Shown: positions 1-64,000 of the stretch, piece after piece
Layout: each line of letters opens with the position of its first letter
How positions within the stretch are numbered: position 1 is the first letter of the stretch
Source of the DNA: Nocardioides szechwanensis
Lineage (GTDB): Bacteria > Actinomycetota > Actinomycetes > Propionibacteriales > Nocardioidaceae
Direction: 5' to 3'
Length of the DNA stretch: 64,000 nucleotides
NCBI RefSeq assembly: GCF_900103935.1
Contig: NZ_FNIC01000007.1
Span: 1 to 64,000 of the forward strand
The notes under the pieces: generated by a model
The model's input: the letters and a program-made list of their open reading frames with translations, nothing else
Told to the model about the DNA's origin: nothing
The model's database searches: none
Translations under genes and position numbers: made by a program

Positions 1-191
1 CATGCAGGAGAGTGTCGTATCAGGTATTAGACCCCGTTTCCGAAGCTTATCCCCAAGTGGAGGGCAGATTACTCACGTGTTACTCACCCGTTCGCCGCTC
101 GTGTACCCCCGAAAGGGCCTTACCGCTCGACTTGCATGTGTTAAGCACGCCGCCAGCGTTCGTCCTGAGCCAGGATCAAACTCTCCGTAGA
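1..191 (-). rRNA. rrs: 16S ribosomal RNA, 5' end (partial)
   Basis: The minus strand reads the universal 27F site AGAGTTTGATCCTGGCTCAG starting at 184, followed by the conserved GACGAACGCTGGCGGCGTGC stretch. The gene runs off the left edge of the window. The mature 5' end was set by analogy to E. coli, where this site begins at nucleotide 8, giving about position 191. Short reading frames across this stretch are not genes. Confidence 0.97.
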
Positions 192-522
192 AAATTCCAT
201 CACTGACAAGAACAAAACTGACAATTGCCAGAATCATTAATGCCGAAAAAACAACCCAAACATCCAAAGATGAGGGCATACAAACTAATTCATCGACTAT
301 GACACACTGTTGAGTTCTCAAAAATCAGACACACACCTGACAGAGGCCGTCTCCGACCCAGCCTGGGGCTGTGGTTCCCGCACACGGCTTTGCGCCGGCT
401 TCTGGACTGTGGCTCAAGGCCACGGTCCTCCACCGGTGAAAGTGTGATGAGGAGTGGCCGCCTCGGGGCCGGAAGCCCAACCTTTCGGTCTTGCTTCCCG
501 CCGCTCCCTGGCGACATGCAGA
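192..522 (-). other. 16S rRNA leader, AT-rich, no coding gene
   Basis: This transcribed leader separates the rRNA promoter from the mature 16S end. It is visibly more AT-rich next to the 16S start than the rest of the window. At 303-321 the minus strand reads TTGAGAACTCAACAGTGTG, a short sequence of the kind seen before 16S in many actinobacterial rRNA operons, with a likely processing or antitermination role (inference). I see no supported coding gene here. Confidence 0.6.
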
Positions 523-552
523 ACACTAGAGGACTCCCGCGCCGATGCACAA
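523..552 (-). promoter_or_regulatory. Candidate rRNA operon promoter
   Basis: On the minus strand TTGTGC (547-552) serves as a -35 box and TAGTGT (523-528) as a -10 box, with an 18-nt spacer. It lies about 330 nt upstream of mature 16S, a normal distance for a leader. A second, undetected promoter is possible. Confidence 0.5.
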
Positions 553-594
553 ATCGGGTCGAGGTGAGCCAGAGCACAATTGTGTTTTCGCAGG

Positions 595-1653
595 TCAGAG
601 GGGGTTTGGCCGCGTAGGGGCCGCGATCTCGCGCGTGTCGGCGACGGTGCGGCACCCCGCGAGACGCAGCGCTTCGACGCTCTGGCGGAGCAGCTCGGCG
701 TGCATCCTGCCCACGCCGGGCTCGCCCTCCAGGAGCGCGTAGAGCGGAAGCCGGCCCAGGAAGACCGCGTCCGCCCCCGACGCGAGGGCCGCCAGGACGT
801 CGAGACCGGTGCGCACTCCCCCGTCGACGTAGACCTGGGCGTCCCCGGCCACGGCCTCCACCACGGCAGGCAGCGCCTCGACCGTCGACGCTGCTCGGTC
901 CAGCTGGCGGCCCCCGTGGTTGGAGACCCACACGGCTCGGGCGCCCGCCTGCACGCAGCGGAGCGCGTCGTCCGGACGCAGCACGCCCTTGACCACCACG
1001 GGCAGGCCGGTGTGGCCTGCCAGCCAGTCGAGGTCGTGGGGTCCGAGGTCGAGAGCCTTGGCCGCGCCGGGCTGCTCGTCGTACCCGGCGTCGAAGTTGG
1101 CCCGCACCAGCCCGGGGTCCACCACGTCCCAGACCACGTCACCCGCGTGGTGCTTGAGCGCGACCACCGGGGTGTCGACCGTCAGCACCACCGCCGACGC
1201 GCCCGCGGCGACGGCCCGGTCCAGCATCGGCGCGGCCAGCGTGCGGTCGGCGGGGAGGTAGGCCTGGAGCCACCAGTGCACCCCGATCGCGCCGATCTCG
1301 GCGAACGGCGTGCCGGCGTTGCTCGAGACGACCATCAGCCCGCCGGCGGCCGCGGTGGCCCGCGCCATCGCCAGCTCGCCGTCGGGGTGGACGGCGCGCT
1401 GGAGGGTCGTGGGCGCCACGCCCCAGGGCAGCGCCAGCCGTTGGCCCAGCAGTTCCACGTCCAGCCGTACGTCGGTCACGTCGCGCAGGACGCGCGGCAG
1501 GAAGCGCACGGACCGCCAGGAGCCGACGGCGCGCGCGGCGGTGAGGCCGTCGCGCGCGCCCTGGACGAGGTACTCGAACACCGGGGCGGGCAGGCGCTCG
1601 CGCGCCTGTGACTCCAGCCCCGCGAGCCAGCGGGCCTCGTCCATCTCGCTCAC
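595..1653 (-). CDS. FMN-dependent alpha-hydroxy-acid oxidase/dehydrogenase
   Basis: This 352-residue protein belongs to the glycolate oxidase/lactate oxidase family, which oxidises 2-hydroxy acids to 2-oxo acids through FMN. The active-site signature SNHGGRQLD lies at 244-252, with the catalytic histidine at 246. The flavin-phosphate motifs YVDGGVRTG and ADAVFLGR follow in the expected order. Length matches the family. The GTG start overlaps the tyrS stop by 4 nt, so translation is probably coupled to tyrS. An ATG three codons in is an alternative start. The substrate cannot be told from sequence; lactate or a longer 2-hydroxy acid is likely. Confidence 0.88.
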   Translation of the reverse strand: MSEMDEARWLAGLESQARERLPAPVFEYLVQGARDGLTAARAVGSWRSVRFLPRVLRDVTDVRLDVELLGQRLALPWGVAPTTLQRAVHPDGELAMARATAAAGGLMVVSSNAGTPFAEIGAIGVHWWLQAYLPADRTLAAPMLDRAVAAGASAVVLTVDTPVVALKHHAGDVVWDVVDPGLVRANFDAGYDEQPGAAKALDLGPHDLDWLAGHTGLPVVVKGVLRPDDALRCVQAGARAVWVSNHGGRQLDRAASTVEALPAVVEAVAGDAQVYVDGGVRTGLDVLAALASGADAVFLGRLPLYALLEGEPGVGRMHAELLRQSVEALRLAGCRTVADTREIAAPTRPNPL

Positions 1654-2921
1654 CCCACCTGGACGCCGGAGAAGTTCTTCTTGCCTCGGCGCAGCACCAA
1701 CCAGTAACCGCCGACCAGGTCGTCGGTCGTCGGGCGGGCCTCGGCGTCCTCGACCCGCACGTTGTTGAGGTAGGCGCCGCCCTCGGTCACCGTGCGCCGC
1801 GCCTCACCCTTGCTCTTGGCCAGGCCGGTCTCGACGAGCAGGTCGACCACCGTCGGCAGCTCGTCGGTCGCCGCGACCTGGATGCTGCCGGCCTCCCGCA
1901 GGGCCGCGGCGAGCGTCGTCGCGCTGAGACCGGTGAGCTCTCCACCGCCGAACAGGGCAGCCGCGGCGGCCTTGGCCTGCTCGGTCTCGTCGGCACCGTG
2001 CACCAGCGTCGTCACCTCGTCGGCCAGCGTCTTCTGTCCCTCCCGCAGGAACGGCTTCTCGGCGTGCCTGGTCTCGAGGGCCTCGATCTCGGCGCGCGGC
2101 AGGAACGTGAAGACCCGCAGCAGCTCGCCGATCTTCTCGTCCTCGACGTTGAGCCAGAACTGGTGGAACGCGTAGGGCGACAGCATCTCCGGGTCGAGCC
2201 ACAGGGCCCCACCCTCGGTCTTGCCGTACTTGGTGCCGTCGGACTTGGTCATCAGCGGCGTCGCGATGGCGTGCACCTTGTTGCCCTCGGTGCGGCGGAT
2301 CAGCTCGACCCCCGCCGTCAGGTTGCCCCACTGGTCGGAGCCGCCGAACTGCAGCGTCACGCCGTGCTGGCGGTGGAGCTCGAGGTAGTCCATCGACTGG
2401 AGCAGCACGTAGCTGAACTCGGTGTAGCTGATCCCGGCCTCGAGCCGGCTCCGCACGACGTCGCGCGCCAGCATCCGGTTGACCGGGAAGTGCTTGCCGA
2501 TGTCGCGCAGGAAGTCGATCGCCGACATCGGCGCGGTCCAGTCGAGGTTGTTGACCATCGTCGCGGCGTTGTCGCCCTCGAACGACAGGAACGGCTCGAT
2601 CTGGCGTCGTACGCGCCCCACCCACTCGCCCACGGTCTCGACGGAGTTCATGACCCGCTCCCCCGCCTCCTTGGGGTCGCCGATCATCCCGGTGGCGCCG
2701 CCGACCAGGGCGTACGGCGTGTGGCCGGCCTCCTGCAGCCGCTTGGCGGTGAGGATCTGCACCAGGTGCCCCATGTGCAGGCTGGGCGCGGTGGGGTCGA
2801 AGCCGACGTAGAAGCGCACACTCCCGGCGGTGAACGCCTCGCGCAGGGCGTCGAGGTCCGTCGAGTGCGCGATCAGGCCGCGCCACTCGAGGTCGCCGAG
2901 GAGAGTGTGGTCGATGGTCAC
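1650..2921 (-). CDS. tyrS: Tyrosyl-tRNA synthetase
   Basis: This cytoplasmic class I synthetase charges tRNA-Tyr. The HIGH-type motif HMGH is at residues 49-52 and the KMSKS-type motif KYGKT at 231-235. An S4-like RNA-binding domain closes the C terminus (LAKSKGEARRTV onward). The 423-residue length fits bacterial TyrRS. I chose the GTG at 2921, giving VTIDHTLL, because the frame upstream of it does not look protein-like and runs antisense to the kinase gene. The next gene overlaps its stop by 4 nt. Confidence 0.95.
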   Translation of the reverse strand: MTIDHTLLGDLEWRGLIAHSTDLDALREAFTAGSVRFYVGFDPTAPSLHMGHLVQILTAKRLQEAGHTPYALVGGATGMIGDPKEAGERVMNSVETVGEWVGRVRRQIEPFLSFEGDNAATMVNNLDWTAPMSAIDFLRDIGKHFPVNRMLARDVVRSRLEAGISYTEFSYVLLQSMDYLELHRQHGVTLQFGGSDQWGNLTAGVELIRRTEGNKVHAIATPLMTKSDGTKYGKTEGGALWLDPEMLSPYAFHQFWLNVEDEKIGELLRVFTFLPRAEIEALETRHAEKPFLREGQKTLADEVTTLVHGADETEQAKAAAAALFGGGELTGLSATTLAAALREAGSIQVAATDELPTVVDLLVETGLAKSKGEARRTVTEGGAYLNNVRVEDAEARPTTDDLVGGYWLVLRRGKKNFSGVQVG

Positions 2922-3036
2922 GGGTGGGCCTTTCGGGGTGGCTCGCGAAGTCGTACGTGGCTGGCTCCAGCCTGCCGCATCACCGTGCGCGCCGACGAAC
3001 GGGTTACTGACTACCCTTGCCACAGGAGGAGGACGA

Positions 3037-4414
3037 GTGATCGCAGGGAGGTACTCGCTCGACCGGGAGATCGGACGAGGCGGGATGGGTGCGGTCTGGC
3101 TCGGGCGCGACGACGTGCTCGGTCGCCAGGTGGCGCTCAAGCGCATCGGGATGATGTCTCCAGGAGGCAGCAGCCCCGACCTGCTGCGCGCCGAGCGCGA
3201 GGCCCGGCTGGCCGCCCGTCTCAACCACCCGCACGTGGTCGCCGTCTTCGACCTCGTCGACGAGGACGACCAGCAGTGGCTGGTCATGGAGTACGTCGAG
3301 GGCAGCACCCTCGCCGAGCTCGTCCGCAGCAGCGGCGCCCTGTCCCCCGACCAGGCGGCGCAGATCATCGCGCAGGCCGCCGAGGCGCTGGCCGCCGCGC
3401 ACGAGGCGGGGATCGTCCACCGCGACGTGAAGCCCTCCAACATCCTGGTGACTCCCGAGGGTCAGGTGAAGCTCTCCGACTTCGGCATCGCGCGCGCCGA
3501 GGCCGACGCGTCGCTGACCCAGACCGGACTGGTGACCGGCTCGCCGGCCTACATCTCCCCCGAGGTCGCCTCCGGTCGGCAGGCCACCGACCTCAGCGAC
3601 GTCTGGTCGCTCGGCGCCACGCTCTACCACGCCCTCGCCGGCCGTCCGCCGTACGACATCGGCGACAACGTGATCGGCGGGCTCTACCGGATCGTCCACG
3701 AGGACCCGCCGCGTCTTGCCGACGCCGGCTGGCTGACGCCGCTGCTGGAGTCGAGCATGGTCGTCGACCCGCACGAGCGTTGGTCGATGCGGCAGGTGGT
3801 CGACTTCCTGCGGGCCGGACCCACCGCGGTCCCGCCCACGCCGGCCCGTCGTCTTCGCCCCCTGGCCACCGATGGTGACGCGTCGTCCACCCAGGTGATG
3901 TCGGCGGTCCTGCCCAGGGCGGAGGCAGACCCCGGCACCCGCGCCCCCCGCACCTCGCGTCCGAGCCGGCTGCTGCCGCTCCTCGCCGCGGTCGGGGTGG
4001 TTGCGCTGCTGACCGTGATCGGCGTGCTGATCGGGCTCAACCGTGGCGACGACACCGACAACCCGTCGGCCGACAACAGCCCGTCGGACAGCAACACCCG
4101 GCCCAGCGCGCGGGTGACGCAAGCCGGCATGGAGGAATTCGGCCGCAGCTACCCCGAGACCGCCAGCAGCGACACCGCGGAGGGCTTCTCGCTGCTGACA
4201 CCGGCCTACCAGGACGAGAGCCCCAATTACGACGAGTTCTGGGGCAACGTCAGCAACGTCGACGTCCAGGACGTGCAGGCCGACCCCGAGGCGATGACCG
4301 TCACCTACACCTACTCCTACGACCACACCGAGAACGGCCAGGTCACCGAGACGATCCGGCTCACGCTCGAGGGCACAGACGGCGACTACAAGATCTCCGG
4401 CGCGGAGACGCTCG

Positions 4415-4425
<11 letters not shown>
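3037..4425 (+). CDS. Membrane Ser/Thr protein kinase (Pkn family)
   Basis: A 462-residue Hanks-type kinase. The glycine-rich loop (IGRGGMGAVW) is followed by the ATP-binding Lys35, the catalytic HRDVKPSN motif (H128, D130) and the DFG motif (D148). A single membrane segment at about 312-334 (LLPLLAAVGVVALLTVIGVL) is followed by a roughly 125-residue outside domain, without PASTA repeats. The GTG at 3037 is preceded by the Shine-Dalgarno stretch AGGAGGAGGACGA and begins right at the kinase domain. The stop lies inside the next gene (11-nt overlap), which links this kinase to the hybrid histidine kinase. Confidence 0.93.
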
Positions 4426-7210
<2,785 letters not shown>

Positions 7211-7258
7211 GCCATCCACCAACTGGGTACCTAAGGTGAACGCCCAAAGGAGGCTGCC

Positions 7259-7462
7259 ATGAAGAGCCTGATCGGAATCATCGTCGTCGTGTGGCTCGTG
7301 GTCGGGGTGCTCGCTGCTTTTCAGCGGGGCTACTTCGGTGACGACCGCGACGTGAACTGCAAGACGTTCGGCGACACGTCGCTGACGATCCTCGCCGGAC
7401 CGCTCAACTACGTCGGCGTCAACCCGAAGATCGAGTGCAGGACACCTCAGCCCTCGAAGTGA
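7259..7462 (+). CDS. Small single-pass membrane protein, unknown function
   Basis: This 67-residue protein has one N-terminal hydrophobic segment (about residues 3-20) and a short soluble tail with two cysteines (Cys34 and Cys60). A strong Shine-Dalgarno AAAGGAGG sits 6 nt before the ATG. I do not recognise a domain. It sits between the hybrid kinase and a LuxR-type regulator on the same strand, so a link to signalling is possible but not shown. Confidence 0.75.
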   Translation: MKSLIGIIVVVWLVVGVLAAFQRGYFGDDRDVNCKTFGDTSLTILAGPLNYVGVNPKIECRTPQPSK

Positions 7463-7510
7463 CCGACCGCGGCCCGCCCCACGGGTCTACACTCCGGACA
7501 TGGAACACGC

Positions 7511-8188
7511 GTGAACCGCCCCCTGCGGCTGGCCATCGTCAATGACTACGCCGTCGTGATCGCGGGGGTGGCCGCGTTCCTCGCCGACGAGCGGATCGAC
7601 GTGGTCGAGACCGGCGCGTCGCTGCCCGTGATCACCGACGTCGACATCGTCCTCTACGACACGTTCGGCCAGGTCCAGGGTGACGGCCTCGACCTCGAGG
7701 ACTTCGTGCGCGACAGCGGTGCCAAGGTCGTCATCTACAGTTGGAACCTCCAGCCCGACCTGGTCGAGCGCGCGATCGCGCGCGGCGCGTCCGGCTACCT
7801 GTCCAAGGCGCTCACCGGGCCCGAGATCGTCGGGGCACTGGAGCGGGTCATGGCCGGCGACGTGGTCGTCCTCACGGGCGACCACGAGACCAGCGCCGGC
7901 GGCGAGGGCGACTGGCCCGGTCGGGCCGTGGGCCTGTCGCCGCGTGAGGCCGAGATCCTGGCCCTGATCACGCAGGGGCTGAGCAACCAGGAGATCGCCG
8001 ACCGCGCCTATCTCAGCATCAACTCCGTGAAGACCTACATCCGTTCGGCCTACCGCAAGATCAACGTGGAGCGCCGCTCCCAAGCGGTCCTGTGGGGCGT
8101 GAAGAACGGCTTCGAGCCCGACACCGAGCGCAGTATCGACCCGGCACTGCGGTTCCGGCCCACGGCCGTCGCGAACCCTCGGGTGTGA
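7511..8188 (+). CDS. LuxR-family response regulator
   Basis: A 225-residue two-domain regulator. The receiver domain spans about 6-125, with a likely phosphoacceptor Asp50 (VLYD) and conserved Lys99 (YLSKA). The acidic pocket reads N11-D12 instead of the usual Asp-Asp. A LuxR/NarL helix-turn-helix (LSPREAEIL, then NQEIADRAYLSINSVKTYI) covers about 142-190. Start is GTG. The partner is unknown; the upstream hybrid kinase is the obvious candidate by position. The gene ends one base before the convergent neighbour's stop codon. Confidence 0.88.
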   Translation: MNRPLRLAIVNDYAVVIAGVAAFLADERIDVVETGASLPVITDVDIVLYDTFGQVQGDGLDLEDFVRDSGAKVVIYSWNLQPDLVERAIARGASGYLSKALTGPEIVGALERVMAGDVVVLTGDHETSAGGEGDWPGRAVGLSPREAEILALITQGLSNQEIADRAYLSINSVKTYIRSAYRKINVERRSQAVLWGVKNGFEPDTERSIDPALRFRPTAVANPRV

Positions 8189-8189
8189 C

Positions 8190-9263
8190 CTAGAGGCTCC
8201 GGAGCCAGCGCAGGACGGCGGTCCGCGTCTTCGGTGCGGTCTTCTCGAGAGGCAGTGCGCTGCCGGCGCCCGCGAAGGTCCGCGTGGTCACCTTCTCGCT
8301 GGAGCCGAACGTCGAGGCGGAGTCCTGCGTCCCGCCGTCGCGGATGCGCGCGTCCTTGCCGCCGGACAGCAGCAGCACGGGCACCTGGACCTGGCCGGCG
8401 GTGGCGGAGGCCGCGAGCAGGGTCGACGAGAGGCTGGCGACGTCACCGCAGGGCGTCGGGTTGCGCCGGCGCACGGCCGTCTGCTGGACGGCCTTGGGGG
8501 ACGTCGCGAAGAGCAGGCGACGGTAGGCCTTCGCGCTGGCGCCGTACGCCGCGTAGTCGGCGCCCTGCGCGCAGGTCGAGGTCTGCTGCTGGGCCTGCTC
8601 GAGGGCCAGCTCGGACAGGTTGGCGCCGGCCCACGACATGAGCACCAGGCCGTCGGTGTCGTTGAAGCGGGCGGCCTCCACCTGTGCGATCGCGCCGCCG
8701 ACACCGTGGCCGTGCACGACCACGTGGGACGCCGCCGGCGTCGACGTGGCGTCGCTGGTGAAGTCGTAGCGGCCGGAGTAGAGGTGCTGCACGACCTGAT
8801 GGAGCATGTTGGCCTGGGCGTCGAGACAGGTGTCGTTGCCGTCGGCGAGCGGGCTGCGGTCGTAGCCGAGCCGGTCGAGGACCAGCGACGTCTGGCCCTG
8901 GCGCGCGAGCTGGGTCGCGTAGTCGAACGCGGGGTGCTTGCGCAGGTTCCAGAACCATCCCCCGGTGCCCACGTCGTGCACAAGCACGTTGACCCGGATC
9001 GCCCCACCGCGGCCGAGGACCGCCTTGCGCGGGCCCACCAGGCGACCGCGGACGTCGTACGACTTGTTGTCACCCTGGCAGCGGACGAGGCTGGCGCTCG
9101 AGTTCACGAGGTCGAAGACGACCGCACGCGAGGTCACGGTGATCGCCCGCTCGGCCGCGCTGGAGGCCCCGGCTGCGGGGCGAGCGGTCGTCGGCGGAGC
9201 CGCGAGCACGCTCGCGACCAACGCGACGACGAGGGCAGGAAACAGACGAGCAGGCACAGACAT
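8190..9263 (-). CDS. Secreted alpha/beta-hydrolase-fold protein lacking catalytic Ser and His
   Basis: A 357-residue protein with an N-terminal signal peptide (cleavage likely around residues 22-28, after ALVASVLAAPPTTAR). The fold is seen from the oxyanion-loop stretch VLVHDVGTGG, the nucleophile elbow and the late strand VLLLSGGKDARI. At the elbow, the usual G-H-S-x-G reads G-H-G-V-G, so the nucleophile position (187) is Gly. Near the C terminus the expected G-H is G-S (GAGSALPLE). The Asp is kept. This suggests a non-catalytic or altered secreted hydrolase relative. Four cysteines could form disulfides outside the cell. Confidence 0.8.
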   Translation of the reverse strand: MSVPARLFPALVVALVASVLAAPPTTARPAAGASSAAERAITVTSRAVVFDLVNSSASLVRCQGDNKSYDVRGRLVGPRKAVLGRGGAIRVNVLVHDVGTGGWFWNLRKHPAFDYATQLARQGQTSLVLDRLGYDRSPLADGNDTCLDAQANMLHQVVQHLYSGRYDFTSDATSTPAASHVVVHGHGVGGAIAQVEAARFNDTDGLVLMSWAGANLSELALEQAQQQTSTCAQGADYAAYGASAKAYRRLLFATSPKAVQQTAVRRRNPTPCGDVASLSSTLLAASATAGQVQVPVLLLSGGKDARIRDGGTQDSASTFGSSEKVTTRTFAGAGSALPLEKTAPKTRTAVLRWLRSL

Positions 9264-9321
9264 GCTGTTGAACCTACGTCAATAGCGGAGCCGGGAACAC
9301 ACCGACGGTATGTGACCCCGG

Positions 9322-9963
9322 CTACGTCGGCGGCTGCTCGAACGTCTGCCAGGTCGCGTGGATGAGCAGCGCGGCGACCACCGAACCGAGCCAGCCGAGG
9401 GTCAGGTCGCCGAGCGTGTCGGCGTAGGCCCAGTTGAGCTCGACCGACCTGGTCACGAAGGAGACGTACTCGAAGAGCTCCCACGCCAGGGAGCCGGTCA
9501 GCCCGGCCGCGATCGCGCGCTCGACCACGGCTGCCCGGGTGGCGGTGTGGTCCAGGGTCAGGATGACCACCGCCGCGCTCACAACACCGGTGTCCATGAA
9601 GTGCATCCAGTCGTCGAACCACGTGAGGGCGTCGTACAGGTCGAGCCGGTTGCCGAGGATGTCGCTGAAGCAGGCGAGCGTGGCGAGGAGGTCGGCCGCC
9701 CACGGGTAGGGACGCCGGGTGCGCAGGAACGCCCACCAGATGGCCGGCACGACGAACGCGAACATCGGGTAGATGACGGCACGTGCGACTGGTGCCTTGC
9801 CCTCGAGGTTGCCCCACTCGGGGTTGATCGCGACCAGGATGAGCAGGACCAGCAGCACGGCCTTGGCGACGATGTCGAGGACGCGGACCAGGACGAGCCC
9901 GCGATGTGTCTCCGCACGGTGCGTCTCACGGGTGCTCTGCCCGGGAAAGCCGATGACCGCCAT
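9322..9963 (-). CDS. Polytopic membrane protein, YjdF/DUF2238-like
   Basis: A 213-residue integral membrane protein with about six hydrophobic segments. The stretch LYDALTWFDDWMHFMDTG resembles the conserved Asp/His motif of YjdF-type membrane proteins, whose function is not settled. I chose the ATG at 9963, which follows GAGAGGTGG, over an upstream in-frame start at 10014 whose extra residues do not look protein-like. No operon partner is evident. Confidence 0.75.
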   Translation of the reverse strand: MAVIGFPGQSTRETHRAETHRGLVLVRVLDIVAKAVLLVLLILVAINPEWGNLEGKAPVARAVIYPMFAFVVPAIWWAFLRTRRPYPWAADLLATLACFSDILGNRLDLYDALTWFDDWMHFMDTGVVSAAVVILTLDHTATRAAVVERAIAAGLTGSLAWELFEYVSFVTRSVELNWAYADTLGDLTLGWLGSVVAALLIHATWQTFEQPPT

Positions 9964-10048
9964 GGGAAACACCACCTCTCGAGCCCACCATGGCGCCGCC
10001 CATGTGGCGCTCACCAGGGAACAAAGGCCTCGCCGGAGGCGACGTTCG

Positions 10049-10420
10049 TCAGTCAGCCAGCTGTACGAGCACCTGGCCGCCGGTCACCGCGGTGCCGGCA
10101 GTGACGAGGATGGCGGAGACGGTGCCGGCGTGGGGGGCGGTGATCTCGGTCTCCATCTTCATCGCCTCCAGGACGATCACGACCTCGCCGGCCTCGATGG
10201 CCTGGCCCTCCTCGACCAGCACGCGGGCGACGGTCCCGGACAGGGGCGCCTGCACGCTGTTGCCGTCGGCGGCCGCGCCACCGGACTTGGGTGCGGACAC
10301 AGCCGGGGGCGAGAAGCCGCCGCCAGTCATGAAGATCGCGCCGAGTGTCGGCTGCGGCTCCTCCTCGACCTCGACCTCGACGTCGTACGCGACGCCGTTG
10401 ACGGTCACCTTGAGCTGCAT
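10049..10420 (-). CDS. Biotin carboxyl carrier subunit of transcarboxylase (1.3S type)
   Basis: A 123-residue carrier protein. The biotinylation motif EAMKM lies about 35 residues from the end, in a typical biotinyl domain (about 52-123). The N-terminal stretch [18 protein letters not shown] matches the architecture of the propionibacterial 1.3S subunit, which is also 123 residues long (recalled). It shuttles CO2 on biotin between the 12S and 5S subunits. It is last in the four-gene operon, starting 5 nt after the small subunit gene. Confidence 0.92.
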
Positions 10421-10425
10421 GTCTT

Positions 10426-10707
10426 CTACCTCGACCCGTGGATGTTGTGGCGGCCCTGGACGACGACGCGGCCCTGCTGTGCCCAGGCCTGGCCGGTGCG
10501 ATAGTGCATCTGCTTGATCTTGGCGCGGTGCCCGAGGAACGCCGCGACCGCTGCGGAGATCGCGATCGCCACCTCGTCGGGGACGCCGGGGCTCTCCTGG
10601 CGGCGCTGCTCGAGCTCGGCCTCGAGGTGGGCCACCCGCTCCGAGAGCGAGCGCACTGCCTCGAGCAGCTCGGCGACCGTCTGCTCCTCGGGCTTCGCGG
10701 GGCTCAT
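10426..10707 (-). CDS. Small accessory subunit of the transcarboxylase operon
   Basis: A 93-residue protein. Residues about 10-40 ([22 protein letters not shown]) look like a coiled coil. The second half contains [18 protein letters not shown] and a WAQQGR motif of a kind I recall near biotin-dependent carboxyltransferases, where small subunits help assembly. The ATG overlaps the 12S stop codon (ATGA), and the 1.3S gene follows after 5 nt, so it is made with the complex. Its role in assembly is inferred from position; no catalytic residues are visible. Confidence 0.75.
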
Positions 10708-12272
10708 GTCGGGCCCAGCCCGTGCTTCTTGGCCGGCCGGATGGTGCGCTTGGTGATCAGGATCTCCAGCGCCCGCGACACGTGCTCGCGGGTCCGGGCG
10801 GGCTCGATGATGTCGTCGACCAGACCGCGGGCGGCGGCGACGTACGGCGTCGAGAACGTCGAGCGGTACTCCTCGACGAGCTCGGCCCGGCGTGCCTTCG
10901 GGTCCTCGGCCTCGGCGATCTCGCGCCGGAAGACGATCTCGGCGGCACCCTCGGCGCCCATGACCGCGATCTCCGCGGTGGGCCACGCGAGCACCTTGTC
11001 GGCGCCGAGGTCCTTGGAGCACATGGCGACGTAGGCGCCGCCGTAGGCCTTGCGGAGCACGACGGTGATCTTGGGGACCGACGCGGCGGAGTAGGCGTAG
11101 AGGAGCTTCGCGCCGTGGCGGATGATCCCGTTGTGCTCCTGGTCGACGCCGGGCAGGAAGCCGGGCACATCCACGAGCGTGAGCAGGGGGATGTTGAACG
11201 CGTTGCAGAAGCGCACGAACGACGAGCCCTTGTCGGAGGCGTTGATGTCGAGCACCCCCGAGAGCACGTTGGGCTGGTTGGCCACGATGCCGACGGTGCG
11301 ACCGGTGATCCGGCCGAAACCCACCACGATGTTGCCGGCGTAGCCGGCCTGGACCTCGAGAAAGTCACCGCGGTCGACGAGGCGGACGATCACCTCGCGG
11401 ACGTCGTAGCCCTTCTTGTCCGACGCGGGCAGCACTCCGGGGAGGTCCGGGTCGGCTTCCACGACGTAGTCGGGGTCGACGATGGGCGGGTCCTCGGAGT
11501 TGTTCTGGGGCAGGAAGCTCAGCAGCTTCTTGGCGATCAGGATCGCCTGCTCGTCGTCGTCCGCGACGAAGTGGTTGACCCCGGACAGCGCCATGTGGGC
11601 GTCGGCGCCGCCGAGCTCGTCGGAGGTGACCGACTCCCCCGTCACCTGGGCGATCACGTTGGGCCCGGTGATGAACATGTGGGCCTTGCGGGTCTGGATG
11701 ATGAAGTCGGTCAGGGCCGGGGAGTAGGCCGCGCCGCCGGCGCAGGGGCCAGCGATGATCGAGATCTGCGGGACCACGCCGGAGAGCAGGACGTTGTTGT
11801 AGAAGACGCGGCCGTAGCCGGCCAGGGAGCCGATGCCCTCCTGGACGCGGGCGCCACCGGAGTCGTTGATGAACACGAACGGCGTACCCGTGCCGAGGCT
11901 GGCGCGCAGCGTCGCGGCGACCTTGTTGGAGTGGATCTCACCCGCGCTGCCGCCGGCAACCGTGAAGTCCTGGCTGGCGACGTGGATCGGACGCCCGAGC
12001 ACCGCGCCCTCGCCGGTCACGACGCCGTCGGCCGGCAGGTCGGCCTTGTCGAGGCCGAAGTACGTCGACTGGTGGCGGGCGAACATGCCCGACTCCTCGA
12101 ACGTGCCGGGGTCGAGCAGCGCCAGGACCCGCTCGCGGGCGGTCAGCTTGCCGGCCGCGTGCTGCTTCTCCAGGCGGGCCTCGCCGCCACCCTTCTCGAT
12201 CTCCGCGCGGCGTTCGAGCAGCTCAGCGGTGCGGGCCTCCATGGAGGCTTCGTGGTGCTTCTTCTTGCTCAC
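10704..12272 (-). CDS. Methylmalonyl-CoA carboxyltransferase 12S subunit
   Basis: A 522-residue acyl-CoA carboxyltransferase with two crotonase-like halves. The first contains [16 protein letters not shown] and the second [20 protein letters not shown], the CoA and biotin site signatures of this family. It moves the carboxyl group between methylmalonyl-CoA and biotin. The GTG at 12272 (VSKKKHH) follows GAGGGA and lies 8 nt after the 5S stop, so I prefer it to the downstream ATG. A propionyl-CoA carboxylase beta subunit would look similar, but the adjoining 5S and 1.3S genes decide for transcarboxylase. Confidence 0.92.
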
Positions 12273-12280
12273 GTGTTCCC

Positions 12281-13798
12281 TCAGGCTCTCTCGACGGTGA
12301 CGGAGTGCGCCTTGCCGTCCATGCTCACGGAGTAGCGGATCGGGCCCTTGACCGGGCCGCCGCCGGACGACGACTTGGACAGCTCGTCGGCTGCCACCTC
12401 GGCCGGGTCCTTGCCGACGTTCTTCGGTCCCTGGGGGCGCTCCACGAAGAAGCCGGGAGCGACACCGGGGAACATCGCGTAGGTCAGCACGTCCTCGTCG
12501 GTGCCGTCGCAGCCCTCGAGCGCGGTGGCCTCGGAGACGAGCTTGTCCCACTCGGGCGGGATCAGGTCGGCGGGCCGTACGTCGATCGGCTCCTTGCCGG
12601 CCTGGGCCTGGGCGGCCGCGACGATGTCGGGGTCGCGCTCGCCCAGTGTGGAGCCGTAGTAGCCCAGCATCAGGTCGGCGAACTCCGCGGTCTGGACCTT
12701 GTAGGGGCCCATCAGCACGTTGAACACGGCCTGGGTGCCGACGATCTGGCTGGACGGCGTCACCAGCGGCGGGTAGCCCGCCACCTGGCGCACGCGCGGC
12801 ACCTCGAGCAGCACCTCCCGGAGCCGGTCGCCGGCGCCCTGCTGGCGAAGCTGGCTCTCCATGTTGGAGATCATCCCGCCGGGGATCTGGCTCTTGAAGA
12901 TCTCGGTCTCCACGCCGGTGATGGCGGACATGAACTGGGTGTACTTGGGGCGCACCTTGGCGAAGTGGTCCTTGATGCTCACCAGCCGGTCGTCGTCGAG
13001 GTTGGTGGTGTACGGCGTACCGCGCAGCATCTCGACCAGCGACTCGGTGGGGTTGTGGCCCGGGCCGAGCGAGAGCGACGAGATCGCGGTGTCGACGACG
13101 TCGGCGCCGGCCTCGATCGCCTTCATCAGGCTGACCAGGGTCACGCCGGTCGTGGAGTGGCAGTGGACGTGGATCCGGACGTCGGAGCCGAGGTCGTCCT
13201 TGATCGCCTTGACGATGTCATAGGCCGGCTGCGGCTTGAGCAGGGCCGCCATGTCCTTGAGGCACAGCGAGTCGCAGCCGAGCTCCATCAGGTCGCGCGC
13301 CATCTGGACGTAGCCCTCGACGGTGTGGAGCGGGCTCTCGGTGTAGCAGATGGTGCCCTGCGCGTGCTTGTCCACGCGGCGGACCGCGGCGATGGCCTGC
13401 TTGACGTTGCGCACGTCGTTGAGGGCGTCGAAGACGCGGTAGACGTCCATGCCGTTCTCGGCGGACTTCTCGACGAAGCGGTTGACGACGTCGTCCTCGT
13501 AGTGGCGGTAGCCCAGGAGGTTTTGGCCGCGCAGCAGCATCTGCAGGCGGCTGTTGGGCATCAGCTCGCGGAACGTTCTCAGCCGCTCCCACGGGTCCTC
13601 GTTGAGGAACCGGATGCACGCGTCGTAGGTCGCGCCGCCCCAGCACTCGACCGACCAGTAGCCGGCGGCGTCGATGTCGGCACACGCGTCGACCATGTCC
13701 TCGAGGGCCATCCGGGTCGCCATCAGGCTTTGGTGGGCATCGCGCAGGGCCAGCTCGGTGACGCCGACCTCGCGCGTCGGCGTCGTCGTTTCCGTCAT
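12281..13798 (-). CDS. Transcarboxylase 5S subunit (pyruvate/oxaloacetate carboxyltransferase)
   Basis: A 505-residue TIM-barrel subunit that transfers CO2 from biotin to pyruvate, giving oxaloacetate. RDAHQSLMATRM near residue 20 and HVHCHSTTG hold the metal ligands. CLKDMAALLKPQ holds the lysine that is carbamylated in this family. The sequence follows the Propionibacterium 5S subunit closely along its length (recalled alignment). A C-terminal extension (about 440-505) probably binds the 1.3S subunit. It is the first gene of the operon; GGTGGAG precedes the ATG. Confidence 0.93.
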   Translation of the reverse strand: MTETTTPTREVGVTELALRDAHQSLMATRMALEDMVDACADIDAAGYWSVECWGGATYDACIRFLNEDPWERLRTFRELMPNSRLQMLLRGQNLLGYRHYEDDVVNRFVEKSAENGMDVYRVFDALNDVRNVKQAIAAVRRVDKHAQGTICYTESPLHTVEGYVQMARDLMELGCDSLCLKDMAALLKPQPAYDIVKAIKDDLGSDVRIHVHCHSTTGVTLVSLMKAIEAGADVVDTAISSLSLGPGHNPTESLVEMLRGTPYTTNLDDDRLVSIKDHFAKVRPKYTQFMSAITGVETEIFKSQIPGGMISNMESQLRQQGAGDRLREVLLEVPRVRQVAGYPPLVTPSSQIVGTQAVFNVLMGPYKVQTAEFADLMLGYYGSTLGERDPDIVAAAQAQAGKEPIDVRPADLIPPEWDKLVSEATALEGCDGTDEDVLTYAMFPGVAPGFFVERPQGPKNVGKDPAEVAADELSKSSSGGGPVKGPIRYSVSMDGKAHSVTVERA

Positions 13799-13906
13799 GT
13801 CTCCACCTTGTCGCATTCCGGCCCGGAAACAGAGAGCCAGAGCAACACAGATGACCAAAGTCCCAACGATTCGGGGCTCTTGGCTGGGCGGTAACCCCCC
13901 GGGCGG

Positions 13907-14563
13907 TCAGCCCTCGTAGGGAATCTCGGTGCGCCAGTGCTGCTCGTCCTGGGTGGCGGCGTCGTAGAGCGCGTCGGCTACGCGGTCCGGCGTGAACGGG
14001 CCATCGCCCGAGAGGGTCCCGCGCACCGTCACCGACACCGCACGGATGCCATCGTCGCGCAGTGTCGCGTCGAGGCTGTGCACGAGGTTGCGCACGCCGG
14101 CCTTCTGGACCCCGAGGGACGCGGCGCGGTGCCACGGCTGGTCGGCGGCCATGCTGCCGGTCACGGTCACGCGGCCGCCGTCCTGGAGGAACGGCCGCGT
14201 CGCCTGCACGGCGGTGAGCAGCGCGCCGACCCCAAGCGCGACGTCGGCGAGCAGGTCGTCGACCTCCAGCTCGAGGGGGTCCTTCTCGCGGAACGCGCTC
14301 GGGTTGAAGTGCAGGACGTCGACGCGGCCGAAGGTCTGCGCCAGCCCGGTCAGCGACTCCCGCGCCGCCTCGACGTCGGTGACGTCGGCGAGCCTGGTCT
14401 CCACGCGTACGCCGCGCGCCCGCAGCTCACCGGCCAGCGTCTCGACCGGGTCACGGTCGCGACCGAGCAGGGCGACGTCGTACCCCTCACGCGCGAACCT
14501 GCGCGCCACCGACGCGCTCACGCCGGGGCCGGCTCCGACCACGAGGATCACAGGGTTGGTCAT
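13907..14563 (-). CDS. Short-chain dehydrogenase-like protein without the catalytic Tyr
   Basis: A 218-residue Rossmann protein with the NAD(P) motif GAGPGVSASVA at residues 10-20 and LLGRD for cofactor choice. The family triad is incomplete: Ser137 and Lys154 are in place, but the Tyr expected at 150 is Leu (ASLGVQK). The usual NNAG reads FNPSA. It may bind cofactor with weak or altered catalysis. It stands alone between the transcarboxylase operon and a lipoprotein gene. Confidence 0.8.
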   Translation of the reverse strand: MTNPVILVVGAGPGVSASVARRFAREGYDVALLGRDRDPVETLAGELRARGVRVETRLADVTDVEAARESLTGLAQTFGRVDVLHFNPSAFREKDPLELEVDDLLADVALGVGALLTAVQATRPFLQDGGRVTVTGSMAADQPWHRAASLGVQKAGVRNLVHSLDATLRDDGIRAVSVTVRGTLSGDGPFTPDRVADALYDAATQDEQHWRTEIPYEG

Positions 14564-14602
14564 GCCGCGATCCTAGGTCGGCCGGCCCTCACTTGACCGG
14601 GG

Positions 14603-15448
14603 TCACTCGATGGTGACGGCGCGGGTGTCGCTCATCGGGGTGCCACCCTCGCCGCCGGAGGGGTCGTCCTCGATGATCTCGACGGTGTAGGTGCCGGGCT
14701 CGAGCTCGACGGGGAACGCGAACGGCGCGAACGTCTGGCCCTGCTCGGTCATCGTGAAGCCTGCCTGCACCTCCTGGCCGTCGGCGTCGAGCACCCGCCA
14801 GCCGAGGGTCGCCTCGAAGACCGCCGCCTCGCCCTCGATCCGCAGCGGCGAGGAGGTCACGAGGCCCTCCGTCGGCGCGTCGATCTGGATGAGCACGCGC
14901 ACGCCGAGCGGGTCGTCACGGACGACCGGCTCGTCCCAGGCGACGACGCCCCACAGCTCCCCCGCCGGCTCGCCCTCGATCAACAGCGTGACCGCGGCGT
15001 CCTCGTCGAGCGCCTCGGTGACGGTGTAGACGAGCTGCTGCACCATGAGTGCCGCGCCCTCGGAGCCGACGTTCGTCGTACGCGCGTCACCCGAGAGGTC
15101 GACGGTGATCGCGCCGCCCTCGTCAGTCACGCCCAGGACCTCGGTCGCGGGGTTCCAGGTCGTCGTGTAGTCGGGGTCGGCAGCACCCTCGATCATGGCC
15201 GCGACCGCGGCCTCGGGGGCCTGGTCGTCGGGTACGGCGCGCAGCTCGCGCGCCAGACGCAGGCCGGCGCGGGTGTCGACGACGTAGTAGACGCCCGACC
15301 TGGTCGTCTCGGGGGCCTCGGAGGTCACGCTGGACGTCGGGTCCGGGGCCTCCGGATCGTCGTCATCGTTGCCGCACCCGGTGAACACCAGGGCGGCGGC
15401 GAGAGTCATCGCACAGGACAGGTAGCGGGAACGACGGGAACGCATCAT
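14603..15448 (-). CDS. Lipoprotein with GerMN and Gmad2 domains
   Basis: A 281-residue protein with a lipoprotein signal ending in VFTGC and an acidic, Ser/Thr-rich linker (about 26-50). A GerMN-type domain follows (about 52-160; AVPDDQAPEAAVAAMIEG) and then an Ig-like Gmad2 domain (about 175-281; IQIDAPTEGLVTSSPLRIEG). Such proteins are anchored outside the membrane, and their role in non-sporulating actinobacteria is unclear. GGGAGG precedes tandem GTG-ATG-ATG codons; I chose the ATG at 15448 for spacing. Confidence 0.85.
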   Translation of the reverse strand: MMRSRRSRYLSCAMTLAAALVFTGCGNDDDDPEAPDPTSSVTSEAPETTRSGVYYVVDTRAGLRLARELRAVPDDQAPEAAVAAMIEGAADPDYTTTWNPATEVLGVTDEGGAITVDLSGDARTTNVGSEGAALMVQQLVYTVTEALDEDAAVTLLIEGEPAGELWGVVAWDEPVVRDDPLGVRVLIQIDAPTEGLVTSSPLRIEGEAAVFEATLGWRVLDADGQEVQAGFTMTEQGQTFAPFAFPVELEPGTYTVEIIEDDPSGGEGGTPMSDTRAVTIE

Positions 15449-15639
15449 CACGGGCCTCCCGGATCGGTATCCCTGGATACTTCGATCCTCCGCCGCGTCC
15501 GTAGTGGCCGCCAGAGTCCAAGGGCCCGCTTCGGCCGATTCATCAAGGATGTCGACGGACCCGCGACTGACCACCAGCAGGGAGACTCGGCTCTCGTGGG
15601 GTGCAACGTTTCGTCGCCCTGCGACGACTGAGAGGTGTG

Positions 15640-16104
15640 ATGGAGATCGAGAAGCCGGTGCCCGTCGTGGGCTTCGAGGAGGCATACCGGGAGCACCGGG
15701 TCGCTCTCCTGCGGCTGGCGTACCTGATGTCCGGTTCGCACGACGCAAGCGAGGACGCGGTGCAGTCCGCGTTCACGTCGGCCCACGACCGCTGGGACCA
15801 GATCGAGAAGCCGCTGCCCTACCTCAAGAGAGCCGTGGTCAACCTCGTCAAGGACGGACAGCGCAGACGGTTCCGCCTGCTCGCGACGCCGCCCGACCCC
15901 GTGACGGTGGACCTCCCACCGGAGATCGACGAGACGTGGGGTCAGATCAGCCGGCTGCCGTGGACCCAACGTGCCGTGGTCGTCCTGCACTACTACGAGG
16001 ACCTCCCGTTGGTGGAGGTGGCCGAGCTTCTCGGCAGACCGGCAGCAACCGTCCGCTCCGACCACCGCCGGGCACTCGACAAGCTTCGAAGGGCAATCTC
16101 ATGA
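15640..16104 (+). CDS. ECF RNA polymerase sigma factor, SigE-like
   Basis: A 154-residue ECF sigma factor. Region 2 spans about 9-70 (FEEAYREHRVALLRLAYLMSG, then DAVQSAFTSAHDRW) and region 4 about 95-150 (QRAVVVLHYYEDLPLVEVAELLG). I chose the ATG at 15640, preceded by GAGAGGTG; the GTG one codon upstream is also possible. Its stop overlaps the start of a membrane protein gene by 4 nt, the usual place for an anti-sigma factor. Confidence 0.9.
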   Translation: MEIEKPVPVVGFEEAYREHRVALLRLAYLMSGSHDASEDAVQSAFTSAHDRWDQIEKPLPYLKRAVVNLVKDGQRRRFRLLATPPDPVTVDLPPEIDETWGQISRLPWTQRAVVVLHYYEDLPLVEVAELLGRPAATVRSDHRRALDKLRRAIS

Positions 16105-16826
16105 ACGACAGGACGACCCCGGACAGCACCGAGCAGCGCGTGCGACAGACCCTGCACACGGTCGCGCACACGCTCACCGAAGACGCCTTCGACGTGGCCC
16201 AGAGACCCGCCACCCGGACCTCGCATCGTCGGCGGCGGCGCATCGTGCTCGGCGTCGGCGCACTCACCCTCATCCCCGCCACCTTCGCGGCGGCAGCCAT
16301 CGTGAACCAGGGACCGGAGTACGTGGACACCATCCCGCCTGAACGCATCGTCATGTCCGGGAGCGTCGACGGCAGCCGCTACCTGCTCATCGAGACCGAC
16401 CGGACCGGGCAGTGCGACGAGCCGATCACGGGGGTCGAGCTGGTCGAGGAGAGCGAGAACCTGCTCGGTAGTGAGTGGAACACCTCCGGCTACGAGTACG
16501 GCGAGTACGTCGAGACGCACTGCGGAGGCAACCTCGTCCACGTCAACGACACCGCCCGCTACCTCGAGGACCCGGCCCTGTTCAACTCCTCCGGGACCGA
16601 GGTCGGCAACTCGTTCGTCTGGGTCTACAGCGTTCACCCTGGGGTCACCGCCGTGCGCATCACCTCCGGCGACTACGTCGAGGAGCTGGAGGTCTTCGAG
16701 GTCGACGGCGCCGGCTACGCTCCCTTCGAGATCCCGGAGGACATGACGGAGTACACCGCTGAGCTCCTCATCGGCGATCAGGTCGTGCCCGGGTCCGCAG
16801 AGGAACGAACGGTTCCGCAACCGTGA
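16101..16826 (+). CDS. Membrane-anchored protein coupled to the ECF sigma factor (possible anti-sigma)
   Basis: A 241-residue protein with an N-terminal cytoplasmic part of about 47 residues, a basic stop (HRRRRR), one membrane segment (about 48-66) and an outside domain of about 170 residues. The ATGA overlap with the sigma gene indicates translational coupling. By position it may hold the sigma factor, but no zinc-binding anti-sigma motif (HxxxCxxC) is present, so that role is only inferred. The outside domain is not recognised. Confidence 0.75.
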   Translation: MNDRTTPDSTEQRVRQTLHTVAHTLTEDAFDVAQRPATRTSHRRRRRIVLGVGALTLIPATFAAAAIVNQGPEYVDTIPPERIVMSGSVDGSRYLLIETDRTGQCDEPITGVELVEESENLLGSEWNTSGYEYGEYVETHCGGNLVHVNDTARYLEDPALFNSSGTEVGNSFVWVYSVHPGVTAVRITSGDYVEELEVFEVDGAGYAPFEIPEDMTEYTAELLIGDQVVPGSAEERTVPQP

Positions 16827-16847
16827 TGTGTCGCGCCGACCAGCAGC

Positions 16848-17585
16848 TCACGCTCGCTGTCCGTCCGTGATCATGCGGCGGGCGACCCGCACCGCGGGCC
16901 CGAGCCTCGACACGTGGGCGGCGAGGTCGTCGGCAGCGGCGTGCAGGGCTTCGTCCGTCATCGGGCCCAGGGCGTCGAGGATGAACAGGACCGACGTGGT
17001 GTCGTCCCGGAGCTGCGTACGTCGTGCCTGGCGCCAGTTCCAGCGTCGGCAGGTCACGCCCACGTCGTCGCACCACACGACCTCCCCGGGCGCGGGGTGC
17101 TCGACGACGGTTTCCGCACCGGCCACGGTGTCGAACGACTCCTCGCCCGTGGCGCGCATCAGCCGCGGCGGGCCGGCGTACCGGTCCAGGTCCTCGCCAC
17201 CGACCGGGATCTGGTGCAGCACCGACACCGCGTTGTAGAGGTCGGTGAGCTGGTTCACCCGGGGCAGCCCGGTCTCGGCGCGACGTAGCAGAGCCTCCAG
17301 GCTGTTGCGGGTGCGTTGCGGCTTGGCGCCGAAGGCGCGGTAGGCCTCGCGCCACGCGGCCACGTGCGGAAGTACCTCGACAGGGCTGCTCCGGAGCCAC
17401 TCCCCTGCCGCGGCCTCGGCATCCTGGAGGAGGGCCTCGCTGGCCTCGTCGCTGGGTCCGGGCACGATCCCGTCGACGGTCAGCAGCATCGCACGGTAGT
17501 CGGGGCGAAGGTCGAAGACCGCGGCATCGACGCGGCCACCGGCCAGGAGCTGCTGCGCGCCGTGACTGTGCGGGCTCATGGTCAT
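16848..17585 (-). CDS. B3/B4 domain protein
   Basis: A 245-residue cytoplasmic protein resembling the B3/B4 domain of phenylalanyl-tRNA synthetase beta subunits, known from stand-alone proteins that may edit or bind tRNA or act on amino acids. WREAYRAFGAKPQRTRNSLEALLRR (about 79-103) and LPRVNQLTDLYNAVSV (about 108-123) are the typical signatures. Starts at 17585 and 17579 are both possible; neither has a clear ribosome site. It is divergent from the DUF72 gene 82 nt away. Confidence 0.78.
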   Translation of the reverse strand: MTMSPHSHGAQQLLAGGRVDAAVFDLRPDYRAMLLTVDGIVPGPSDEASEALLQDAEAAAGEWLRSSPVEVLPHVAAWREAYRAFGAKPQRTRNSLEALLRRAETGLPRVNQLTDLYNAVSVLHQIPVGGEDLDRYAGPPRLMRATGEESFDTVAGAETVVEHPAPGEVVWCDDVGVTCRRWNWRQARRTQLRDDTTSVLFILDALGPMTDEALHAAADDLAAHVSRLGPAVRVARRMITDGQRA

Positions 17586-17667
17586 GGGCCAATAGTGCCC
17601 GTTGCGTCGGAGCGGAATGGGTGGCCTTGCAGCGGGGTACCCAACGAAGGTCTCGGAAGGAGCATGC

Positions 17668-18369
17668 ATGGCGGGGCGGGTCCGGATCGGCATCTCGGGC
17701 TGGACCTACGCCGGGTGGCGCGGCGACTTCTACCCGCGCGGGCTGGTCCAGCGGCGCGAGCTCGAGTACGCCGCCGAGCGGATGACGTCGATCGAGATCA
17801 ACGGCTCGTTCTACTCCCTCCAGCGGCCCACGTCGTACGCCGCCTGGCGTGACCAGACGCCCGAGGACTTCGTGTTCGCGGTGAAGGGTGGCCGCTACAT
17901 CACGCACATGAAGAAGCTGCGCGACGTGGAGACGACGCTCGCGAACTTCTTCGCCTCCGGCGTGCTCGCACTCAGGCCCAAGCTCGGGCCGCTGCTGTGG
18001 CAACTGCCGGAGAACCTTCCCTTCGACGCCGATCGCCCGCTGCGCCACGCGCTGGAGTTCCGCAGCACGTCGTACTGCACACAGGAGGCCTACGCGCTGC
18101 TGCGTGAGCATGACGTCGCGTGCGTCGTCGCCGACACCGCCGGCCGGTGGCCACACGTCGAGGAGCGCACCAGCGACCACCGCTACGTCCGCCTCCACGG
18201 CGACACCGAGCTCTACACCAGCGGCTACAGCGACGCCTCCCTCGATGTCTGGGCCGGGAAGTGCCGACGCTGGGCGGCCGACGGCGAGGACGTCTACGTC
18301 TACTTCGACAACGATGCGAAGGGGTTCGCACCCCACGACGCGGTCCGGCTGCTCGAACGGGTCTCGTAG
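17668..18369 (+). CDS. DUF72 family protein with a shortened middle
   Basis: A 233-residue TIM-barrel-like protein of the DUF72 family, of unknown function. The markers IGISGWTYAGWRGDFYP, EINGSFYSLQRPTSYAAW and VVADTAGRWP are all present. Between LLWQLPENLPFDADR and RHALEFR about 30 residues usual for the family appear to be missing without loss of frame (comparison from memory). The ATG at 17668 follows GGAAGGAG. Confidence 0.85.
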   Translation: MAGRVRIGISGWTYAGWRGDFYPRGLVQRRELEYAAERMTSIEINGSFYSLQRPTSYAAWRDQTPEDFVFAVKGGRYITHMKKLRDVETTLANFFASGVLALRPKLGPLLWQLPENLPFDADRPLRHALEFRSTSYCTQEAYALLREHDVACVVADTAGRWPHVEERTSDHRYVRLHGDTELYTSGYSDASLDVWAGKCRRWAADGEDVYVYFDNDAKGFAPHDAVRLLERVS

Positions 18370-18407
18370 CTCACCGAGCTGGCCCGTCACGTCGCTAGGC
18401 TCCAGCC

Positions 18408-18791
18408 ATGACGTACGACGGGGTCGCGACCGCGAGAGCGGTGCTGGACCGTCTCGAAGCAGGCATCGCGGCCGGCGACCTCTCCTTGCTCTCAGAGCTC
18501 TGCGCCGGGGATGTCGTGCTGTTCGGCTCGTCACGTGCCAGCTTCGGGCACGAGGAGACTGTCGGTTACCTGGAGCTGGTGGCGCAGGCGAACACGATCA
18601 AGTGGCTCCTCGACCGCTGGTCGGTGATCCACCAGGACGACGAGCAGCTGCTGGTGGCCGCCGTCGGACAGGTCGAGTTCGACGACGGGACAGGCCCCCA
18701 ACGCGCGGATTTCCGGCTCACGCTGTGGCTGGTGCGGGAGGACGGCGAGTGGCGGCTTCGACACTTCCACGGATCCGTCCCTGCGGCCTGA
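18408..18791 (+). CDS. SnoaL/NTF2-like fold protein
   Basis: A 127-residue single-domain protein of the SnoaL/NTF2 cone fold, seen from the pattern of two N-terminal helices (ARAVLDRLEAGIAAGDLSLLSELCAGD) and the closing strands (WLVREDGEWRLRHFHGS). Such proteins bind small ligands, or act as isomerases or calcium/calmodulin-type association domains, and the ligand cannot be told. It ends 27 nt before the left boundary of the integrated element. Confidence 0.78.
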   Translation: MTYDGVATARAVLDRLEAGIAAGDLSLLSELCAGDVVLFGSSRASFGHEETVGYLELVAQANTIKWLLDRWSVIHQDDEQLLVAAVGQVEFDDGTGPQRADFRLTLWLVREDGEWRLRHFHGSVPAA

Positions 18792-18817
18792 GCCCGGTGC
18801 CGTCAAGATTCCGGTGC

Positions 18818-18863
18818 CGTGGGGCGGGTGGGGCTCGAACCCACGACCCAAGGATTATGAGTC
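18818..18863 (-). repeat. Attachment site, distal copy (attR-like)
   Basis: This is a perfect 46-bp copy of the 3' portion of the CAU tRNA gene found at 25384-25457. It starts one base outside the discriminator position and stops inside the anticodon stem. It is not a functional tRNA because the 5' half is absent. Confidence 0.92.
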
Positions 18864-19418
18864 GGTTTGCGCCTAATCGCCTTCGTAGTGGGTAGGACTG
18901 ATTCGTGCTTGGCCGTGGCCGTGATGACCGTTTTCAACCGTCGTTGTGGCAGGCCATCCTGGTGCGTTGCGTAGCACTCCGTTAGCAACCGAGTAGCCAA
19001 CCGACTCCGTCGTTGTCGGTGCACACACCAAGCGGCGTGTGGCCATGGTTTTCCACCATCCGCTCAGCCGATGAGCGGTCAGTGGCTCAACCGAGAGCCC
19101 GGCTTCCCCGGCCCGCATGTCTTGACTAAGGCCGGGTACCGAGCCGTTGTCGGAACGCTTACCCGCTCGGGGTGACTTCTCACCACCGCGGGTGGACCTT
19201 CGGCAGTACCACTGGGGACGATCCCTTCCGGCAGCGGCGGGGAGCGTTGCACACGGAAAACGTGTGCCCTCCTCTTGCAGGCCCCGACGTGGGGCAGGTT
19301 CGGGGAGGGCTGGGAGTCTTTCCGTCACGCTGGGTGCGCGGAACTGTCGATGACAGGCGTTGCGGACTCCCAGTCTCGGCGAGGTCAATCGCCGCCCATC
19401 AGTTCGGGACGTCGGATA
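18864..19418. other. Non-coding stretch dominated by hairpins
   Basis: This stretch of about 550 bases next to the left attachment site contains no gene I would support. One 171-codon minus frame is open, but its composition is not protein-like and it is probably a by-product of GC content. The hairpin block is described in the ncRNA entry. Confidence 0.6.
18950..19373. ncRNA. Candidate structured RNA or single-strand DNA origin (dense perfect hairpins)
   Basis: Perfect stems follow one another. CAGG/CCTG is at 18950-18961 and CCGCTCA/TGAGCGG at 19060-19078. GGCTC/GAGCC is at 19084-19099, CCCGGCC/GGCCGGG at 19107-19136 and CCGAGC/GCTCGG at 19139-19170. GGTGA/TCACC is at 19171-19184 and GCACACG/CGTGTGC with a GAAAA loop at 19249-19267. 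CCCTCC/GGAGGG at 19267-19309 encloses GCCCC/GGGGC. CTGGGAGTC/GACTCCCAG at 19310-19373 encloses CTGTC/GACAG. An 8-bp stem at 19022-19041 has an A-C mismatch on plus that becomes a G-U pair on minus; weak U-G extensions of the last stem favour plus. Strand is therefore open, and no known family was recognised. Confidence 0.45.
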
Positions 19419-19673
19419 TCAGCCCATCATCGCCTGGTGACCCGGCGAGTTCATCACGTGCTCGTGGCCGGGTGACGCCATGAAGTTCTCGTGTCCCGGC
19501 GAGTTCATCATCATGTGCATCCCGGGGGGCATGTCGCTCATCGCTACGGTCGCCGTAGGGCTGGACGTGATGCTCGCGTCGTTGGCTTGCGATGCAAGCG
19601 CCGCGCCGGGAACGGCAAGCAGTGCGATCGCGGCGGCGCTGCCGACGAGTGCTGAACGAAGTTGGATTCTCAT
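19419..19673 (-). CDS. Small secreted Met/His-rich protein with SPGH repeats
   Basis: An 84-residue precursor with a clear signal peptide (cleavage after ALA, about residue 27). The mature part of about 57 residues holds 10 Met and 5 His and ends in three tandem 9-residue repeats: SPGHENFMA, SPGHEHVMN, SPGHQAMMG. Met/His clusters of this kind bind copper or silver in other secreted proteins, so metal binding outside the cell is a reasonable inference. AGGAAAGGA lies 5 nt before the ATG. It is cargo of the integrated element and lies beside the hairpin block. Confidence 0.75.
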   Translation of the reverse strand: MRIQLRSALVGSAAAIALLAVPGAALASQANDASITSSPTATVAMSDMPPGMHMMMNSPGHENFMASPGHEHVMNSPGHQAMMG

Positions 19674-19771
19674 GTTGGTCCTTTCCTGGGTCCAATACCT
19701 CCACACTCCTCCTCCGACGTGAAGAACCTGTTAAGGCTCGGTAGAGCCTTGGTGGGGACTGCCCAGGGATC

Positions 19772-20171
19772 GGTTGACACCTGACCTGTGAGGATTCGTC
19801 CTCGCTGGAAGGATGTTCAACATGCCAATGCCGTTCCCGATCGAGTTCCGCAATGACGCGGTCGCGGTCGCCCGCAACGGCGAGGCATCGATAGCACAAG
19901 TCGTCTGCAGGGCTCGATGGGCCGCGTCAGTGCCTGCGCCGACAACGCCGCCGTGGAGTCGTTCTTCGCGCTCCTGCAGAAGAAGTCCTCAACCGCCAAA
20001 GGACCGCGACCACCCGCGAGGAACTACGCCTCGCGATCGTGGTCTAGATCGAGAAGACCTACCACCGCCGACGCCGACAACGAGGCCTGGGACGGCTCAC
20101 CCCGATCGAGTACGAGACCATCTACAAGACCGCACCTGCGGCCTGAGACCCACCCATCATCGGTATCAACC
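19772..20171 (+). mobile_element. IS3-family remnant, internally deleted (400 bp)
   Basis: The ends match as inverted repeats: GGTTGACACC at 19772-19781 and GGTATCAACC at 20162-20171 (9 of 10). Between them lie only the start of OrfA and the end of OrfB of an IS3-family transposase. No target duplication is evident. The size and preserved ends make it MITE-like. Confidence 0.75.
19813..20146 (+). pseudogene. IS3-family transposase remnant
   Basis: The first part reads MFNMPMPFPIEFRNDAVAVA, an OrfA N terminus. After about 100 nt the frame changes to an OrfB C terminus: MGRVSACADNAAVESFFALLQKK, then in other frames REELRLAIV, EKTYHRRRR and RLTPIEYETIYK. A TAG codon interrupts the last part. 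The integrase core with its DDE residues is missing, so it cannot work. Confidence 0.85.
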
Positions 20172-20214
20172 AGAAGCTGGGCGGTCCCTTCCTCCACGAG
20201 TGGGTGCCCGAGGG

Positions 20215-20454
20215 CTAACCGTGGATCTGCTCCACCCGACGCTCGGCGGCACGCATGGTCCACGCGTGTCCGGCGTCATGCCTACAGGGATGACGGTGCT
20301 CGGCCAGGTAGCCGTTGAAATAGTTCCGCACCGCCCGCCACCTGTGCGCCTTGATCTGCCGTTGGAGGTATTGCGCGGATAGCCGCAGGGGCAAGCGCCG
20401 TCGCCAGTCCCGGAACAGCCCCACCGGGTAGGTGTCGGTCTCCGTGAACCTCAT
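20215..20454 (-). CDS. Small basic protein of the element, unknown function
   Basis: A 79-residue, Arg- and Tyr-rich protein (for example GLFRDWRRRLPLRLSAQYL). The ATG is preceded by a strong Shine-Dalgarno GAGGAGGT and overlaps the stop of a 39-residue gene by 4 nt. This makes it the last gene in a chain of overlapping tiny genes. I do not recognise the family; small accessory genes of this kind are common in actinobacterial integrative elements. Confidence 0.6.
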   Translation of the reverse strand: MRFTETDTYPVGLFRDWRRRLPLRLSAQYLQRQIKAHRWRAVRNYFNGYLAEHRHPCRHDAGHAWTMRAAERRVEQIHG

Positions 20455-20570
20455 GCTGACACCTCCTCGGTAACGGTGGGCTCGCCGCCGAGAATGCTCC
20501 GGGCGGCAAGTAAGCGCAGGCGCAGCAACAGCCTCGGGAACGCACCGCCGCGACGTTGACGAGCGGTCAC
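20451..20570 (-). CDS. Tiny 39-residue gene within the overlapping chain
   Basis: A GTG-initiated frame of 39 residues, beginning MTARQRRGGAFPRLLL and ending EPTVTEEVSA. Its GTG overlaps the previous stop (GTGA) and its TGA overlaps the next ATG (ATGA). Filling exactly the gap between two overlapping neighbours is the main evidence that it is translated. An N-terminal amphipathic or weakly hydrophobic helix rich in Arg and Leu is the only visible property. Confidence 0.5.
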   Translation of the reverse strand: MTARQRRGGAFPRLLLRLRLLAARSILGGEPTVTEEVSA

Positions 20571-20821
20571 GTGGTGCGCCGGGTGGAGATCTCGCCGACG
20601 TCGAGCTCGAAGTCGGTCATGCTCAGCTGGCGGATGTGGTTCAGCTCCATGGCGACAGCTCGAGAGGCCTGAATCGCCGAGGTCGCACGAAGGCTGCCGC
20701 GGACGATGAGCCGCACCTCGACGCCGAAGTCGGCCATGTCCTCATCGCACCTCAAGCAGCCAGCGGCGTCATCATCGAGGCTGCCGGCGATCGCGTGGGC
20801 GGTCGTGTCGTGATCGCTCAC
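20567..20821 (-). CDS. Small acidic protein of the element, unknown function
   Basis: An 84-residue protein starting with GTG (MSDHDTTAHAIAGSLDDDAA) and joined by 4-nt overlaps to genes on both sides. It contains CLRCDEDMADFGVEVRLIVRG, where a CxxC pair might bind metal, but there is no second pair. No family recognised. Coupling supports that it is real. Confidence 0.5.
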   Translation of the reverse strand: MSDHDTTAHAIAGSLDDDAAGCLRCDEDMADFGVEVRLIVRGSLRATSAIQASRAVAMELNHIRQLSMTDFELDVGEISTRRTT

Positions 20822-21042
20822 ACTCCCACCGCCTGCTGCAACTGCCAGCCGGTCTCGAACGCGACCGAGGGTCCGAGCCGCTCAGCCGGCTCGTGGGAAG
20901 GGTAGACGAGGGTCAGCCCCGCCTGGACGATCACGTGCGCCGTCTCGTGTTCGTTCTCGGTGGGAATGCCGCCTTCGCCTCGATGCGCCACGGCCAGCTT
21001 CTGGGCCACGTCGCGAGTGTGGATCACTTCGGTCAGATGCAT
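20818..21042 (-). CDS. Putative first gene of the small-gene chain
   Basis: This 74-residue frame starts at the ATG at 21042 (MHLTEVIHTRDVAQKLAVAH), has AGGGGAAG upstream, and ends in a GTGA overlap with the next gene. The frame stays open up to an ATG at 21186, but residues there look less natural than the alternative frame (starting GTG 21178, with NELDSLKAELGRDTFPGTLV). One explanation is a frameshift near 21045 that split a longer gene. Function unknown. Confidence 0.4.
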   Translation of the reverse strand: MHLTEVIHTRDVAQKLAVAHRGEGGIPTENEHETAHVIVQAGLTLVYPSHEPAERLGPSVAFETGWQLQQAVGV

Positions 21043-21186
21043 TGCTGCTTCCCCTACCCGTTGGATAGCGGAACTCGACCAACGTGCCTGGGAAGGTGTC
21101 GCGGCCGAGTTCCGCTTTGAGCGAGTCGAGTTCATTGACTTCCCCTGAGCCGTCGCTTCCGCCATCCGGCACCAACACTCGTTCAT

Positions 21187-21761
21187 GACTCGTTACCGAC
21201 CGTAACCCCCATGTTGGCCAGAGTCACGTCCTGCTCCTCGCGACGGGTCCGTCGACATGCAGCACACCGAGCCGCCGTTCCTGCCCGCCTTCGCCCTTCG
21301 CCTTCATCGGCCCGGCAGACGTGCCGCCTCTCTCTGACGAAGACGCCCGCGGACTGGCTCGCATCGTCTTCGCCGTGCATCAACGGCGCGCCGCAGCGGC
21401 TTCTCCACCTCCAACGGCGATCAACGACCGATTCCGCACATAGCGCCCCCGGCTTCTTGCGGAATCCGGTCCACCGCGCGCGTGACGAACGTCCAAGAAA
21501 TGCGATGACATCGGTGTCATCATCGTAAGAGCCGGCCAGGCGACCGCCAGGCATCCTTGCGCTGGAGCAGGCGCAATAACCCGGGGGGTTGGCTGGTCTG
21601 CTTGCCGGATGTCTGACTCACTACGGCACCTTGTCTTGCTAGCGTTGCCGCATGGACGAAATGGACAGTTCGCATCGACGGCGGGTTCGAGCCAGCCGTA
21701 ATCGCACCGTCCGTTTCGACTCGCTCTACTTTGGGTCAAGTCCACGGTCGTGGTGGATGAA
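21187..21761. other. Degraded stretch without a confident gene
   Basis: These 575 bases lie between the small-gene chain and the IS256-type element. Fragments of protein-like sequence appear in more than one frame. On plus, FAFIGPADVPPLSDEDARGL begins near 21297 and ends at a TAG near 21443, but it lacks a start. On minus, a 14-codon GTG frame ending at 21183 follows GAGGAG. None is long or clean enough to annotate as a gene. Confidence 0.5.
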
Positions 21762-23102
21762 GGGGCCCACCGCGTGATCCGGTGGTTGCACTCTAGGCAG
21801 TGAGCGCGGCGGGTGTCAGGTCCTCCTTCTGCATGGTGGTCTCGGTGGTGTTGATCAGGGCCATGCGGGAGCGGGCCAGGACCTCGAGTCCGAGGTAGCG
21901 GCGGCCTTCGATCCAGTCGTCGTGTTGCTCGGCCAGGACGGCTCCGATGAGGCGGATCGCGGAGGTGCGGTCGGGGAAGATCCCGACGACGTCGGTGCGG
22001 CGGCGGATCTCGCGGTTGAGCCGCTCTTGGGGGTTGTTGGACCAGATCTGGCGCCAGATCTCCTTGGGGAACGCGGTGAAGGCGAGGATGTCGGCGCGGG
22101 CTTCCTCGAGATGGTCGTGGACCTGGGGCAGCTTGTCGGCCACGGTGTCGAGGAGCTTGTCGAACTGGGCGTGCACGGCCTTGGCGTCGGGCTGGTCATA
22201 GACCGAGTGCAGCATCGCTTTCACTCCGGGCCAGGCGTGCTTGGGACAGATCGCCATCAGGTTGGCGGCGTAGTGGGTGCGGCACCGCTGCCACGTCGCG
22301 CCCTCTAGCGTCGCGCCCAGGGCCGCGACGAGGCCGGAGTGGGCATCGGAGGTGACCAGCTTGACGCCGGACAGGCCGCGGGCGTTGAGGCCGCGGAACA
22401 GGGTCAGCCAGCCGGCCTCGGACTCGGCTGAGCAGATGTCGAGGCCGAGGATCTCGCGGTGCCCGTCGGCGTTGACGCCGGTCGCGACCAGGACGTGGGT
22501 GTTGAGGACCCGTCCGCCCTCGCGGACCTTCATCGTCAAGGCGTCCGCGGCCAGGAGCGTGTACGGGCCCTGGTCCAGGGGCCGGGTCCGGAAGTCCTCG
22601 ACGTGGGCGTCGAGCTCTTTGGCCATCGCCGAGACCTGCGACTTCGACAGCCGGGTGATGCCCAAGTTTCGATCGGCTTCTCCATCCGCCGGGTCGAGAC
22701 CCCGAGCAGGTAGCAGGTCGCGACCACCGTGGTCAGCGCCCGCTCCGCCCGCCGCCGGCGCTCGAGCAGCCAATCCGGGAAGTAGGAGCCCTCGCGCAGC
22801 TTGGGGATCGCGACCTCCATCGTCCCGGTGCGGGTGTCGAAGTCGCGGGTCCGGTACCCGTTGCGGGAGTTGACCCGCTCCGCCGAGCGCTCCCCGTAGC
22901 CGGCGCCGCAGATCGCGTCGGCCTCGGCCGACATCAACGCCTGCACGAACGTGGAGAGCATGTTGCGGAGCAGGTCGGGCTCGGCGCGCTGCAGGTGCTC
23001 GGCCATGAACGCGGGCAGGTCAATAGAGTTGGGGTCGACGGTCATCGTGGTGACTCCTTCAGTCGTGCTTTCGCAGGTCTTCTGAAGGATCACGCGGTGG
23101 CC
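21762..23102 (-). mobile_element. IS256-family insertion sequence
   Basis: The ends share the inverted repeat CCACCGCGTGATCC: 21767-21780 on plus and, reversed, 23087-23100. A frameshifted IS256-family transposase gene fills the 1.3 kb between them. No clear 8-bp target duplication is visible in the flanks. The exact outer boundaries are uncertain by a few bases. Confidence 0.85.
21793..23045 (-). pseudogene. IS256-family transposase, broken by a 1-nt deletion
   Basis: The N-terminal part (MTVDPNSIDLPAFMAEHLQR) reads from the ATG at 23045 through TCYLLGVSTRRMEKPIET. There the frame shifts, and the rest continues in another frame from LGITRLSKSQVSAMAKELDA to the stop at 21793. The join near 22665 reads as if one base is missing. 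The catalytic Asp (AADALTMKV), second Asp (VTSDAHSG) and Glu (NNPQERLNREIRRRT) are all present in the second frame. Joined, the protein would be about 417 residues, normal for the family. Programmed shifting is not usual here, so it is a mutation or a sequence error. Confidence 0.9.
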
Positions 23103-23125
23103 GTCCTGGTGTCAGAACGCCACGC

Positions 23126-23290
23126 TCAGGCAGTGCCCGTCGTACACCACGTCCGTGGACTCAACTCGAGCATGTCGGCCAGCCGACTGCAGGACACCCC
23201 GGCTCGAACTCGAAGTTCTCTCTTGTCGTCTTGATCCAGTAGCCGGCGTCCGGATCGAACCTCGGCCCGCAGGTTGCTTGTTGTACTCAT
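23126..23290 (-). pseudogene. Truncated helix-turn-helix (XRE-like) regulator
   Basis: A 54-residue frame from the ATG at 23290. RELRVRAGVSCSRLADMLELSPRT looks like the first helices of an XRE-type DNA-binding domain, but the frame stops soon after, 24 nt from the IS256 end, so the gene was probably truncated by that insertion. It is divergent from the 211-residue gene and shares its palindromic control region. Confidence 0.5.
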
Positions 23291-23345
23291 GGAGACGACT
23301 TCAGCCGTCCCGGACCATAAAAGCAACAGCTCCGCACGTTCGTCG

Positions 23346-23370
23346 CGTTTCATGATTGGTGCATGAAACG
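23346..23370. promoter_or_regulatory. Palindromic operator between divergent genes
   Basis: CGTTTCATG (23346-23354) and CATGAAACG (23362-23370) form a perfect 9-bp inverted repeat with a 7-nt spacer. It lies between the truncated XRE-like regulator (start 23290) and the 211-residue gene (start 23426). Its size and place suit a dimeric regulator that controls the integrase operon. Confidence 0.6.
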
Positions 23371-23425
23371 AGACACTGTGCAGAGTTGTTGCATTCCACG
23401 GTGACGCTCACTACGGTCGTTCATC

Positions 23426-24061
23426 ATGGACCTGAATGCATCCCGATGGACCAGCGTCGAGGGCAGTGACTACGAGTTCGATGACCGGTCTGCCGGTGGA
23501 GAGTGGCTCAGGGTGCGAGGCGGTGGCCTCAGCGACGTCCTCGAGGTCAAGTTCGCACTCGTGGGCGGGACCTTCCGACTGACTGGGCTCCAGTTCGACA
23601 GCGGGCGACCACTGGAGGCCCGGCTCCTGCGAGAGCCCCGCATTCAGGCTATCGAGGCCGCCTTTGCGTCATACCGGCCGAGGGCCGTAGAGCGGTTGAG
23701 TGACGCACACGAGCACTTCGAGGGCCTCCCGGCCGGCGACATGACAGACGCCGAAGCGGAGGACCACTACTCCACCCTCCGCGTCCTCGATCAGATGCAG
23801 GCTTCTGAGGACGCCTGGACGGCCAGGTTGAGCGAGGCAGGCGAGGCAGTGCCCCTGCGCCCTCGTGGCCGGGGGGCGTCCCCTCCCTCAGACCAGGAGC
23901 TCGCCTCGTTCGCGCGTGAGCTGACCAAGCAGCAACTGGCCGGTCGCGGTGCGGTGACTCGTACATCGGCCTCCATCGGGATCAACCGAAGCACGGCGTA
24001 CCGCTGGATCGAGACGTGCAGAGAGCGCGGCTATCTACCCCCGAAAGAGGATCGGCAATGA
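23426..24061 (+). CDS. Element protein with C-terminal helix-turn-helix, upstream of integrase
   Basis: A 211-residue protein. The N-terminal 150 residues are not recognised. The last 50 include SASIGINRSTAYRWIETCRERGYL, a helix-turn-helix of the kind that reads DNA. Its stop overlaps the integrase start (ATGA), so both are made together; it may act as a recombination directionality factor or regulator. It starts downstream of the palindromic operator. Confidence 0.72.
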   Translation: MDLNASRWTSVEGSDYEFDDRSAGGEWLRVRGGGLSDVLEVKFALVGGTFRLTGLQFDSGRPLEARLLREPRIQAIEAAFASYRPRAVERLSDAHEHFEGLPAGDMTDAEAEDHYSTLRVLDQMQASEDAWTARLSEAGEAVPLRPRGRGASPPSDQELASFARELTKQQLAGRGAVTRTSASIGINRSTAYRWIETCRERGYLPPKEDRQ

Positions 24062-25308
24062 CGGGCAAGATGAAGGACGGCGTCATCCAGCGAGGGAAGA
24101 CGTTCTCCTACGTCATCTACGAGCCCAACACCGCGACCGGCAAGAAGAGGCAGCGGTGGGTAGGCGGGTTCCCGACTCGCAGGGCGGCAAAGGAAGCCCG
24201 GGATGCCGCCCGTCACAGCGTCAACAGCGGCACCTACGTCGCCCCCCAAGACCTGACGGTCGCCGCGTGGCTAGACCGTTGGATGGACGGCCACGAGGTG
24301 GAGTTGAAGCCGTCCACCGCGAAGACGTACCGCGACAAGATCCGGCTATACCTCGTGCCCGCACTGGGCCACGAGCGGGTCCAGGCACTTTCGCCGAGCC
24401 GCCTGTCGGTCGCGTGGCGGGAGATGAAGGCGAGCGGCGGGAAGGACGGGAAGCCGCTGGCTCCACGAACTGTCGAGTTCGCCCGCGCTGTACTGCGTAA
24501 GGCGATGGAAGACGCCGTGGTCGAGCGCGTGATCACTGTCAATCCTGTCATCGGCTCCAAGATGGCCAAGCGCGACGGGAAGCCGAAGCACACCACGTGG
24601 ACGGGGACACAACTCGCAGCCTTCCTCGACGACGTCTCAGAAGACCGATGGACTCCTCTGTGGCAGACCCTGGCGTCGACCGGGATGCGGCGAGGCGAGG
24701 TTGCCGGTCTCCGCTGGGACGACATAGACCTCGACGCTGGGACGATCTTCGTAGGGCGATCCACCACCCAGTTGAAGCAGGAGAGGGTCACAACCACCCC
24801 GAAGAACCACGAGCGTCGGACGGTGGCCATCGACGCCGAGCTCGGCTCGGCCCTGCGGGCGTGGAGAGCGGTCACCGCCGCCGAGCGTCTGGCGTTCGGA
24901 CCGGGCTACGCAGACCGCGACTCGACCGTATTCCTCTGGCCTGATGGCCGACCGATCCTGCCTGACTACATAACCAAGACCTTCGCCAGGGCGCAAGCGA
25001 CGGCCAACAAGAACGCGGCTGCCCGACAGTCAGGGCGAGGCTCAGACGAACCGGCACCCGTCCTGCCCAAGTTGATCGTCCACGAACTACGGCACACTCA
25101 CGCGACCATCCTGCTGCGGGACAAGGTGCCCGTTCACGTCGTTGCCAAGCGACTCGGGCACAAGGACCCCTCGGTGACGCTCAATGTGTACGCCGACGTG
25201 ATCCCAGACGACGACACCAGCGCCGTCGACGTCTTCCGACAGGCAGTTTGGGGTGCTTGCCGGTGGGCGCGCACCCGAGCACGCACGCCTGTTCGACTGG
25301 CGGGTTAG
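24058..25308 (+). CDS. int: Tyrosine-type site-specific integrase
   Basis: A 416-residue phage-type integrase. An N-terminal AP2-like arm-binding region (about 12-50) is followed by a SAM-like core-binding domain (LTVAAWLDRWMDGH, about 68-165) and the catalytic domain. The active-site residues are R211 (STGMRRGE), H342 and R345 (HELRH), H368 (LGHKD) and the nucleophile Y378 (LNVYADV). All are intact. I chose the ATG at 24058, with AGAGG upstream, overlapping the previous stop. It presumably recombines at the 46-bp tRNA repeats. Confidence 0.95.
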   Translation: MTGKMKDGVIQRGKTFSYVIYEPNTATGKKRQRWVGGFPTRRAAKEARDAARHSVNSGTYVAPQDLTVAAWLDRWMDGHEVELKPSTAKTYRDKIRLYLVPALGHERVQALSPSRLSVAWREMKASGGKDGKPLAPRTVEFARAVLRKAMEDAVVERVITVNPVIGSKMAKRDGKPKHTTWTGTQLAAFLDDVSEDRWTPLWQTLASTGMRRGEVAGLRWDDIDLDAGTIFVGRSTTQLKQERVTTTPKNHERRTVAIDAELGSALRAWRAVTAAERLAFGPGYADRDSTVFLWPDGRPILPDYITKTFARAQATANKNAAARQSGRGSDEPAPVLPKLIVHELRHTHATILLRDKVPVHVVAKRLGHKDPSVTLNVYADVIPDDDTSAVDVFRQAVWGACRWARTRARTPVRLAG

Positions 25309-25381
25309 CAGTTTCTTAGCAGCGAGGCGGCAGAGATCCATAACGCTCGACAACCGCAAGCCGCTGACCTGCGCAAACTCT

Positions 25382-25427
25382 CGTGGGGCGGGTGGGGCTC
25401 GAACCCACGACCCAAGGATTATGAGTC
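25382..25427 (-). repeat. Attachment site within the tRNA gene (attL-like)
   Basis: The 46-bp repeat covers the 3' part of the intact tRNA gene plus two bases beyond it and is identical to 18818-18863. The crossover must lie within this segment. The repeat restores a whole tRNA after integration. Confidence 0.92.
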
Positions 25428-25457
25428 CTCTGCTCTGACCGACTGAGCTACCGCCCC
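25384..25457 (-). tRNA. tRNA with CAU anticodon (Met, or Ile2)
   Basis: The minus strand folds as a standard 74-nt tRNA. The acceptor stem pairs GGGGCGG with CCGCCCC, and the anticodon loop is CTCATAA. The T arm reads GTGGGTTCGAGCCCCAC and the discriminator base is A. CCA is not encoded. CAU can be elongator Met or lysidine-modified Ile2; I cannot separate them with certainty. Confidence 0.93.
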
Positions 25458-25533
25458 GTGCCGGGCGAGCCGGCGGATGCCGACCCTATCGCCAGGGGGG
25501 GAGCGCGAGTTCCGGGCGAGGGACCTTCCTCGG

Positions 25534-25552
25534 TATGGTGAGGCATCCCTAA
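25534..25552 (+). promoter_or_regulatory. Candidate IdeR/DtxR iron box
   Basis: TATGGTGAGGCATCCCTAA matches 13 of 19 positions of the IdeR/DtxR consensus TTAGGTTAGGCTAACCTAA (recalled). It ends 13 nt before the start of the iron-binding lipoprotein gene, where bound repressor would block transcription. A proper scoring matrix was not applied. Confidence 0.5.
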
Positions 25553-25565
25553 CTGTGAAGGTCCC

Positions 25566-26573
25566 ATGAAGCGCGCGCCTCTCCTCCTCGTCCTCGCCTC
25601 GGCCCTGTCCCTGGCCACCGTCGGCTGCACCTCGGACGACGACGGTCCGTCGATCACGGTCTACAACGCCCAGCACGAGCAGCTGCTCGAGGAGCTGGCG
25701 CCGAAGTTCACCGAGGAGACCGGGATCGAGGTCAAGCTGCGCAGCGGCAAGGACCTCGAGCTCGCCGCGCAGCTCGTGCAGGAGGGCGACGCGTCGCCGG
25801 CCGACGTGTTCCTCACCGAGAACTCCCCCGCGATGTCGCAGGTGGAGCGGGCGGGCCTGTTCACCGAGCTGCCCGAGAGCGTCCTGTCCCCGATCCCGGA
25901 GCAGTACCGCCCGGCGAGCGGCCTGTGGACCGGCTTCGTGGCGCGCTCGACCGTGCTGGTCTACAACACCGACCTGGTCGACCCCGCCGAGCTGCCGCTC
26001 TCGATCCTCGACCTGGCCGAGCCCGAGTGGGACGGCCGGATCTCCTTCTCCCCCACGGGCGCCGACTTCCAGGCGATCGTGGCCGGGGTCCTGGAGCTCG
26101 AGGGCGAGGACGCCACCCGCGCCTGGCTCGAGGGGATCAAGGCCAACGGCACCGTCTACGACGGCAACAACGTCGTGCTCGAGTCGGTCAACGCCGGCGA
26201 GTCCGAGGTCGGGATCATCTACCACTACTACTGGTACCGCGACCAGGCCGAGTCCGGCGAGGTCAGTGACAACAGCGAGCTGCACTTCTTCGGCAGCCAG
26301 GACCCCGGCGCGTTCGTGAGCGTCTCGGGCGCCGGCATCCTCGCGTCGAGTGAGAAGCAGGACGACGCCGAGAAGTTCCTCGAGTTCCTCACCGGTGAGG
26401 TCGGCCAGCAGGCCCTCGCCGACAGCTACGCCCTGGAGTACCCGCTCAACCCGGCCGTGCAGCTCGCGCCCCCGGTCAAGCCCCTCAGCGAGCTCCAGCC
26501 GCCCGTCGTCGACGTCTCGGACCTCGACGGCGAGACGGTCGTCGAGCTGATGACCGAGGTCGGCTTCCTCTGA
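25566..26573 (+). CDS. Iron(III) ABC transporter substrate-binding lipoprotein
   Basis: A 335-residue FbpA/FutA-type binding protein. A lipoprotein signal ends in ATVGC (Cys about 20). The body starts with ITVYNAQHEQLLEELAPKFTEETGI. The cluster IIYHYYWYRD (about 217-226) holds the tyrosines that bind ferric ion in this family. It delivers iron to the permease encoded next. It is the first gene of a four-gene overlapping operon behind a candidate IdeR box. Confidence 0.92.
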   Translation: MKRAPLLLVLASALSLATVGCTSDDDGPSITVYNAQHEQLLEELAPKFTEETGIEVKLRSGKDLELAAQLVQEGDASPADVFLTENSPAMSQVERAGLFTELPESVLSPIPEQYRPASGLWTGFVARSTVLVYNTDLVDPAELPLSILDLAEPEWDGRISFSPTGADFQAIVAGVLELEGEDATRAWLEGIKANGTVYDGNNVVLESVNAGESEVGIIYHYYWYRDQAESGEVSDNSELHFFGSQDPGAFVSVSGAGILASSEKQDDAEKFLEFLTGEVGQQALADSYALEYPLNPAVQLAPPVKPLSELQPPVVDVSDLDGETVVELMTEVGFL

Positions 26574-28174
26574 GCGAGACCGCCACGCGCGAACGACCCC
26601 CCGTCCGAGACGACCCGCGCACCGGCAACAGCAGGACGGGCCGTACGGGCGCGCCGCTCCCACTCCTGGTCGTCGGCATCCTGGTCGCGGCGGTCAGCCT
26701 GGTCCCGCTGGGCTACGTCCTCTTCTCCTCCGCCGAGCTCGGGCCCACCGAGGCCTACGACTTCCTGGCCCGCCCCCGGATCGGCGAGCTGCTGTGGAAC
26801 ACCACCCGCCTGCTCGTCGCGGGCGTCGCGCTGAGTGCGCTGCTGGGGGTCGGCGGCGCCTGGCTGGTCGAGCGCAGCGACCTGCCCGGGCGCACCTGGT
26901 GGCACGGCGTCCTGTGCGCACCACTCGCCGTACCCGCGTTCGTCAACGGCTACGGCTGGGTCTCGACCACCCACGCCGTCCAGAGCTTCTGGGGTGCGGT
27001 GCTGGTCGTCAGCCTGTCCTACTACCCGCTGGTCTACCTGCCCACCGTCGCCGCGCTCCGCCGGCTCGACCCGAGCCTCGAGGAGGTCGGTGCGTCCCTG
27101 GGCCACAGGCCGGCCCAGATCTTCACCCGGATCGTGCTGCCGGCGATCAGCCCGGCCGTGCTGGGCGGATCGCTGCTCGTGGGCCTCCACCTGCTGGCCG
27201 AGTACGGCGCCCTGCAGCTGCTCAACTACCCGACCCTGACGACCGCGATCATGCAGCAGTACGGCGCCGCCTTCAACGGCCCGGCGGCCACCCTGCTCGC
27301 CGCCGTGCTCGTGGTCTTCTGCCTGGTGCTGCTGGGACTCGAGGTGCTGCTGCGCGGACGGCGCCGCCACTCACGTGTCGGCGCGGGCGCCAACCGGCCC
27401 GCGCCCCGGATCGTCCTCGGCCGACGCCGCCCCGCGGTCGTCGCCCTGCTGGTCGGCACGGCCGCCCTCTCCCTCGGCGTACCCCTCCTCAGCCTGACCC
27501 GGTGGCTGGTCCGGGGCAGCTCGACCGCCCTCGACCTCCCGGCCCTCACCTCGGCGGCGACCACCACGGTCGGGTTGGCCGCGGCCGGCGGACTGCTGGC
27601 GACTGCCGCCGCGCTGCCGGTCGCCTGGCTGGCCATCCGGCACCGCGGCTGGCTGACCACGCTCGTCGAGCGCAGCACCTACACGACCAGCGCGATGCCC
27701 GGCATCGTGGTGGCGCTGGCCCTGGTCACGGTGTCGATCCGGGGGGTGCCGTCGCTCTACCAGACCATGCCGGTGCTGCTGGTGGGCTACGCGATCCTGT
27801 TCCTGCCCCGCGCCCTGGTCGGCGTCCGGTCCACGCTCGAGCTCGCACCGCCGGTGCTCGAGGACGTCGCCCGGTCGCTCGGCTGCTCCGCGGCCGGCGC
27901 CGGCGCGCGCGTGACCCTGCCGCTGATCGCCCCCGGCCTGGCCGCGTCGGTCGCCCTGGTCTCGCTGGCGGTCTCGACGGAGCTCACCGCGACCCTGCTG
28001 CTCTCCCCGATCGGGACGACGACGCTGTCGACGCAGTTCTGGTCCGACGCGTCGTCGGTGGCCTACGGCGCTGCGGCGCCCTACGCGCTCGTGCTGATCC
28101 TGCTGTCGATCCCGGCCACCTGGCTGCTGGGCCAGGTCACTCTCGGCCCGGCCACCTCGGGAGGCACCCGATGA
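26570..28174 (+). CDS. Iron(III) ABC transporter permease, apparent CTG start
   Basis: This double-length FbpB-type permease of about 534 residues has roughly 12 membrane segments and two inner-loop EAA-type motifs (EEVGASLGHRPAQIFTRIVLP and EDVARSLGCSAAGAGARVTLP). The frame is open and protein-like from 26570, but there is no ATG, GTG or TTG in frame until 26999, which would delete four helices. The CTG at 26570 overlaps the previous stop as CTGA, the same geometry as ATGA/GTGA, with GAGGT 9 nt upstream. I therefore take CTG as the start. The stop overlaps the ATPase gene. Confidence 0.85.
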   Translation: MSETATRERPPVRDDPRTGNSRTGRTGAPLPLLVVGILVAAVSLVPLGYVLFSSAELGPTEAYDFLARPRIGELLWNTTRLLVAGVALSALLGVGGAWLVERSDLPGRTWWHGVLCAPLAVPAFVNGYGWVSTTHAVQSFWGAVLVVSLSYYPLVYLPTVAALRRLDPSLEEVGASLGHRPAQIFTRIVLPAISPAVLGGSLLVGLHLLAEYGALQLLNYPTLTTAIMQQYGAAFNGPAATLLAAVLVVFCLVLLGLEVLLRGRRRHSRVGAGANRPAPRIVLGRRRPAVVALLVGTAALSLGVPLLSLTRWLVRGSSTALDLPALTSAATTTVGLAAAGGLLATAAALPVAWLAIRHRGWLTTLVERSTYTTSAMPGIVVALALVTVSIRGVPSLYQTMPVLLVGYAILFLPRALVGVRSTLELAPPVLEDVARSLGCSAAGAGARVTLPLIAPGLAASVALVSLAVSTELTATLLLSPIGTTTLSTQFWSDASSVAYGAAAPYALVLILLSIPATWLLGQVTLGPATSGGTR

Positions 28175-29211
28175 GCGCGCTCGTGGTCAGCGGCGTCACG
28201 GCGTCGTACGGCGCCGGGCCGGTGCTGCGCGGCGTCGACCTCACCGTGACCGAGGGAGTGACCGCCGTGCTGGGGTCGTCGGGCTGCGGCAAGACCACGT
28301 TGCTGCGCGTGGTCGCGGGCTTCCTGGCGCCCGACTCCGGGACCGTGTCGATCGCGGGCCGGGAGGTGGCCGGCGCCGGACGCGCGGTGCCCCCGCGCCG
28401 CCGCAACATCGGCTACGTGCCGCAGGAGGGCGCGCTCTTCCCGCACCTCACCGTCGCCGCCAACATCGGCTTCGGGCTGCCGCGCGCAGAGCGCCGTCAC
28501 TCGGTGCGCATCGACGAGATGCTCGAGCTGGTCGAGCTGCCCCGCGACCTGGCCGACCGGTTCCCCCACCAGCTCTCGGGCGGGCAGCAGCAGCGGGTAG
28601 CACTCGCCCGCGCGCTGGCCGCGCGCCCCGCACTGGTCCTGCTCGACGAGCCGTTCTCGTCGCTCGACGCCGGGCTGCGGGAGGAGACCGGGCGGGCGGT
28701 CGCGCGCGCCCTGCGCGCGAGCAAGGCCGCCGGCGTGCTGGTGACCCACGACCAGGGCGAGGCGCTCTCGCTCGCCGACCAGGTCGCGGTCATGGCCGAG
28801 GGCCGCTTCCTCCAGATCGCGGCTCCGGCCGACGTCTACCTCTCCCCCGCCGACGAGGCCGTCGCGGCCTTCCTCGGCCACGCCGTCATGCTCACCGGCA
28901 CCCTGGGCCCCGACCAGGTCGCCCAGTGCCCCCTCGGCGCCGTGCGGGCCCGGGGCGAGCTGCCCGCCGGACCCGTCGTCCTCGCAGTGCGCGCCGAGCA
29001 GGTGCGGGTCTCGGCCGACACCACCCTCGGCACCACCGCGACGGTCCTCGATGTGAGCTTCTTCGGCCACGACGCCACGATCCGGGTGCGCCTCGACACC
29101 GGCGAGGTGCTCACGGCCCGCACCCCGGCCGGTGCGATCCCGCTCACCGGCGACCGCGTCGGCGTACTCGTCGACGGAGACGTGGTGGCGTTCCCCGGAC
29201 ACGCCCGGTGA
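28171..29211 (+). CDS. Iron(III) ABC transporter ATP-binding protein
   Basis: A 346-residue ATPase of the FbpC type. Walker A is GSSGCGKTT (about 34-42), the signature LSGGQQQRVALARAL, Walker B LVLLDEPFSSLD, and the switch His lies in VTHDQGEA. A C-terminal TOBE-like regulatory domain spans about 245-346. It powers the preceding permease. It overlaps the genes on both sides by 4 nt. Confidence 0.92.
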   Translation: MSALVVSGVTASYGAGPVLRGVDLTVTEGVTAVLGSSGCGKTTLLRVVAGFLAPDSGTVSIAGREVAGAGRAVPPRRRNIGYVPQEGALFPHLTVAANIGFGLPRAERRHSVRIDEMLELVELPRDLADRFPHQLSGGQQQRVALARALAARPALVLLDEPFSSLDAGLREETGRAVARALRASKAAGVLVTHDQGEALSLADQVAVMAEGRFLQIAAPADVYLSPADEAVAAFLGHAVMLTGTLGPDQVAQCPLGAVRARGELPAGPVVLAVRAEQVRVSADTTLGTTATVLDVSFFGHDATIRVRLDTGEVLTARTPAGAIPLTGDRVGVLVDGDVVAFPGHAR

Positions 29212-31727
29212 CCACCCTCGCGTTCCCGCCGGTCGGCTCCCCCAGCCTCGAGCCCGGCCTCGACACCGATCTCTTCCTCCTCGGCGGCCGCGCCGACGAC
29301 CTCGCCCTGGTCTGCCCCGAGGGCTCCCTGACGTACGGCGAGCTGGGTGCGGCGGTCGTCGACGCCGCCCGCGAGCTGGGACCTCGCCGACGGGTCGTGC
29401 TGCTCGAGGCGGCCAACGACCTGCGCACCGTCATCGGCTACCTGGCGGCGCTCGCCGCCCGCCATCCGGTGCTCCTGGTCCCCGTCGGCACCCGCGCCCA
29501 GCAGGACGAGCTCGTCGCGCGCTATGCCCACGCCGCCGAGCCGGACCTGCACGAGGACCTCGCGCTGCTGCTGTCGACGTCCGGCTCGACCGGGTCGCCC
29601 AAGGTGGTCCGGCTGTCCCGCGCCAACCTGCTCGCCAACGCCCGCAGCATCGCCGACTACCTGCGCATCCGCCCCGACGACCGTGCGCTGACCTCGCTCC
29701 CGCTGCACTACTGCTACGGCCTGTCGGTACTCAACAGCCACCTCGCCAACGGCGCCACGGTCGTCCTGACCGACCTGTCCGTGACCGACGAGTGCTTCTG
29801 GGACCTCGCCGCCCGCGAGCGCGCCACCAGCTTCGCCGGCGTGCCCTACACGTTCGACCTGCTCGACGCGAGCGGCTTCGAGGAGCGCGACCTGCCGCAC
29901 CTGCGCTACGTCACGCAGGCCGGCGGCCGGATGGCGCCGGCCACGGTCAGCCGCTACGCCGAGCTCGGCCGCCGACGCGGCTGGGACCTCTTCGTCATGT
30001 ACGGCCAGACCGAGGCCACCGCGCGGATGGCCTACCTGCCACCGGACCTTGCCGCGACCCGACCCACCGCCGTGGGCAGGCCCGTGCCGGGCGGCACCTT
30101 CACCCTCGCCCCGGTCCCCGGCCTGGTGCAGACCCCCGGGGAGCCCGAGGTCGGCGAGCTCGTCTACACCGGCCCCAACGTGATGATGGGCTACGCCGAC
30201 TGCGTCGCCGACCTCGCGCTCGGCCCCGAGCTGACCGAGCTCCACACCGGCGACCTCGCCCGCCAGGCACCGGACGGGCTCTGGGAGCTCACCGGGCGGC
30301 TCAACCGCCACGCCAAGGTCTTCGGGCTGCGCCTCGACCTCGAGCGGCTCGAGCGCCTGCTCCACGACACCGGCGACACCACCCGGCTCGTCGCCGTCGG
30401 TGACTGCCTGCACGCGTTCGTCGACCGTCCACGGCGCGCGGCCGTCGTACGCAAGAAGCTGACCGGCCTCGCGTCCCTGCCGGTGGGGGCGGTCCGCGTG
30501 CACCCGCTGGCGGAGCTCCCGCTGACCACCACCGGCAAGTGCGACTACGCCGCCCTGACCCGGCAGGCGGAGGAGAGCGAGCGCCTGGCCGCCCGGACCG
30601 ACGACGGCGAGTCGAGCGTCGACTCCCTGCGCAGCCTGTTCGCCGTGGCGCTCGGCCGTCCCGACGCGACGCCGGCCGACAGCTTCGTCAGCCTCGGCGG
30701 AGACTCGCTGTCGTTCGTGGAGGTCTCGACCCACCTCGGCCGGCGGCTCGGTCACCTGCCGGCGCAGTGGCCCTCGTCGAGCATCGAGGAGCTTGCCGGG
30801 CAGCGACGGTGCCGACGCCGCTTCACCGCCCCGGTGGACACCGCGGTGGTGCTGCGCGCGCTCGCCCTGCTGATGATCCTGGTCAGCCACACCGACATCT
30901 GGCTCGTGCTGGGCGGCGCGCACGTGCTGCTCGCGGTCGCGGGCTACAACCTCGCCCGGTTCACCCTGGCCGCGCACCCCGCGGTCCGCACCCGGCGGGT
31001 GCTGGCGGCGCTCGCCGGCGTGGCGGTCCCCGCGGCGCTGTGGATCGGGGGCTGCGCCCTGGTCACCGGCGCCTACCGACCGACGACCGCGCTGTTCCTC
31101 AACGGGATCGTGGGCGACGACCGGTGGAGTCCCGACTGGCACTTCTGGTTCCTGGAGGCCCTGGTGTGGGCCTACCTCGGCGTCGCCGCGCTGCTCGCGC
31201 TCCCGGCTGTCCGCCGCCGGCACCAGCGACACCCGTTCGCGTTCGCGCTGGCGGTGACGCTCGCGGCGCTGGCCGCGCGCTACGCCCTCGTCGGCGTCGA
31301 GGCGGAGGGCACCGAGAAGTACGCCGTCGGCGCCGTGCTCTGGGTGCCGGCCCTGGGCTGGGCGGCCGCCGAGGCCCGGACGCACTCTCAGCGACTGCTG
31401 GTCGCCGTCACCGCGCTCGTCGGGCTGGCCGGCTTCTTCGCCGACGGGCAGCGCGAGCTGCTGGTGCTGGCCTCGGTGGTGCTGCTCCTGTGGGCCCGGC
31501 CGGTCCCGGTGCCGCGGGGCCTGGCCGCGCCCCTGCGCGTGGTCGCCGGCGCGTCCCTGTGGGTCTACCTCACCCACTGGCAGGTCTACCCCGGGCTCGA
31601 GGCCGCCGGCCACCCGGTCCTCGCGATCGGGGCCTCGCTGGCGGTCGGCGTCGTCGCCGCTTGGGCGTACGACGGTCTGGTCGAGCGGCTGCGCCGAGTG
31701 CTGCCGGGGCTCACTCGGAGGCCGTGA
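29208..31727 (+). CDS. Adenylation-carrier-acyltransferase fusion coupled to iron uptake operon
   Basis: An 839-residue three-part protein. An AMP-binding (ANL) domain covers about 1-455, with STSGSTGSPKV near 123-133 and the GRLNRHAKVFGLRLDLERLE hinge. A phosphopantetheine carrier domain follows (about 470-535, acceptor Ser500 in GGDSLSF). The last 290 residues are a membrane-bound acyltransferase_3-like domain with about ten helices and an early His (ILVSHTD). It would activate an acid, load it on its own carrier, and transfer it at the membrane. The GTG overlaps the ATPase stop (GTGA). A product linked to iron, such as a modified siderophore or lipid, is only inferred. The 3' end overlaps the convergent LCP gene by 17 nt. 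Confidence 0.88.
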   Translation: MTTLAFPPVGSPSLEPGLDTDLFLLGGRADDLALVCPEGSLTYGELGAAVVDAARELGPRRRVVLLEAANDLRTVIGYLAALAARHPVLLVPVGTRAQQDELVARYAHAAEPDLHEDLALLLSTSGSTGSPKVVRLSRANLLANARSIADYLRIRPDDRALTSLPLHYCYGLSVLNSHLANGATVVLTDLSVTDECFWDLAARERATSFAGVPYTFDLLDASGFEERDLPHLRYVTQAGGRMAPATVSRYAELGRRRGWDLFVMYGQTEATARMAYLPPDLAATRPTAVGRPVPGGTFTLAPVPGLVQTPGEPEVGELVYTGPNVMMGYADCVADLALGPELTELHTGDLARQAPDGLWELTGRLNRHAKVFGLRLDLERLERLLHDTGDTTRLVAVGDCLHAFVDRPRRAAVVRKKLTGLASLPVGAVRVHPLAELPLTTTGKCDYAALTRQAEESERLAARTDDGESSVDSLRSLFAVALGRPDATPADSFVSLGGDSLSFVEVSTHLGRRLGHLPAQWPSSSIEELAGQRRCRRRFTAPVDTAVVLRALALLMILVSHTDIWLVLGGAHVLLAVAGYNLARFTLAAHPAVRTRRVLAALAGVAVPAALWIGGCALVTGAYRPTTALFLNGIVGDDRWSPDWHFWFLEALVWAYLGVAALLALPAVRRRHQRHPFAFALAVTLAALAARYALVGVEAEGTEKYAVGAVLWVPALGWAAAEARTHSQRLLVAVTALVGLAGFFADGQRELLVLASVVLLLWARPVPVPRGLAAPLRVVAGASLWVYLTHWQVYPGLEAAGHPVLAIGASLAVGVVAAWAYDGLVERLRRVLPGLTRRP

Positions 31728-33243
31728 CCGTGCTGCCCTCGGGGTTGTAGGCGCAGGCGTCCTCGGTGTCGTCGGAGGTCTTGGGTGGCTTGGGCGCACC
31801 CGGCTTGCGCGCCGGCGGGTGCAGCGCCTTCTCCACTGTCTCGCGCACGTAGTCGTAGTCCGGGTCGCCGGAGAAGAACTGCTCCGAGGTCTTGAACACC
31901 ACGGACTTCACCTTGGCGCCCTTGACCTCGAGCGCCAGGTCGACGAACGCCGGGGCGACGTCGAGCGGGATGTCGGTGTAGATGATGTCCTCGCCGGCCT
32001 TGACCAGGTCGAGGTAGCGGGTGAGCAGGTTCATCGGGTTGGCCGCCTCGACCAGCGCGTCGACCATGCAGCGCTGGCGCTCCATGCGGGCGTAGTCGTC
32101 GGAGCCGTAGCGCCCCCGCGCGAACCACAGCGCGTGGTAGCCGTCGAGGTGCTGGTCGGGGCCCGGCTCGAGGTAGCCGATCGGCGGGATGCCGGCGTCG
32201 GTGTTGCCCTCGATGGCCACCGGCTCGTTGATGTTGACCGTGACCCCACCCATGGCGTCGACCACCTCGCGGAAGCCGGCCAGGTTGACCAGGAGGTAGT
32301 AGTCGACGGGGATCCCGAGACTGCCCTCGACCGCCTGCTTGACCGCGTCGGCGCCCTCGTTGTCGCTCTTGCCGAGGATGCCCGGGTGCCGCTCGGGGAC
32401 CTGGCCGTAGATGGCGTTGAGCATGAAGAAGCCGGGGTCCTCGGTGCTGCCCCGGCCGTAGCCGTCGGGGTAGACGTCGTGCAGCGGGCTGTCCTCGGGG
32501 AACTCGGCGTACATCATGTTGCGCGGGAGGCTGAACATCACCGTCTTGCCGGTGTGGGTGTCCATGCTGACCAGGATCACCGTGTCGGTGCGGACCCCGG
32601 TGCGGCCCTCGCCGCCGTCGCCGCCCAGCAGCAGCACGTTGACGCGGTCGGTGCCCGCCCAGGGGTCCTCCTTGGTCACGCCCGTGGGGATCGTCGCGCT
32701 CTGGTTGTCGTCGAAGACCTTCTCGACGGCGTCGGCGGTGGCGAGCGCGGACCGGGCGGCGTAGGTCGCGGGTGCGACGGCGGCCAGGCACAGGGTCGCG
32801 ACGACGACGTTGCCGACGACGGTGTGCGAGCGCGGCCGGGAGGCGGGGCGGACCAGGCGGTAGGACGTGAAGACCACGAACGCCCAGACCAGGAAGCCGA
32901 GCCCGAGGACGGCGGCGGCGATCTTGAGGCGGGTCGGGTCGAAGGCGAAGTCGATGGCCGTCCGCACGTCGCGGCCGAAGTACCACGCGATGCCGACCAG
33001 GAGGGCCAGCCAGGCGCCGAGCACCACCACGCCCGCGGCGCGGCGTCCGGCGTACAGGTAGCCGGAGCCGGGCAGCAGGGCGCCGAGCAGGGTGAGGCCG
33101 AGCGTGCCCGGGAGCCCGTGCGTACGCCGTCGGTCACGTCTCAGCGCGCGGGTGCCACCGGAGCGACGCAGGCTCGGCCAGGTGCGGGCCGGCCGGGTGG
33201 CGCGCCGCACACCACGGCGGGCACCGCTGGTGGCCTCGGGCAT
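31711..33243 (-). CDS. LytR-CpsA-Psr (LCP) family cell-wall ligase
   Basis: A 510-residue membrane protein. A basic N terminus of about 45 residues precedes membrane segments (about 50-160). The outside LCP domain (about 195-400) carries the conserved Arg/Asp residues in RTDTVILVSMD, SLPRNM and ARGRYGSDDYARMERQR. The family transfers glycopolymers from lipid carriers to peptidoglycan. More than one N-terminal membrane helix is unusual for the family and may reflect an added domain. The end overlaps the convergent fusion gene. Confidence 0.9.
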   Translation of the reverse strand: MPEATSGARRGVRRATRPARTWPSLRRSGGTRALRRDRRRTHGLPGTLGLTLLGALLPGSGYLYAGRRAAGVVVLGAWLALLVGIAWYFGRDVRTAIDFAFDPTRLKIAAAVLGLGFLVWAFVVFTSYRLVRPASRPRSHTVVGNVVVATLCLAAVAPATYAARSALATADAVEKVFDDNQSATIPTGVTKEDPWAGTDRVNVLLLGGDGGEGRTGVRTDTVILVSMDTHTGKTVMFSLPRNMMYAEFPEDSPLHDVYPDGYGRGSTEDPGFFMLNAIYGQVPERHPGILGKSDNEGADAVKQAVEGSLGIPVDYYLLVNLAGFREVVDAMGGVTVNINEPVAIEGNTDAGIPPIGYLEPGPDQHLDGYHALWFARGRYGSDDYARMERQRCMVDALVEAANPMNLLTRYLDLVKAGEDIIYTDIPLDVAPAFVDLALEVKGAKVKSVVFKTSEQFFSGDPDYDYVRETVEKALHPPARKPGAPKPPKTSDDTEDACAYNPEGSTVTASE

Positions 33244-33349
33244 GGTCGACCCCGTCGAGCAGGAGTGGGTGTGGGCGGTCGGCCGGTGGCCGAACAGCGC
33301 AAAAATAGCACCGGCTTCCCGGAAGAGGTCGGTTTCGGTTGTGGCCCTC

Positions 33350-33414
33350 GCGTCGAGTGACGTGCGGGGCCGGGGTGAGGGGGGATTTCACCGGCCCCGC
33401 ACGTCACTCGACGC
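33350..33414. repeat. Perfect 24-bp inverted repeat between divergent genes
   Basis: The arms are 33350-33373 (beginning GCGTCGAGTGACG) and 33391-33414, perfectly complementary over 24 bp, with a 17-nt GC-rich spacer. It lies between the LCP gene start (33243) and the deacetylase start (33443). The right arm ends 28 nt before the ATG, so the hairpin would fall in the deacetylase leader. It may be a dispersed palindromic repeat or a control element. Confidence 0.8.
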
Positions 33415-33442
33415 ATCAGGGCGCCGCTGGCATGCTCGCGGC

Positions 33443-34204
33443 ATGACGACCACCCCGCCCGCACCGGCACCACTGGAGCCACTCAACGAGGACTGGGAGC
33501 GCGCCCTGTGCGTGGTCGCCCACCCCGACGACCTGGAGTTCGGCAGCGCCGCCGCCGTGGCCCGCTGGACCGAGCAGGGCAAGACCGTCGCCTACTGCAT
33601 GGTCACCAGCGGTGAGGCCGGCATCGACGCCATGGAGCCGGAGCAGTGCCGCGGGGTGCGCGAGGCGGAGCAGATCGAGTCGGCGCGGATCGTCGGCGTC
33701 CCGGAGGTGAGCTTCCTCGGGTTCCCCGACGGCGTCCTGGAGTACGGCGTGGACCTGCGGCGCGCCATCGCCCTCGAGGTCCGCAGGTTCCGGCCCGACA
33801 TCGTGGTCACCGGCAACTTCCGCGACACCTTCGGCGGCCGCAACCTCAACCAGGCCGACCACATCGCGGTCGGCCGCGCGGTGCTGGACGCCGTACGCGA
33901 CGCGGGCAACCGCTGGGTGTTCAACGACCAGCTGGGCGACGGCCTGGAGCCCTGGGGCGGCGTACGTGAGGTCTGGGCCGCGGGGTCGCCGGACGCCACG
34001 CACGGCGTGGACACCACCGACACCTTCGACGCCGGGGTGGCCTCGCTCGAGGCGCACAGCGCCTACATCGACGGGCTCGGCTGGGAGCACTTCGACGCCC
34101 GGGAGTTCCTGGAGGGCTTCGCCCGTCAGGCCGGCCAGCGCCTGGGGGTCGCGTTCGCCGCGCCGTTCGAGGTGTTCCCGATGGGCTGGGCCGGCGACGA
34201 GTAG
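33443..34204 (+). CDS. PIG-L family deacetylase
   Basis: A 253-residue zinc-dependent deacetylase of the family that includes MshB and Mca. The metal motif AHPDDLEFG (His27, Asp30) and the second site LNQADHIAVG are present. The substrate would be an N-acetylglucosamine derivative or a mycothiol-type conjugate. The ATG at 33443 follows the big inverted repeat; a longer upstream frame runs through that repeat and is not real. Confidence 0.9.
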   Translation: MTTTPPAPAPLEPLNEDWERALCVVAHPDDLEFGSAAAVARWTEQGKTVAYCMVTSGEAGIDAMEPEQCRGVREAEQIESARIVGVPEVSFLGFPDGVLEYGVDLRRAIALEVRRFRPDIVVTGNFRDTFGGRNLNQADHIAVGRAVLDAVRDAGNRWVFNDQLGDGLEPWGGVREVWAAGSPDATHGVDTTDTFDAGVASLEAHSAYIDGLGWEHFDAREFLEGFARQAGQRLGVAFAAPFEVFPMGWAGDE

Positions 34205-34206
34205 CG

Positions 34207-35766
34207 CTACAGGACCAGGCCGAGCTGGCGCAGGTGACCAGGTTGTTGAGCACCTGGGTGTCGTTGAGCCCGTTGGCGGTGCCGGGGTTGGGTCGGCGGG
34301 CGACGGGGGTGACCCCGAAGAAACCCGTCCTGGATCTTGTCGGCGCCGAACACCTCGCCGGTCGCGTTGCCGGCGAAGTTGTTGCCGTGCACGAGGTGGG
34401 CGGCGGTGCCCGACATCGACAGCCCGTAGTGCTGGGTCTTCGGTGACTGGTTGTCGAAGCACTGGATGCCGATCACCGTGCGGCCGCTGCCGACGATGAT
34501 CCGGATCCCGCCGCGCCGGCCCGTCGTGGGGTCGGAGGTGTAGCCGGTGAAGTTGCTGTAGACGATGTCGCCGATGATCGCGACCCGGTCGGAGTCGCAG
34601 AAGATGCCGTCGCCGGTGTTGTGGTGGACGGTGTTGCCCGAGACGGTCGAGCCCGCGGCGTACGACATCGCGATGCCGATGCCGCTGTTGGCACCACCGG
34701 GGGCGCCGATGCTCGGGTCGTTGGCGTTGTTGCGGCAGACGTTGCCGATGACGGTGATGCCGCGCTGGAGGTCGGTGCCGACGGTGACGTCGGTGGCCGA
34801 GATCTCCGGCTCGCAGCGGATGCCGGCGTCGGAGTTGTCGACACAGGTGTTGCCCTGCACGATCGCGCCGAAGCACTGGTTGGACACCAGGATGCCGCGC
34901 CGGTTGCCCTGGAGGTGGTCGCTGGTGACCTGCACGTCCTGGCAGCGGAACACCGCGATGCCGTGGCCCTCGGCGCCCACGCCGCCCGGGTCGAGACGGG
35001 CCCCGGAGACGTAGTTGCCCGAGACCAGGACCTCGGACTGCGAGGCGCCGTTGGCGCGGCGGATGAAGATGCCGGTGGCCATCAGCTCGGGGTCGGATGA
35101 GGTCACCCGGTTGCCGACCACGCGGGCCACGCCGTCGGGCTGGTCGATCGTGACCGCCCGCCCGCAGCCGACGAACTCGTTGTCCTCGACGTGGACGCCG
35201 TCGGAGGTCCAGACGTAGACCGCGGCGTACGCCGGCGCGGTCTGGCCGGGCATGAAGGCCTCGAACCGGCAGCCACGCACCCAGATGTTGCGCTGGGCGC
35301 TGCTGCTGTTGGAGGCGTAGACGGCGGAGCCGATGTTGGGGCTGCCGCCGCCGTGGAAGGTGACCTTGCTGCTCCCCACCAGGATGCTGGGGTTGCCCGA
35401 GCGGACGAGGTAGGTGCCGGGCGGGAAGTAGCAGACGCCGCCGCCCGCGGTGGCGTCGAGGGCCTTCTGGATCGCCGCGGTGTCGTCGGTCTCGCCGTCA
35501 CCCTTGGCGCCGTAGGCGGCGTCCTGGACGTTGACGACCAGCCCGCCGGGCGTCTCGGTGACGTAGGTCGGCGGGTGGGCGGCGTACCAGTCGTCGAGTG
35601 CGGGCTCGTAGTGGAAGTAGGGCAGGTCGCGCCACACGCTCGAGCCGTCGCCGATCTTGTGGCGCCCGGTGTTGGTCTCGAAGCCGGGCTCCCCGGCCTG
35701 GAGCACGGGGTCGGCGGCGGCCCACTGCGCGGAGGTACCGTGGCGGAACTTGATCACGTCGGCCAT
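34207..35766 (-). CDS. Phage-tail-like right-handed beta-helix protein with garbled C terminus
   Basis: A 519-residue protein. The first 50 residues (MADVIKFRHGTSAQWAAADP, then GRHKIGDGSSVWRDLPYF) match the N-terminal module of phage tail-fibre proteins. YGAKGDGETDDTAAIQKALD starts a pectate-lyase-type beta-helix that continues to about 475 with repeated Asn/Gly turns. The last 40 residues look out of frame: the alternative frame gives FFGVTPVARRPNPGTANGLN, and the original frame returns at LRQLGLVL. One extra and one missing base would explain this. The gene shares one base with the stop of the next upstream gene. Confidence 0.78.
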   Translation of the reverse strand: MADVIKFRHGTSAQWAAADPVLQAGEPGFETNTGRHKIGDGSSVWRDLPYFHYEPALDDWYAAHPPTYVTETPGGLVVNVQDAAYGAKGDGETDDTAAIQKALDATAGGGVCYFPPGTYLVRSGNPSILVGSSKVTFHGGGSPNIGSAVYASNSSSAQRNIWVRGCRFEAFMPGQTAPAYAAVYVWTSDGVHVEDNEFVGCGRAVTIDQPDGVARVVGNRVTSSDPELMATGIFIRRANGASQSEVLVSGNYVSGARLDPGGVGAEGHGIAVFRCQDVQVTSDHLQGNRRGILVSNQCFGAIVQGNTCVDNSDAGIRCEPEISATDVTVGTDLQRGITVIGNVCRNNANDPSIGAPGGANSGIGIAMSYAAGSTVSGNTVHHNTGDGIFCDSDRVAIIGDIVYSNFTGYTSDPTTGRRGGIRIIVGSGRTVIGIQCFDNQSPKTQHYGLSMSGTAAHLVHGNNFAGNATGEVFGADKIQDGFLRGHPRRPPTQPRHRQRAQRHPGAQQPGHLRQLGLVL

Positions 35767-36113
35767 CAGGGGGTCCCTCCGTCGATGACCTGGGGACTAC
35801 TGCCGGTCAGCCGGACCGTGTCGATGCCAACTCCCCGCAGCAGGACCGCGAACTTGCGGCCCGACTCGAAGCCGTTGCGGTCGGAGGCCGCGTCGAACGG
35901 CGTCGCCTGCCCGGTGGTCGGGTGGGTGTAGCGGATGCGCTGCCGGCCGTTGGCCAGCCGCTGCCGCGAGGCCACCCGGACCACGGTCGAGCGCGGCCCG
36001 ACGACGAGGTCTCCTGGCTTGAGCTTGCGGGCCGGGAGCAAGGCCGCTCCCGTCGCCGCTTCGGCCGGTGTGATGCCGGCGGTGAGCAAGCCGCCGGCGA
36101 CGGCGCCCGTCAT
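35766..36113 (-). CDS. Exported protein with Tat-like signal, true start uncertain
   Basis: 115 residues from the ATG at 36113. The codons just upstream, in frame, read ITARRNLM, so with MTGAVAGGLLTAGITPAEAA they form a Tat-type signal whose twin arginines would be lost at the ATG. The only plausible upstream start is a CTG at 36143, just after TAG and AGGA. The mature part contains LKPGDLVVGPRSTVVRVASR and has no recognised domain. It precedes the tail-like gene in one operon and may be a structural or packaging partner. Confidence 0.65.
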   Translation of the reverse strand: MTGAVAGGLLTAGITPAEAATGAALLPARKLKPGDLVVGPRSTVVRVASRQRLANGRQRIRYTHPTTGQATPFDAASDRNGFESGRKFAVLLRGVGIDTVRLTGSSPQVIDGGTP

Positions 36114-36195
36114 CAGGTTGCGCCGTGCTGTGATCCCCGTCAGGAAATCCTAAAGGTACGACGCCCCGTCACGGGTTCTGTGCTCGGCAAAGACA

Positions 36196-36229
36196 ACGGG
36201 TCCGACCCGCTCGCGCCGGTCGGACCCGT
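36196..36229 (-). terminator. Intrinsic terminator after tRNA-Asn
   Basis: ACGGGTCCGACC (36196-36207) pairs perfectly with GGTCGGACCCGT (36218-36229) around a 10-nt loop. On the minus strand it is followed by a short T-rich run (TGTCTTTG). It lies 6 nt downstream of the tRNA 3' end. Confidence 0.75.
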
Positions 36230-36235
36230 CTCCTG

Positions 36236-36308
36236 CTCCCCCGGTTGGACTCGAACCAACGACATCCTGATTAACAGTCAAGCGCTCTGCCAGCTGAGCT
36301 ACAGGGGA
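36236..36308 (-). tRNA. tRNA-Asn (GUU)
   Basis: The minus strand forms a 73-nt cloverleaf. Acceptor TCCCCTG pairs with CGGGGGA, the anticodon loop is CTGTTAA (GTT), the T arm contains GGTTCGAGTCC, and the discriminator is G. CCA is not encoded. Confidence 0.95.
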
Positions 36309-36387
36309 TCACGCCGACCATCTCTGGACAGCGCGCACACATTAGCAAGGGCGGCGGCGTGGTCGAAATCGGGATAGGCCGTGCGGG

Positions 36388-36891
36388 TCAGTCGACGACG
36401 ACCTCACCGCGGGCGGCGGCGAGCGCCTCGTCGACGGCGGTGCGGACCGCCGGATCGTCGGGGTCCACGCCCTCGTCGTACTCGAGGAACCACGCCAGCT
36501 CGCCGGTGCTGTGCGGGGCCCGGCGCGCGACCACCCGCACCCCGCGACGCCCGCGCAAGGCGACGTGGCGCTGGAGCACGATGCTGGCCGTGACCCGCTC
36601 GCGCACGAGCTCGAGCAGGCTGCCGGGCTGGTCGAGGGTCACCGACTGCTGGGGTCGGGTCTGCCCCCAGGTGCCGACCTCGCTGACCGTGAGCACGGAC
36701 GTGTCGCGGTCCCAGTCGGCGGCCTCCACCTGCTCCCAGGGGATCCGGCGGCCCGGGAGGTAGAGCGCGTCGCGGGTGCCGCCCACGACCGCGCCCTCGG
36801 CGTCGGTGGCCCAGGCGAGCAGCTTCTCCCCCGGGGCGACGGCGAGGTCCGGCTGCTCGCGGCCCAGTCGAGGGGGTCTCAGCGGGCTCAC
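36388..36891 (-). CDS. Hypothetical protein coupled to dnaG
   Basis: A 167-residue soluble protein, unrecognised. Its GTG overlaps the dnaG stop (GTGA). The first half is beta-rich with ALYLPGRRIPWEQVEAADWDRD, in the style of PH-like or YokE-type domains found in actinobacteria; this resemblance is loose. An acidic stretch (about 137-150) precedes the end. A link with replication rests on position alone. Confidence 0.75.
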   Translation of the reverse strand: MSPLRPPRLGREQPDLAVAPGEKLLAWATDAEGAVVGGTRDALYLPGRRIPWEQVEAADWDRDTSVLTVSEVGTWGQTRPQQSVTLDQPGSLLELVRERVTASIVLQRHVALRGRRGVRVVARRAPHSTGELAWFLEYDEGVDPDDPAVRTAVDEALAAARGEVVVD

Positions 36892-38783
36892 TCGGTGCCC
36901 GCCATCCGGTCGCGGAGGGTCCGGCGGTGCTGCTCGAGCGCGGCCAGCTCACCGAACATCTTGTTGTAGTCGGCCGGGTGCTCGACGGGGTTGGTGCGCT
37001 GCAGGCGCGATTTCACGTCGGCGATCCGGCGCTGGGCCGTCAGCTCGAGCAGCTTGAAGACGTAGGACCCGACGTACTGGGCGTCGGGCTCCCTCATCAG
37101 CGGCTCGACGCCGAGGGCGCTGATCGCCGAGGACACGTCGGGGTCGGTGGCGGCGTCACGCAGCTTGGTCGACCAGCCCGGGTCGGCCGCGCCCGCGACC
37201 AGTCCCCCGGCGGCGTCGACGAGCTCCCAGACACCGCGGTAGGTCGGGTGGGTGAAGTCGTTGGGCCCGATGTCGGCCGTGGCCCGGCCGATCGCCATCG
37301 GGTGCTGGATCACCAGCTTGAGGGTCTCGCGCTCGATCGAGAACCGGGGGTGACGCGGGTCGGGCAGGGCCGGCCGGGTGGGTGCCTCGACCGGTGCCGG
37401 CCGCTCGCCTCGGCGCTGCTGCGCGCGGTCGTCGGGCCGCGCCGCCGGGCGGTTGGCGGCACGTCGTACCTCGCTCAGGACGGCGTTGGTGTCGACGTCG
37501 GCGCCGATCATCTTCGAGATCTCCTGCGCGAACGCGGTCACCTTGGACTGGTCGCGGATCGAGGCGACCAGGCGGGCGCTCTCGCGCAGCGCGTCGATGC
37601 GGCCGTCGGCGCGGTCGAGGTCGTACTTGCTGACCACGTTGGTGAGGACGAACCGGTAGAGCGGCACCCGACGTGCGACCAGCTCGCGCACAGCCGCGTC
37701 GCCCTTCTTGATGCGTACGTCGCACGGGTCGAGACCGTCCGGCTCGACGGCGACGTAGGTCTGGGAGACGAAGTTCTGGTCGCCCGCGAAGGTCTTGAGC
37801 GCGGCGTTCTGGCCGGCCTGGTCGCCGTCGAACGTGAAGATGACCTCGCCGCGGAACTCCTCGTGGTCGTGGAGGAACCGCCGCAGCACCCGGGTGTGCT
37901 CCTCGCCGAACGCCGTGCCGCAGGACGCGACCGCGGTGCCGACCCCGGCGAGGTGGCAGGCCATCACGTCGGTGTAGCCCTCGACCACGACGGCCTGGGA
38001 GGAGCGGGCGATCTCGCGACGAGCGAGGTCGATGCCGTAGAGGACCTGGCTCTTCTTGTAGAGCGGGGTCTCGGGGGTGTTCAGGTACTTGGCGTCGATC
38101 TTGTCGTCGTCGAAGATCCGGCGCGCGCCGAAGCCGATGGTGTCGCCGCTCGCGTCGCGGATCGGCCACAGCAGCCGCCCACGGAACCGGTCGTAGGCCG
38201 AGCGCCCGATCGCGACCAGCCCGGCGCCCACCATCTCGTCCTGGCTGAAGCTGCGGCCGCGCAGGTGACGCAGCAGCGCCTCGCCGTCACGGGGCGCGAA
38301 GCCCATGCCGAACCGCTCGGCCACCTCCTGGTCGAAGCCCCGCTCGAGCAGGAACTGCCGCCCGGACGCCGAGTCGGGCGTCTGCAGCTGCTCGGCGTAG
38401 AACTCCGCGGCCACCCGGTTGGCCTCGATCAGCCGCTGCCGCGGCGGACCCTTGGGCCGCTCGTCGCGCTCGTCGCCCTCCTCACGCCGCAGCACCACCC
38501 CGACCTTGTCGGCCAACCGCTCGACCGACTCGGCGAAGGAGAGGCCGTCGATCTTCATCAGGAAGGTGATGACGTCGCCGCCTTCCTGGCAGCCGAAACA
38601 GTGAAAGAACCCGCGACTCGGGGTTACGTGAAACGACGGGGACTTCTCGTCGTGGAAGGGGCACAGCCCCTTCATGGAGCCGCCGCCGGCGTTGCGGAGG
38701 GTGACGTACGACGACACGATCTCGTCGATGCGAGCCTTCTCGCGCACCTCTGCGATGTCGTCCTCGCGGATCCGGCCTGCCAC
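36888..38783 (-). CDS. dnaG: DNA primase
   Basis: A 631-residue replicative primase. The N-terminal zinc-binding domain has CPFHDEKSPSF and FHCFGCQEGGD (CHC2 type, about 41-64). The TOPRIM domain follows with VVVEGYTDVMA (catalytic Glu) and FTFDGDQAG (metal-binding Asp). The C-terminal helicase-binding region spans about 480-631. It makes RNA primers at the replication fork. Start is GTG at 38783. Confidence 0.96.
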   Translation of the reverse strand: MAGRIREDDIAEVREKARIDEIVSSYVTLRNAGGGSMKGLCPFHDEKSPSFHVTPSRGFFHCFGCQEGGDVITFLMKIDGLSFAESVERLADKVGVVLRREEGDERDERPKGPPRQRLIEANRVAAEFYAEQLQTPDSASGRQFLLERGFDQEVAERFGMGFAPRDGEALLRHLRGRSFSQDEMVGAGLVAIGRSAYDRFRGRLLWPIRDASGDTIGFGARRIFDDDKIDAKYLNTPETPLYKKSQVLYGIDLARREIARSSQAVVVEGYTDVMACHLAGVGTAVASCGTAFGEEHTRVLRRFLHDHEEFRGEVIFTFDGDQAGQNAALKTFAGDQNFVSQTYVAVEPDGLDPCDVRIKKGDAAVRELVARRVPLYRFVLTNVVSKYDLDRADGRIDALRESARLVASIRDQSKVTAFAQEISKMIGADVDTNAVLSEVRRAANRPAARPDDRAQQRRGERPAPVEAPTRPALPDPRHPRFSIERETLKLVIQHPMAIGRATADIGPNDFTHPTYRGVWELVDAAGGLVAGAADPGWSTKLRDAATDPDVSSAISALGVEPLMREPDAQYVGSYVFKLLELTAQRRIADVKSRLQRTNPVEHPADYNKMFGELAALEQHRRTLRDRMAGTE

Positions 38784-38803
38784 GTGGTGATCCTAGTCGG
38801 GAC

Positions 38804-39718
38804 CTAGTAGTCGCCGGACATGATGTTCCACAGCGGCTCACCCGCTGCGTAGCGGTGGAGCTGGTCGCGCACGAGGCGGTGCGCGCGCGGCCACATCGCG
38901 CTGCTGGCGCCGCCGACGTGGGGCGAGATGAGCAGCCCGGGAGCCGCCCAGAGGGGGCTGTCGGCGGGCAGCGGCTCGGTCTCGGTGACGTCGACGGCGG
39001 CGGTGATCCGGCCGGTGTGGAGCGCGGCCACCAGGTCGTCGGTGCGGACGACCGCGCCCCGGGCCAGGTTGACCAGCAGCGCGCCGTCCTTCATCCGGTC
39101 CAGGAACGCGGCGTCGACGAGCCCGCGGGTCTCGTCGGTCAGCGGCACGATCAGGATCACCACGTCGGCGTGGGGCAGCAGGTCGGGCAGCTCCTCGATC
39201 GCGTGAACGCCGTCGCGCGCGGTGCGGGCGACCCGCGTGACGTCGACCTCGAAGGGCAGCAGCCGCCGCTCGATCGCCTGCCCGATCGCCCCGTGGCCGA
39301 CGAGCAGCACCCGCTTGTCGGCGAGCGCCGGTCGCCACTGCGGCGACCAGGCCCGCTGGTCGTGTGCGCGCACGAACTCCGGGATGCCGCGCAGCGAGGC
39401 CAGCACGAGCGTGAGGGCCAGCTCGGCGGTGGAGGTGTCGTGGATGCCACGGCCGTTGCACAGGGTCACCCCCTCGGGGACCAGGGGCCGCACGTTGTCG
39501 ACGCCGGCCGAGAGGGTCTGCACCACCTCCAGCGAGGTCATCGCGGGCAGCACCGTCCCGACCTCCGGCCCCATCGCGTAGGGCGGCACGTAGAACGCGA
39601 CCTCGGAGACCGAGGCGGGCACCTGCTCGCGCGGGTCGACGACCTCGTAGCGCAGGCCCGCGGGCGGGTCCCCGAGCAGGTCCGGATCGAAGGGGAGCCA
39701 CACCAGGGGCTCGCTCAT
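38804..39718 (-). CDS. D-isomer-specific 2-hydroxyacid dehydrogenase
   Basis: A 304-residue NAD(P)-dependent dehydrogenase. VLLVGHGAIGQAIERRL gives the Rossmann motif. The catalytic residues are Arg in NLARGAVV, Glu in VTETEPLP and His in ISPHVGG. The ATG at 39718 overlaps the dGTPase stop (ATGA); an in-frame start nine codons upstream is less likely. The substrate is unknown. Confidence 0.9.
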   Translation of the reverse strand: MSEPLVWLPFDPDLLGDPPAGLRYEVVDPREQVPASVSEVAFYVPPYAMGPEVGTVLPAMTSLEVVQTLSAGVDNVRPLVPEGVTLCNGRGIHDTSTAELALTLVLASLRGIPEFVRAHDQRAWSPQWRPALADKRVLLVGHGAIGQAIERRLLPFEVDVTRVARTARDGVHAIEELPDLLPHADVVILIVPLTDETRGLVDAAFLDRMKDGALLVNLARGAVVRTDDLVAALHTGRITAAVDVTETEPLPADSPLWAAPGLLISPHVGGASSAMWPRAHRLVRDQLHRYAAGEPLWNIMSGDY

Positions 39719-40953
39719 GCCCGCCGCCTCAGGCGGGTGTGCCACGCCACGGCGCTGGCGTCGGTGAGCGACGCAACCTGGTCGATGACGACCCGCAGCC
39801 GGGCGGCGTCGTCGCCGGCGGCGTCCCAGTCGTCGGCGAACGGGCGCTCCAGCGCGCCGGGCGCGCGGAACGCCAGGATGGCGACCAGCTCGGCCAACAG
39901 CTCGCGTTCGAGCTCCATCGCGGCGAGCCGGTCGGGCGCCTCCATGACGTAGTGGGCGGCGATCCCCTTGAGCACCGCCATCTCGAGCCGGGTCTCCTCC
40001 GGCACCACGAGGTCGCGGGCGTAGCGGACGAACGGGCCCTCGCCGGACTCGAGCGTCGCGTGCTGCACCGCGCCGCAGAAGCGGCCGACCAGGTCACTGG
40101 TGAGGTTCTTGAGGGCGGCCAGGCTGCGCCTGGAGGCGTCGTACGGCGTGGTCGGCCAGCTGCCCTGCGTGCGCAGCCCGGCCAGCACGTGGTCGAGCTC
40201 GTCGTCGGTGGCGTCGGGGAGGTACCAGGCGCGCACGGTCGCCCACACGGCCGGCTGGTCGAGCGCGGTCAGGTCGATCCGCCCGGCGACGGTGCCGTCC
40301 TCGACGTCGTGGACGGAGTAGGCGACGTCGTCGGCGAGGTCCATGACCTGCGCCTCGAGGCAACGACGGGCCGGGGGCGCGTCCTTGCGCAGCCAGGTGA
40401 ACACCGGCTCGTCGTCGGCGTAGACGCCGAACTTGGCCGGGTCGGGTCCGGAGCCGCGCGGCCAAGGGTACTTGGTGCAGGCGTCGAGGGTGGCGCGGGT
40501 CAGGTTGAGGCCCACCGAGCGGCCGTCGGCGTCGAAGGTCTTGGACTCCAGCCGGGTGAGCAGGCGCAGCGTCTGGGCGTTGCCCTCGAAGCCCCCGCAC
40601 TCCTCGCTCAGGTCGGCGAGCACCCGCTCGCCGTTGTGGCCGAACGGCGGGTGGCCGAGGTCGTGGGCGAGCGCCGCGGTCTCGGCCAGGTCGGGCGCGC
40701 TGCCGAGGGCACGCGACAGGTCGCGGGCCACCTGGGCCACCTCGAGGCTGTGGGTCAGCCGGTTGCGGGTGAAGTCGTCGGTCTGCGGCCCCACCACCTG
40801 GGTCTTGGCCGCGAGCCGTCGGGACGCGGCCGCGTGGACCACGCGGGCGCGGTCGCGCTCGAACGGTGTGCGCACGGGGGCGTCCACTCGCTTCGGCGGC
40901 TCGTCGACGACGCGCTCGCGCGCGCTGTCGTCGTACAGGTCCAGAGGGTCCAT
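39715..40953 (-). CDS. dgt: Deoxyguanosinetriphosphate triphosphohydrolase-like protein
   Basis: A 412-residue HD-domain enzyme that splits dNTPs to nucleosides and triphosphate. The metal site shows TRNRLTHSLEVAQVAR and LAHDLGHPPFGHNGE, and DLADDVAYSVHDVEDG completes it. Length and order fit the dGTPase-like family common in actinobacteria, next to dnaG. It helps control the dNTP pool. Confidence 0.93.
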   Translation of the reverse strand: MDPLDLYDDSARERVVDEPPKRVDAPVRTPFERDRARVVHAAASRRLAAKTQVVGPQTDDFTRNRLTHSLEVAQVARDLSRALGSAPDLAETAALAHDLGHPPFGHNGERVLADLSEECGGFEGNAQTLRLLTRLESKTFDADGRSVGLNLTRATLDACTKYPWPRGSGPDPAKFGVYADDEPVFTWLRKDAPPARRCLEAQVMDLADDVAYSVHDVEDGTVAGRIDLTALDQPAVWATVRAWYLPDATDDELDHVLAGLRTQGSWPTTPYDASRRSLAALKNLTSDLVGRFCGAVQHATLESGEGPFVRYARDLVVPEETRLEMAVLKGIAAHYVMEAPDRLAAMELERELLAELVAILAFRAPGALERPFADDWDAAGDDAARLRVVIDQVASLTDASAVAWHTRLRRRA

Positions 40954-40991
40954 CGGCGCGAGACTAGTCCGCTGCCCCGACTGTCCGGTGC

Positions 40992-42221
40992 TCAGGCGCT
41001 GGTGCCCGGCTCGAGCCGGGCGCCCGCGGAGAGCGAGACCCCGGCTCCGACGGTCGATCCACGACCGACCAGCGTGACCACGTCGGAGTCGTCCGTGCCG
41101 GCGACGCCGGCCTCCCCGACGCGGGCGTCGGTCCTGATCTCGCAGAAGGTGTCGACGATGCTCCAGTGGACCTGTGCCCCCGCGCGGACGACGCTGTCGC
41201 GGAACACCACGCTGTCGTGGACCTCGGCGCCGGCCTCGACCACCACGCCCGGGCCGAGGACGCTGCGTCGTACGACGCCCGCGACCGTGGCGCCGGGGCT
41301 GACCAGGCTGTCGGCCACGTCGGCGCCGTCGAGGAAGCGGGCCGGGGCGCGTTGCGGCTGGCGGGTGAGGATCGGCCAGTCCGCGTGGCCCAGGACGTCG
41401 TGGTCGTCGGTGAGGAAGTCCTGGTGGGCGCGCAGGTAGAGGTGCGGCTGGCCGAGGTCGCGCCAGTAACCGTCGAGCGCGTGCGCGTGGGTGCGGCCGC
41501 GCTCGACGAGCCGAGGCAGCAGGTGGTCGCCGAAGTCCTCGAGGCCGGAGTCGCCGGAGTCGCTGTCGCCGCCCAGCTCGCGGTGCAGGTCCTCCAACAC
41601 CTCGACCAGCACCTTGGCGTCGTAGGCGAAGACCTCGGTGGCGATGGTGCCGGTCGTCGGCTTCTCGGGCTTGTAGTCGAAGCCGGTGACCAGGCCGTCG
41701 GCGTCGGTCTCGACGGTGGCGTGGTCACTCGCGTCCTCGATCGGGACCTCGGTGGTGACCACCGTGCACTCCGCCCCGGTGCGCCGATGGGTCTCGATGA
41801 CGTCGGCGTAGTCAAGGCGGTAGACGTGGTCGGCGCTCATCACGAGCAGTACGTCGGGCGCGAACGACGCGATCTCGTCGCGGATCCGGAACAGCTCGTC
41901 GGCGTTGCCCTTGGCGAACCCCTCCTCGTCGAGGCTCCCGGTGCCCTCCTCGGGCATCAGCAGCCGCAGCCCTCCGCGCGAGCGGTCGAGGTCCCACGGG
42001 CGGCCGTTGGCGACCTGCTCCTCGAGCGTCCCGCCCTGGAACTGCACCGACAGCCAGACCTCGCTGACGCCGCTGTGGGTCAGGTTGGACAGTGGCAGGT
42101 CGACCAGCTGGAAGACCCCGAGGAACGGCAGCGCGGGCTTGGCCCGCTCGCGGGTGAGGACGTCCATCCGGCCGCCGGCGCCGCCGGCCTGGATGATGGC
42201 GAGCACGCGGTCACGGGGCAT
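40992..42221 (-). CDS. Glucose-1-phosphate adenylyltransferase-like nucleotidyltransferase
   Basis: A 409-residue GlgC-type enzyme. The N-terminal nucleotidyltransferase motif IIQAGGAGGRMDVLTRERAKP is followed by VMSADHVYRLDY and, past residue 290, a left-handed beta-helix of hexapeptides (VSPGATVAGVVRRSVLGPG). It would make ADP- or UDP-glucose for glycogen or related glucans. GQAGGAGG differs from the common GGGxGTRL loop only by local substitutions, so substrate preference could differ. Confidence 0.87.
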   Translation of the reverse strand: MPRDRVLAIIQAGGAGGRMDVLTRERAKPALPFLGVFQLVDLPLSNLTHSGVSEVWLSVQFQGGTLEEQVANGRPWDLDRSRGGLRLLMPEEGTGSLDEEGFAKGNADELFRIRDEIASFAPDVLLVMSADHVYRLDYADVIETHRRTGAECTVVTTEVPIEDASDHATVETDADGLVTGFDYKPEKPTTGTIATEVFAYDAKVLVEVLEDLHRELGGDSDSGDSGLEDFGDHLLPRLVERGRTHAHALDGYWRDLGQPHLYLRAHQDFLTDDHDVLGHADWPILTRQPQRAPARFLDGADVADSLVSPGATVAGVVRRSVLGPGVVVEAGAEVHDSVVFRDSVVRAGAQVHWSIVDTFCEIRTDARVGEAGVAGTDDSDVVTLVGRGSTVGAGVSLSAGARLEPGTSA

Positions 42222-42294
42222 GCGGCGCAGTCTGGCACGCAGGTAAAGGCGCCCTGCATGAATCCGGTGCCGGGCAGGCGCGCGGTCGTCTACC

Positions 42295-43167
42295 TCAGTA
42301 CGTCGTGACGTGCACGTGGTCGTAGTGGTTGGCCGTGGTCGAACCCCGGTCCGACATCGGCCGCCAGCCCTCGCCGGAGCGCTCCACCGACCAGATGTTC
42401 TGCGAGTAGATCAGGTAGCTCACGCCGAGCGCGGCGTAGTTGGCGCGGACGAACTCCGCGACCTCCCAGCCGCGGTCGCCCGACACCATGATGTCGACCG
42501 CGATGCCCTGCGAGTGCTCGCCGTCGCTGCGGAAGGTGCCGTAGACGGTGATCTCGGGGAAGTTGGCGCAGACGGCCTGGTGCACGGCGACGATGTTGGG
42601 GCTGACGCCACTCGCCACGGAGGATCCGTTGGTGCAGGCGCCACCGAGGGTCGGGCCCTCCTCGGGCTTCTCGGCCGAGAGGTAGCCGGCGGTCACCCAG
42701 CGCGACTTGCCGTCGAGGACGATCTCCTCGCGGCCGTAGAGGCTGCGGCCGGTGACGAGAACCTTCTCGCCGGTCTCGACCTCGCCGACCTGGCGGGCCT
42801 TCTTGCCCGGCTCGGCCCAGAGGTTGAGGGTGGTGGCGGTCCACAGGCGCGTCTTGGCGTTCTTGATCGCCTGGCGCGTCGACTCGCTCGACATCATCAT
42901 CTCGCTCTTGGAGAGCAGGCTGGCCAGCTCACCGCGCGAGCCGGACCGGCTGACGCTCTCGCTGCGCTTGCCGGCGGCAGCGGCCGCGCTGGTCGCAACC
43001 GACGTGGGAGCCGCGGTCGGCTTCTCGGTGCTGCTGGCGGGATCGCCGGTCATGACGCCGAGGGTGACCACTGAGGCGGTCGCCAGGAAGGCGAGCGGGC
43101 CGGCGACGACGACGGCGCGGGGCGTGCGGCGGGCATTGGCGTCCCGCTTGTGGCGATGATCTGCCAC
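42295..43167 (-). CDS. Secreted protein with SH3-like and D,D-peptidase-like (VanY/ARB_07466-type) domains
   Basis: A 290-residue protein. A signal/anchor segment (about 17-38) is followed by a low-complexity Ser/Ala/Thr linker (to about 75). An SH3-like module covers about 105-160 (LNLWAEPGKKARQVGEVETG). The final 110 residues carry FRSDGEHSQGIAVDIMVSG and ANHYDHVHVTTY, with the His/Asp/His pattern of zinc D,D-peptidase-like folds. It may act on peptidoglycan. The GTG at 43167 is best; a 5' UTR hairpin lies upstream. Confidence 0.82.
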   Translation of the reverse strand: MADHRHKRDANARRTPRAVVVAGPLAFLATASVVTLGVMTGDPASSTEKPTAAPTSVATSAAAAAGKRSESVSRSGSRGELASLLSKSEMMMSSESTRQAIKNAKTRLWTATTLNLWAEPGKKARQVGEVETGEKVLVTGRSLYGREEIVLDGKSRWVTAGYLSAEKPEEGPTLGGACTNGSSVASGVSPNIVAVHQAVCANFPEITVYGTFRSDGEHSQGIAVDIMVSGDRGWEVAEFVRANYAALGVSYLIYSQNIWSVERSGEGWRPMSDRGSTTANHYDHVHVTTY

Positions 43168-43200
43168 AGCGCTGATCCTTTGCTGTTGATGACAGGGACG

Positions 43201-43237
43201 GTGCCCACAGCTCGGAACTTCACCGAGAGGCGGGCAC
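43201..43237 (-). promoter_or_regulatory. Two-tier hairpin in the leader of the peptidase-like gene
   Basis: GTGCCC/GGGCAC (43201-43206 with 43232-43237) encloses CTCGG/CCGAG (43211-43215 with 43223-43227) around a 7-nt loop. It begins 34 nt upstream of the GTG. It does not match the c-di-AMP riboswitch pattern I know for related genes. A leader control role is possible. Confidence 0.4.
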
Positions 43238-43307
43238 GAGATTCGACTAAAGCACAGTCGCGGTGACGCCGCCGAATTACGCACCAGGAATCCTGGGGTG
43301 TTCCCGG

Positions 43308-44459
43308 TCACCCTCCGTCGGTCTCGGAGGCGTCCTCGCGCAGGTGTACGTCGGTCCCGTCGGCGTCGTCGAGCCACCCGTCCGGCAGCGCCACGCGCCG
43401 CGGCGAGCCCTGTCGGCCGCGCGGGGAGCCCAGCGCCTGGAGCGGGAAGGCCTCGTCGGGATCGAGCTCGGCGAGCAGCCGGTCGAGGGTCGCGAGCGTG
43501 TCGATCATCGCCAGGGAGCGACGCAGCTCGCCCCCGGCCGCGAAGCCCTTGAGGTACCACGAGACGTGCTTGCGGAACTCCTTGCAGCCGCGCTCCTCCC
43601 CCATGTGCTCGCACAGCAGCTCGGCGTGCCGGCGCATCATCGCGGCCACCTCGCCGAGCGTCGGCAGGGTCGCGGTGGGCTCGCCGGCGAACGCGGACGC
43701 GAGGTCGCGGAAGAGCCACGGCCGCCCCAGGCACCCGCGGCCCACGACCACTCCCGCGGCCCCGGTCTCCTCGACCATCCGCAGCGCGTCGGCGGCCTCC
43801 CAGATGTCGCCGTTGCCCAGCACCGGGATGTCGACGTGGTCGACGAGGGCGGCGATCGCGCCCCAGTCGGCCTGGCCGGAGTAGGACTGGGCGACGGTCC
43901 GGCCGTGCAGGGCGATCGCCGCGCAGCCCGACTCCTGCGCGATGCGGCCGGCGTCGAGGTAGGTCAGGTGGTCGTCGTCGATGCCCTTGCGGGTCTTCAT
44001 CGTCACCGGGACGCCGTACGGCGTGGCTGCGGCGACGGCGTGCTCGAGGATCTGGCCGAGCAGCCCCCGCTTCCACGGGAGCGCGCCTCCCCCGCCCTTG
44101 CGGGTGACCTTCGGGACCGGGCAGCCGAAGTTGAGGTCGATGTGGGCCACGCCGTACTCACCGCAGAGGATCTCGGCCGCCTTGCCGACGTAGACCGGGT
44201 CGGTGCCGTAGAGCTGCACCGAGCGCACCGTCTCGAGCTCGTCGAAGACCAGCATCTTGAGCGTGGTGTCGTCGCGCTCGACCAGACCGCGCGACGTGAT
44301 CATCTCGCAGACGAAGAGACCGGACGCGCCCTGGGTCCGCATCTGGTCCAGGCAGAGTCGGCGGTAGGCCGCGTTGGTGATGCCCGCCATCGGCGCGAGC
44401 ACCACGGGGGTGTCGACGCGCAGGGACCCGAGGGTCAACGACGTGGGTGCGGCAGGCAT
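43308..44459 (-). CDS. dus: tRNA-dihydrouridine synthase
   Basis: A 383-residue FMN enzyme that reduces uridines in tRNA. APMAGITNAAYRRLC opens the barrel, IDLNFGCPVPKVTRKGGGGAL holds the catalytic Cys, and TMKTRKG, ALHGRTVAQSY and NGDIW bind FMN and RNA. The DusB type is the closest. The ATG at 44459 is preferred to an upstream frame start. Confidence 0.93.
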   Translation of the reverse strand: MPAAPTSLTLGSLRVDTPVVLAPMAGITNAAYRRLCLDQMRTQGASGLFVCEMITSRGLVERDDTTLKMLVFDELETVRSVQLYGTDPVYVGKAAEILCGEYGVAHIDLNFGCPVPKVTRKGGGGALPWKRGLLGQILEHAVAAATPYGVPVTMKTRKGIDDDHLTYLDAGRIAQESGCAAIALHGRTVAQSYSGQADWGAIAALVDHVDIPVLGNGDIWEAADALRMVEETGAAGVVVGRGCLGRPWLFRDLASAFAGEPTATLPTLGEVAAMMRRHAELLCEHMGEERGCKEFRKHVSWYLKGFAAGGELRRSLAMIDTLATLDRLLAELDPDEAFPLQALGSPRGRQGSPRRVALPDGWLDDADGTDVHLREDASETDGG

Positions 44460-44510
44460 CCGCCCATTGTCGGACCTGGCGCCGCGACCGCCCAAACCGA
44501 CGGAACCCTC

Positions 44511-45515
44511 CTACGCGCCGAAGTACTCCTGCGAGAAGGAGACCGTGATCCGCCGCCCGCGCGGGACCCACGGCGTCGCCCGCTTGCACGGGCCGCTCAC
44601 CCCGCACCGCACCACTGCGCGCCCCCGGGAGGTCGCGACCACGAACATCAGCTTGGCGTCGCTCTCCCAGAAGAGCGGTGCGCCGTACGGGTGCTGGGTC
44701 CGGATCGACCGGACCAGGACCCCGTTGACCATGTCGCGCACCTGGATCCGCTTGCCGTCGAAGCTGTAGCCCACGACGTAGGACCCGGCGGTCGAGACCT
44801 GGCGCGGCAGGAAGTCGGCGCTCCACTCGGCCGCGTCGGGCAGGCCCAGCGTGGTCGGGCCGTAGCCATCTCCGGTGGCCGGCACAAACAGGATGTTCTT
44901 GCGGATGTCGGCCGCCGGGCTGGCGTCGGGAGAGATGGCCGACTTGGGCGAGCCGACCACCCAGTCCCAGGTCTTGTTGGCGGAGACGACGGCGCGGTCG
45001 CCGGTGAACGCGAGCACGCTGCCATAGCCGTTGAAGCGCATCGACTTCTTGTTGCGGCCGTCGAGGTCGAAGACGACGGCGTAGGAGATCGCGCTGCGGT
45101 CGACGTAGAGCTGGATGACCCGGCGCCCGTTGACCCCCAGCCGCCAGGAGTACGCCGAGTGGTCGCCCACCGACCAGAACTTGGTGGCGGTGCCACCCCT
45201 CACGCGGAACAGCTTGGCGGTCAGGCCCGTGGTGTCGACGACCACCCAGCCGCGCGGGCTCGGCCCGAGCAACGAGAGCTCGCGAGCGTGCGACGCGGGG
45301 AACGGCAGGGTCTGGACCGCCCCGGACGGCAGGTGCAGGCTGCGACCCTCGAGGTAGGCGACCGCCGGACGCGGGCCCTTCGCCAACGAGGTGGCGACGA
45401 CCGTCTCGCGCGACACCTCGGGCGCGGGCACGGCCGAGCCGGGAGGGACAGCGGTGAGCCCACCGGTCAGGAGCAGGGCACCGAGCCCCACTGCCAGTCG
45501 TCGGGTGCGCGTCAT
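44511..45515 (-). CDS. Secreted beta-propeller-like protein, unknown function
   Basis: A 334-residue exported protein. A signal peptide (cleavage near residue 28) is followed by repeated beta strands with SYAVVFDLDGRNKKSMRF-like segments that suggest a propeller. Two cysteines near the end may form a disulfide. No enzyme motif seen. It lies between dus and a lipoprotein gene in one run of minus-strand genes. Confidence 0.78.
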   Translation of the reverse strand: MTRTRRLAVGLGALLLTGGLTAVPPGSAVPAPEVSRETVVATSLAKGPRPAVAYLEGRSLHLPSGAVQTLPFPASHARELSLLGPSPRGWVVVDTTGLTAKLFRVRGGTATKFWSVGDHSAYSWRLGVNGRRVIQLYVDRSAISYAVVFDLDGRNKKSMRFNGYGSVLAFTGDRAVVSANKTWDWVVGSPKSAISPDASPAADIRKNILFVPATGDGYGPTTLGLPDAAEWSADFLPRQVSTAGSYVVGYSFDGKRIQVRDMVNGVLVRSIRTQHPYGAPLFWESDAKLMFVVATSRGRAVVRCGVSGPCKRATPWVPRGRRITVSFSQEYFGA

Positions 45516-45524
45516 TGCGTCCTC

Positions 45525-46241
45525 CTAGTTGCCTTGGTCGCCCTTGCCCTTGTCGCCCTTGCCCTTGTTGCCCGTGGGCTTGTCCGGGAGCGGCTTGGTG
45601 ATCGTGCCGGTCCAGGTGATCGGGATGAACTCCTGCGACGGCCGGAAGCTGACCGCCTCGAGCTCGGAGCCCTCGGGGGCCAGGAAGACCAGGCACACGG
45701 TGCGCGAGTCCCCGGAACCGAACGGCTGCGGGAACGGCTTGCTGGGGCAGGGCTTGAAGGTGCCCTTGAACTGCGACGGCTCGACCAGCCGGTCGGCACT
45801 GTCGACGATGCGCAGCGGCACGGGGCGTCCGCCGAGGTCGGCCTCGCCCTCGTTGGTCAGCGTCGCGCGCACGAAGTAGGGGGTCGTCCCGGTGAACTCC
45901 GGCCCGAGCTTCCACCCCGCGAAGGACTCCTTGAACGAGGTCTTCTCGATCCGCTCGACCGTGATGCCGAGCACCCCGACGACGTCCTGGCGGGGCCGGT
46001 AGGCGACCACCGCGCTGTCACCGAGCGCGAGCTCGGAGCCCTGGGCGGTCAGCTCCACGCCGTCCGGCACCGGCAGGTAGGGCGTCTCGCTCGCCGTGGC
46101 CGAGCCCGGCGTCGAGGTCGCCGTGGGTTCGGGATCAGCCTTCGGCTCGTCGTCGGGCTCGTCGGAGCACCCCGTCAGCGCCGCGGAGGACAGCGCCAGG
46201 ACGGACAAGAGGGCGCCTGCACGGCGTCGTACCCGGTTCAC
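45525..46241 (-). CDS. Lipoprotein with DUF4352-like domain and KGKGD tail
   Basis: A 238-residue lipoprotein. The signal ends in AALTGC (Cys about 24), then a Pro/Thr/Glu-rich linker (to about 55) and a beta-sandwich domain (about 60-210; YFVRATLTNEGEADLGG) of the DUF4352/telomeric-repeat-like Ig type. The tail is a basic repeat ending GNKGKGDKGKGDQGN. I chose the GTG at 46241; an ATG 11 codons upstream is possible. Function unknown. Confidence 0.78.
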   Translation of the reverse strand: MNRVRRRAGALLSVLALSSAALTGCSDEPDDEPKADPEPTATSTPGSATASETPYLPVPDGVELTAQGSELALGDSAVVAYRPRQDVVGVLGITVERIEKTSFKESFAGWKLGPEFTGTTPYFVRATLTNEGEADLGGRPVPLRIVDSADRLVEPSQFKGTFKPCPSKPFPQPFGSGDSRTVCLVFLAPEGSELEAVSFRPSQEFIPITWTGTITKPLPDKPTGNKGKGDKGKGDQGN

Positions 46242-46267
46242 CGCGCCATTGTGCACCTGCGACCCGA

Positions 46268-47665
<1,398 letters not shown>

Positions 47666-47714
47666 GGGGAGAACTCCTCTGTGCGTCCCGACTGGCTGCC
47701 GGTCCTGGAAGGCG

Positions 47715-48035
47715 TCAGCCTAGCGACCGGGCCGACCCGACATTGAGCACGGCCCCCGGCTCCACCGGCTCGTAGGCGCTGGGCTCGTCGATCGCCCGGC
47801 TGAGCAGGCGCACCGCGCCCATCTTGACGTCGTACGTCGACAGCGCGCGGCGGTAGGCCCCGACGTTCTCCCAGGTGGTGGTGAGCACCCACAGCGTGGG
47901 GTCGTCGAGGTTGCGCCCGATGCCCCCGCCGACATACCCGCGCTGCGCCGCTAGCACCGCGAACGCCGCCTCGATGTCGCCCCGGAACGCGTCGCCGTCG
48001 TCCTCCGGCACCCGGAACCTGTTCACCACCAGCAT
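47715..48035 (-). CDS. Antibiotic-biosynthesis-monooxygenase-like protein
   Basis: A 106-residue ferredoxin-like (dimeric alpha-beta barrel) protein. [20 protein letters not shown] and [17 protein letters not shown] follow the pattern of ABM domains, some of which degrade heme or quinones. Catalytic residues cannot be assigned. It may start at the GTG three codons upstream. It is divergent from the zinc operon, 75 nt away. Confidence 0.78.
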
Positions 48036-48073
48036 GCGAGTCACCCTAGACGCCAGGCAGGACATCCACAGAG

Positions 48074-48111
48074 TTGACAACCGTTCTCAACTAGCCTGAG
48101 AATCATTCTCA
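48074..48111 (+). promoter_or_regulatory. Zur box and leaderless promoter of the zinc operon
   Basis: TTGACA (48074-48079) and GAGAAT (48098-48103) form -35 and -10 boxes with an 18-nt spacer. TGAGAATCATTCTCA at 48097-48111 is a perfect 15-nt palindrome of the Zur class. A second arrangement, TTCTCA (48084-48089) with TGAGAA (48097-48102), may extend binding. The palindrome's last base is the A of the ATG, so the transcript probably begins at or next to the start codon, without a ribosome site. Confidence 0.75.
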
Positions 48112-49034
48112 TGAGTCGTCGTCACCTGGTTGCCCTCTCCCTCTCGCTTCCCCTTGTCCTCGCCGGGTGCTCCGCCCTCGGCGACGAGTCGGACGACGGG
48201 CTCCAGGTGGCGACGGCCTTCTACCCGCTGCAGTACGCCGCAGAGCGCGTCGCCGGCGACCTCGCGGAGGTCGACAACCTGACTGTGCCCGGCAAGGAGC
48301 CGCACGACCTGGAGCTGACCGTGTCCGAGACCGCGGTGATCGTCCAGGCCGACCTGGTCGTGTTCGAGGGCGGGTTCCAACCGGCAGTGGACGACGGCAT
48401 CGACCAGAACGCGACCGGGACCGTGCTCGACGTGACCACCGCCGCCGACCTGCTCCCGATCGAGGACGGCCACGAGGAGGAGTCGGAGGAGGAGCAGGCG
48501 GAGCACGACCACGGTGACCTCGACCCGCACTTCTGGCAGGACCCGCTCCGGATGGCGGCGGTCGGTGACGCGGTGGCCGAGGAGCTGGCCGAGATCGACC
48601 CCGAGCACGCCGACGACTTCCGGGCCAACGCCGCCGACCTGCGCGCCGACCTCGAGGCCCTCGACACCGAGTACGCCGAGGGGCTGGCCGACTGCGAGCG
48701 CGACACCGTCGTCGTCTCGCACGACGCCTTCGGCTACCTCGCGAAGTACGGTCTGCACCTGGCCCCCGTCGCCGGGCTCTCCCCCGAGGCGGAGCCGACC
48801 CTGGGCGACCTCGCCGACCTCCAGCAGCTCATCGACGACGAGGGGATCACCACCGTGTTCTCGGAGACGCTGGGCAGCCCCCGCTTCACCCGGCCGCTCG
48901 CCGACGACCTCGGGCTCCGGACCGACGTACTCGACCCGCTCGAGGGTCTGGCCTCCGAGGGCGACACCTCCGACTACCTTTCTCTGATGCGCGACAACCT
49001 CGCGGCGCTCCAGGAAGCCAACGGCTGCCGATGA
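48111..49034 (+). CDS. znuA: Zinc ABC transporter substrate-binding lipoprotein (ZnuA-like)
   Basis: A 307-residue cluster A-I binding protein. The lipobox is LVLAGC (Cys20). Metal ligands are the His in GKEPHDLELT, the His in DPHFWQDP, the His in VVSHDAFGY and an acidic residue near SETLG. A Glu/His-rich loop of about 20 residues (around 121-137) is typical of zinc-specific members. The Zur box overlaps its start. It is first in a four-gene overlapping operon. Confidence 0.93.
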   Translation: MSRRHLVALSLSLPLVLAGCSALGDESDDGLQVATAFYPLQYAAERVAGDLAEVDNLTVPGKEPHDLELTVSETAVIVQADLVVFEGGFQPAVDDGIDQNATGTVLDVTTAADLLPIEDGHEEESEEEQAEHDHGDLDPHFWQDPLRMAAVGDAVAEELAEIDPEHADDFRANAADLRADLEALDTEYAEGLADCERDTVVVSHDAFGYLAKYGLHLAPVAGLSPEAEPTLGDLADLQQLIDDEGITTVFSETLGSPRFTRPLADDLGLRTDVLDPLEGLASEGDTSDYLSLMRDNLAALQEANGCR

Positions 49035-49819
49035 CGCCCATCGAGCTCACCGACGGCGCGGTCGCGATCAGCGGCCGGCCGATCCTGCGCGGGGTCGACC
49101 TGCGCGTGGAGACGGGCGAGTTCGTCGCCCTGCTCGGGGCCAACGGCTCGGGCAAGTCCACCCTGGTGCGCGCCCTGACCGGTCTCCGGCCGCTGGCGCA
49201 CGGGCAGCTGCGGCTCTTCGGCACCGACCTGGACCACTTCGACGACTGGCAGCGCATCGGCTACGTGCCGCAGCGCGCCGGGGCCACCTCCGGCGTACCG
49301 GCCTCGGTGTGGGAAGTCGTCGCCTCCGGACGCCTCACCCGGCGCCGGCTACTACGCCGCCTCTCGCGCGCCGACCGGGCCGCCATCGACGACGCCCTGG
49401 AGGTGGTCGGCCTGAGTGACCGGCGCCGCGACGGCGTGGCCCAGCTGTCCGGCGGCCAGCAGCAGCGCGCCCTCATCGCCCGGGCACTGGCGGGCGAGCC
49501 CGAGCTGATCTTCCTCGACGAGCCGACCGCGGGGGTCGACGTCCCGAACCAGCTGGCCCTGGCCGAGGCTCTCCGGGAGCTCAAGCTGCGCGGCGCCACG
49601 ATCGTGCTCGTCACCCACGAGCTCGGGCCACTCGCCGCTCTCGTCGACCGCGCGGTCGTCATGCGCGACGGCCGGGTCGCCTACGACGGTGCGCCGCTGA
49701 CCGACCACGAGGTCCACGACCCGTGGCTGGGCGAGCCGCACACGCACCACCACCATCCCCGCCAGCAGCGCCACGACCACGCGCCCCACGTCTCCTCACC
49801 CCTGGAGGGCAGCCCGTGA
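49031..49819 (+). CDS. znuC: Zinc ABC transporter ATP-binding protein (ZnuC-like)
   Basis: A 262-residue ATPase. GANGSGKST is Walker A (about 36-44), LSGGQQQRALIARAL the signature, LIFLDEPTAGVD Walker B, and VTHE holds the switch His. The tail is His-rich (HTHHHHPRQQRHDHAPH). It powers the permease encoded next, which overlaps by 4 nt. Confidence 0.92.
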   Translation: MTPIELTDGAVAISGRPILRGVDLRVETGEFVALLGANGSGKSTLVRALTGLRPLAHGQLRLFGTDLDHFDDWQRIGYVPQRAGATSGVPASVWEVVASGRLTRRRLLRRLSRADRAAIDDALEVVGLSDRRRDGVAQLSGGQQQRALIARALAGEPELIFLDEPTAGVDVPNQLALAEALRELKLRGATIVLVTHELGPLAALVDRAVVMRDGRVAYDGAPLTDHEVHDPWLGEPHTHHHHPRQQRHDHAPHVSSPLEGSP

Positions 49820-50820
49820 GCGCCGCCGAGCTGTTCTCGCTCCCGTTCATGCAGCGGGCGCTGATCGCCGCGCTCTTCACCGGCCTCGCGGCACCGGCCG
49901 TCGGCACCTACCTCGTCCAGCGCCGCCTGGCCCTGATGGGCGACGGTCTCGGTCACGTCGCCGTCACCGGCGTCGCGGTGGGCCTGCTCACCGGCACCTC
50001 CCCCACTTGGACCGCGGTGCTGGTCGCCATCCTGGGCGCCGTCCTGATCGAGGTGATCCGCGAGCGCGGCCACACCAACGGCGACGTCGCCCTGGCCCTG
50101 CTCTTCTACGGCGGCCTCGCCGGCGGCGTGCTCATCACCGGCCTGGCCGGACAGTCGGCGGCGAGCCTCCAGCAGTACCTCTTCGGCTCGATCACGACGG
50201 TCTCCGCGACCGACGTACTCATCACGATCGGCCTGGCCGCGTTGGTCATCACCACCTGCGTGGGCCTGGCCCCGCAGCTCTTCGCGGTCTCCCAGGACCA
50301 GGAGTTCGCCCGGGTCGCGGGCCTCAACGTCAGGTTCTACAACGTCCTGGTCGCCGTGCTGGCCGCCGTCAGCGTGACCGTCGCGATGCGCACGGTCGGG
50401 CTGCTGCTGGTGTCCGCCCTGATGGTCGTCCCGGTGGCGACGTCGCAGCAGCTCACCCGCTCCTTCCGTACGACGCTCGGCGCGGCCATGGCGCTGGGCA
50501 CCCTGGCCTCCCTCGGCGGGCTCGTGATCGCGGCGCTCGCGCCGTTCGGGGCCAACGTCCAGCCGGGCCCCACCATCGTGCTGCTGTCGCTCGCCGGGTT
50601 CGTGGTCACCTGGCCGATCGGCGCCTGGCTGCGCCACCGGGCCCGGATCAACGAGCCGTTCGCGAGCGACCCGCCCATCGAGCACCAGGTCACCGACGAG
50701 CACCCCCACGACCACGGACCCGACTGCGGTCACGCCGCGGTGGAGCACGGCGACCACGTCGACTACGTCCACGACGGCCATCGCCACGCGCCCCACGGGA
50801 GGCACTATGACGAGCACTGA
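49816..50820 (+). CDS. znuB: Zinc ABC transporter permease (ZnuB-like)
   Basis: A 334-residue ABC-3-type permease with about eight membrane segments (PFMQRALIAALFTGLAAPAVGTYLV starts the first). The C-terminal 60 residues are His/Asp-rich (DEHPHDHGPDCGH and onward), probably a cytoplasmic metal-binding tail. I chose the GTG at 49816, which overlaps the ATPase stop (GTGA). Its end overlaps the repressor gene by 14 nt. Confidence 0.92.
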   Translation: MSAAELFSLPFMQRALIAALFTGLAAPAVGTYLVQRRLALMGDGLGHVAVTGVAVGLLTGTSPTWTAVLVAILGAVLIEVIRERGHTNGDVALALLFYGGLAGGVLITGLAGQSAASLQQYLFGSITTVSATDVLITIGLAALVITTCVGLAPQLFAVSQDQEFARVAGLNVRFYNVLVAVLAAVSVTVAMRTVGLLLVSALMVVPVATSQQLTRSFRTTLGAAMALGTLASLGGLVIAALAPFGANVQPGPTIVLLSLAGFVVTWPIGAWLRHRARINEPFASDPPIEHQVTDEHPHDHGPDCGHAAVEHGDHVDYVHDGHRHAPHGRHYDEH

Positions 50821-51202
50821 GCCCGGACTGCGCCCGACCAAGCAGCGACTGGCCGTGGCCGCCGCGATGTCGTCGTTCGAGGACTTCCGCTCGGCCCAGG
50901 ACATCCACGAGCTGCTCGCCCACCGCGGCGACCCGGTCGGCCTGGCGACGGTCTACCGCACCCTCCAGCGGATGGTGGACGCGGGCGAGGTCGACCTGCT
51001 CCGCACCGAGGACGGCGAGGCGATCTACCGCCGCTGTTCCGACACCCATCACCACCACCTCGTGTGCCGCGACTGCGGCGCCACCGTCGAGGTCGAGGGC
51101 CCGGCGGTCGAGCGCTGGACCCGCGCGATCGCCGGCGAGCACGGCTACGGCGACGTGAGCCACACCCTCGAGATCTTCGGCACCTGCCCCTCCTGCCGCT
51201 GA
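50807..51202 (+). CDS. zur: Fur-family zinc uptake regulator (Zur)
   Basis: A 131-residue repressor. The winged helix lies at about 10-80 (SAQDIHELL, GLATVYRTLQRMVD). HHHHLVCRDCG and the final CPSC give the structural zinc site (two CxxC pairs), and His/Glu residues the regulatory one. Encoded last in the operon it presumably represses through the upstream palindrome, an autoregulatory loop. Confidence 0.9.
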   Translation: MTSTEPGLRPTKQRLAVAAAMSSFEDFRSAQDIHELLAHRGDPVGLATVYRTLQRMVDAGEVDLLRTEDGEAIYRRCSDTHHHHLVCRDCGATVEVEGPAVERWTRAIAGEHGYGDVSHTLEIFGTCPSCR

Positions 51203-51229
51203 GGCCGTCGGTCTCCTGGGGTCCTGAGG

Positions 51230-52858
51230 TCAGCCGGTGCCGTGGGGGCTGCTCGGCCCGAGGTCGGGTGACCCGCTGAGCGGCAGCCGTACCCGGAAGG
51301 TGCTGCCGCGGCCGACCTCGCTCTCTACGTCGATCCGGCCGCCGTGGCCCTCGACGATGCTGCGGGTGATGTTGAGCCCGAGACCGACGCCCTGGATGGA
51401 CTGCTCCGCGGCCTGCCGCGCCCGGAAGAACCGGGTGAACAGGCGGTCGCGGTCGGCCGCGTCGATGCCGACCCCGGTGTCGCTGACCGCGATCTCCACC
51501 CGGTTGGCGTCGATCCCGACCTGCACCACGACCTCACCTCCGGCCGGGGTGTACTTCACGGCGTTGGAGACGAGGTTGTCGACCACCTGGGCGATCCGCT
51601 GCGGGTCGACCTTGAGCGGCAGCCGCGGCGGCGCCTCCACCCGCAGGGTGATCTGGCAGGCGCGCGCGGCCGGCTCCGCGGCGAGCACCGCCTGCCGGAC
51701 GACCTGGGTCAGGTCGGTCTCGACCCGCTCGAAGTGGAGCGCGTCCTCGTCGACCTGGACGGCGTGCAGCAGGTCGCCGACGAGCCGCTGCAGCCGGTCG
51801 GTGTTGCGGACCACCACCTCGAGGTGCGCCCTCGCCTGCGCGGGGAGGTCGTCGCGCTCGAGCAGGAGCATCGCGTAGCCGTGGATCGAGGTGAGCGGGG
51901 TGCGCAGCTCGTGGGACACCGACGACACGAACTCGTCCTTCACCTCGAGTGCCCGCATGAAGTCGGTGACGTCCTTGTAGGCAAGGGCGGCCCCGGCGAA
52001 CCTGCCCGCGTCGTCTCGTACGACGCGCGCCGAGACCGAGAGCGCCCGCCGGGTCACCGGGTCGTCGCCCACCCAGATCCGCACGTCGTCGAACTCGTGG
52101 CTGTGCGCGGCGAGGTAGGTCGGCATCTCCTCCGTGGGGACCAGGGTGGTCCCGTCGAGCCCGTAGACCAGTCCGAGCTGGCCGGCCTTCCCGGCGTGGC
52201 CGTCGGGGAAGGCGAGGTGCATGAAGTCCAGGTGGCGGCGGTTCATCGCCTGGTAGGTGCCGTGCTCGTCGAGCAGCATCAGCCCCACGTCGACGCTCTC
52301 GATGATCGCCGCCGAGACCCGCTGCTGGAGCTGGAGACGAGTGACCGCCTCGGCCATGGCGAAGGACGCCAGGGCCGCCACGGCGAGGCTGAGCGCGCTG
52401 CGGGACAGGTTGGGCCCGTCGCCCTGGAAGTACAGGAGGCCGGGCAGGCTCACCAGCAGGGCACCGCCGACCACGGTGAGGAGGACACCGGGGCGTCCGA
52501 AGTAGCGCCCGAGGTAGAGGGCGGGCAGCACCATCAGGATGCCCGTGCCACCGCCTGTGTCGTCCAGGCGGCTCAGCCCCATGGCGGCCAGGTCACCCAG
52601 TGCGACCACCACCGGCACCCAGCCGGGGATCCGGCTCCAGGGCACGACGTACGTCACCAGGGTGAGGGCGACGACGATCACCGCACCCGTGCGTGGCCAC
52701 GGTCCGCTGACTGCCTCCCCGGCGAAGCGGAGCACCAGGTCGAGGGCGAACAGCGCCGCACACACCGACTGGGCGGCCCGCGGATCCGCGAACCGGTCGC
52801 GTGCCCACGAGCCCGCCGTCAGGTCACCGTGACCCGCGTTGGCCTCCCTCACCGACAT
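51230..52858 (-). CDS. Membrane sensor histidine kinase with PAS domain
   Basis: A 542-residue kinase. The first about 185 residues hold around five or six membrane segments. A PAS-type domain follows (about 205-310; GLMLLDEHGTYQAMN). The His box VSSVSHELRTPLTS and the ATPase boxes (NLVSNAVKY, DTGVGID, GVGLGLNI) complete a standard HisKA kinase. No response regulator gene is adjacent. I chose the ATG at 52858; a GTG three codons upstream is possible. Confidence 0.9.
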   Translation of the reverse strand: MSVREANAGHGDLTAGSWARDRFADPRAAQSVCAALFALDLVLRFAGEAVSGPWPRTGAVIVVALTLVTYVVPWSRIPGWVPVVVALGDLAAMGLSRLDDTGGGTGILMVLPALYLGRYFGRPGVLLTVVGGALLVSLPGLLYFQGDGPNLSRSALSLAVAALASFAMAEAVTRLQLQQRVSAAIIESVDVGLMLLDEHGTYQAMNRRHLDFMHLAFPDGHAGKAGQLGLVYGLDGTTLVPTEEMPTYLAAHSHEFDDVRIWVGDDPVTRRALSVSARVVRDDAGRFAGAALAYKDVTDFMRALEVKDEFVSSVSHELRTPLTSIHGYAMLLLERDDLPAQARAHLEVVVRNTDRLQRLVGDLLHAVQVDEDALHFERVETDLTQVVRQAVLAAEPAARACQITLRVEAPPRLPLKVDPQRIAQVVDNLVSNAVKYTPAGGEVVVQVGIDANRVEIAVSDTGVGIDAADRDRLFTRFFRARQAAEQSIQGVGLGLNITRSIVEGHGGRIDVESEVGRGSTFRVRLPLSGSPDLGPSSPHGTG

Positions 52859-52986
52859 GCACGTCACCCTCTCCCGCCCAGCACACCCTGGCAGACCCGA
52901 CAGACCCTCGGCGCCGGAAACACACCATTCGGCCCTGGCGCCGCGGGTGCTGCAGCGTACGCTGGAGACCCGACCGGAGGTGACCG

Positions 52987-53130
52987 ATGTTGAACGACCG
53001 TTTCGCCGCACTCCCCGAGCCGATCCCGCTCGAGGACACCCGCACCTCCCAGGACGTCGTCGACCACCCCGCGGAGATGGCCGACGAATACCGCGAGATC
53101 GACTGGTTCCTGCGTTCGACAGCCGGCTGA
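52987..53130 (+). CDS. Small 47-residue acidic protein
   Basis: A short gene: MLNDRFAALPEPIPLEDTRT and, after a few residues, ends DWFLRSTAG. GGAGGT lies 5 nt before the ATG and codon use is like its neighbours, which favours a real gene. Acidic, no membrane segment or signal. It lies between the divergent kinase gene and uppS. Function unknown. Confidence 0.65.
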   Translation: MLNDRFAALPEPIPLEDTRTSQDVVDHPAEMADEYREIDWFLRSTAG

Positions 53131-53144
53131 GACCCCGCCCGGTC

Positions 53145-53927
53145 CTACCTGGTGAAGTTCGGCTCCGCGCCGCCGTAGCGGCGGTCGCGGCCGGCGTAGA
53201 TCTCGATCGCCTGCCACAGCGCGCGGCGGTCGACGTCGGGCCAGAGGATGTCGGTGAAGACCAGCTCGCTGTAGGCGGCCTGCCACAGCATGAAGTTGGA
53301 CAACCGCTGCTCCCCCGACGTGCGCCAGACCAGGTCGGCGTCGGACTGCTCGGGCACGTAGAGGTAGCGCGCGAAGGTCTTCTCGTCGACCTTGTCGGCC
53401 TTGAGGCGCCCGGCCGCGACGTCCTGCGCGATCCGGCGGGCGGTGTCGGCGAGCTCGGCGCGGCCGCCGTAGTTGACGCACATGGTGAGGGTCAGGACGT
53501 CGTTGTCCTTGGTGAGCTCCTCGGCGACCTGGAGCTCACGGATCACCGACTTCCACAGCCGCGGCGCGCGCCCGGCCCACCGGACCTTGACCCCGAGCTC
53601 GTGCATCTCGTCGCGCCGGCGCCGGATCACGTCGCGGTTGAAGCCCATCAGGAACTTGACCTCGTCGGGCGAGCGCGACCAGTTCTCGGTCGAGAACGCG
53701 TAGGCCGAGACCGCCTTCACGCCGATCTCGATGGCCCCCTCGACGACGTCGAACAGCGAGCTCTCGCCCTGCTCGTGGCCCTTGGTGCGCGGCAGGCCCC
53801 GGTCCTTGGCCCAGCGGCCGTTGCCGTCCATGACGATCGCGACGTGTGCCGGGACCAGGTCTTTCGGGATCGCCGGCGGCCGGGCACCCGAGGGGTGCGG
53901 CGTGGGTCGGCGGACGGCTCGCTTCAC
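53145..53927 (-). CDS. uppS: Isoprenyl diphosphate (cis-prenyl) synthase
   Basis: A 260-residue cis-prenyltransferase. IVMDGNGRWAKDRGLPRTKGH carries the catalytic Asp, YAFSTENWSRS and DLVWRTSGEQRLSNFMLWQ the other conserved regions. It extends isoprenoid chains for the lipid carrier of cell-wall precursors; decaprenyl- or undecaprenyl-type. Start is GTG. recO lies 10 nt upstream on the same strand. Confidence 0.93.
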   Translation of the reverse strand: MKRAVRRPTPHPSGARPPAIPKDLVPAHVAIVMDGNGRWAKDRGLPRTKGHEQGESSLFDVVEGAIEIGVKAVSAYAFSTENWSRSPDEVKFLMGFNRDVIRRRRDEMHELGVKVRWAGRAPRLWKSVIRELQVAEELTKDNDVLTLTMCVNYGGRAELADTARRIAQDVAAGRLKADKVDEKTFARYLYVPEQSDADLVWRTSGEQRLSNFMLWQAAYSELVFTDILWPDVDRRALWQAIEIYAGRDRRYGGAEPNFTR

Positions 53928-53937
53928 GGGGGCGACG

Positions 53938-54666
53938 CTATCGCTCGACGTGCTCCAGCGAGCGCAGGCCTCGTTCGAGGTGCCACTGAAGGAACGCCGT
54001 CACCAGCCCGCTCGCCTCGCGCAGCTGGCGCGGGTCGGCCGCCTCGACGACCGGCCAGTCGCCGGCGAGCAGGGCGCCGAGCACGGCGATCACCTGGGGC
54101 GACGGGCTCGCCGAGCCGGGCAGCCGGCAGGTGGTGCACAGCATCCCGCCCATCGACGGGTTGAACCAGCGGTGCGGGCCCTCGATGCCGCAGTGGGCGC
54201 AGGCGTCGAAGGACGGGGCGTACCCGGCGACCGACAGCGAGCGCAGGAGGTAGGAGTCGAGCACCTGGCCGGGGTTGCGCTCGCCGGCCGCCATCGCGCG
54301 CAGGCCGCCCACCAGGAGCAGGAACTGCTGGAGCGAGGGCTGCTTCTCCTCCGAGACCAGCCTCTCGGCGGTCTCGAGCATCGCGGTGCCCGCGGTGTAG
54401 CGCTCGTAGTCGGCCCCCAGCCCGGCAGAGAACGCCGACTTGGTCTCGGCCTGCGTGATGATGTCGAGGTTGCGGCCCTCCGCGAGCTGCAGGTCCACGT
54501 GGGTGAACGGCTCCAGCCGGGAGCCGAACTTCGACGTGGTCCGCCGTACCCCCTTGGCGACCGCGCGCACCCGCCCGTGGTGACGGGTCAGCAGGGTGAT
54601 GATGCGGTCGGCCTCCCCCAGCTTGTGGGTGCGCAGCACGATCGCCTCGTCGCGGTAGAGAGGCAC
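53938..54666 (-). CDS. recO: DNA repair protein RecO
   Basis: A 242-residue RecFOR partner that loads RecA on SSB-coated DNA. The N-terminal OB fold starts PLYRDEAIVLRTHKLGEADR. A zinc-binding site is formed by CAHC and CTTC in the C-terminal half. recO followed by uppS is the usual actinobacterial gene order. Confidence 0.95.
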   Translation of the reverse strand: MPLYRDEAIVLRTHKLGEADRIITLLTRHHGRVRAVAKGVRRTTSKFGSRLEPFTHVDLQLAEGRNLDIITQAETKSAFSAGLGADYERYTAGTAMLETAERLVSEEKQPSLQQFLLLVGGLRAMAAGERNPGQVLDSYLLRSLSVAGYAPSFDACAHCGIEGPHRWFNPSMGGMLCTTCRLPGSASPSPQVIAVLGALLAGDWPVVEAADPRQLREASGLVTAFLQWHLERGLRSLEHVER

Positions 54667-54682
54667 CTCCCTAGTGTGCCTG

Positions 54683-55540
54683 TCAGTTGGCGGTACGGCG
54701 GCTCCGACGCGGCGTCTTCCAGCACCCGAGTGCGAAGCCGACCGCGGCGCGGTTGAGCCGGTCGGGCCACAGCCGCCACTCCAGGATGCTGCGGGCGTTG
54801 ACGAACGTGGCGTTGGGCAGCTCGTCGGCGAGCATCTCCGCGTCGGCCGCCGGGTGGATCGGGTCGGACGGATGCCCCACGACTAGGGCAGGGGCGCGGA
54901 TCGCCCGGCGCTGCTTGGACGAGGGCGCGATCCGGCCGAAGAACAGCCCGTGCACCACGGCCGCCATCGAGTCGGCGCGCTGGTCGAGGGTGTCGAGCGC
55001 GATCCCGGCCCAGAACGGCACGATGCCGCGCGGGATCGGCCGGGTCAGGCGGCGTACGCCGTTGATCGTGAACGGCAGGAACCGCGCCGAGAAGAGGATC
55101 GGCGCGAACGCCAGGATCCCGGCCTCGAGCGCGTTGTCGAGCACCGGCATCTCGATGAGCAGGCCACGGACCCGCTCGGGCGCGATGACCGCGACCTCCA
55201 GGGAGACGTTGGCACCCAGCGACGTGCCGCCGACCACGGCCTGGGGCGCACCGAGGTGGTCGAGCAGCGCCACGACCTGCTCGCCGAAGGCGGTCATGGA
55301 GTAGAGCAGCGGGTCGGCCGGGCGGTCGGATCGCCCGTGCCCGAGGAGGTCGAGCGTCACGACGTGCAGGCCCTCCGCGGCCAGCGCCCGCGCCAGCGGC
55401 TGGTGCATCCGGCGCGGCATCAGCTGGCCGTGGAGCAGCACCACCCAGGCGTCGCCGGCGCCGTACTCGGTGTACTCGAGGCGGTCCCGGCCGCTCTCGC
55501 TCTCCACGAAGAACTGACCGATGCGTTCAGAGACGAGCAT
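54683..55540 (-). CDS. Alpha/beta hydrolase
   Basis: A 285-residue cytoplasmic hydrolase with an intact elbow GGTSLGANVSLE (nucleophile Ser) and the oxyanion motif LLHGQ. The acid would be in VGHPSDPIHP, whose final His may complete the triad; the exact third residue is uncertain. Substrate unknown. Confidence 0.85.
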   Translation of the reverse strand: MLVSERIGQFFVESESGRDRLEYTEYGAGDAWVVLLHGQLMPRRMHQPLARALAAEGLHVVTLDLLGHGRSDRPADPLLYSMTAFGEQVVALLDHLGAPQAVVGGTSLGANVSLEVAVIAPERVRGLLIEMPVLDNALEAGILAFAPILFSARFLPFTINGVRRLTRPIPRGIVPFWAGIALDTLDQRADSMAAVVHGLFFGRIAPSSKQRRAIRAPALVVGHPSDPIHPAADAEMLADELPNATFVNARSILEWRLWPDRLNRAAVGFALGCWKTPRRSRRTAN

Positions 55541-55556
55541 GGCCGCAATCTACTCG

Positions 55557-55772
55557 TCAGGACGGCGTGAGCTTCTCAGGCAGCAGCTTGTGCGTGCCGT
55601 CGCACCACGGCTTCTTCGCGGACTTGTCGCAGCGGCACAGCGCGGTGACCCGGCGGGTGGTCTCGTGCAGCTCGCCGCTGGAGTCCTCGATCACGTGCTT
55701 GCCCCGCAGCAGCAGCGGGCCACCAGGGCACAGCACGACGTCCGCGTGCGGATACGTCGGTACGTCGGTCAC
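55557..55772 (-). CDS. CDGSH iron-sulfur protein
   Basis: A 71-residue protein. CRCDKSAKKPWCDGTH fits the CDGSH signature: three Cys and one His holding a labile [2Fe-2S] cluster. The GTG at 55772 overlaps the stop of the heme-oxygenase-like gene (GTGA), so the two are made together. It probably moves electrons or a cluster to that partner. Confidence 0.88.
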   Translation of the reverse strand: MTDVPTYPHADVVLCPGGPLLLRGKHVIEDSSGELHETTRRVTALCRCDKSAKKPWCDGTHKLLPEKLTPS

Positions 55773-56731
55773 GTCGCCGCCCCCCAGCGGGCCAGGAGCT
55801 GCTCGGCCAGCCGGTCCTCGAGGTCGAGGCACGTGAACGCCCCGAAGTAGATGTCGTCGCGCAGCTCCGGCTCGACCGCCAGCAGCTCGCCGCAGATCGC
55901 GCGCACCGCGAGCTGCTCGTGCACGGCGTCGGCCTCGACGTGCTCGTCGTAGTACGCCGCCATGTCCGGTGCCAGGCCGAGCCGCGCGATCCCCTGCGAC
56001 AGCTGCCGCGACGGGATCGAGCTGGTCGCCTCGAACGCCGCCAGGTGACCGAGCGCCGCACCGCGCAGCCGGCGGTGCAGCCCCATCAGCGACATCGCGT
56101 TGTTCTGCTCGAGGATCTCCAGCGGCACGTCGTCGACGTACGCGCCGTACTCGGAGCGCAGACCGATCGCCTCGAGACCCCGGGCGAAGAGGTGCGAGTG
56201 CACCCGGTTGGGGTCGCCGCAGCCGTACTCGTCGTACTGGAGCTCCATCAGGGCTGCCTTCGACGCCGTCGGCAGCCGGGGCACCACCCATGCCGTGGGG
56301 TCGGACTCCTTGAGGTGGTAGACGGACCGCAGTCGCAGCAGGTCGAGCACCTGCTGCTCGTCGGCCTCGGTCTGCACGAAGCGCGCGAGCGAGCGGCCGT
56401 CGTGGGCGGCGACGAGCGCGAAGAAGTCGGCACTGAAGTCGGCGGTCACCTCGTGGGGACTCGCATAGGACTCCCAGCGCGCACGGAGCCGGCCTTCGAG
56501 GTCGATCTCGAGCGGCCGTCGCACGGCCAGCAGGTCGGGGTCCCACTCGGCGGTCTCGTCGACGTCGTCGAATCCGCGGTAGGACAGCTCGTACAACGCC
56601 CACAAGGTGATCGCCGCGTCCTCCGGCTCGTCGGCCTCCGGATGCGTGCGGGCCACCGGCTCCGTGGGCAGGGCGCGCATCGACTCGAACACCGCCGCGC
56701 TCAGGGGACCCCGCGGCTTCGGAAGCATCAT
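55769..56731 (-). CDS. Heme-oxygenase-fold (diiron oxidase-like) protein
   Basis: A 320-residue helical protein of the iron-containing redox enzyme type. The helix motifs ALMELQYDEYGCGDPNRVHSH and YYDEHVEADAVHEQ supply the Glu, Asp and His ligands expected for a two-iron site. Members of this family oxidise fatty acids, amino acids or amines. The CDGSH gene is translationally coupled. Tandem ATGs lie at 56731 and 56728. Confidence 0.85.
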   Translation of the reverse strand: MMLPKPRGPLSAAVFESMRALPTEPVARTHPEADEPEDAAITLWALYELSYRGFDDVDETAEWDPDLLAVRRPLEIDLEGRLRARWESYASPHEVTADFSADFFALVAAHDGRSLARFVQTEADEQQVLDLLRLRSVYHLKESDPTAWVVPRLPTASKAALMELQYDEYGCGDPNRVHSHLFARGLEAIGLRSEYGAYVDDVPLEILEQNNAMSLMGLHRRLRGAALGHLAAFEATSSIPSRQLSQGIARLGLAPDMAAYYDEHVEADAVHEQLAVRAICGELLAVEPELRDDIYFGAFTCLDLEDRLAEQLLARWGAAT

Positions 56732-56902
56732 GACCAAGCAGTACCCGGGCGGACGACCGGCCAATCCAGGAACGTCCCGCGATCCAGCCACCCTTCCGGG
56801 TGATTTTCAGCCGCCACCCCTTGGGGTGTGCGGGTCGACGGCGAGCCCGACCTAACGTCGAAAGGGATGGGGAACCCCTCACACTCGGCAAGGAGATCCC
56901 TG

Positions 56903-57739
56903 ATGACCGTCTCACCCATGACCTCGCGCCGACCGCGTCTTCTCGACGGCGATCGCGGGCTCACCAGGGCACAGCGCAGCGAGCGCACCGCGGCGCTGCT
57001 CGCCGCTGCCACTGCCACCGCCGACACCGCCGAGGCCCGCACGATCCTCGACGAGGTGATCGTGATCAACCGTGGTGTCGCCGAGTCGGTCGCCTCCCGC
57101 TACTACGACCGCGGCGTCGACCGCGAGGACCTGCGCCAGGTCGCCTACGAGGGCCTGACCAAGGCCGTACGCCGCTTCGACCCGGCCACCCGCAACGACC
57201 TGCTGACGTTCGCCGTACCGACCATCCGCGGCGAGCTGCTGCGCTATTTCCGCGACCGCGGCTGGACGGTGCGGCCCCCGCGCCGCATCCAGGAGCTCCA
57301 GTGGCGCGTCAACCAGGCGATCGAGACCCTCGAGGGTGAGCTCGGTCGCACCCCCGCCACGGCCGAGATCGTCGAGCGGCTGGGCATCACGGAGGACGAG
57401 TACCGCGAGGCGTGCGAGGCCTTCGGCTCGTTCCAGCCGGCCTCACTCGACCAGCCGGTCGCCTCGGACTCCGCGACCAGCATCGGCGACCTGCTGCCGG
57501 GCACAGATGGTGAGGTGTCGGCCAGCGAGGCCAGGCTGACCCTGGCCCCCGTCGTCAGCCGCCTGTCGGAGCGCGACCGACGTGTGCTGCACCTGCGCTT
57601 CTTCGACGACCTCACCCAGGAGGAGATCGGCCAGGACCTGGGAGTGACCCAGATGCAGGTCTCGCGCCTGCTCACCCGGGTCCTCGCCACCTTGCGAAGC
57701 GAGATCGGCGAGGACGACGAGCTGCAGGCAAGCGCCTGA
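56903..57739 (+). CDS. SigB/SigF-type RNA polymerase sigma factor
   Basis: A 278-residue sigma-70 family group 3 factor. Region 2 spans about 60-130 (DREDLRQVAYEGLTKAVRRF), region 3 about 130-200 and region 4 about 215-270 (LHLRFFDDLTQEEIGQDLGV). I chose the ATG at 56903 with AAGGAG upstream. Such factors drive general stress responses. No anti-sigma gene is adjacent. Confidence 0.9.
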   Translation: MTVSPMTSRRPRLLDGDRGLTRAQRSERTAALLAAATATADTAEARTILDEVIVINRGVAESVASRYYDRGVDREDLRQVAYEGLTKAVRRFDPATRNDLLTFAVPTIRGELLRYFRDRGWTVRPPRRIQELQWRVNQAIETLEGELGRTPATAEIVERLGITEDEYREACEAFGSFQPASLDQPVASDSATSIGDLLPGTDGEVSASEARLTLAPVVSRLSERDRRVLHLRFFDDLTQEEIGQDLGVTQMQVSRLLTRVLATLRSEIGEDDELQASA

Positions 57740-57785
57740 GCGGATCCGGGTGCATGGCACCCACCGACCTGGGCACCGGCGGGGC

Positions 57786-58394
57786 ATGTCCAACCTGACC
57801 GCGCTCGTCCTGTCCTGCACGCTCAAGCCATCGCCCGCCGAGTCCAGCTCCGTCCTCCTCGGGACCCAGGTGCTCGACGCGCTCGGGTCCCACGGCGTGA
57901 CCGGGGAGGTCGTCCGCGTGGTCGACCACCGGGTCCGTTTCGGCGTCAGCACCGACGAGGGCGACGGGGACGAGTGGCCGGCGCTGCGGCAGAAGATGCT
58001 GAACGCCGACATCCTGGTGATCGCCACCCCGATCTGGATGGGGCAGCCCGCGTCGGTCTGCAAGATGGTCCTGGAGCGGCTCGACGCCGAGCTCAGCGAG
58101 ACCGACGCCGAGAGCCGGATGCTCACCTTCGGCAAGGTCGCCATCGTCGCCGTCGTGGGCAACGAGGACGGCGCGCACCACACCGTGGCCGAGGTGCTCC
58201 AGGCGCTCAACGACACCGGGTTCAGCATCCCGGCCGCCGCCGGGACCTACTGGGTCGGCGAGGCCATGCAGAGCACCGACTACCAGGACCTCGACCCCAG
58301 CCCCGAGAAGACCGTGGGCACCACGCAGACCGCCGCAGCCAACGCCGTACACCTGGCTAGGTTACTCAAGAACGAGGAGTACCCCCCGTCATGA
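57786..58394 (+). CDS. NADPH-dependent FMN reductase-like flavoprotein
   Basis: A 202-residue flavodoxin-like fold protein. LVLSCTLKPSPAES is the phosphate loop and ATPIWMGQPASVCKMVLER the second flavin loop. It would supply reduced flavin. It is the first of four genes in an overlapping operon (ATGA with the next). It starts 46 nt after the sigma factor gene, which may share its transcript. Confidence 0.87.
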   Translation: MSNLTALVLSCTLKPSPAESSSVLLGTQVLDALGSHGVTGEVVRVVDHRVRFGVSTDEGDGDEWPALRQKMLNADILVIATPIWMGQPASVCKMVLERLDAELSETDAESRMLTFGKVAIVAVVGNEDGAHHTVAEVLQALNDTGFSIPAAAGTYWVGEAMQSTDYQDLDPSPEKTVGTTQTAAANAVHLARLLKNEEYPPS

Positions 58395-59347
58395 AGATCG
58401 GCTACTTCCTGTCCTCCGAGGAGTACACACCCGCCGAGCTGGTCGAGCAGGCGGTCCTCGCCGAGCGCGCCGGTTTCGAGGCGCTCTGGATCAGCGACCA
58501 CTTCCACCCGTGGAACGACGAGCAAGGTCAGAGCCCGTTCGTGTGGAGCGTGATCGGCGCCCTCTCACAGGCCTGCACGCTGCCGGTCACCACGGCGGTG
58601 ACGTGCCCGACGGTGCGCATCCACCCGGCCGTGATCGCGCAGGCCGCCGCAACCGCGGCCGTGCAGCTCGAGGGTCGGTTCACGCTCGGGGTCGGCACCG
58701 GTGAGGCTCTCAACGAGCACGTCCTCGGTGACGTCTGGCCGTCGTACGACGTGCGCATGGAGATGCTCGAGGAGGCCGTCGCCCTGATTCGCCGCCTCTG
58801 GGAGGGCGACTTCGTCACTTCCCGTGGACGGCACTACGAGGTCAGCAACGCGCGCATCTACACGCGCCCCGACAGCCCGCCGCCGATCTACGTCAGCGGC
58901 TTCGGTCCCAAGGCGGTCGACGACCTGTCCCGCTTCGCCGACGGATTCATGTCCACGTCGCCGGACGCCGAGATGGTGAGCAAGTTCAAGGAGGCCACCG
59001 GCGGCAAGCCCGCCCAGGCCGGCTGCAAGGTGGCATGGGCGGCGACCGAGGACGAGGGCATCGACCAGGCCCACCGGCTCTGGGCCACCGCCGGGCTGCC
59101 CGCCGAGCTGGCGCAGGTGCTGCCGTCGGTGCGGCACTTCGAGCAGGCCTCGACCCTGGTCACCCGTGAGGCGACGGCCGAGAGCGTGGTGGCCGGCCCC
59201 GACATCGCCAAGCACCTGCAGCAGCTCCACGACTACCGCGACGCCGGCTTCGACGAGGTCTACGTCGCAAACATGGGCCCCCACTTCCGCGAGATGATCG
59301 AGGCCTATGGTCGCGATGTCCTCCCGACCCTGAGGAGCAACGCATGA
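58391..59347 (+). CDS. F420-dependent LLM-class oxidoreductase (G6PDH-like group)
   Basis: A 318-residue barrel protein. ISDHFHPWNDEQGQSPFVW carries the catalytic His of F420-dependent glucose-6-phosphate dehydrogenase relatives, and GVGTGEALNEHVLG the Glu. It should use coenzyme F420. Coupled by 4-nt overlaps to the flavin reductase and the SRPBCC genes. The substrate is open. Confidence 0.88.
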   Translation: MKIGYFLSSEEYTPAELVEQAVLAERAGFEALWISDHFHPWNDEQGQSPFVWSVIGALSQACTLPVTTAVTCPTVRIHPAVIAQAAATAAVQLEGRFTLGVGTGEALNEHVLGDVWPSYDVRMEMLEEAVALIRRLWEGDFVTSRGRHYEVSNARIYTRPDSPPPIYVSGFGPKAVDDLSRFADGFMSTSPDAEMVSKFKEATGGKPAQAGCKVAWAATEDEGIDQAHRLWATAGLPAELAQVLPSVRHFEQASTLVTREATAESVVAGPDIAKHLQQLHDYRDAGFDEVYVANMGPHFREMIEAYGRDVLPTLRSNA

Positions 59348-59775
59348 GCACCAACGAACGAGTGATGAAGGCGACCCCGGAGAAGGTCTGGGAGATCCTC
59401 AGCGACGGCTGGCTCTACCCGCTGTGGGTCGTGGGCGCGTCCCGCATGCGCGACGTCGACGAGACCTGGCCCGAGGTGGGCGCCCAGCTGCACCACTCCG
59501 TGGGTTCCTGGCCGGCCCTCATCGACGACAGCACCGAGGTGCTCGAGTGCCGGCCGCTGCGGATGCTGAAGCTGCAGGCCCGGGCCTGGCCGACCGGCGA
59601 GGCGACGGTCGTCCTGCACCTGGAGCCCGTGGGGGCCGAGACCCGGATCGTGATGGAGGAGAACGCCACCTCCGGGCCGGCCGCCCTGCTCCCCAAGCCG
59701 CTGCAAGACCCCATGCTCAAGTGGCGCAACGTCGAGGCGCTGCGCCGCCTCGCCTACCTGTGCGAGCGCCGGTAG
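59344..59775 (+). CDS. SRPBCC/polyketide cyclase-like protein
   Basis: A 143-residue START-like domain protein (MSTNERVMKATPEKVWEILS at the start and a C-terminal helix after LPKPLQDPMLKWRN). The fold makes a cavity for a hydrophobic ligand. In the operon it could bind the substrate of the neighbouring redox enzymes (inference). Confidence 0.82.
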   Translation: MSTNERVMKATPEKVWEILSDGWLYPLWVVGASRMRDVDETWPEVGAQLHHSVGSWPALIDDSTEVLECRPLRMLKLQARAWPTGEATVVLHLEPVGAETRIVMEENATSGPAALLPKPLQDPMLKWRNVEALRRLAYLCERR

Positions 59776-59777
59776 TA

Positions 59778-61373
59778 GTGAGGTACGACGCGGTCGTCGT
59801 CGGAGCCGGACCCAACGGTCTGGCGTCGGCCAACAAACTGGCCGACGCCGGCTGGTCGGTGCTGCTCCTGGAGGCGCAGACCGAGGTGGGCGGCGCCGTA
59901 CGAAGCGACCGCGAGCTCGACCCGGAGTTCGTGCACGACACGTTCAGCGCGTTCTACCCGCTGGCCGCCTCCTCGCGCGGGCTGGCGGCGTTCGGGCTGG
60001 AGGAGCACGGCCTCGCGTGGCGGCACGCGCCGGCGGTGCTCGGCCACCCGCTGCCCGACGGCCGGTGGGCGCTGCTGCACCGCGACCGCCAGGTGACCGC
60101 CCGGCTTATGGACGAGCAGCACCCCGGCGACGGTGACGCCTGGCTCGACCTCTGCGCTGTCTGGGACCGGATCGGGGACCCGCTCGTCTCGGCCCTGGTC
60201 TCGCCGTTCCCCCCGGTGCGGCCCGGGCTCTCCCTGCTGACGCGGCTGCGCGGAGCCGGCGGCCTCGACCTCGTGAAGACGCTGCTCACGCCGGCCATGG
60301 AGCTGGGACGCCGTGGCTTCGGCGGCGAGTCCGCCGGCCTGCTGGTCGCGGGCAACGCCGGCCACGCGGACCTGCCGCTCGACGCCCCCGGCTCCGGGGT
60401 GTTCGGGCTGCTGCTGACGATGCTTGGCCAGACCGTGGGCTTCCCGGTGCCCGAGGGCGGCGCCGGCCGGCTGAGCCAGGCGCTGGCGCGGCGGCTGGAG
60501 TCGCTCGGTGGCGAGATCCTCTGCGACTCGGAGGTCGCGCACGTCGTCGTCGAGCACGGTCGCGCAGTGGGCGTCATCACGACCGACGGCCGGCGCTACG
60601 ACGCCGGGCGGGCCGTGGTCGCCGACGTCAGCGCCACCCGCCTGTTCGGCGGGCTCGTCGACGCCGCCCACCTGCCGGCCCGGGTGAACCGCGGGATGCG
60701 CGACTTCCAGCTCGACCCGGGCACGGTCAAGGTCGACTGGGCCCTCGACGGCACCCTCCCGTGGGCCTCCCCGCCGGCCCACGCCCCGGGCACGTTCCAC
60801 GTCGCCGACTCGGTCTCCGAGATGACTGAGGCCCTCGGGCAGGTGGCGGCCGGCGTCATCCCCGCCCGCCCTTTCCTGCTGGCCGGTCAGATGACCACCT
60901 CCGACCCCACCCGCTCCCCCGCCGGCACCGAGTCCCTGTGGGCCTACACCCACGTCCCGCAGCCCGATCGCACGGTGCGCGACGCCGGTGAGGGCGGCGT
61001 ACGCGGCGTCTGGGACGCCTCGGACTGCGAGCGCTTCGCCGACCGGATGCAGGCCCGCATCGAGCGGCTCGCCCCCGGCTTCGGCTCCCGGGTCCGCGCA
61101 CGCCGGGTGCTCGGGCCCCGCGAGCTCGAGGCCCGCAACGCCAACCTCGTCGGTGGCGCCATCAACGGCGGCACCGCCCAGCTCCACCAGCAGCTCTTCC
61201 TGCGCCCGGTCCCCGGTCTCCTGGGGCGTCCCGAGACCGGCGTACCCGGTCTCTACCTGGGCTCCGCCTCCGCCCACCCCGGCGGTGGCGTCCACGGCGC
61301 CCCTGGCCTCAACGCCGCCCGCGCCGCCCTCCTCCACCACCGGCTCGGGCGTCTCAACCCCCGTCGTCGTTGA
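59778..61373 (+). CDS. Phytoene-desaturase-like FAD oxidoreductase
   Basis: A 531-residue FAD protein. VVGAGPNGLASANKLADAGW is the dinucleotide motif and LEAQTEVGGAVRS its continuation. The C-terminal signature GLYLGSASAHPGGGVHG places it with CrtI-like carotenoid or retinol oxidoreductases (CrtI/RetSat group). GTG start 2 nt after the previous stop. The stop codon lies within a half-copy of the TTGACCCGCCCGAAA repeat. Confidence 0.87.
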   Translation: MRYDAVVVGAGPNGLASANKLADAGWSVLLLEAQTEVGGAVRSDRELDPEFVHDTFSAFYPLAASSRGLAAFGLEEHGLAWRHAPAVLGHPLPDGRWALLHRDRQVTARLMDEQHPGDGDAWLDLCAVWDRIGDPLVSALVSPFPPVRPGLSLLTRLRGAGGLDLVKTLLTPAMELGRRGFGGESAGLLVAGNAGHADLPLDAPGSGVFGLLLTMLGQTVGFPVPEGGAGRLSQALARRLESLGGEILCDSEVAHVVVEHGRAVGVITTDGRRYDAGRAVVADVSATRLFGGLVDAAHLPARVNRGMRDFQLDPGTVKVDWALDGTLPWASPPAHAPGTFHVADSVSEMTEALGQVAAGVIPARPFLLAGQMTTSDPTRSPAGTESLWAYTHVPQPDRTVRDAGEGGVRGVWDASDCERFADRMQARIERLAPGFGSRVRARRVLGPRELEARNANLVGGAINGGTAQLHQQLFLRPVPGLLGRPETGVPGLYLGSASAHPGGGVHGAPGLNAARAALLHHRLGRLNPRRR

Positions 61374-61434
61374 CCCGCCCGAAACTGACCGCGCTCCTTG
61401 TTGACCCGCCCGAAAGTTTCGGGCGGGTCAACGT
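61369..61434. repeat. Palindromic repeat, copy 1, with an upstream half-copy
   Basis: GTTGACCCGCCCGAAA (61400-61415), a G and its exact complement (61417-61432) form a 33-nt palindrome with 16-bp arms. A half-copy of the same arm lies at 61369-61384 and includes the stop codon of the previous gene. The same unit occurs at 62971-63007. Confidence 0.9.
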
Positions 61435-61482
61435 GAGATCTGGATAACCGCATCATTTGTGAGGGCACGGGGACCGGGGGGC

Positions 61483-62967
61483 ATGGCACTCGTCTCCCTC
61501 TGGCAGGACCGGCACCTGCGCACCTTGGTCGAGCAGCAGCCCGTGGAGGGTCACGCCGACGTCGTGGTCGTCGGGGCCGGGATCACCGGCCTGACCACCG
61601 GGCTGCTCCTGGCCCGAGCCGGCAAGTCGGTCACCGTCCTCGAGGCGGAGTACGTCGGTCACGGCACCACCGGCCGCAGCACCGCGAAGGTCAGCCTGTT
61701 GCAGGGCACCCAGCTCTCCCAGGTCGCCAAGCGGCACTCGACCGACCTGGTGCGCGACTACGTCGACGCCAACACCGAGGCGCAGGCCTGGGTCGCGCGG
61801 TTCTGCGACGACCACGGGGTCGACGTCCAACGCCGCCCGGCGTACACCTATGCCCACAGCAAGCACGGCCGCACCTCCGTCCAGCGTGAGCTCGCCCTCG
61901 CCCAGCAGGCCGGCCTCGGCGCCGTCTGGCTCGACGAGCTCGACCTCCCCTACCCCACGGCCGGCGGGGTCCGGCTGGACGACCAGCTCCAGCTCGACCC
62001 GATCGAGCTGCTCGAGGCGCTGGCGCAGCAGGCGCGCGACCACGGCGCCGACATCGTCGAGGGCGCCCGGGTCGTCAAGGTGCGCTCGGACGACTGGGTC
62101 ACGGTCGAGACCGAGGCCGGCACGGTCACCGCGGACCGGCTCGTCGTCGCGACCAACATGCCCATCCTCGACCGGGGCGCGTTCTTCGCCCGGGCGCACC
62201 CCGCGCGTTCCTACGGGATGGCCTTCCGCACCGCGACCCAGGCGGTCGACGGCATGTACCTCTCCGCCGACGCCCCGTCCCGCTCGCTGCGCGACGCCCC
62301 CGCGAGCGACGGCCACCTGCTGCTGGTCGGCGGCGCCGGCCACACCACCGGACGAGGTGCCCCGGAGTCCACGCGGCTCGACGAGCTGCGCCAGTGGACC
62401 CACGAGCACTTCCCCGGCGCCACCGAGACCCACGCGTGGTCGGCGCAGGACTACGTGCCCATCCACGCACTGCCCTATGCCGGGCCGCTGGTGCCGGGTC
62501 ACGACGAGATCCTGGTCGCGGGCGGCTACTCCAAGTGGGGCATGACCAACGGCGTCGCCGCTGCGCTCGCCCTGAGCGGGCAGATCCTCGGCGGCCACCA
62601 GGAGTGGGCGCGCGTGATGCGGACCTGGAGCCGGCACGAGCTGCGCGGCGTACTGGATGGGCTCCGCATCAACGGCGAGGTCGGCTTCGAGATGACCCGC
62701 AGCTGGGTGCGCCCGCTACGGCCGGCGAGCGGTACGCCCGAGGAGGGCAGCGGCCGCGTGCGCTTCGACCACGTGGGCGCCCCCACCGCCGAGTCCACCC
62801 AGGGCGGCCGGACGACCCAGGTCTCAGGCGTCTGCACGCACCTGGGTGGCATCGTCCGCTTCAACGACGCCGAGCGCAGCTGGGACTGCCCGCTGCACGG
62901 CTCCCGCTTCGGCTCCGACGGCGAGGTCCTCGAGGGCCCCGCGGTCTGCGGCCTCCGCAAGCGCTGA
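61483..62967 (+). CDS. FAD oxidoreductase with C-terminal Rieske [2Fe-2S] domain
   Basis: A 494-residue DAO-type FAD protein. VVVVGAGITGLTTGLLLARAG is the FAD motif near residue 27, and GGYSKWGMTNGVAAAL the C-terminal FAD contact. The Rieske domain has C451-x-H453 and C469-x2-H472. Proteins of this layout pass electrons between flavin and a [2Fe-2S] cluster within one chain. The gene stands alone between two copies of one palindrome. Confidence 0.9.
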   Translation: MALVSLWQDRHLRTLVEQQPVEGHADVVVVGAGITGLTTGLLLARAGKSVTVLEAEYVGHGTTGRSTAKVSLLQGTQLSQVAKRHSTDLVRDYVDANTEAQAWVARFCDDHGVDVQRRPAYTYAHSKHGRTSVQRELALAQQAGLGAVWLDELDLPYPTAGGVRLDDQLQLDPIELLEALAQQARDHGADIVEGARVVKVRSDDWVTVETEAGTVTADRLVVATNMPILDRGAFFARAHPARSYGMAFRTATQAVDGMYLSADAPSRSLRDAPASDGHLLLVGGAGHTTGRGAPESTRLDELRQWTHEHFPGATETHAWSAQDYVPIHALPYAGPLVPGHDEILVAGGYSKWGMTNGVAAALALSGQILGGHQEWARVMRTWSRHELRGVLDGLRINGEVGFEMTRSWVRPLRPASGTPEEGSGRVRFDHVGAPTAESTQGGRTTQVSGVCTHLGGIVRFNDAERSWDCPLHGSRFGSDGEVLEGPAVCGLRKR

Positions 62968-62970
62968 CAC

Positions 62971-63007
62971 ACGTTGACCCGCCCGAAAGTTTCGGGCGGG
63001 TCAACGT
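62971..63007. repeat. Palindromic repeat, copy 2 (bidirectional terminator-like)
   Basis: ACGTTGACCCGCCCGAAA, a single G, and the exact complement form a perfect 37-nt palindrome with 18-bp arms. It sits 3 nt after one stop codon and 4 nt before the stop of the convergent gene, a position for a two-way terminator. There is no T-run on either side. Confidence 0.9.
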
Positions 63008-63011
63008 CAGA

Positions 63012-63464
63012 TCAGTAGTCCGAGTCGGGGACGACGTGCATGGCTGCCTCCTCCGCAGAGGCGCCCGCGCCGTCGATGCCGACGTCGTTGCCGATGAGGT
63101 CCTTCTCGGAGTCCTCACCGGTGCCCTCGTCGGGGTCGACGAGACGTCCGGCGCGCACGTCGCCGACCTCACCGTCGTCGAGGAACTCATCGGCCTCGCT
63201 CGGGCCGTCGTCGACTCCTGAGGCACGCTCGGCGTAGGGGTCCGGCTCGGGCTCCTCCTGGCGAATCCGCTGCTCGAGGCTCTCCCCCGTCGCCTCTTCG
63301 TACGGCGTGTTCCCGAAGCCCTGCCCCGCCGAGTAGTGCTCGGGCGGGGAGTAGCCGCGGTCCAGGATGTCGGCCACGTCGTCGCCACTCAACGAGTCTC
63401 CCGGCTGGAGCTGGTCCTCGTCGTCGACGCTGTAGTCCCCGTAGCTCTCGGTTTCGCTGCTCAT
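63012..63464 (-). CDS. DUF5709 family acidic protein
   Basis: A 150-residue, very acidic and mostly disordered protein. DILDRGYSPPEHYSAGQGFGNTP is the family marker I recall from other actinobacteria, where function is unknown. No signal or membrane segment. The ATG overlaps the leuA stop by 4 nt. Confidence 0.8.
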   Translation of the reverse strand: MSSETESYGDYSVDDEDQLQPGDSLSGDDVADILDRGYSPPEHYSAGQGFGNTPYEEATGESLEQRIRQEEPEPDPYAERASGVDDGPSEADEFLDDGEVGDVRAGRLVDPDEGTGEDSEKDLIGNDVGIDGAGASAEEAAMHVVPDSDY

Positions 63465-64000
63465 GCCTCGACGCTACTCCTCGCGCCACGGTTGACGGCG
63501 CTGACCACGGCCTTCAGCGAGGCGGTGACGATGTTGGCGTCCAGCCCCACGCCCCACAGGATCTCGTCGCCGACCGCGCACTCGACGTACGCCGCCGCGA
63601 TGGCGTCGCCGCCCGACGAGAGCGCGTGCTCGTGGTAGTCGAGGACGCGGACGTCGAAGCTGCCGCCGTGGCCGTCGCGGGGAAGCTCGTTGATCGCGTT
63701 GACGAACGCGGCGATCGGCCCGTTGCCGGCGCCCTCGAGCGTGCGCACCTGGCCGTCGACGTAGACGTTGACGGTGAGCGCGTCCTTCTCGCCGGCCGCC
63801 GAGCTGGTGTGCACGGAGTTGAGCCGCAGCGGCACCTCGCGGGTGAGGTACTCCGAGGAGAAGACCTCCCAGATCTCCTCCGGCGAGACCTCGCCACCCT
63901 CGGCGTCGGTGCGCTGCTGGATGACGCGGCTGAACTCGATCTGCGCGCGGCGCGGCAGGTCGAGCTTGTGCTCGGCCTTGAGGATGTAGGCCACGCCACC
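63461..64000 (-). CDS. leuA: 2-isopropylmalate synthase, C-terminal part
   Basis: The visible 179 residues run from GGVAYILKAEHKLDLPRR to the end. They cover the late catalytic or linker region and the C-terminal LeuA regulatory domain (NVYVDGQVRTLEGAGNGPIAAFVNAIN, then GGDAIAAAYVECAVG), where leucine binds. The long-type actinobacterial LeuA ends this way. The start lies beyond the right edge of the window. Confidence 0.9.
   Translation of the reverse strand, partial: GGVAYILKAEHKLDLPRRAQIEFSRVIQQRTDAEGGEVSPEEIWEVFSSEYLTREVPLRLNSVHTSSAAGEKDALTVNVYVDGQVRTLEGAGNGPIAAFVNAINELPRDGHGGSFDVRVLDYHEHALSSGGDAIAAAYVECAVGDEILWGVGLDANIVTASLKAVVSAVNRGARSSVEA

What the first reader, a model, noticed from the sequence alone, without database searches (positions are those of the whole stretch)
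18950..19373. Dense run of perfect hairpins in a mobile element, no known family recognised
At least ten perfect stems of 4-9 bp, several nested, fill about 420 bases next to the distal attachment site. Examples are CTGGGAGTC/GACTCCCAG enclosing CTGTC/GACAG, and CCCTCC/GGAGGG enclosing GCCCC/GGGGC. This is more order than GC content alone should give. It fits a large structured RNA, or a fold-back DNA origin such as an sso/sti or oriT of an actinobacterial element. Wobble evidence for strand is mixed.
Basis: partly seen in the sequence, partly recalled or inferred. Interest (0 to 1): 0.75.

Follow-up and report, generated by a model that had tools for sequence, protein, structure and literature searches.

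The report
Conserved folded RNA beside attachment sites
A run of hairpins inside a small mobile DNA element of a soil bacterium contains a conserved folded core, found at one other chromosomal spot in two related species, that looks like a rare undescribed non-coding RNA of unknown function.

Summary
The hairpins are real: window 18950-19388 folds 3.1 (+) and 3.4 (-) standard deviations below shuffles, close to the distal copy of a 46-bp tRNA-Met attachment core. No Rfam family matches. The block is composite. Its core, 19149-19313, has a 77%-identical homologue in two other Nocardioides genomes, there just outside an integrated element, on the chromosomal side of a tRNA-Val attachment core. 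The conserved fold is that of the + strand: a structure predicted from the window alone keeps 53 of 58 pairs in the homologue (0 of 5000 random placements do as well); in reverse 49 of 58 (126 of 5000). The - strand passes neither test, although by energy alone it folds as well or better. Changes show no codon periodicity and indels are not in threes. Best reading: a rare stand-alone structured RNA carried by a decayed integrative element. A fold-back replication origin is a weaker rival: a sister element that encodes a rolling-circle Rep has nothing similar at that place. Limits: only two independent loci, no transcript data, no known partner.

The parts
18950..19394 (.). whole hairpin-rich block, composite: unique 5' section, conserved core, 3' hairpins
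18950..19148 (.). 5' section rich in hairpins, no homologue found; folds better on - (z -4.64) than on + (z -2.49); may be a separate feature
19149..19313 (+). conserved core of the proposed RNA (77% identical to the G163 locus)
19149..19204 (+). H0: GUCGGA 19149-19154 pairs UUCGGC 19199-19204; in the predicted fold of the G163 core, same letters in the window; encloses H1 and H2
19161..19193 (+). H1: ACCCGC 19161-19166 / GCGGGU 19188-19193; two pairs change to G-U in the homologues
19171..19184 (+). H2: GGUGA / UCACC, invariant
19217..19248 (+). H4: GACGAUCCCU.CC / GG.GGGGAGCGUU; one pair C-G to U-A on both sides, two one-sided changes kept, one A-G mismatch in the window (C-G in the homologues)
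19249..19267 (+). H5: GCACACG / CGUGUGC; three of its five compared pairs change between A-U or G-C and G-U
19266..19310 (+). H6: GCCCUCC / GGAGGGC plus two pairs, with an inner GCCCC/GGGGC; outer part conserved, inner part not
19310..19373 (.). 9-bp hairpin CTGGGAGTC/GACTCCCAG enclosing CTGTC/GACAG; absent from the homologues
19377..19394 (.). hairpin CGGCGA/TCGCCG without a T run; possible 3' end of the RNA (inferred)
18818..18863 (-). distal att core, 46-bp exact copy of the tRNA-Met 3' part
25382..25427 (-). proximal att core inside tRNA-Met 25383-25457
24016..25308 (+). tyrosine integrase of the element
23426..24061 (+). HTH-like protein of the element, 57% identical to its counterpart in the G428 sister element

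Best explanation
Window 19149-19313 (+) is the core of a stand-alone structured non-coding RNA. Shown: the + strand folds into one well-defined set of helices (a long two-part hairpin H0-H1-H2, then H4, H5 and H6); that fold is kept in a homologous locus of two other Nocardioides; the sequence does not change like a protein gene. Inferred: it is transcribed from +, its transcript may run on to the hairpin at 19377-19394, and it acts in trans, most likely by binding a protein or another RNA, because no gene was recognised after it on + that it could control in cis. In the window it rides on a decayed 6.5-kb tRNA-Met integrative element; in the other two species it lies on the chromosomal side of a tRNA-Val attachment core, perhaps left by an older element (inferred).
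For: Fold of one sequence judged on the other, core 19149-19313: + window to G163 53 of 58 pairs kept, 0 of 5000 random placements of the same substitutions as many; + G163 to window 49 of 58, 126 of 5000; - strand 41 of 54 (1042 of 5000) and 37 of 55 (4731 of 5000). Ensemble diversity on +: window 10.9 against 39.2 in shuffles (4 of 200 as low), G163 7.9 against 38.4 (1 of 200); on -: 87 of 200 and 12 of 200 as low. In a combined structure 12 variable pairs between window and G163 give 23 of 24 standard cells on +, 13 of 24 on - (that structure was drawn from the same sequences). The one G163/G359 difference in the core turns G-U into G-C on +. Substitutions by codon position 12/14/10; internal indels of 1, 1, 2 and 1 bases. 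Two separate genomic settings.
Against: Only two independent loci; G163 and G359 share one locus. With three rows the pair-shuffle control is not significant (60 of 500), and RNAalifold's covariation term is small (-2.75, then 0.02). By energy the - strand is as good or better for the whole block, the G163 locus and the G163 core. A first version of the fold test with 11 bases cut off gave only 772 of 2000 for G163 to window on +. The low divergence of the RNA between G163 and G359 (1 in 213) is shared by its neighbours (1 in 59, 0 in 28, 5 in 292), so it does not single out the RNA. No promoter or T-run terminator was found. The sister element G428 lacks it. No transcript data.
Confidence: 0.66

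Rival explanations
1. A fold-back DNA origin (single-strand origin, sti-like site or transfer origin) of a rolling-circle integrative element: the + strand becomes single-stranded, folds, and is recognised by host RNA polymerase or a relaxase.
For: As single-stranded DNA the + strand folds well (z -3.32, 0 of 100). The sister element G428 encodes a G2P-type Rep (PF05144, 24.1 bits against a cut-off of 21.7). An sso is a folded single strand with several stem-loops that RNA polymerase can recognise, and structure may count more than sequence (PMC4595007, passages). G-T pairs are also tolerated in DNA, so the strand result fits.
Against: At the same place G428 is not unusually folded (z +0.39/-1.23) and not homologous. 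No trace of that Rep in the window element (tblastn). In G163/G359 the core lies outside the present element, on the chromosomal side. No similar DNA in phage or plasmid collections.
Confidence: 0.14
2. A - strand RNA, such as a structured 3' end or terminator array of the small gene on the - strand next to it.
For: Best energies are often on - (with 77, 99, 103 with 104); in both settings an open frame on - ends about 30 bases away and points at the block.
Against: The - folds are not kept between window and G163; RNAalifold puts a +4.23 penalty on - against 0.02 on +; the neighbouring - frames are unrelated by eye.
Confidence: 0.09
3. The window copy is a fossil: a once functional RNA or origin now decaying inside a broken element.
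For: The element carries a transposase gene split over two frames and shows no Rep; the window has a mismatch in H4 and a different inner part of H6.
Against: 37 substitutions separate window and G163 in the core, yet helices are kept; integrase and its HTH neighbour are open.
Confidence: 0.08
4. Nothing but GC-rich chance hairpins.
For: Three other places of the window fold better; long stems with long loops are not in excess.
Against: Strand-specific fold kept in a homologue; excess of short hairpins.
Confidence: 0.03

Closest known systems
Large structured RNAs of phages and mobile elements (GOLLD, ROOL; known to me from recall and from the listing)
   Same: Multi-helix non-coding RNA without a partner protein gene in view, near tRNAs or on mobile DNA
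   Different: No Rfam match; the conserved core here is about 165 nt, those RNAs are several times longer (recalled)
Single-strand origins of rolling-circle elements (sso1 of ICEBs1, PMC4595007, passages read; sti of pIJ101, recalled)
   Same: Several stem-loops on one strand of an integrative element; a related element has a rolling-circle Rep
   Different: Core also kept on the chromosomal side of an attachment core in two species; sister element with the Rep lacks it; no DNA similarity to plasmids
Actinomycete tRNA-integrating elements (AICE/IME)
   Same: tRNA att core, tyrosine integrase, HTH gene; the sister element has a G2P-type Rep, an XRE and an HTH_17-like protein
   Different: The window copy is reduced and interrupted; no transfer gene was recognised among the 9 proteins scanned, and not every frame was tested

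Membership tests
Any Rfam 15 RNA family | score at or above the family's gathering cut-off | tested here: not met
   0 of 3 gathering matches of the window lie here; 9 matches up to E 5 in 18700-19700, all below cut-off
GOLLD / ROOL | match to their covariance models | tested here: not met
   no such match
Stand-alone structured non-coding RNA | fold kept among homologues beyond chance | tested here: met
   + strand in both directions; but two independent loci only, and the pair-shuffle control with three rows is not significant
Stand-alone structured non-coding RNA | not protein-coding | tested here: met
   codon positions 12/14/10, internal indels 1, 1, 2, 1
Stand-alone structured non-coding RNA | transcribed as a defined RNA | not testable with these tools
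   no RNA-seq; no promoter-like or terminator-like site in 18780-19720
Single-strand origin (sso/sti) | one DNA strand folds into stable stem-loops | tested here: met
   + strand as DNA z -3.32; the other strand was not folded as DNA
Single-strand origin (sso/sti) | lies in an element that replicates by rolling circle | tested here: inconclusive
   G428 sister has a G2P-type Rep; window element has none by tblastn; G163/G359 copies lie outside the present element
Single-strand origin (sso/sti) | orientation-dependent priming of the second strand | not testable with these tools
   needs an experiment
tRNA-targeting integrative element | direct repeat of the tRNA 3' part bounding a tyrosine integrase | tested here: met
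   46-bp exact repeat, Phage_integrase 80.7 bits, same arrangement in G428
AICE | own Rep and FtsK-like transfer protein | tested here: inconclusive
   no Rep by tblastn with the G428 Rep; transfer proteins were not searched for as such

The most novel reading that the evidence does not exclude
An undescribed RNA family with a well-defined multi-helix fold that has travelled between tRNA-adjacent sites of Nocardioides on integrative elements, persists on the chromosome after its element is gone, and works in trans as an RNA or RNA-protein particle.
Probability: 0.4. Interest if true: 0.6.

Novelty: new member of a known kind. Interest (0 to 1): 0.43.

Why it matters
If confirmed it adds a new structured RNA family to bacterial mobile DNA, seen both inside a tRNA-integrating element and beside another tRNA attachment core on a chromosome. 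The analysis gives a strand, borders and helices, so one northern blot or one RNA-seq track can test it.

Tried and rejected
Rfam at gathering threshold and at E up to 5: nothing above a cut-off at this place. DNA similarity in phages and plasmids with the window block (E 1e-5) and the G163 locus (E 0.01): no match. Pattern scans of viral contigs, five patterns: 0 matches; the pattern could not have matched the window itself because of a one-base gap. Genome-contig pattern scan: 9 stretches; of these 1 (L014, Nocardioides lacusdianchii) matches the core model and 8 do not.

Covariance-model scans (overlapping sets, strict filters that can lose weak matches): order 391 genomes, 5 matches, 3 real; genus 215, 3 matches, all real; class 394, 4, 1 real; family 341, 11, 3 real; phylum 100, 3, 1 real. 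The 15 matches that I judged chance score 19.4-24.1 bits, the real ones 162.7-191.2. Of those 15, eleven loci were scanned for tRNAs: one (L079) has a tRNA-Tyr about 960 bases away, ten have none; L012, L013, L100 and L101 were not scanned. The four short BLAST matches (L003-L006) were read and look like unrelated, apparently coding DNA.

Considered and dropped, largely from recall: T-box (a GGGTGGACC resemblance not kept in G163), tRNA/tmRNA, group I/II intron, omega or bridge RNA, integron attC. The complement of the invariant segment GACCTTCGGCAGT occurs only at the RNA itself in 3 of 3 carrier genomes, so no perfect 13-base antisense target. A closing stem of the whole RNA (UGUCCGG/CUGGACA in G163; GACUCC 19003/GGAGUC 19313 in the window) was noticed by eye and not tested. 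G261's element (63% integrase) was fetched, but its attachment sites were not worked out.

Literature: searches returned 0 papers; 88 and 92 were seen as listings; PMC4595007 was read as passages. 'Not described' rests on these and on Rfam only.

Full report
WHERE IT IS. The window is bases 1-64000 of contig C16 of a 4.2-Mb genome. G163, labelled 'same genus', has a contig of 147850 bases with the same model score as a record of that length named Nocardioides lacusdianchii, so the genus is taken to be Nocardioides. A 46-bp exact repeat, the 3' part of tRNA-Met, lies at 25382-25427 and 18818-18863. Between the copies (6.5 kb) are a tyrosine integrase, a helix-turn-helix-like protein, and a Mutator-type transposase gene split over two frames. 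The hairpin block starts 86 bases inside the distal copy.

IS IT REAL. Yes. 18950-19388 folds 3.4 (-) and 3.1 (+) standard deviations below dinucleotide shuffles, 0 of 100 as low on either strand. Short perfect hairpins are about twice as many as expected, 25 against 12.7. In a coarse scan of 75 places on both strands, 6 to 7 of 150 folds are lower; six of these are three places that each hold a long palindrome. The 86 bases before the block are unstructured.

HOMOLOGUES. A DNA search of 293 genomes of the order found one clear relative, in G163, 77% identical over 170 columns. A two-sequence covariance model added G359. Scans of 215 genus, 394 class, 341 family and 100 phylum genomes, overlapping sets, gave no further convincing copy. 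Viral contigs, phages and plasmids gave none. The shared part is 19149-19313, plus nine letters at 19374-19382 that could be chance. The window's first 200 bases and its 9-bp hairpin are absent there.

SETTING OF THE HOMOLOGUES. In G163 an intact tRNA-Val (CAC) and a 22-bp copy of its 3' end bound a 15-kb element. The RNA starts 76 bases past the distal copy, on the chromosomal side. G163 and G359 are 96% alike over most of the flank, 78% in the integrase and 62% in the 88 bases just before the core, but 98% from the core onward: the element side diverges exactly at the core. Over 213 bases the RNA differs once; of 158 overlapping 213-base windows on the flank 4 differ as little, mean 8.3. But the stretches beside the RNA are also nearly identical (1 in 59, 0 in 28, 5 in 292), so this conservation is regional and not proof of selection on the RNA. 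G339, which shares the next genes, has no detectable copy at its locus.

WHICH STRAND. Energy leans to -: whole block -3.40 against -3.09, G163 locus -3.58 against -2.31, G163 core -4.61 against -2.30; only the window core favours + (-2.95 against -2.05). Comparison points to +. With the fold taken from one sequence and judged on the other, + keeps 53 of 58 pairs (0 of 5000 random placements) and, in reverse, 49 of 58 (126 of 5000); - keeps 41 of 54 (1042 of 5000) and 37 of 55 (4731 of 5000). An earlier version without the first 11 bases gave on + 0 of 2000 and 772 of 2000, on - 197 and 1909 of 2000. The + ensemble is unusually well defined in both species (4 and 1 of 200 shuffles as low), the - ensemble not in the window (87 of 200) and less so in G163 (12 of 200). 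In a combined structure, 12 variable pairs give 23 of 24 standard cells on + and 13 of 24 on -. The pair-shuffle control has little power with three rows and is not significant, 60 of 500.

NOT A PROTEIN, PROBABLY NOT CIS-REGULATORY. Substitutions fall 12/14/10 by codon position; internal indels are 1, 1, 2 and 1 bases. No gene was recognised on + after the block at either locus; short + frames exist in the mechanical lists and were not all tested.

DNA ORIGIN? A sister element in G428 has the same tRNA-Met core, about 7.1 kb, a 69% identical integrase and a G2P-type Rep. A rolling-circle past of the window element is therefore plausible. Yet the matching place in G428 is not unusually folded (z +0.39/-1.23) and not homologous, and tblastn with that Rep finds nothing in the window element. 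This rival is kept at 0.14.

WHAT IT MOST LIKELY IS. A stand-alone structured RNA with a core of about 165 nt, perhaps longer in the window. Shown: a fold kept between loci, its strand, absence from Rfam, rarity in the genomes searched. Inferred: transcription, the 3' end, action in trans, movement with integrative elements. Unknown: partner and function.

LIMITS.

Noticed in passing
61369-61432 and 62973-63005: A palindrome GTTGACCCGCCCGAAA / TTTCGGGCGGGTCAAC occurs twice about 1.6 kb apart, with one extra half copy; it makes these the most strongly folding places of the scan. Possibly a repeated terminator or REP-like element.
   Followed up: partly
33357-33407: Long palindrome GTGACGTGCGGGGCC / GGCCCCGCACGTCAC, a fold stronger than the finding.
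   Followed up: no
19419-19706 (-): Open frame for a 95-aa protein with a signal-like start and a Met/His-rich repeated tail, on the strand that faces the block; no convincing family match.
   Followed up: partly
21793-23093 (-): Mutator-type transposase gene split over two frames inside the element.
   Followed up: no
L091-L093 (G428 C2, about 2096000-2103100): Sister integrative element in the same tRNA-Met core, with a G2P-type Rep, an XRE protein and an HTH_17-like protein: a possible intact model of the window element.
   Followed up: partly
L070 (G339 C3), about 7215-7330: Two tRNA-Val 3'-end copies about 100 bases apart, the second degenerate, read by eye: a sign of repeated element turnover at this site.
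   Followed up: no
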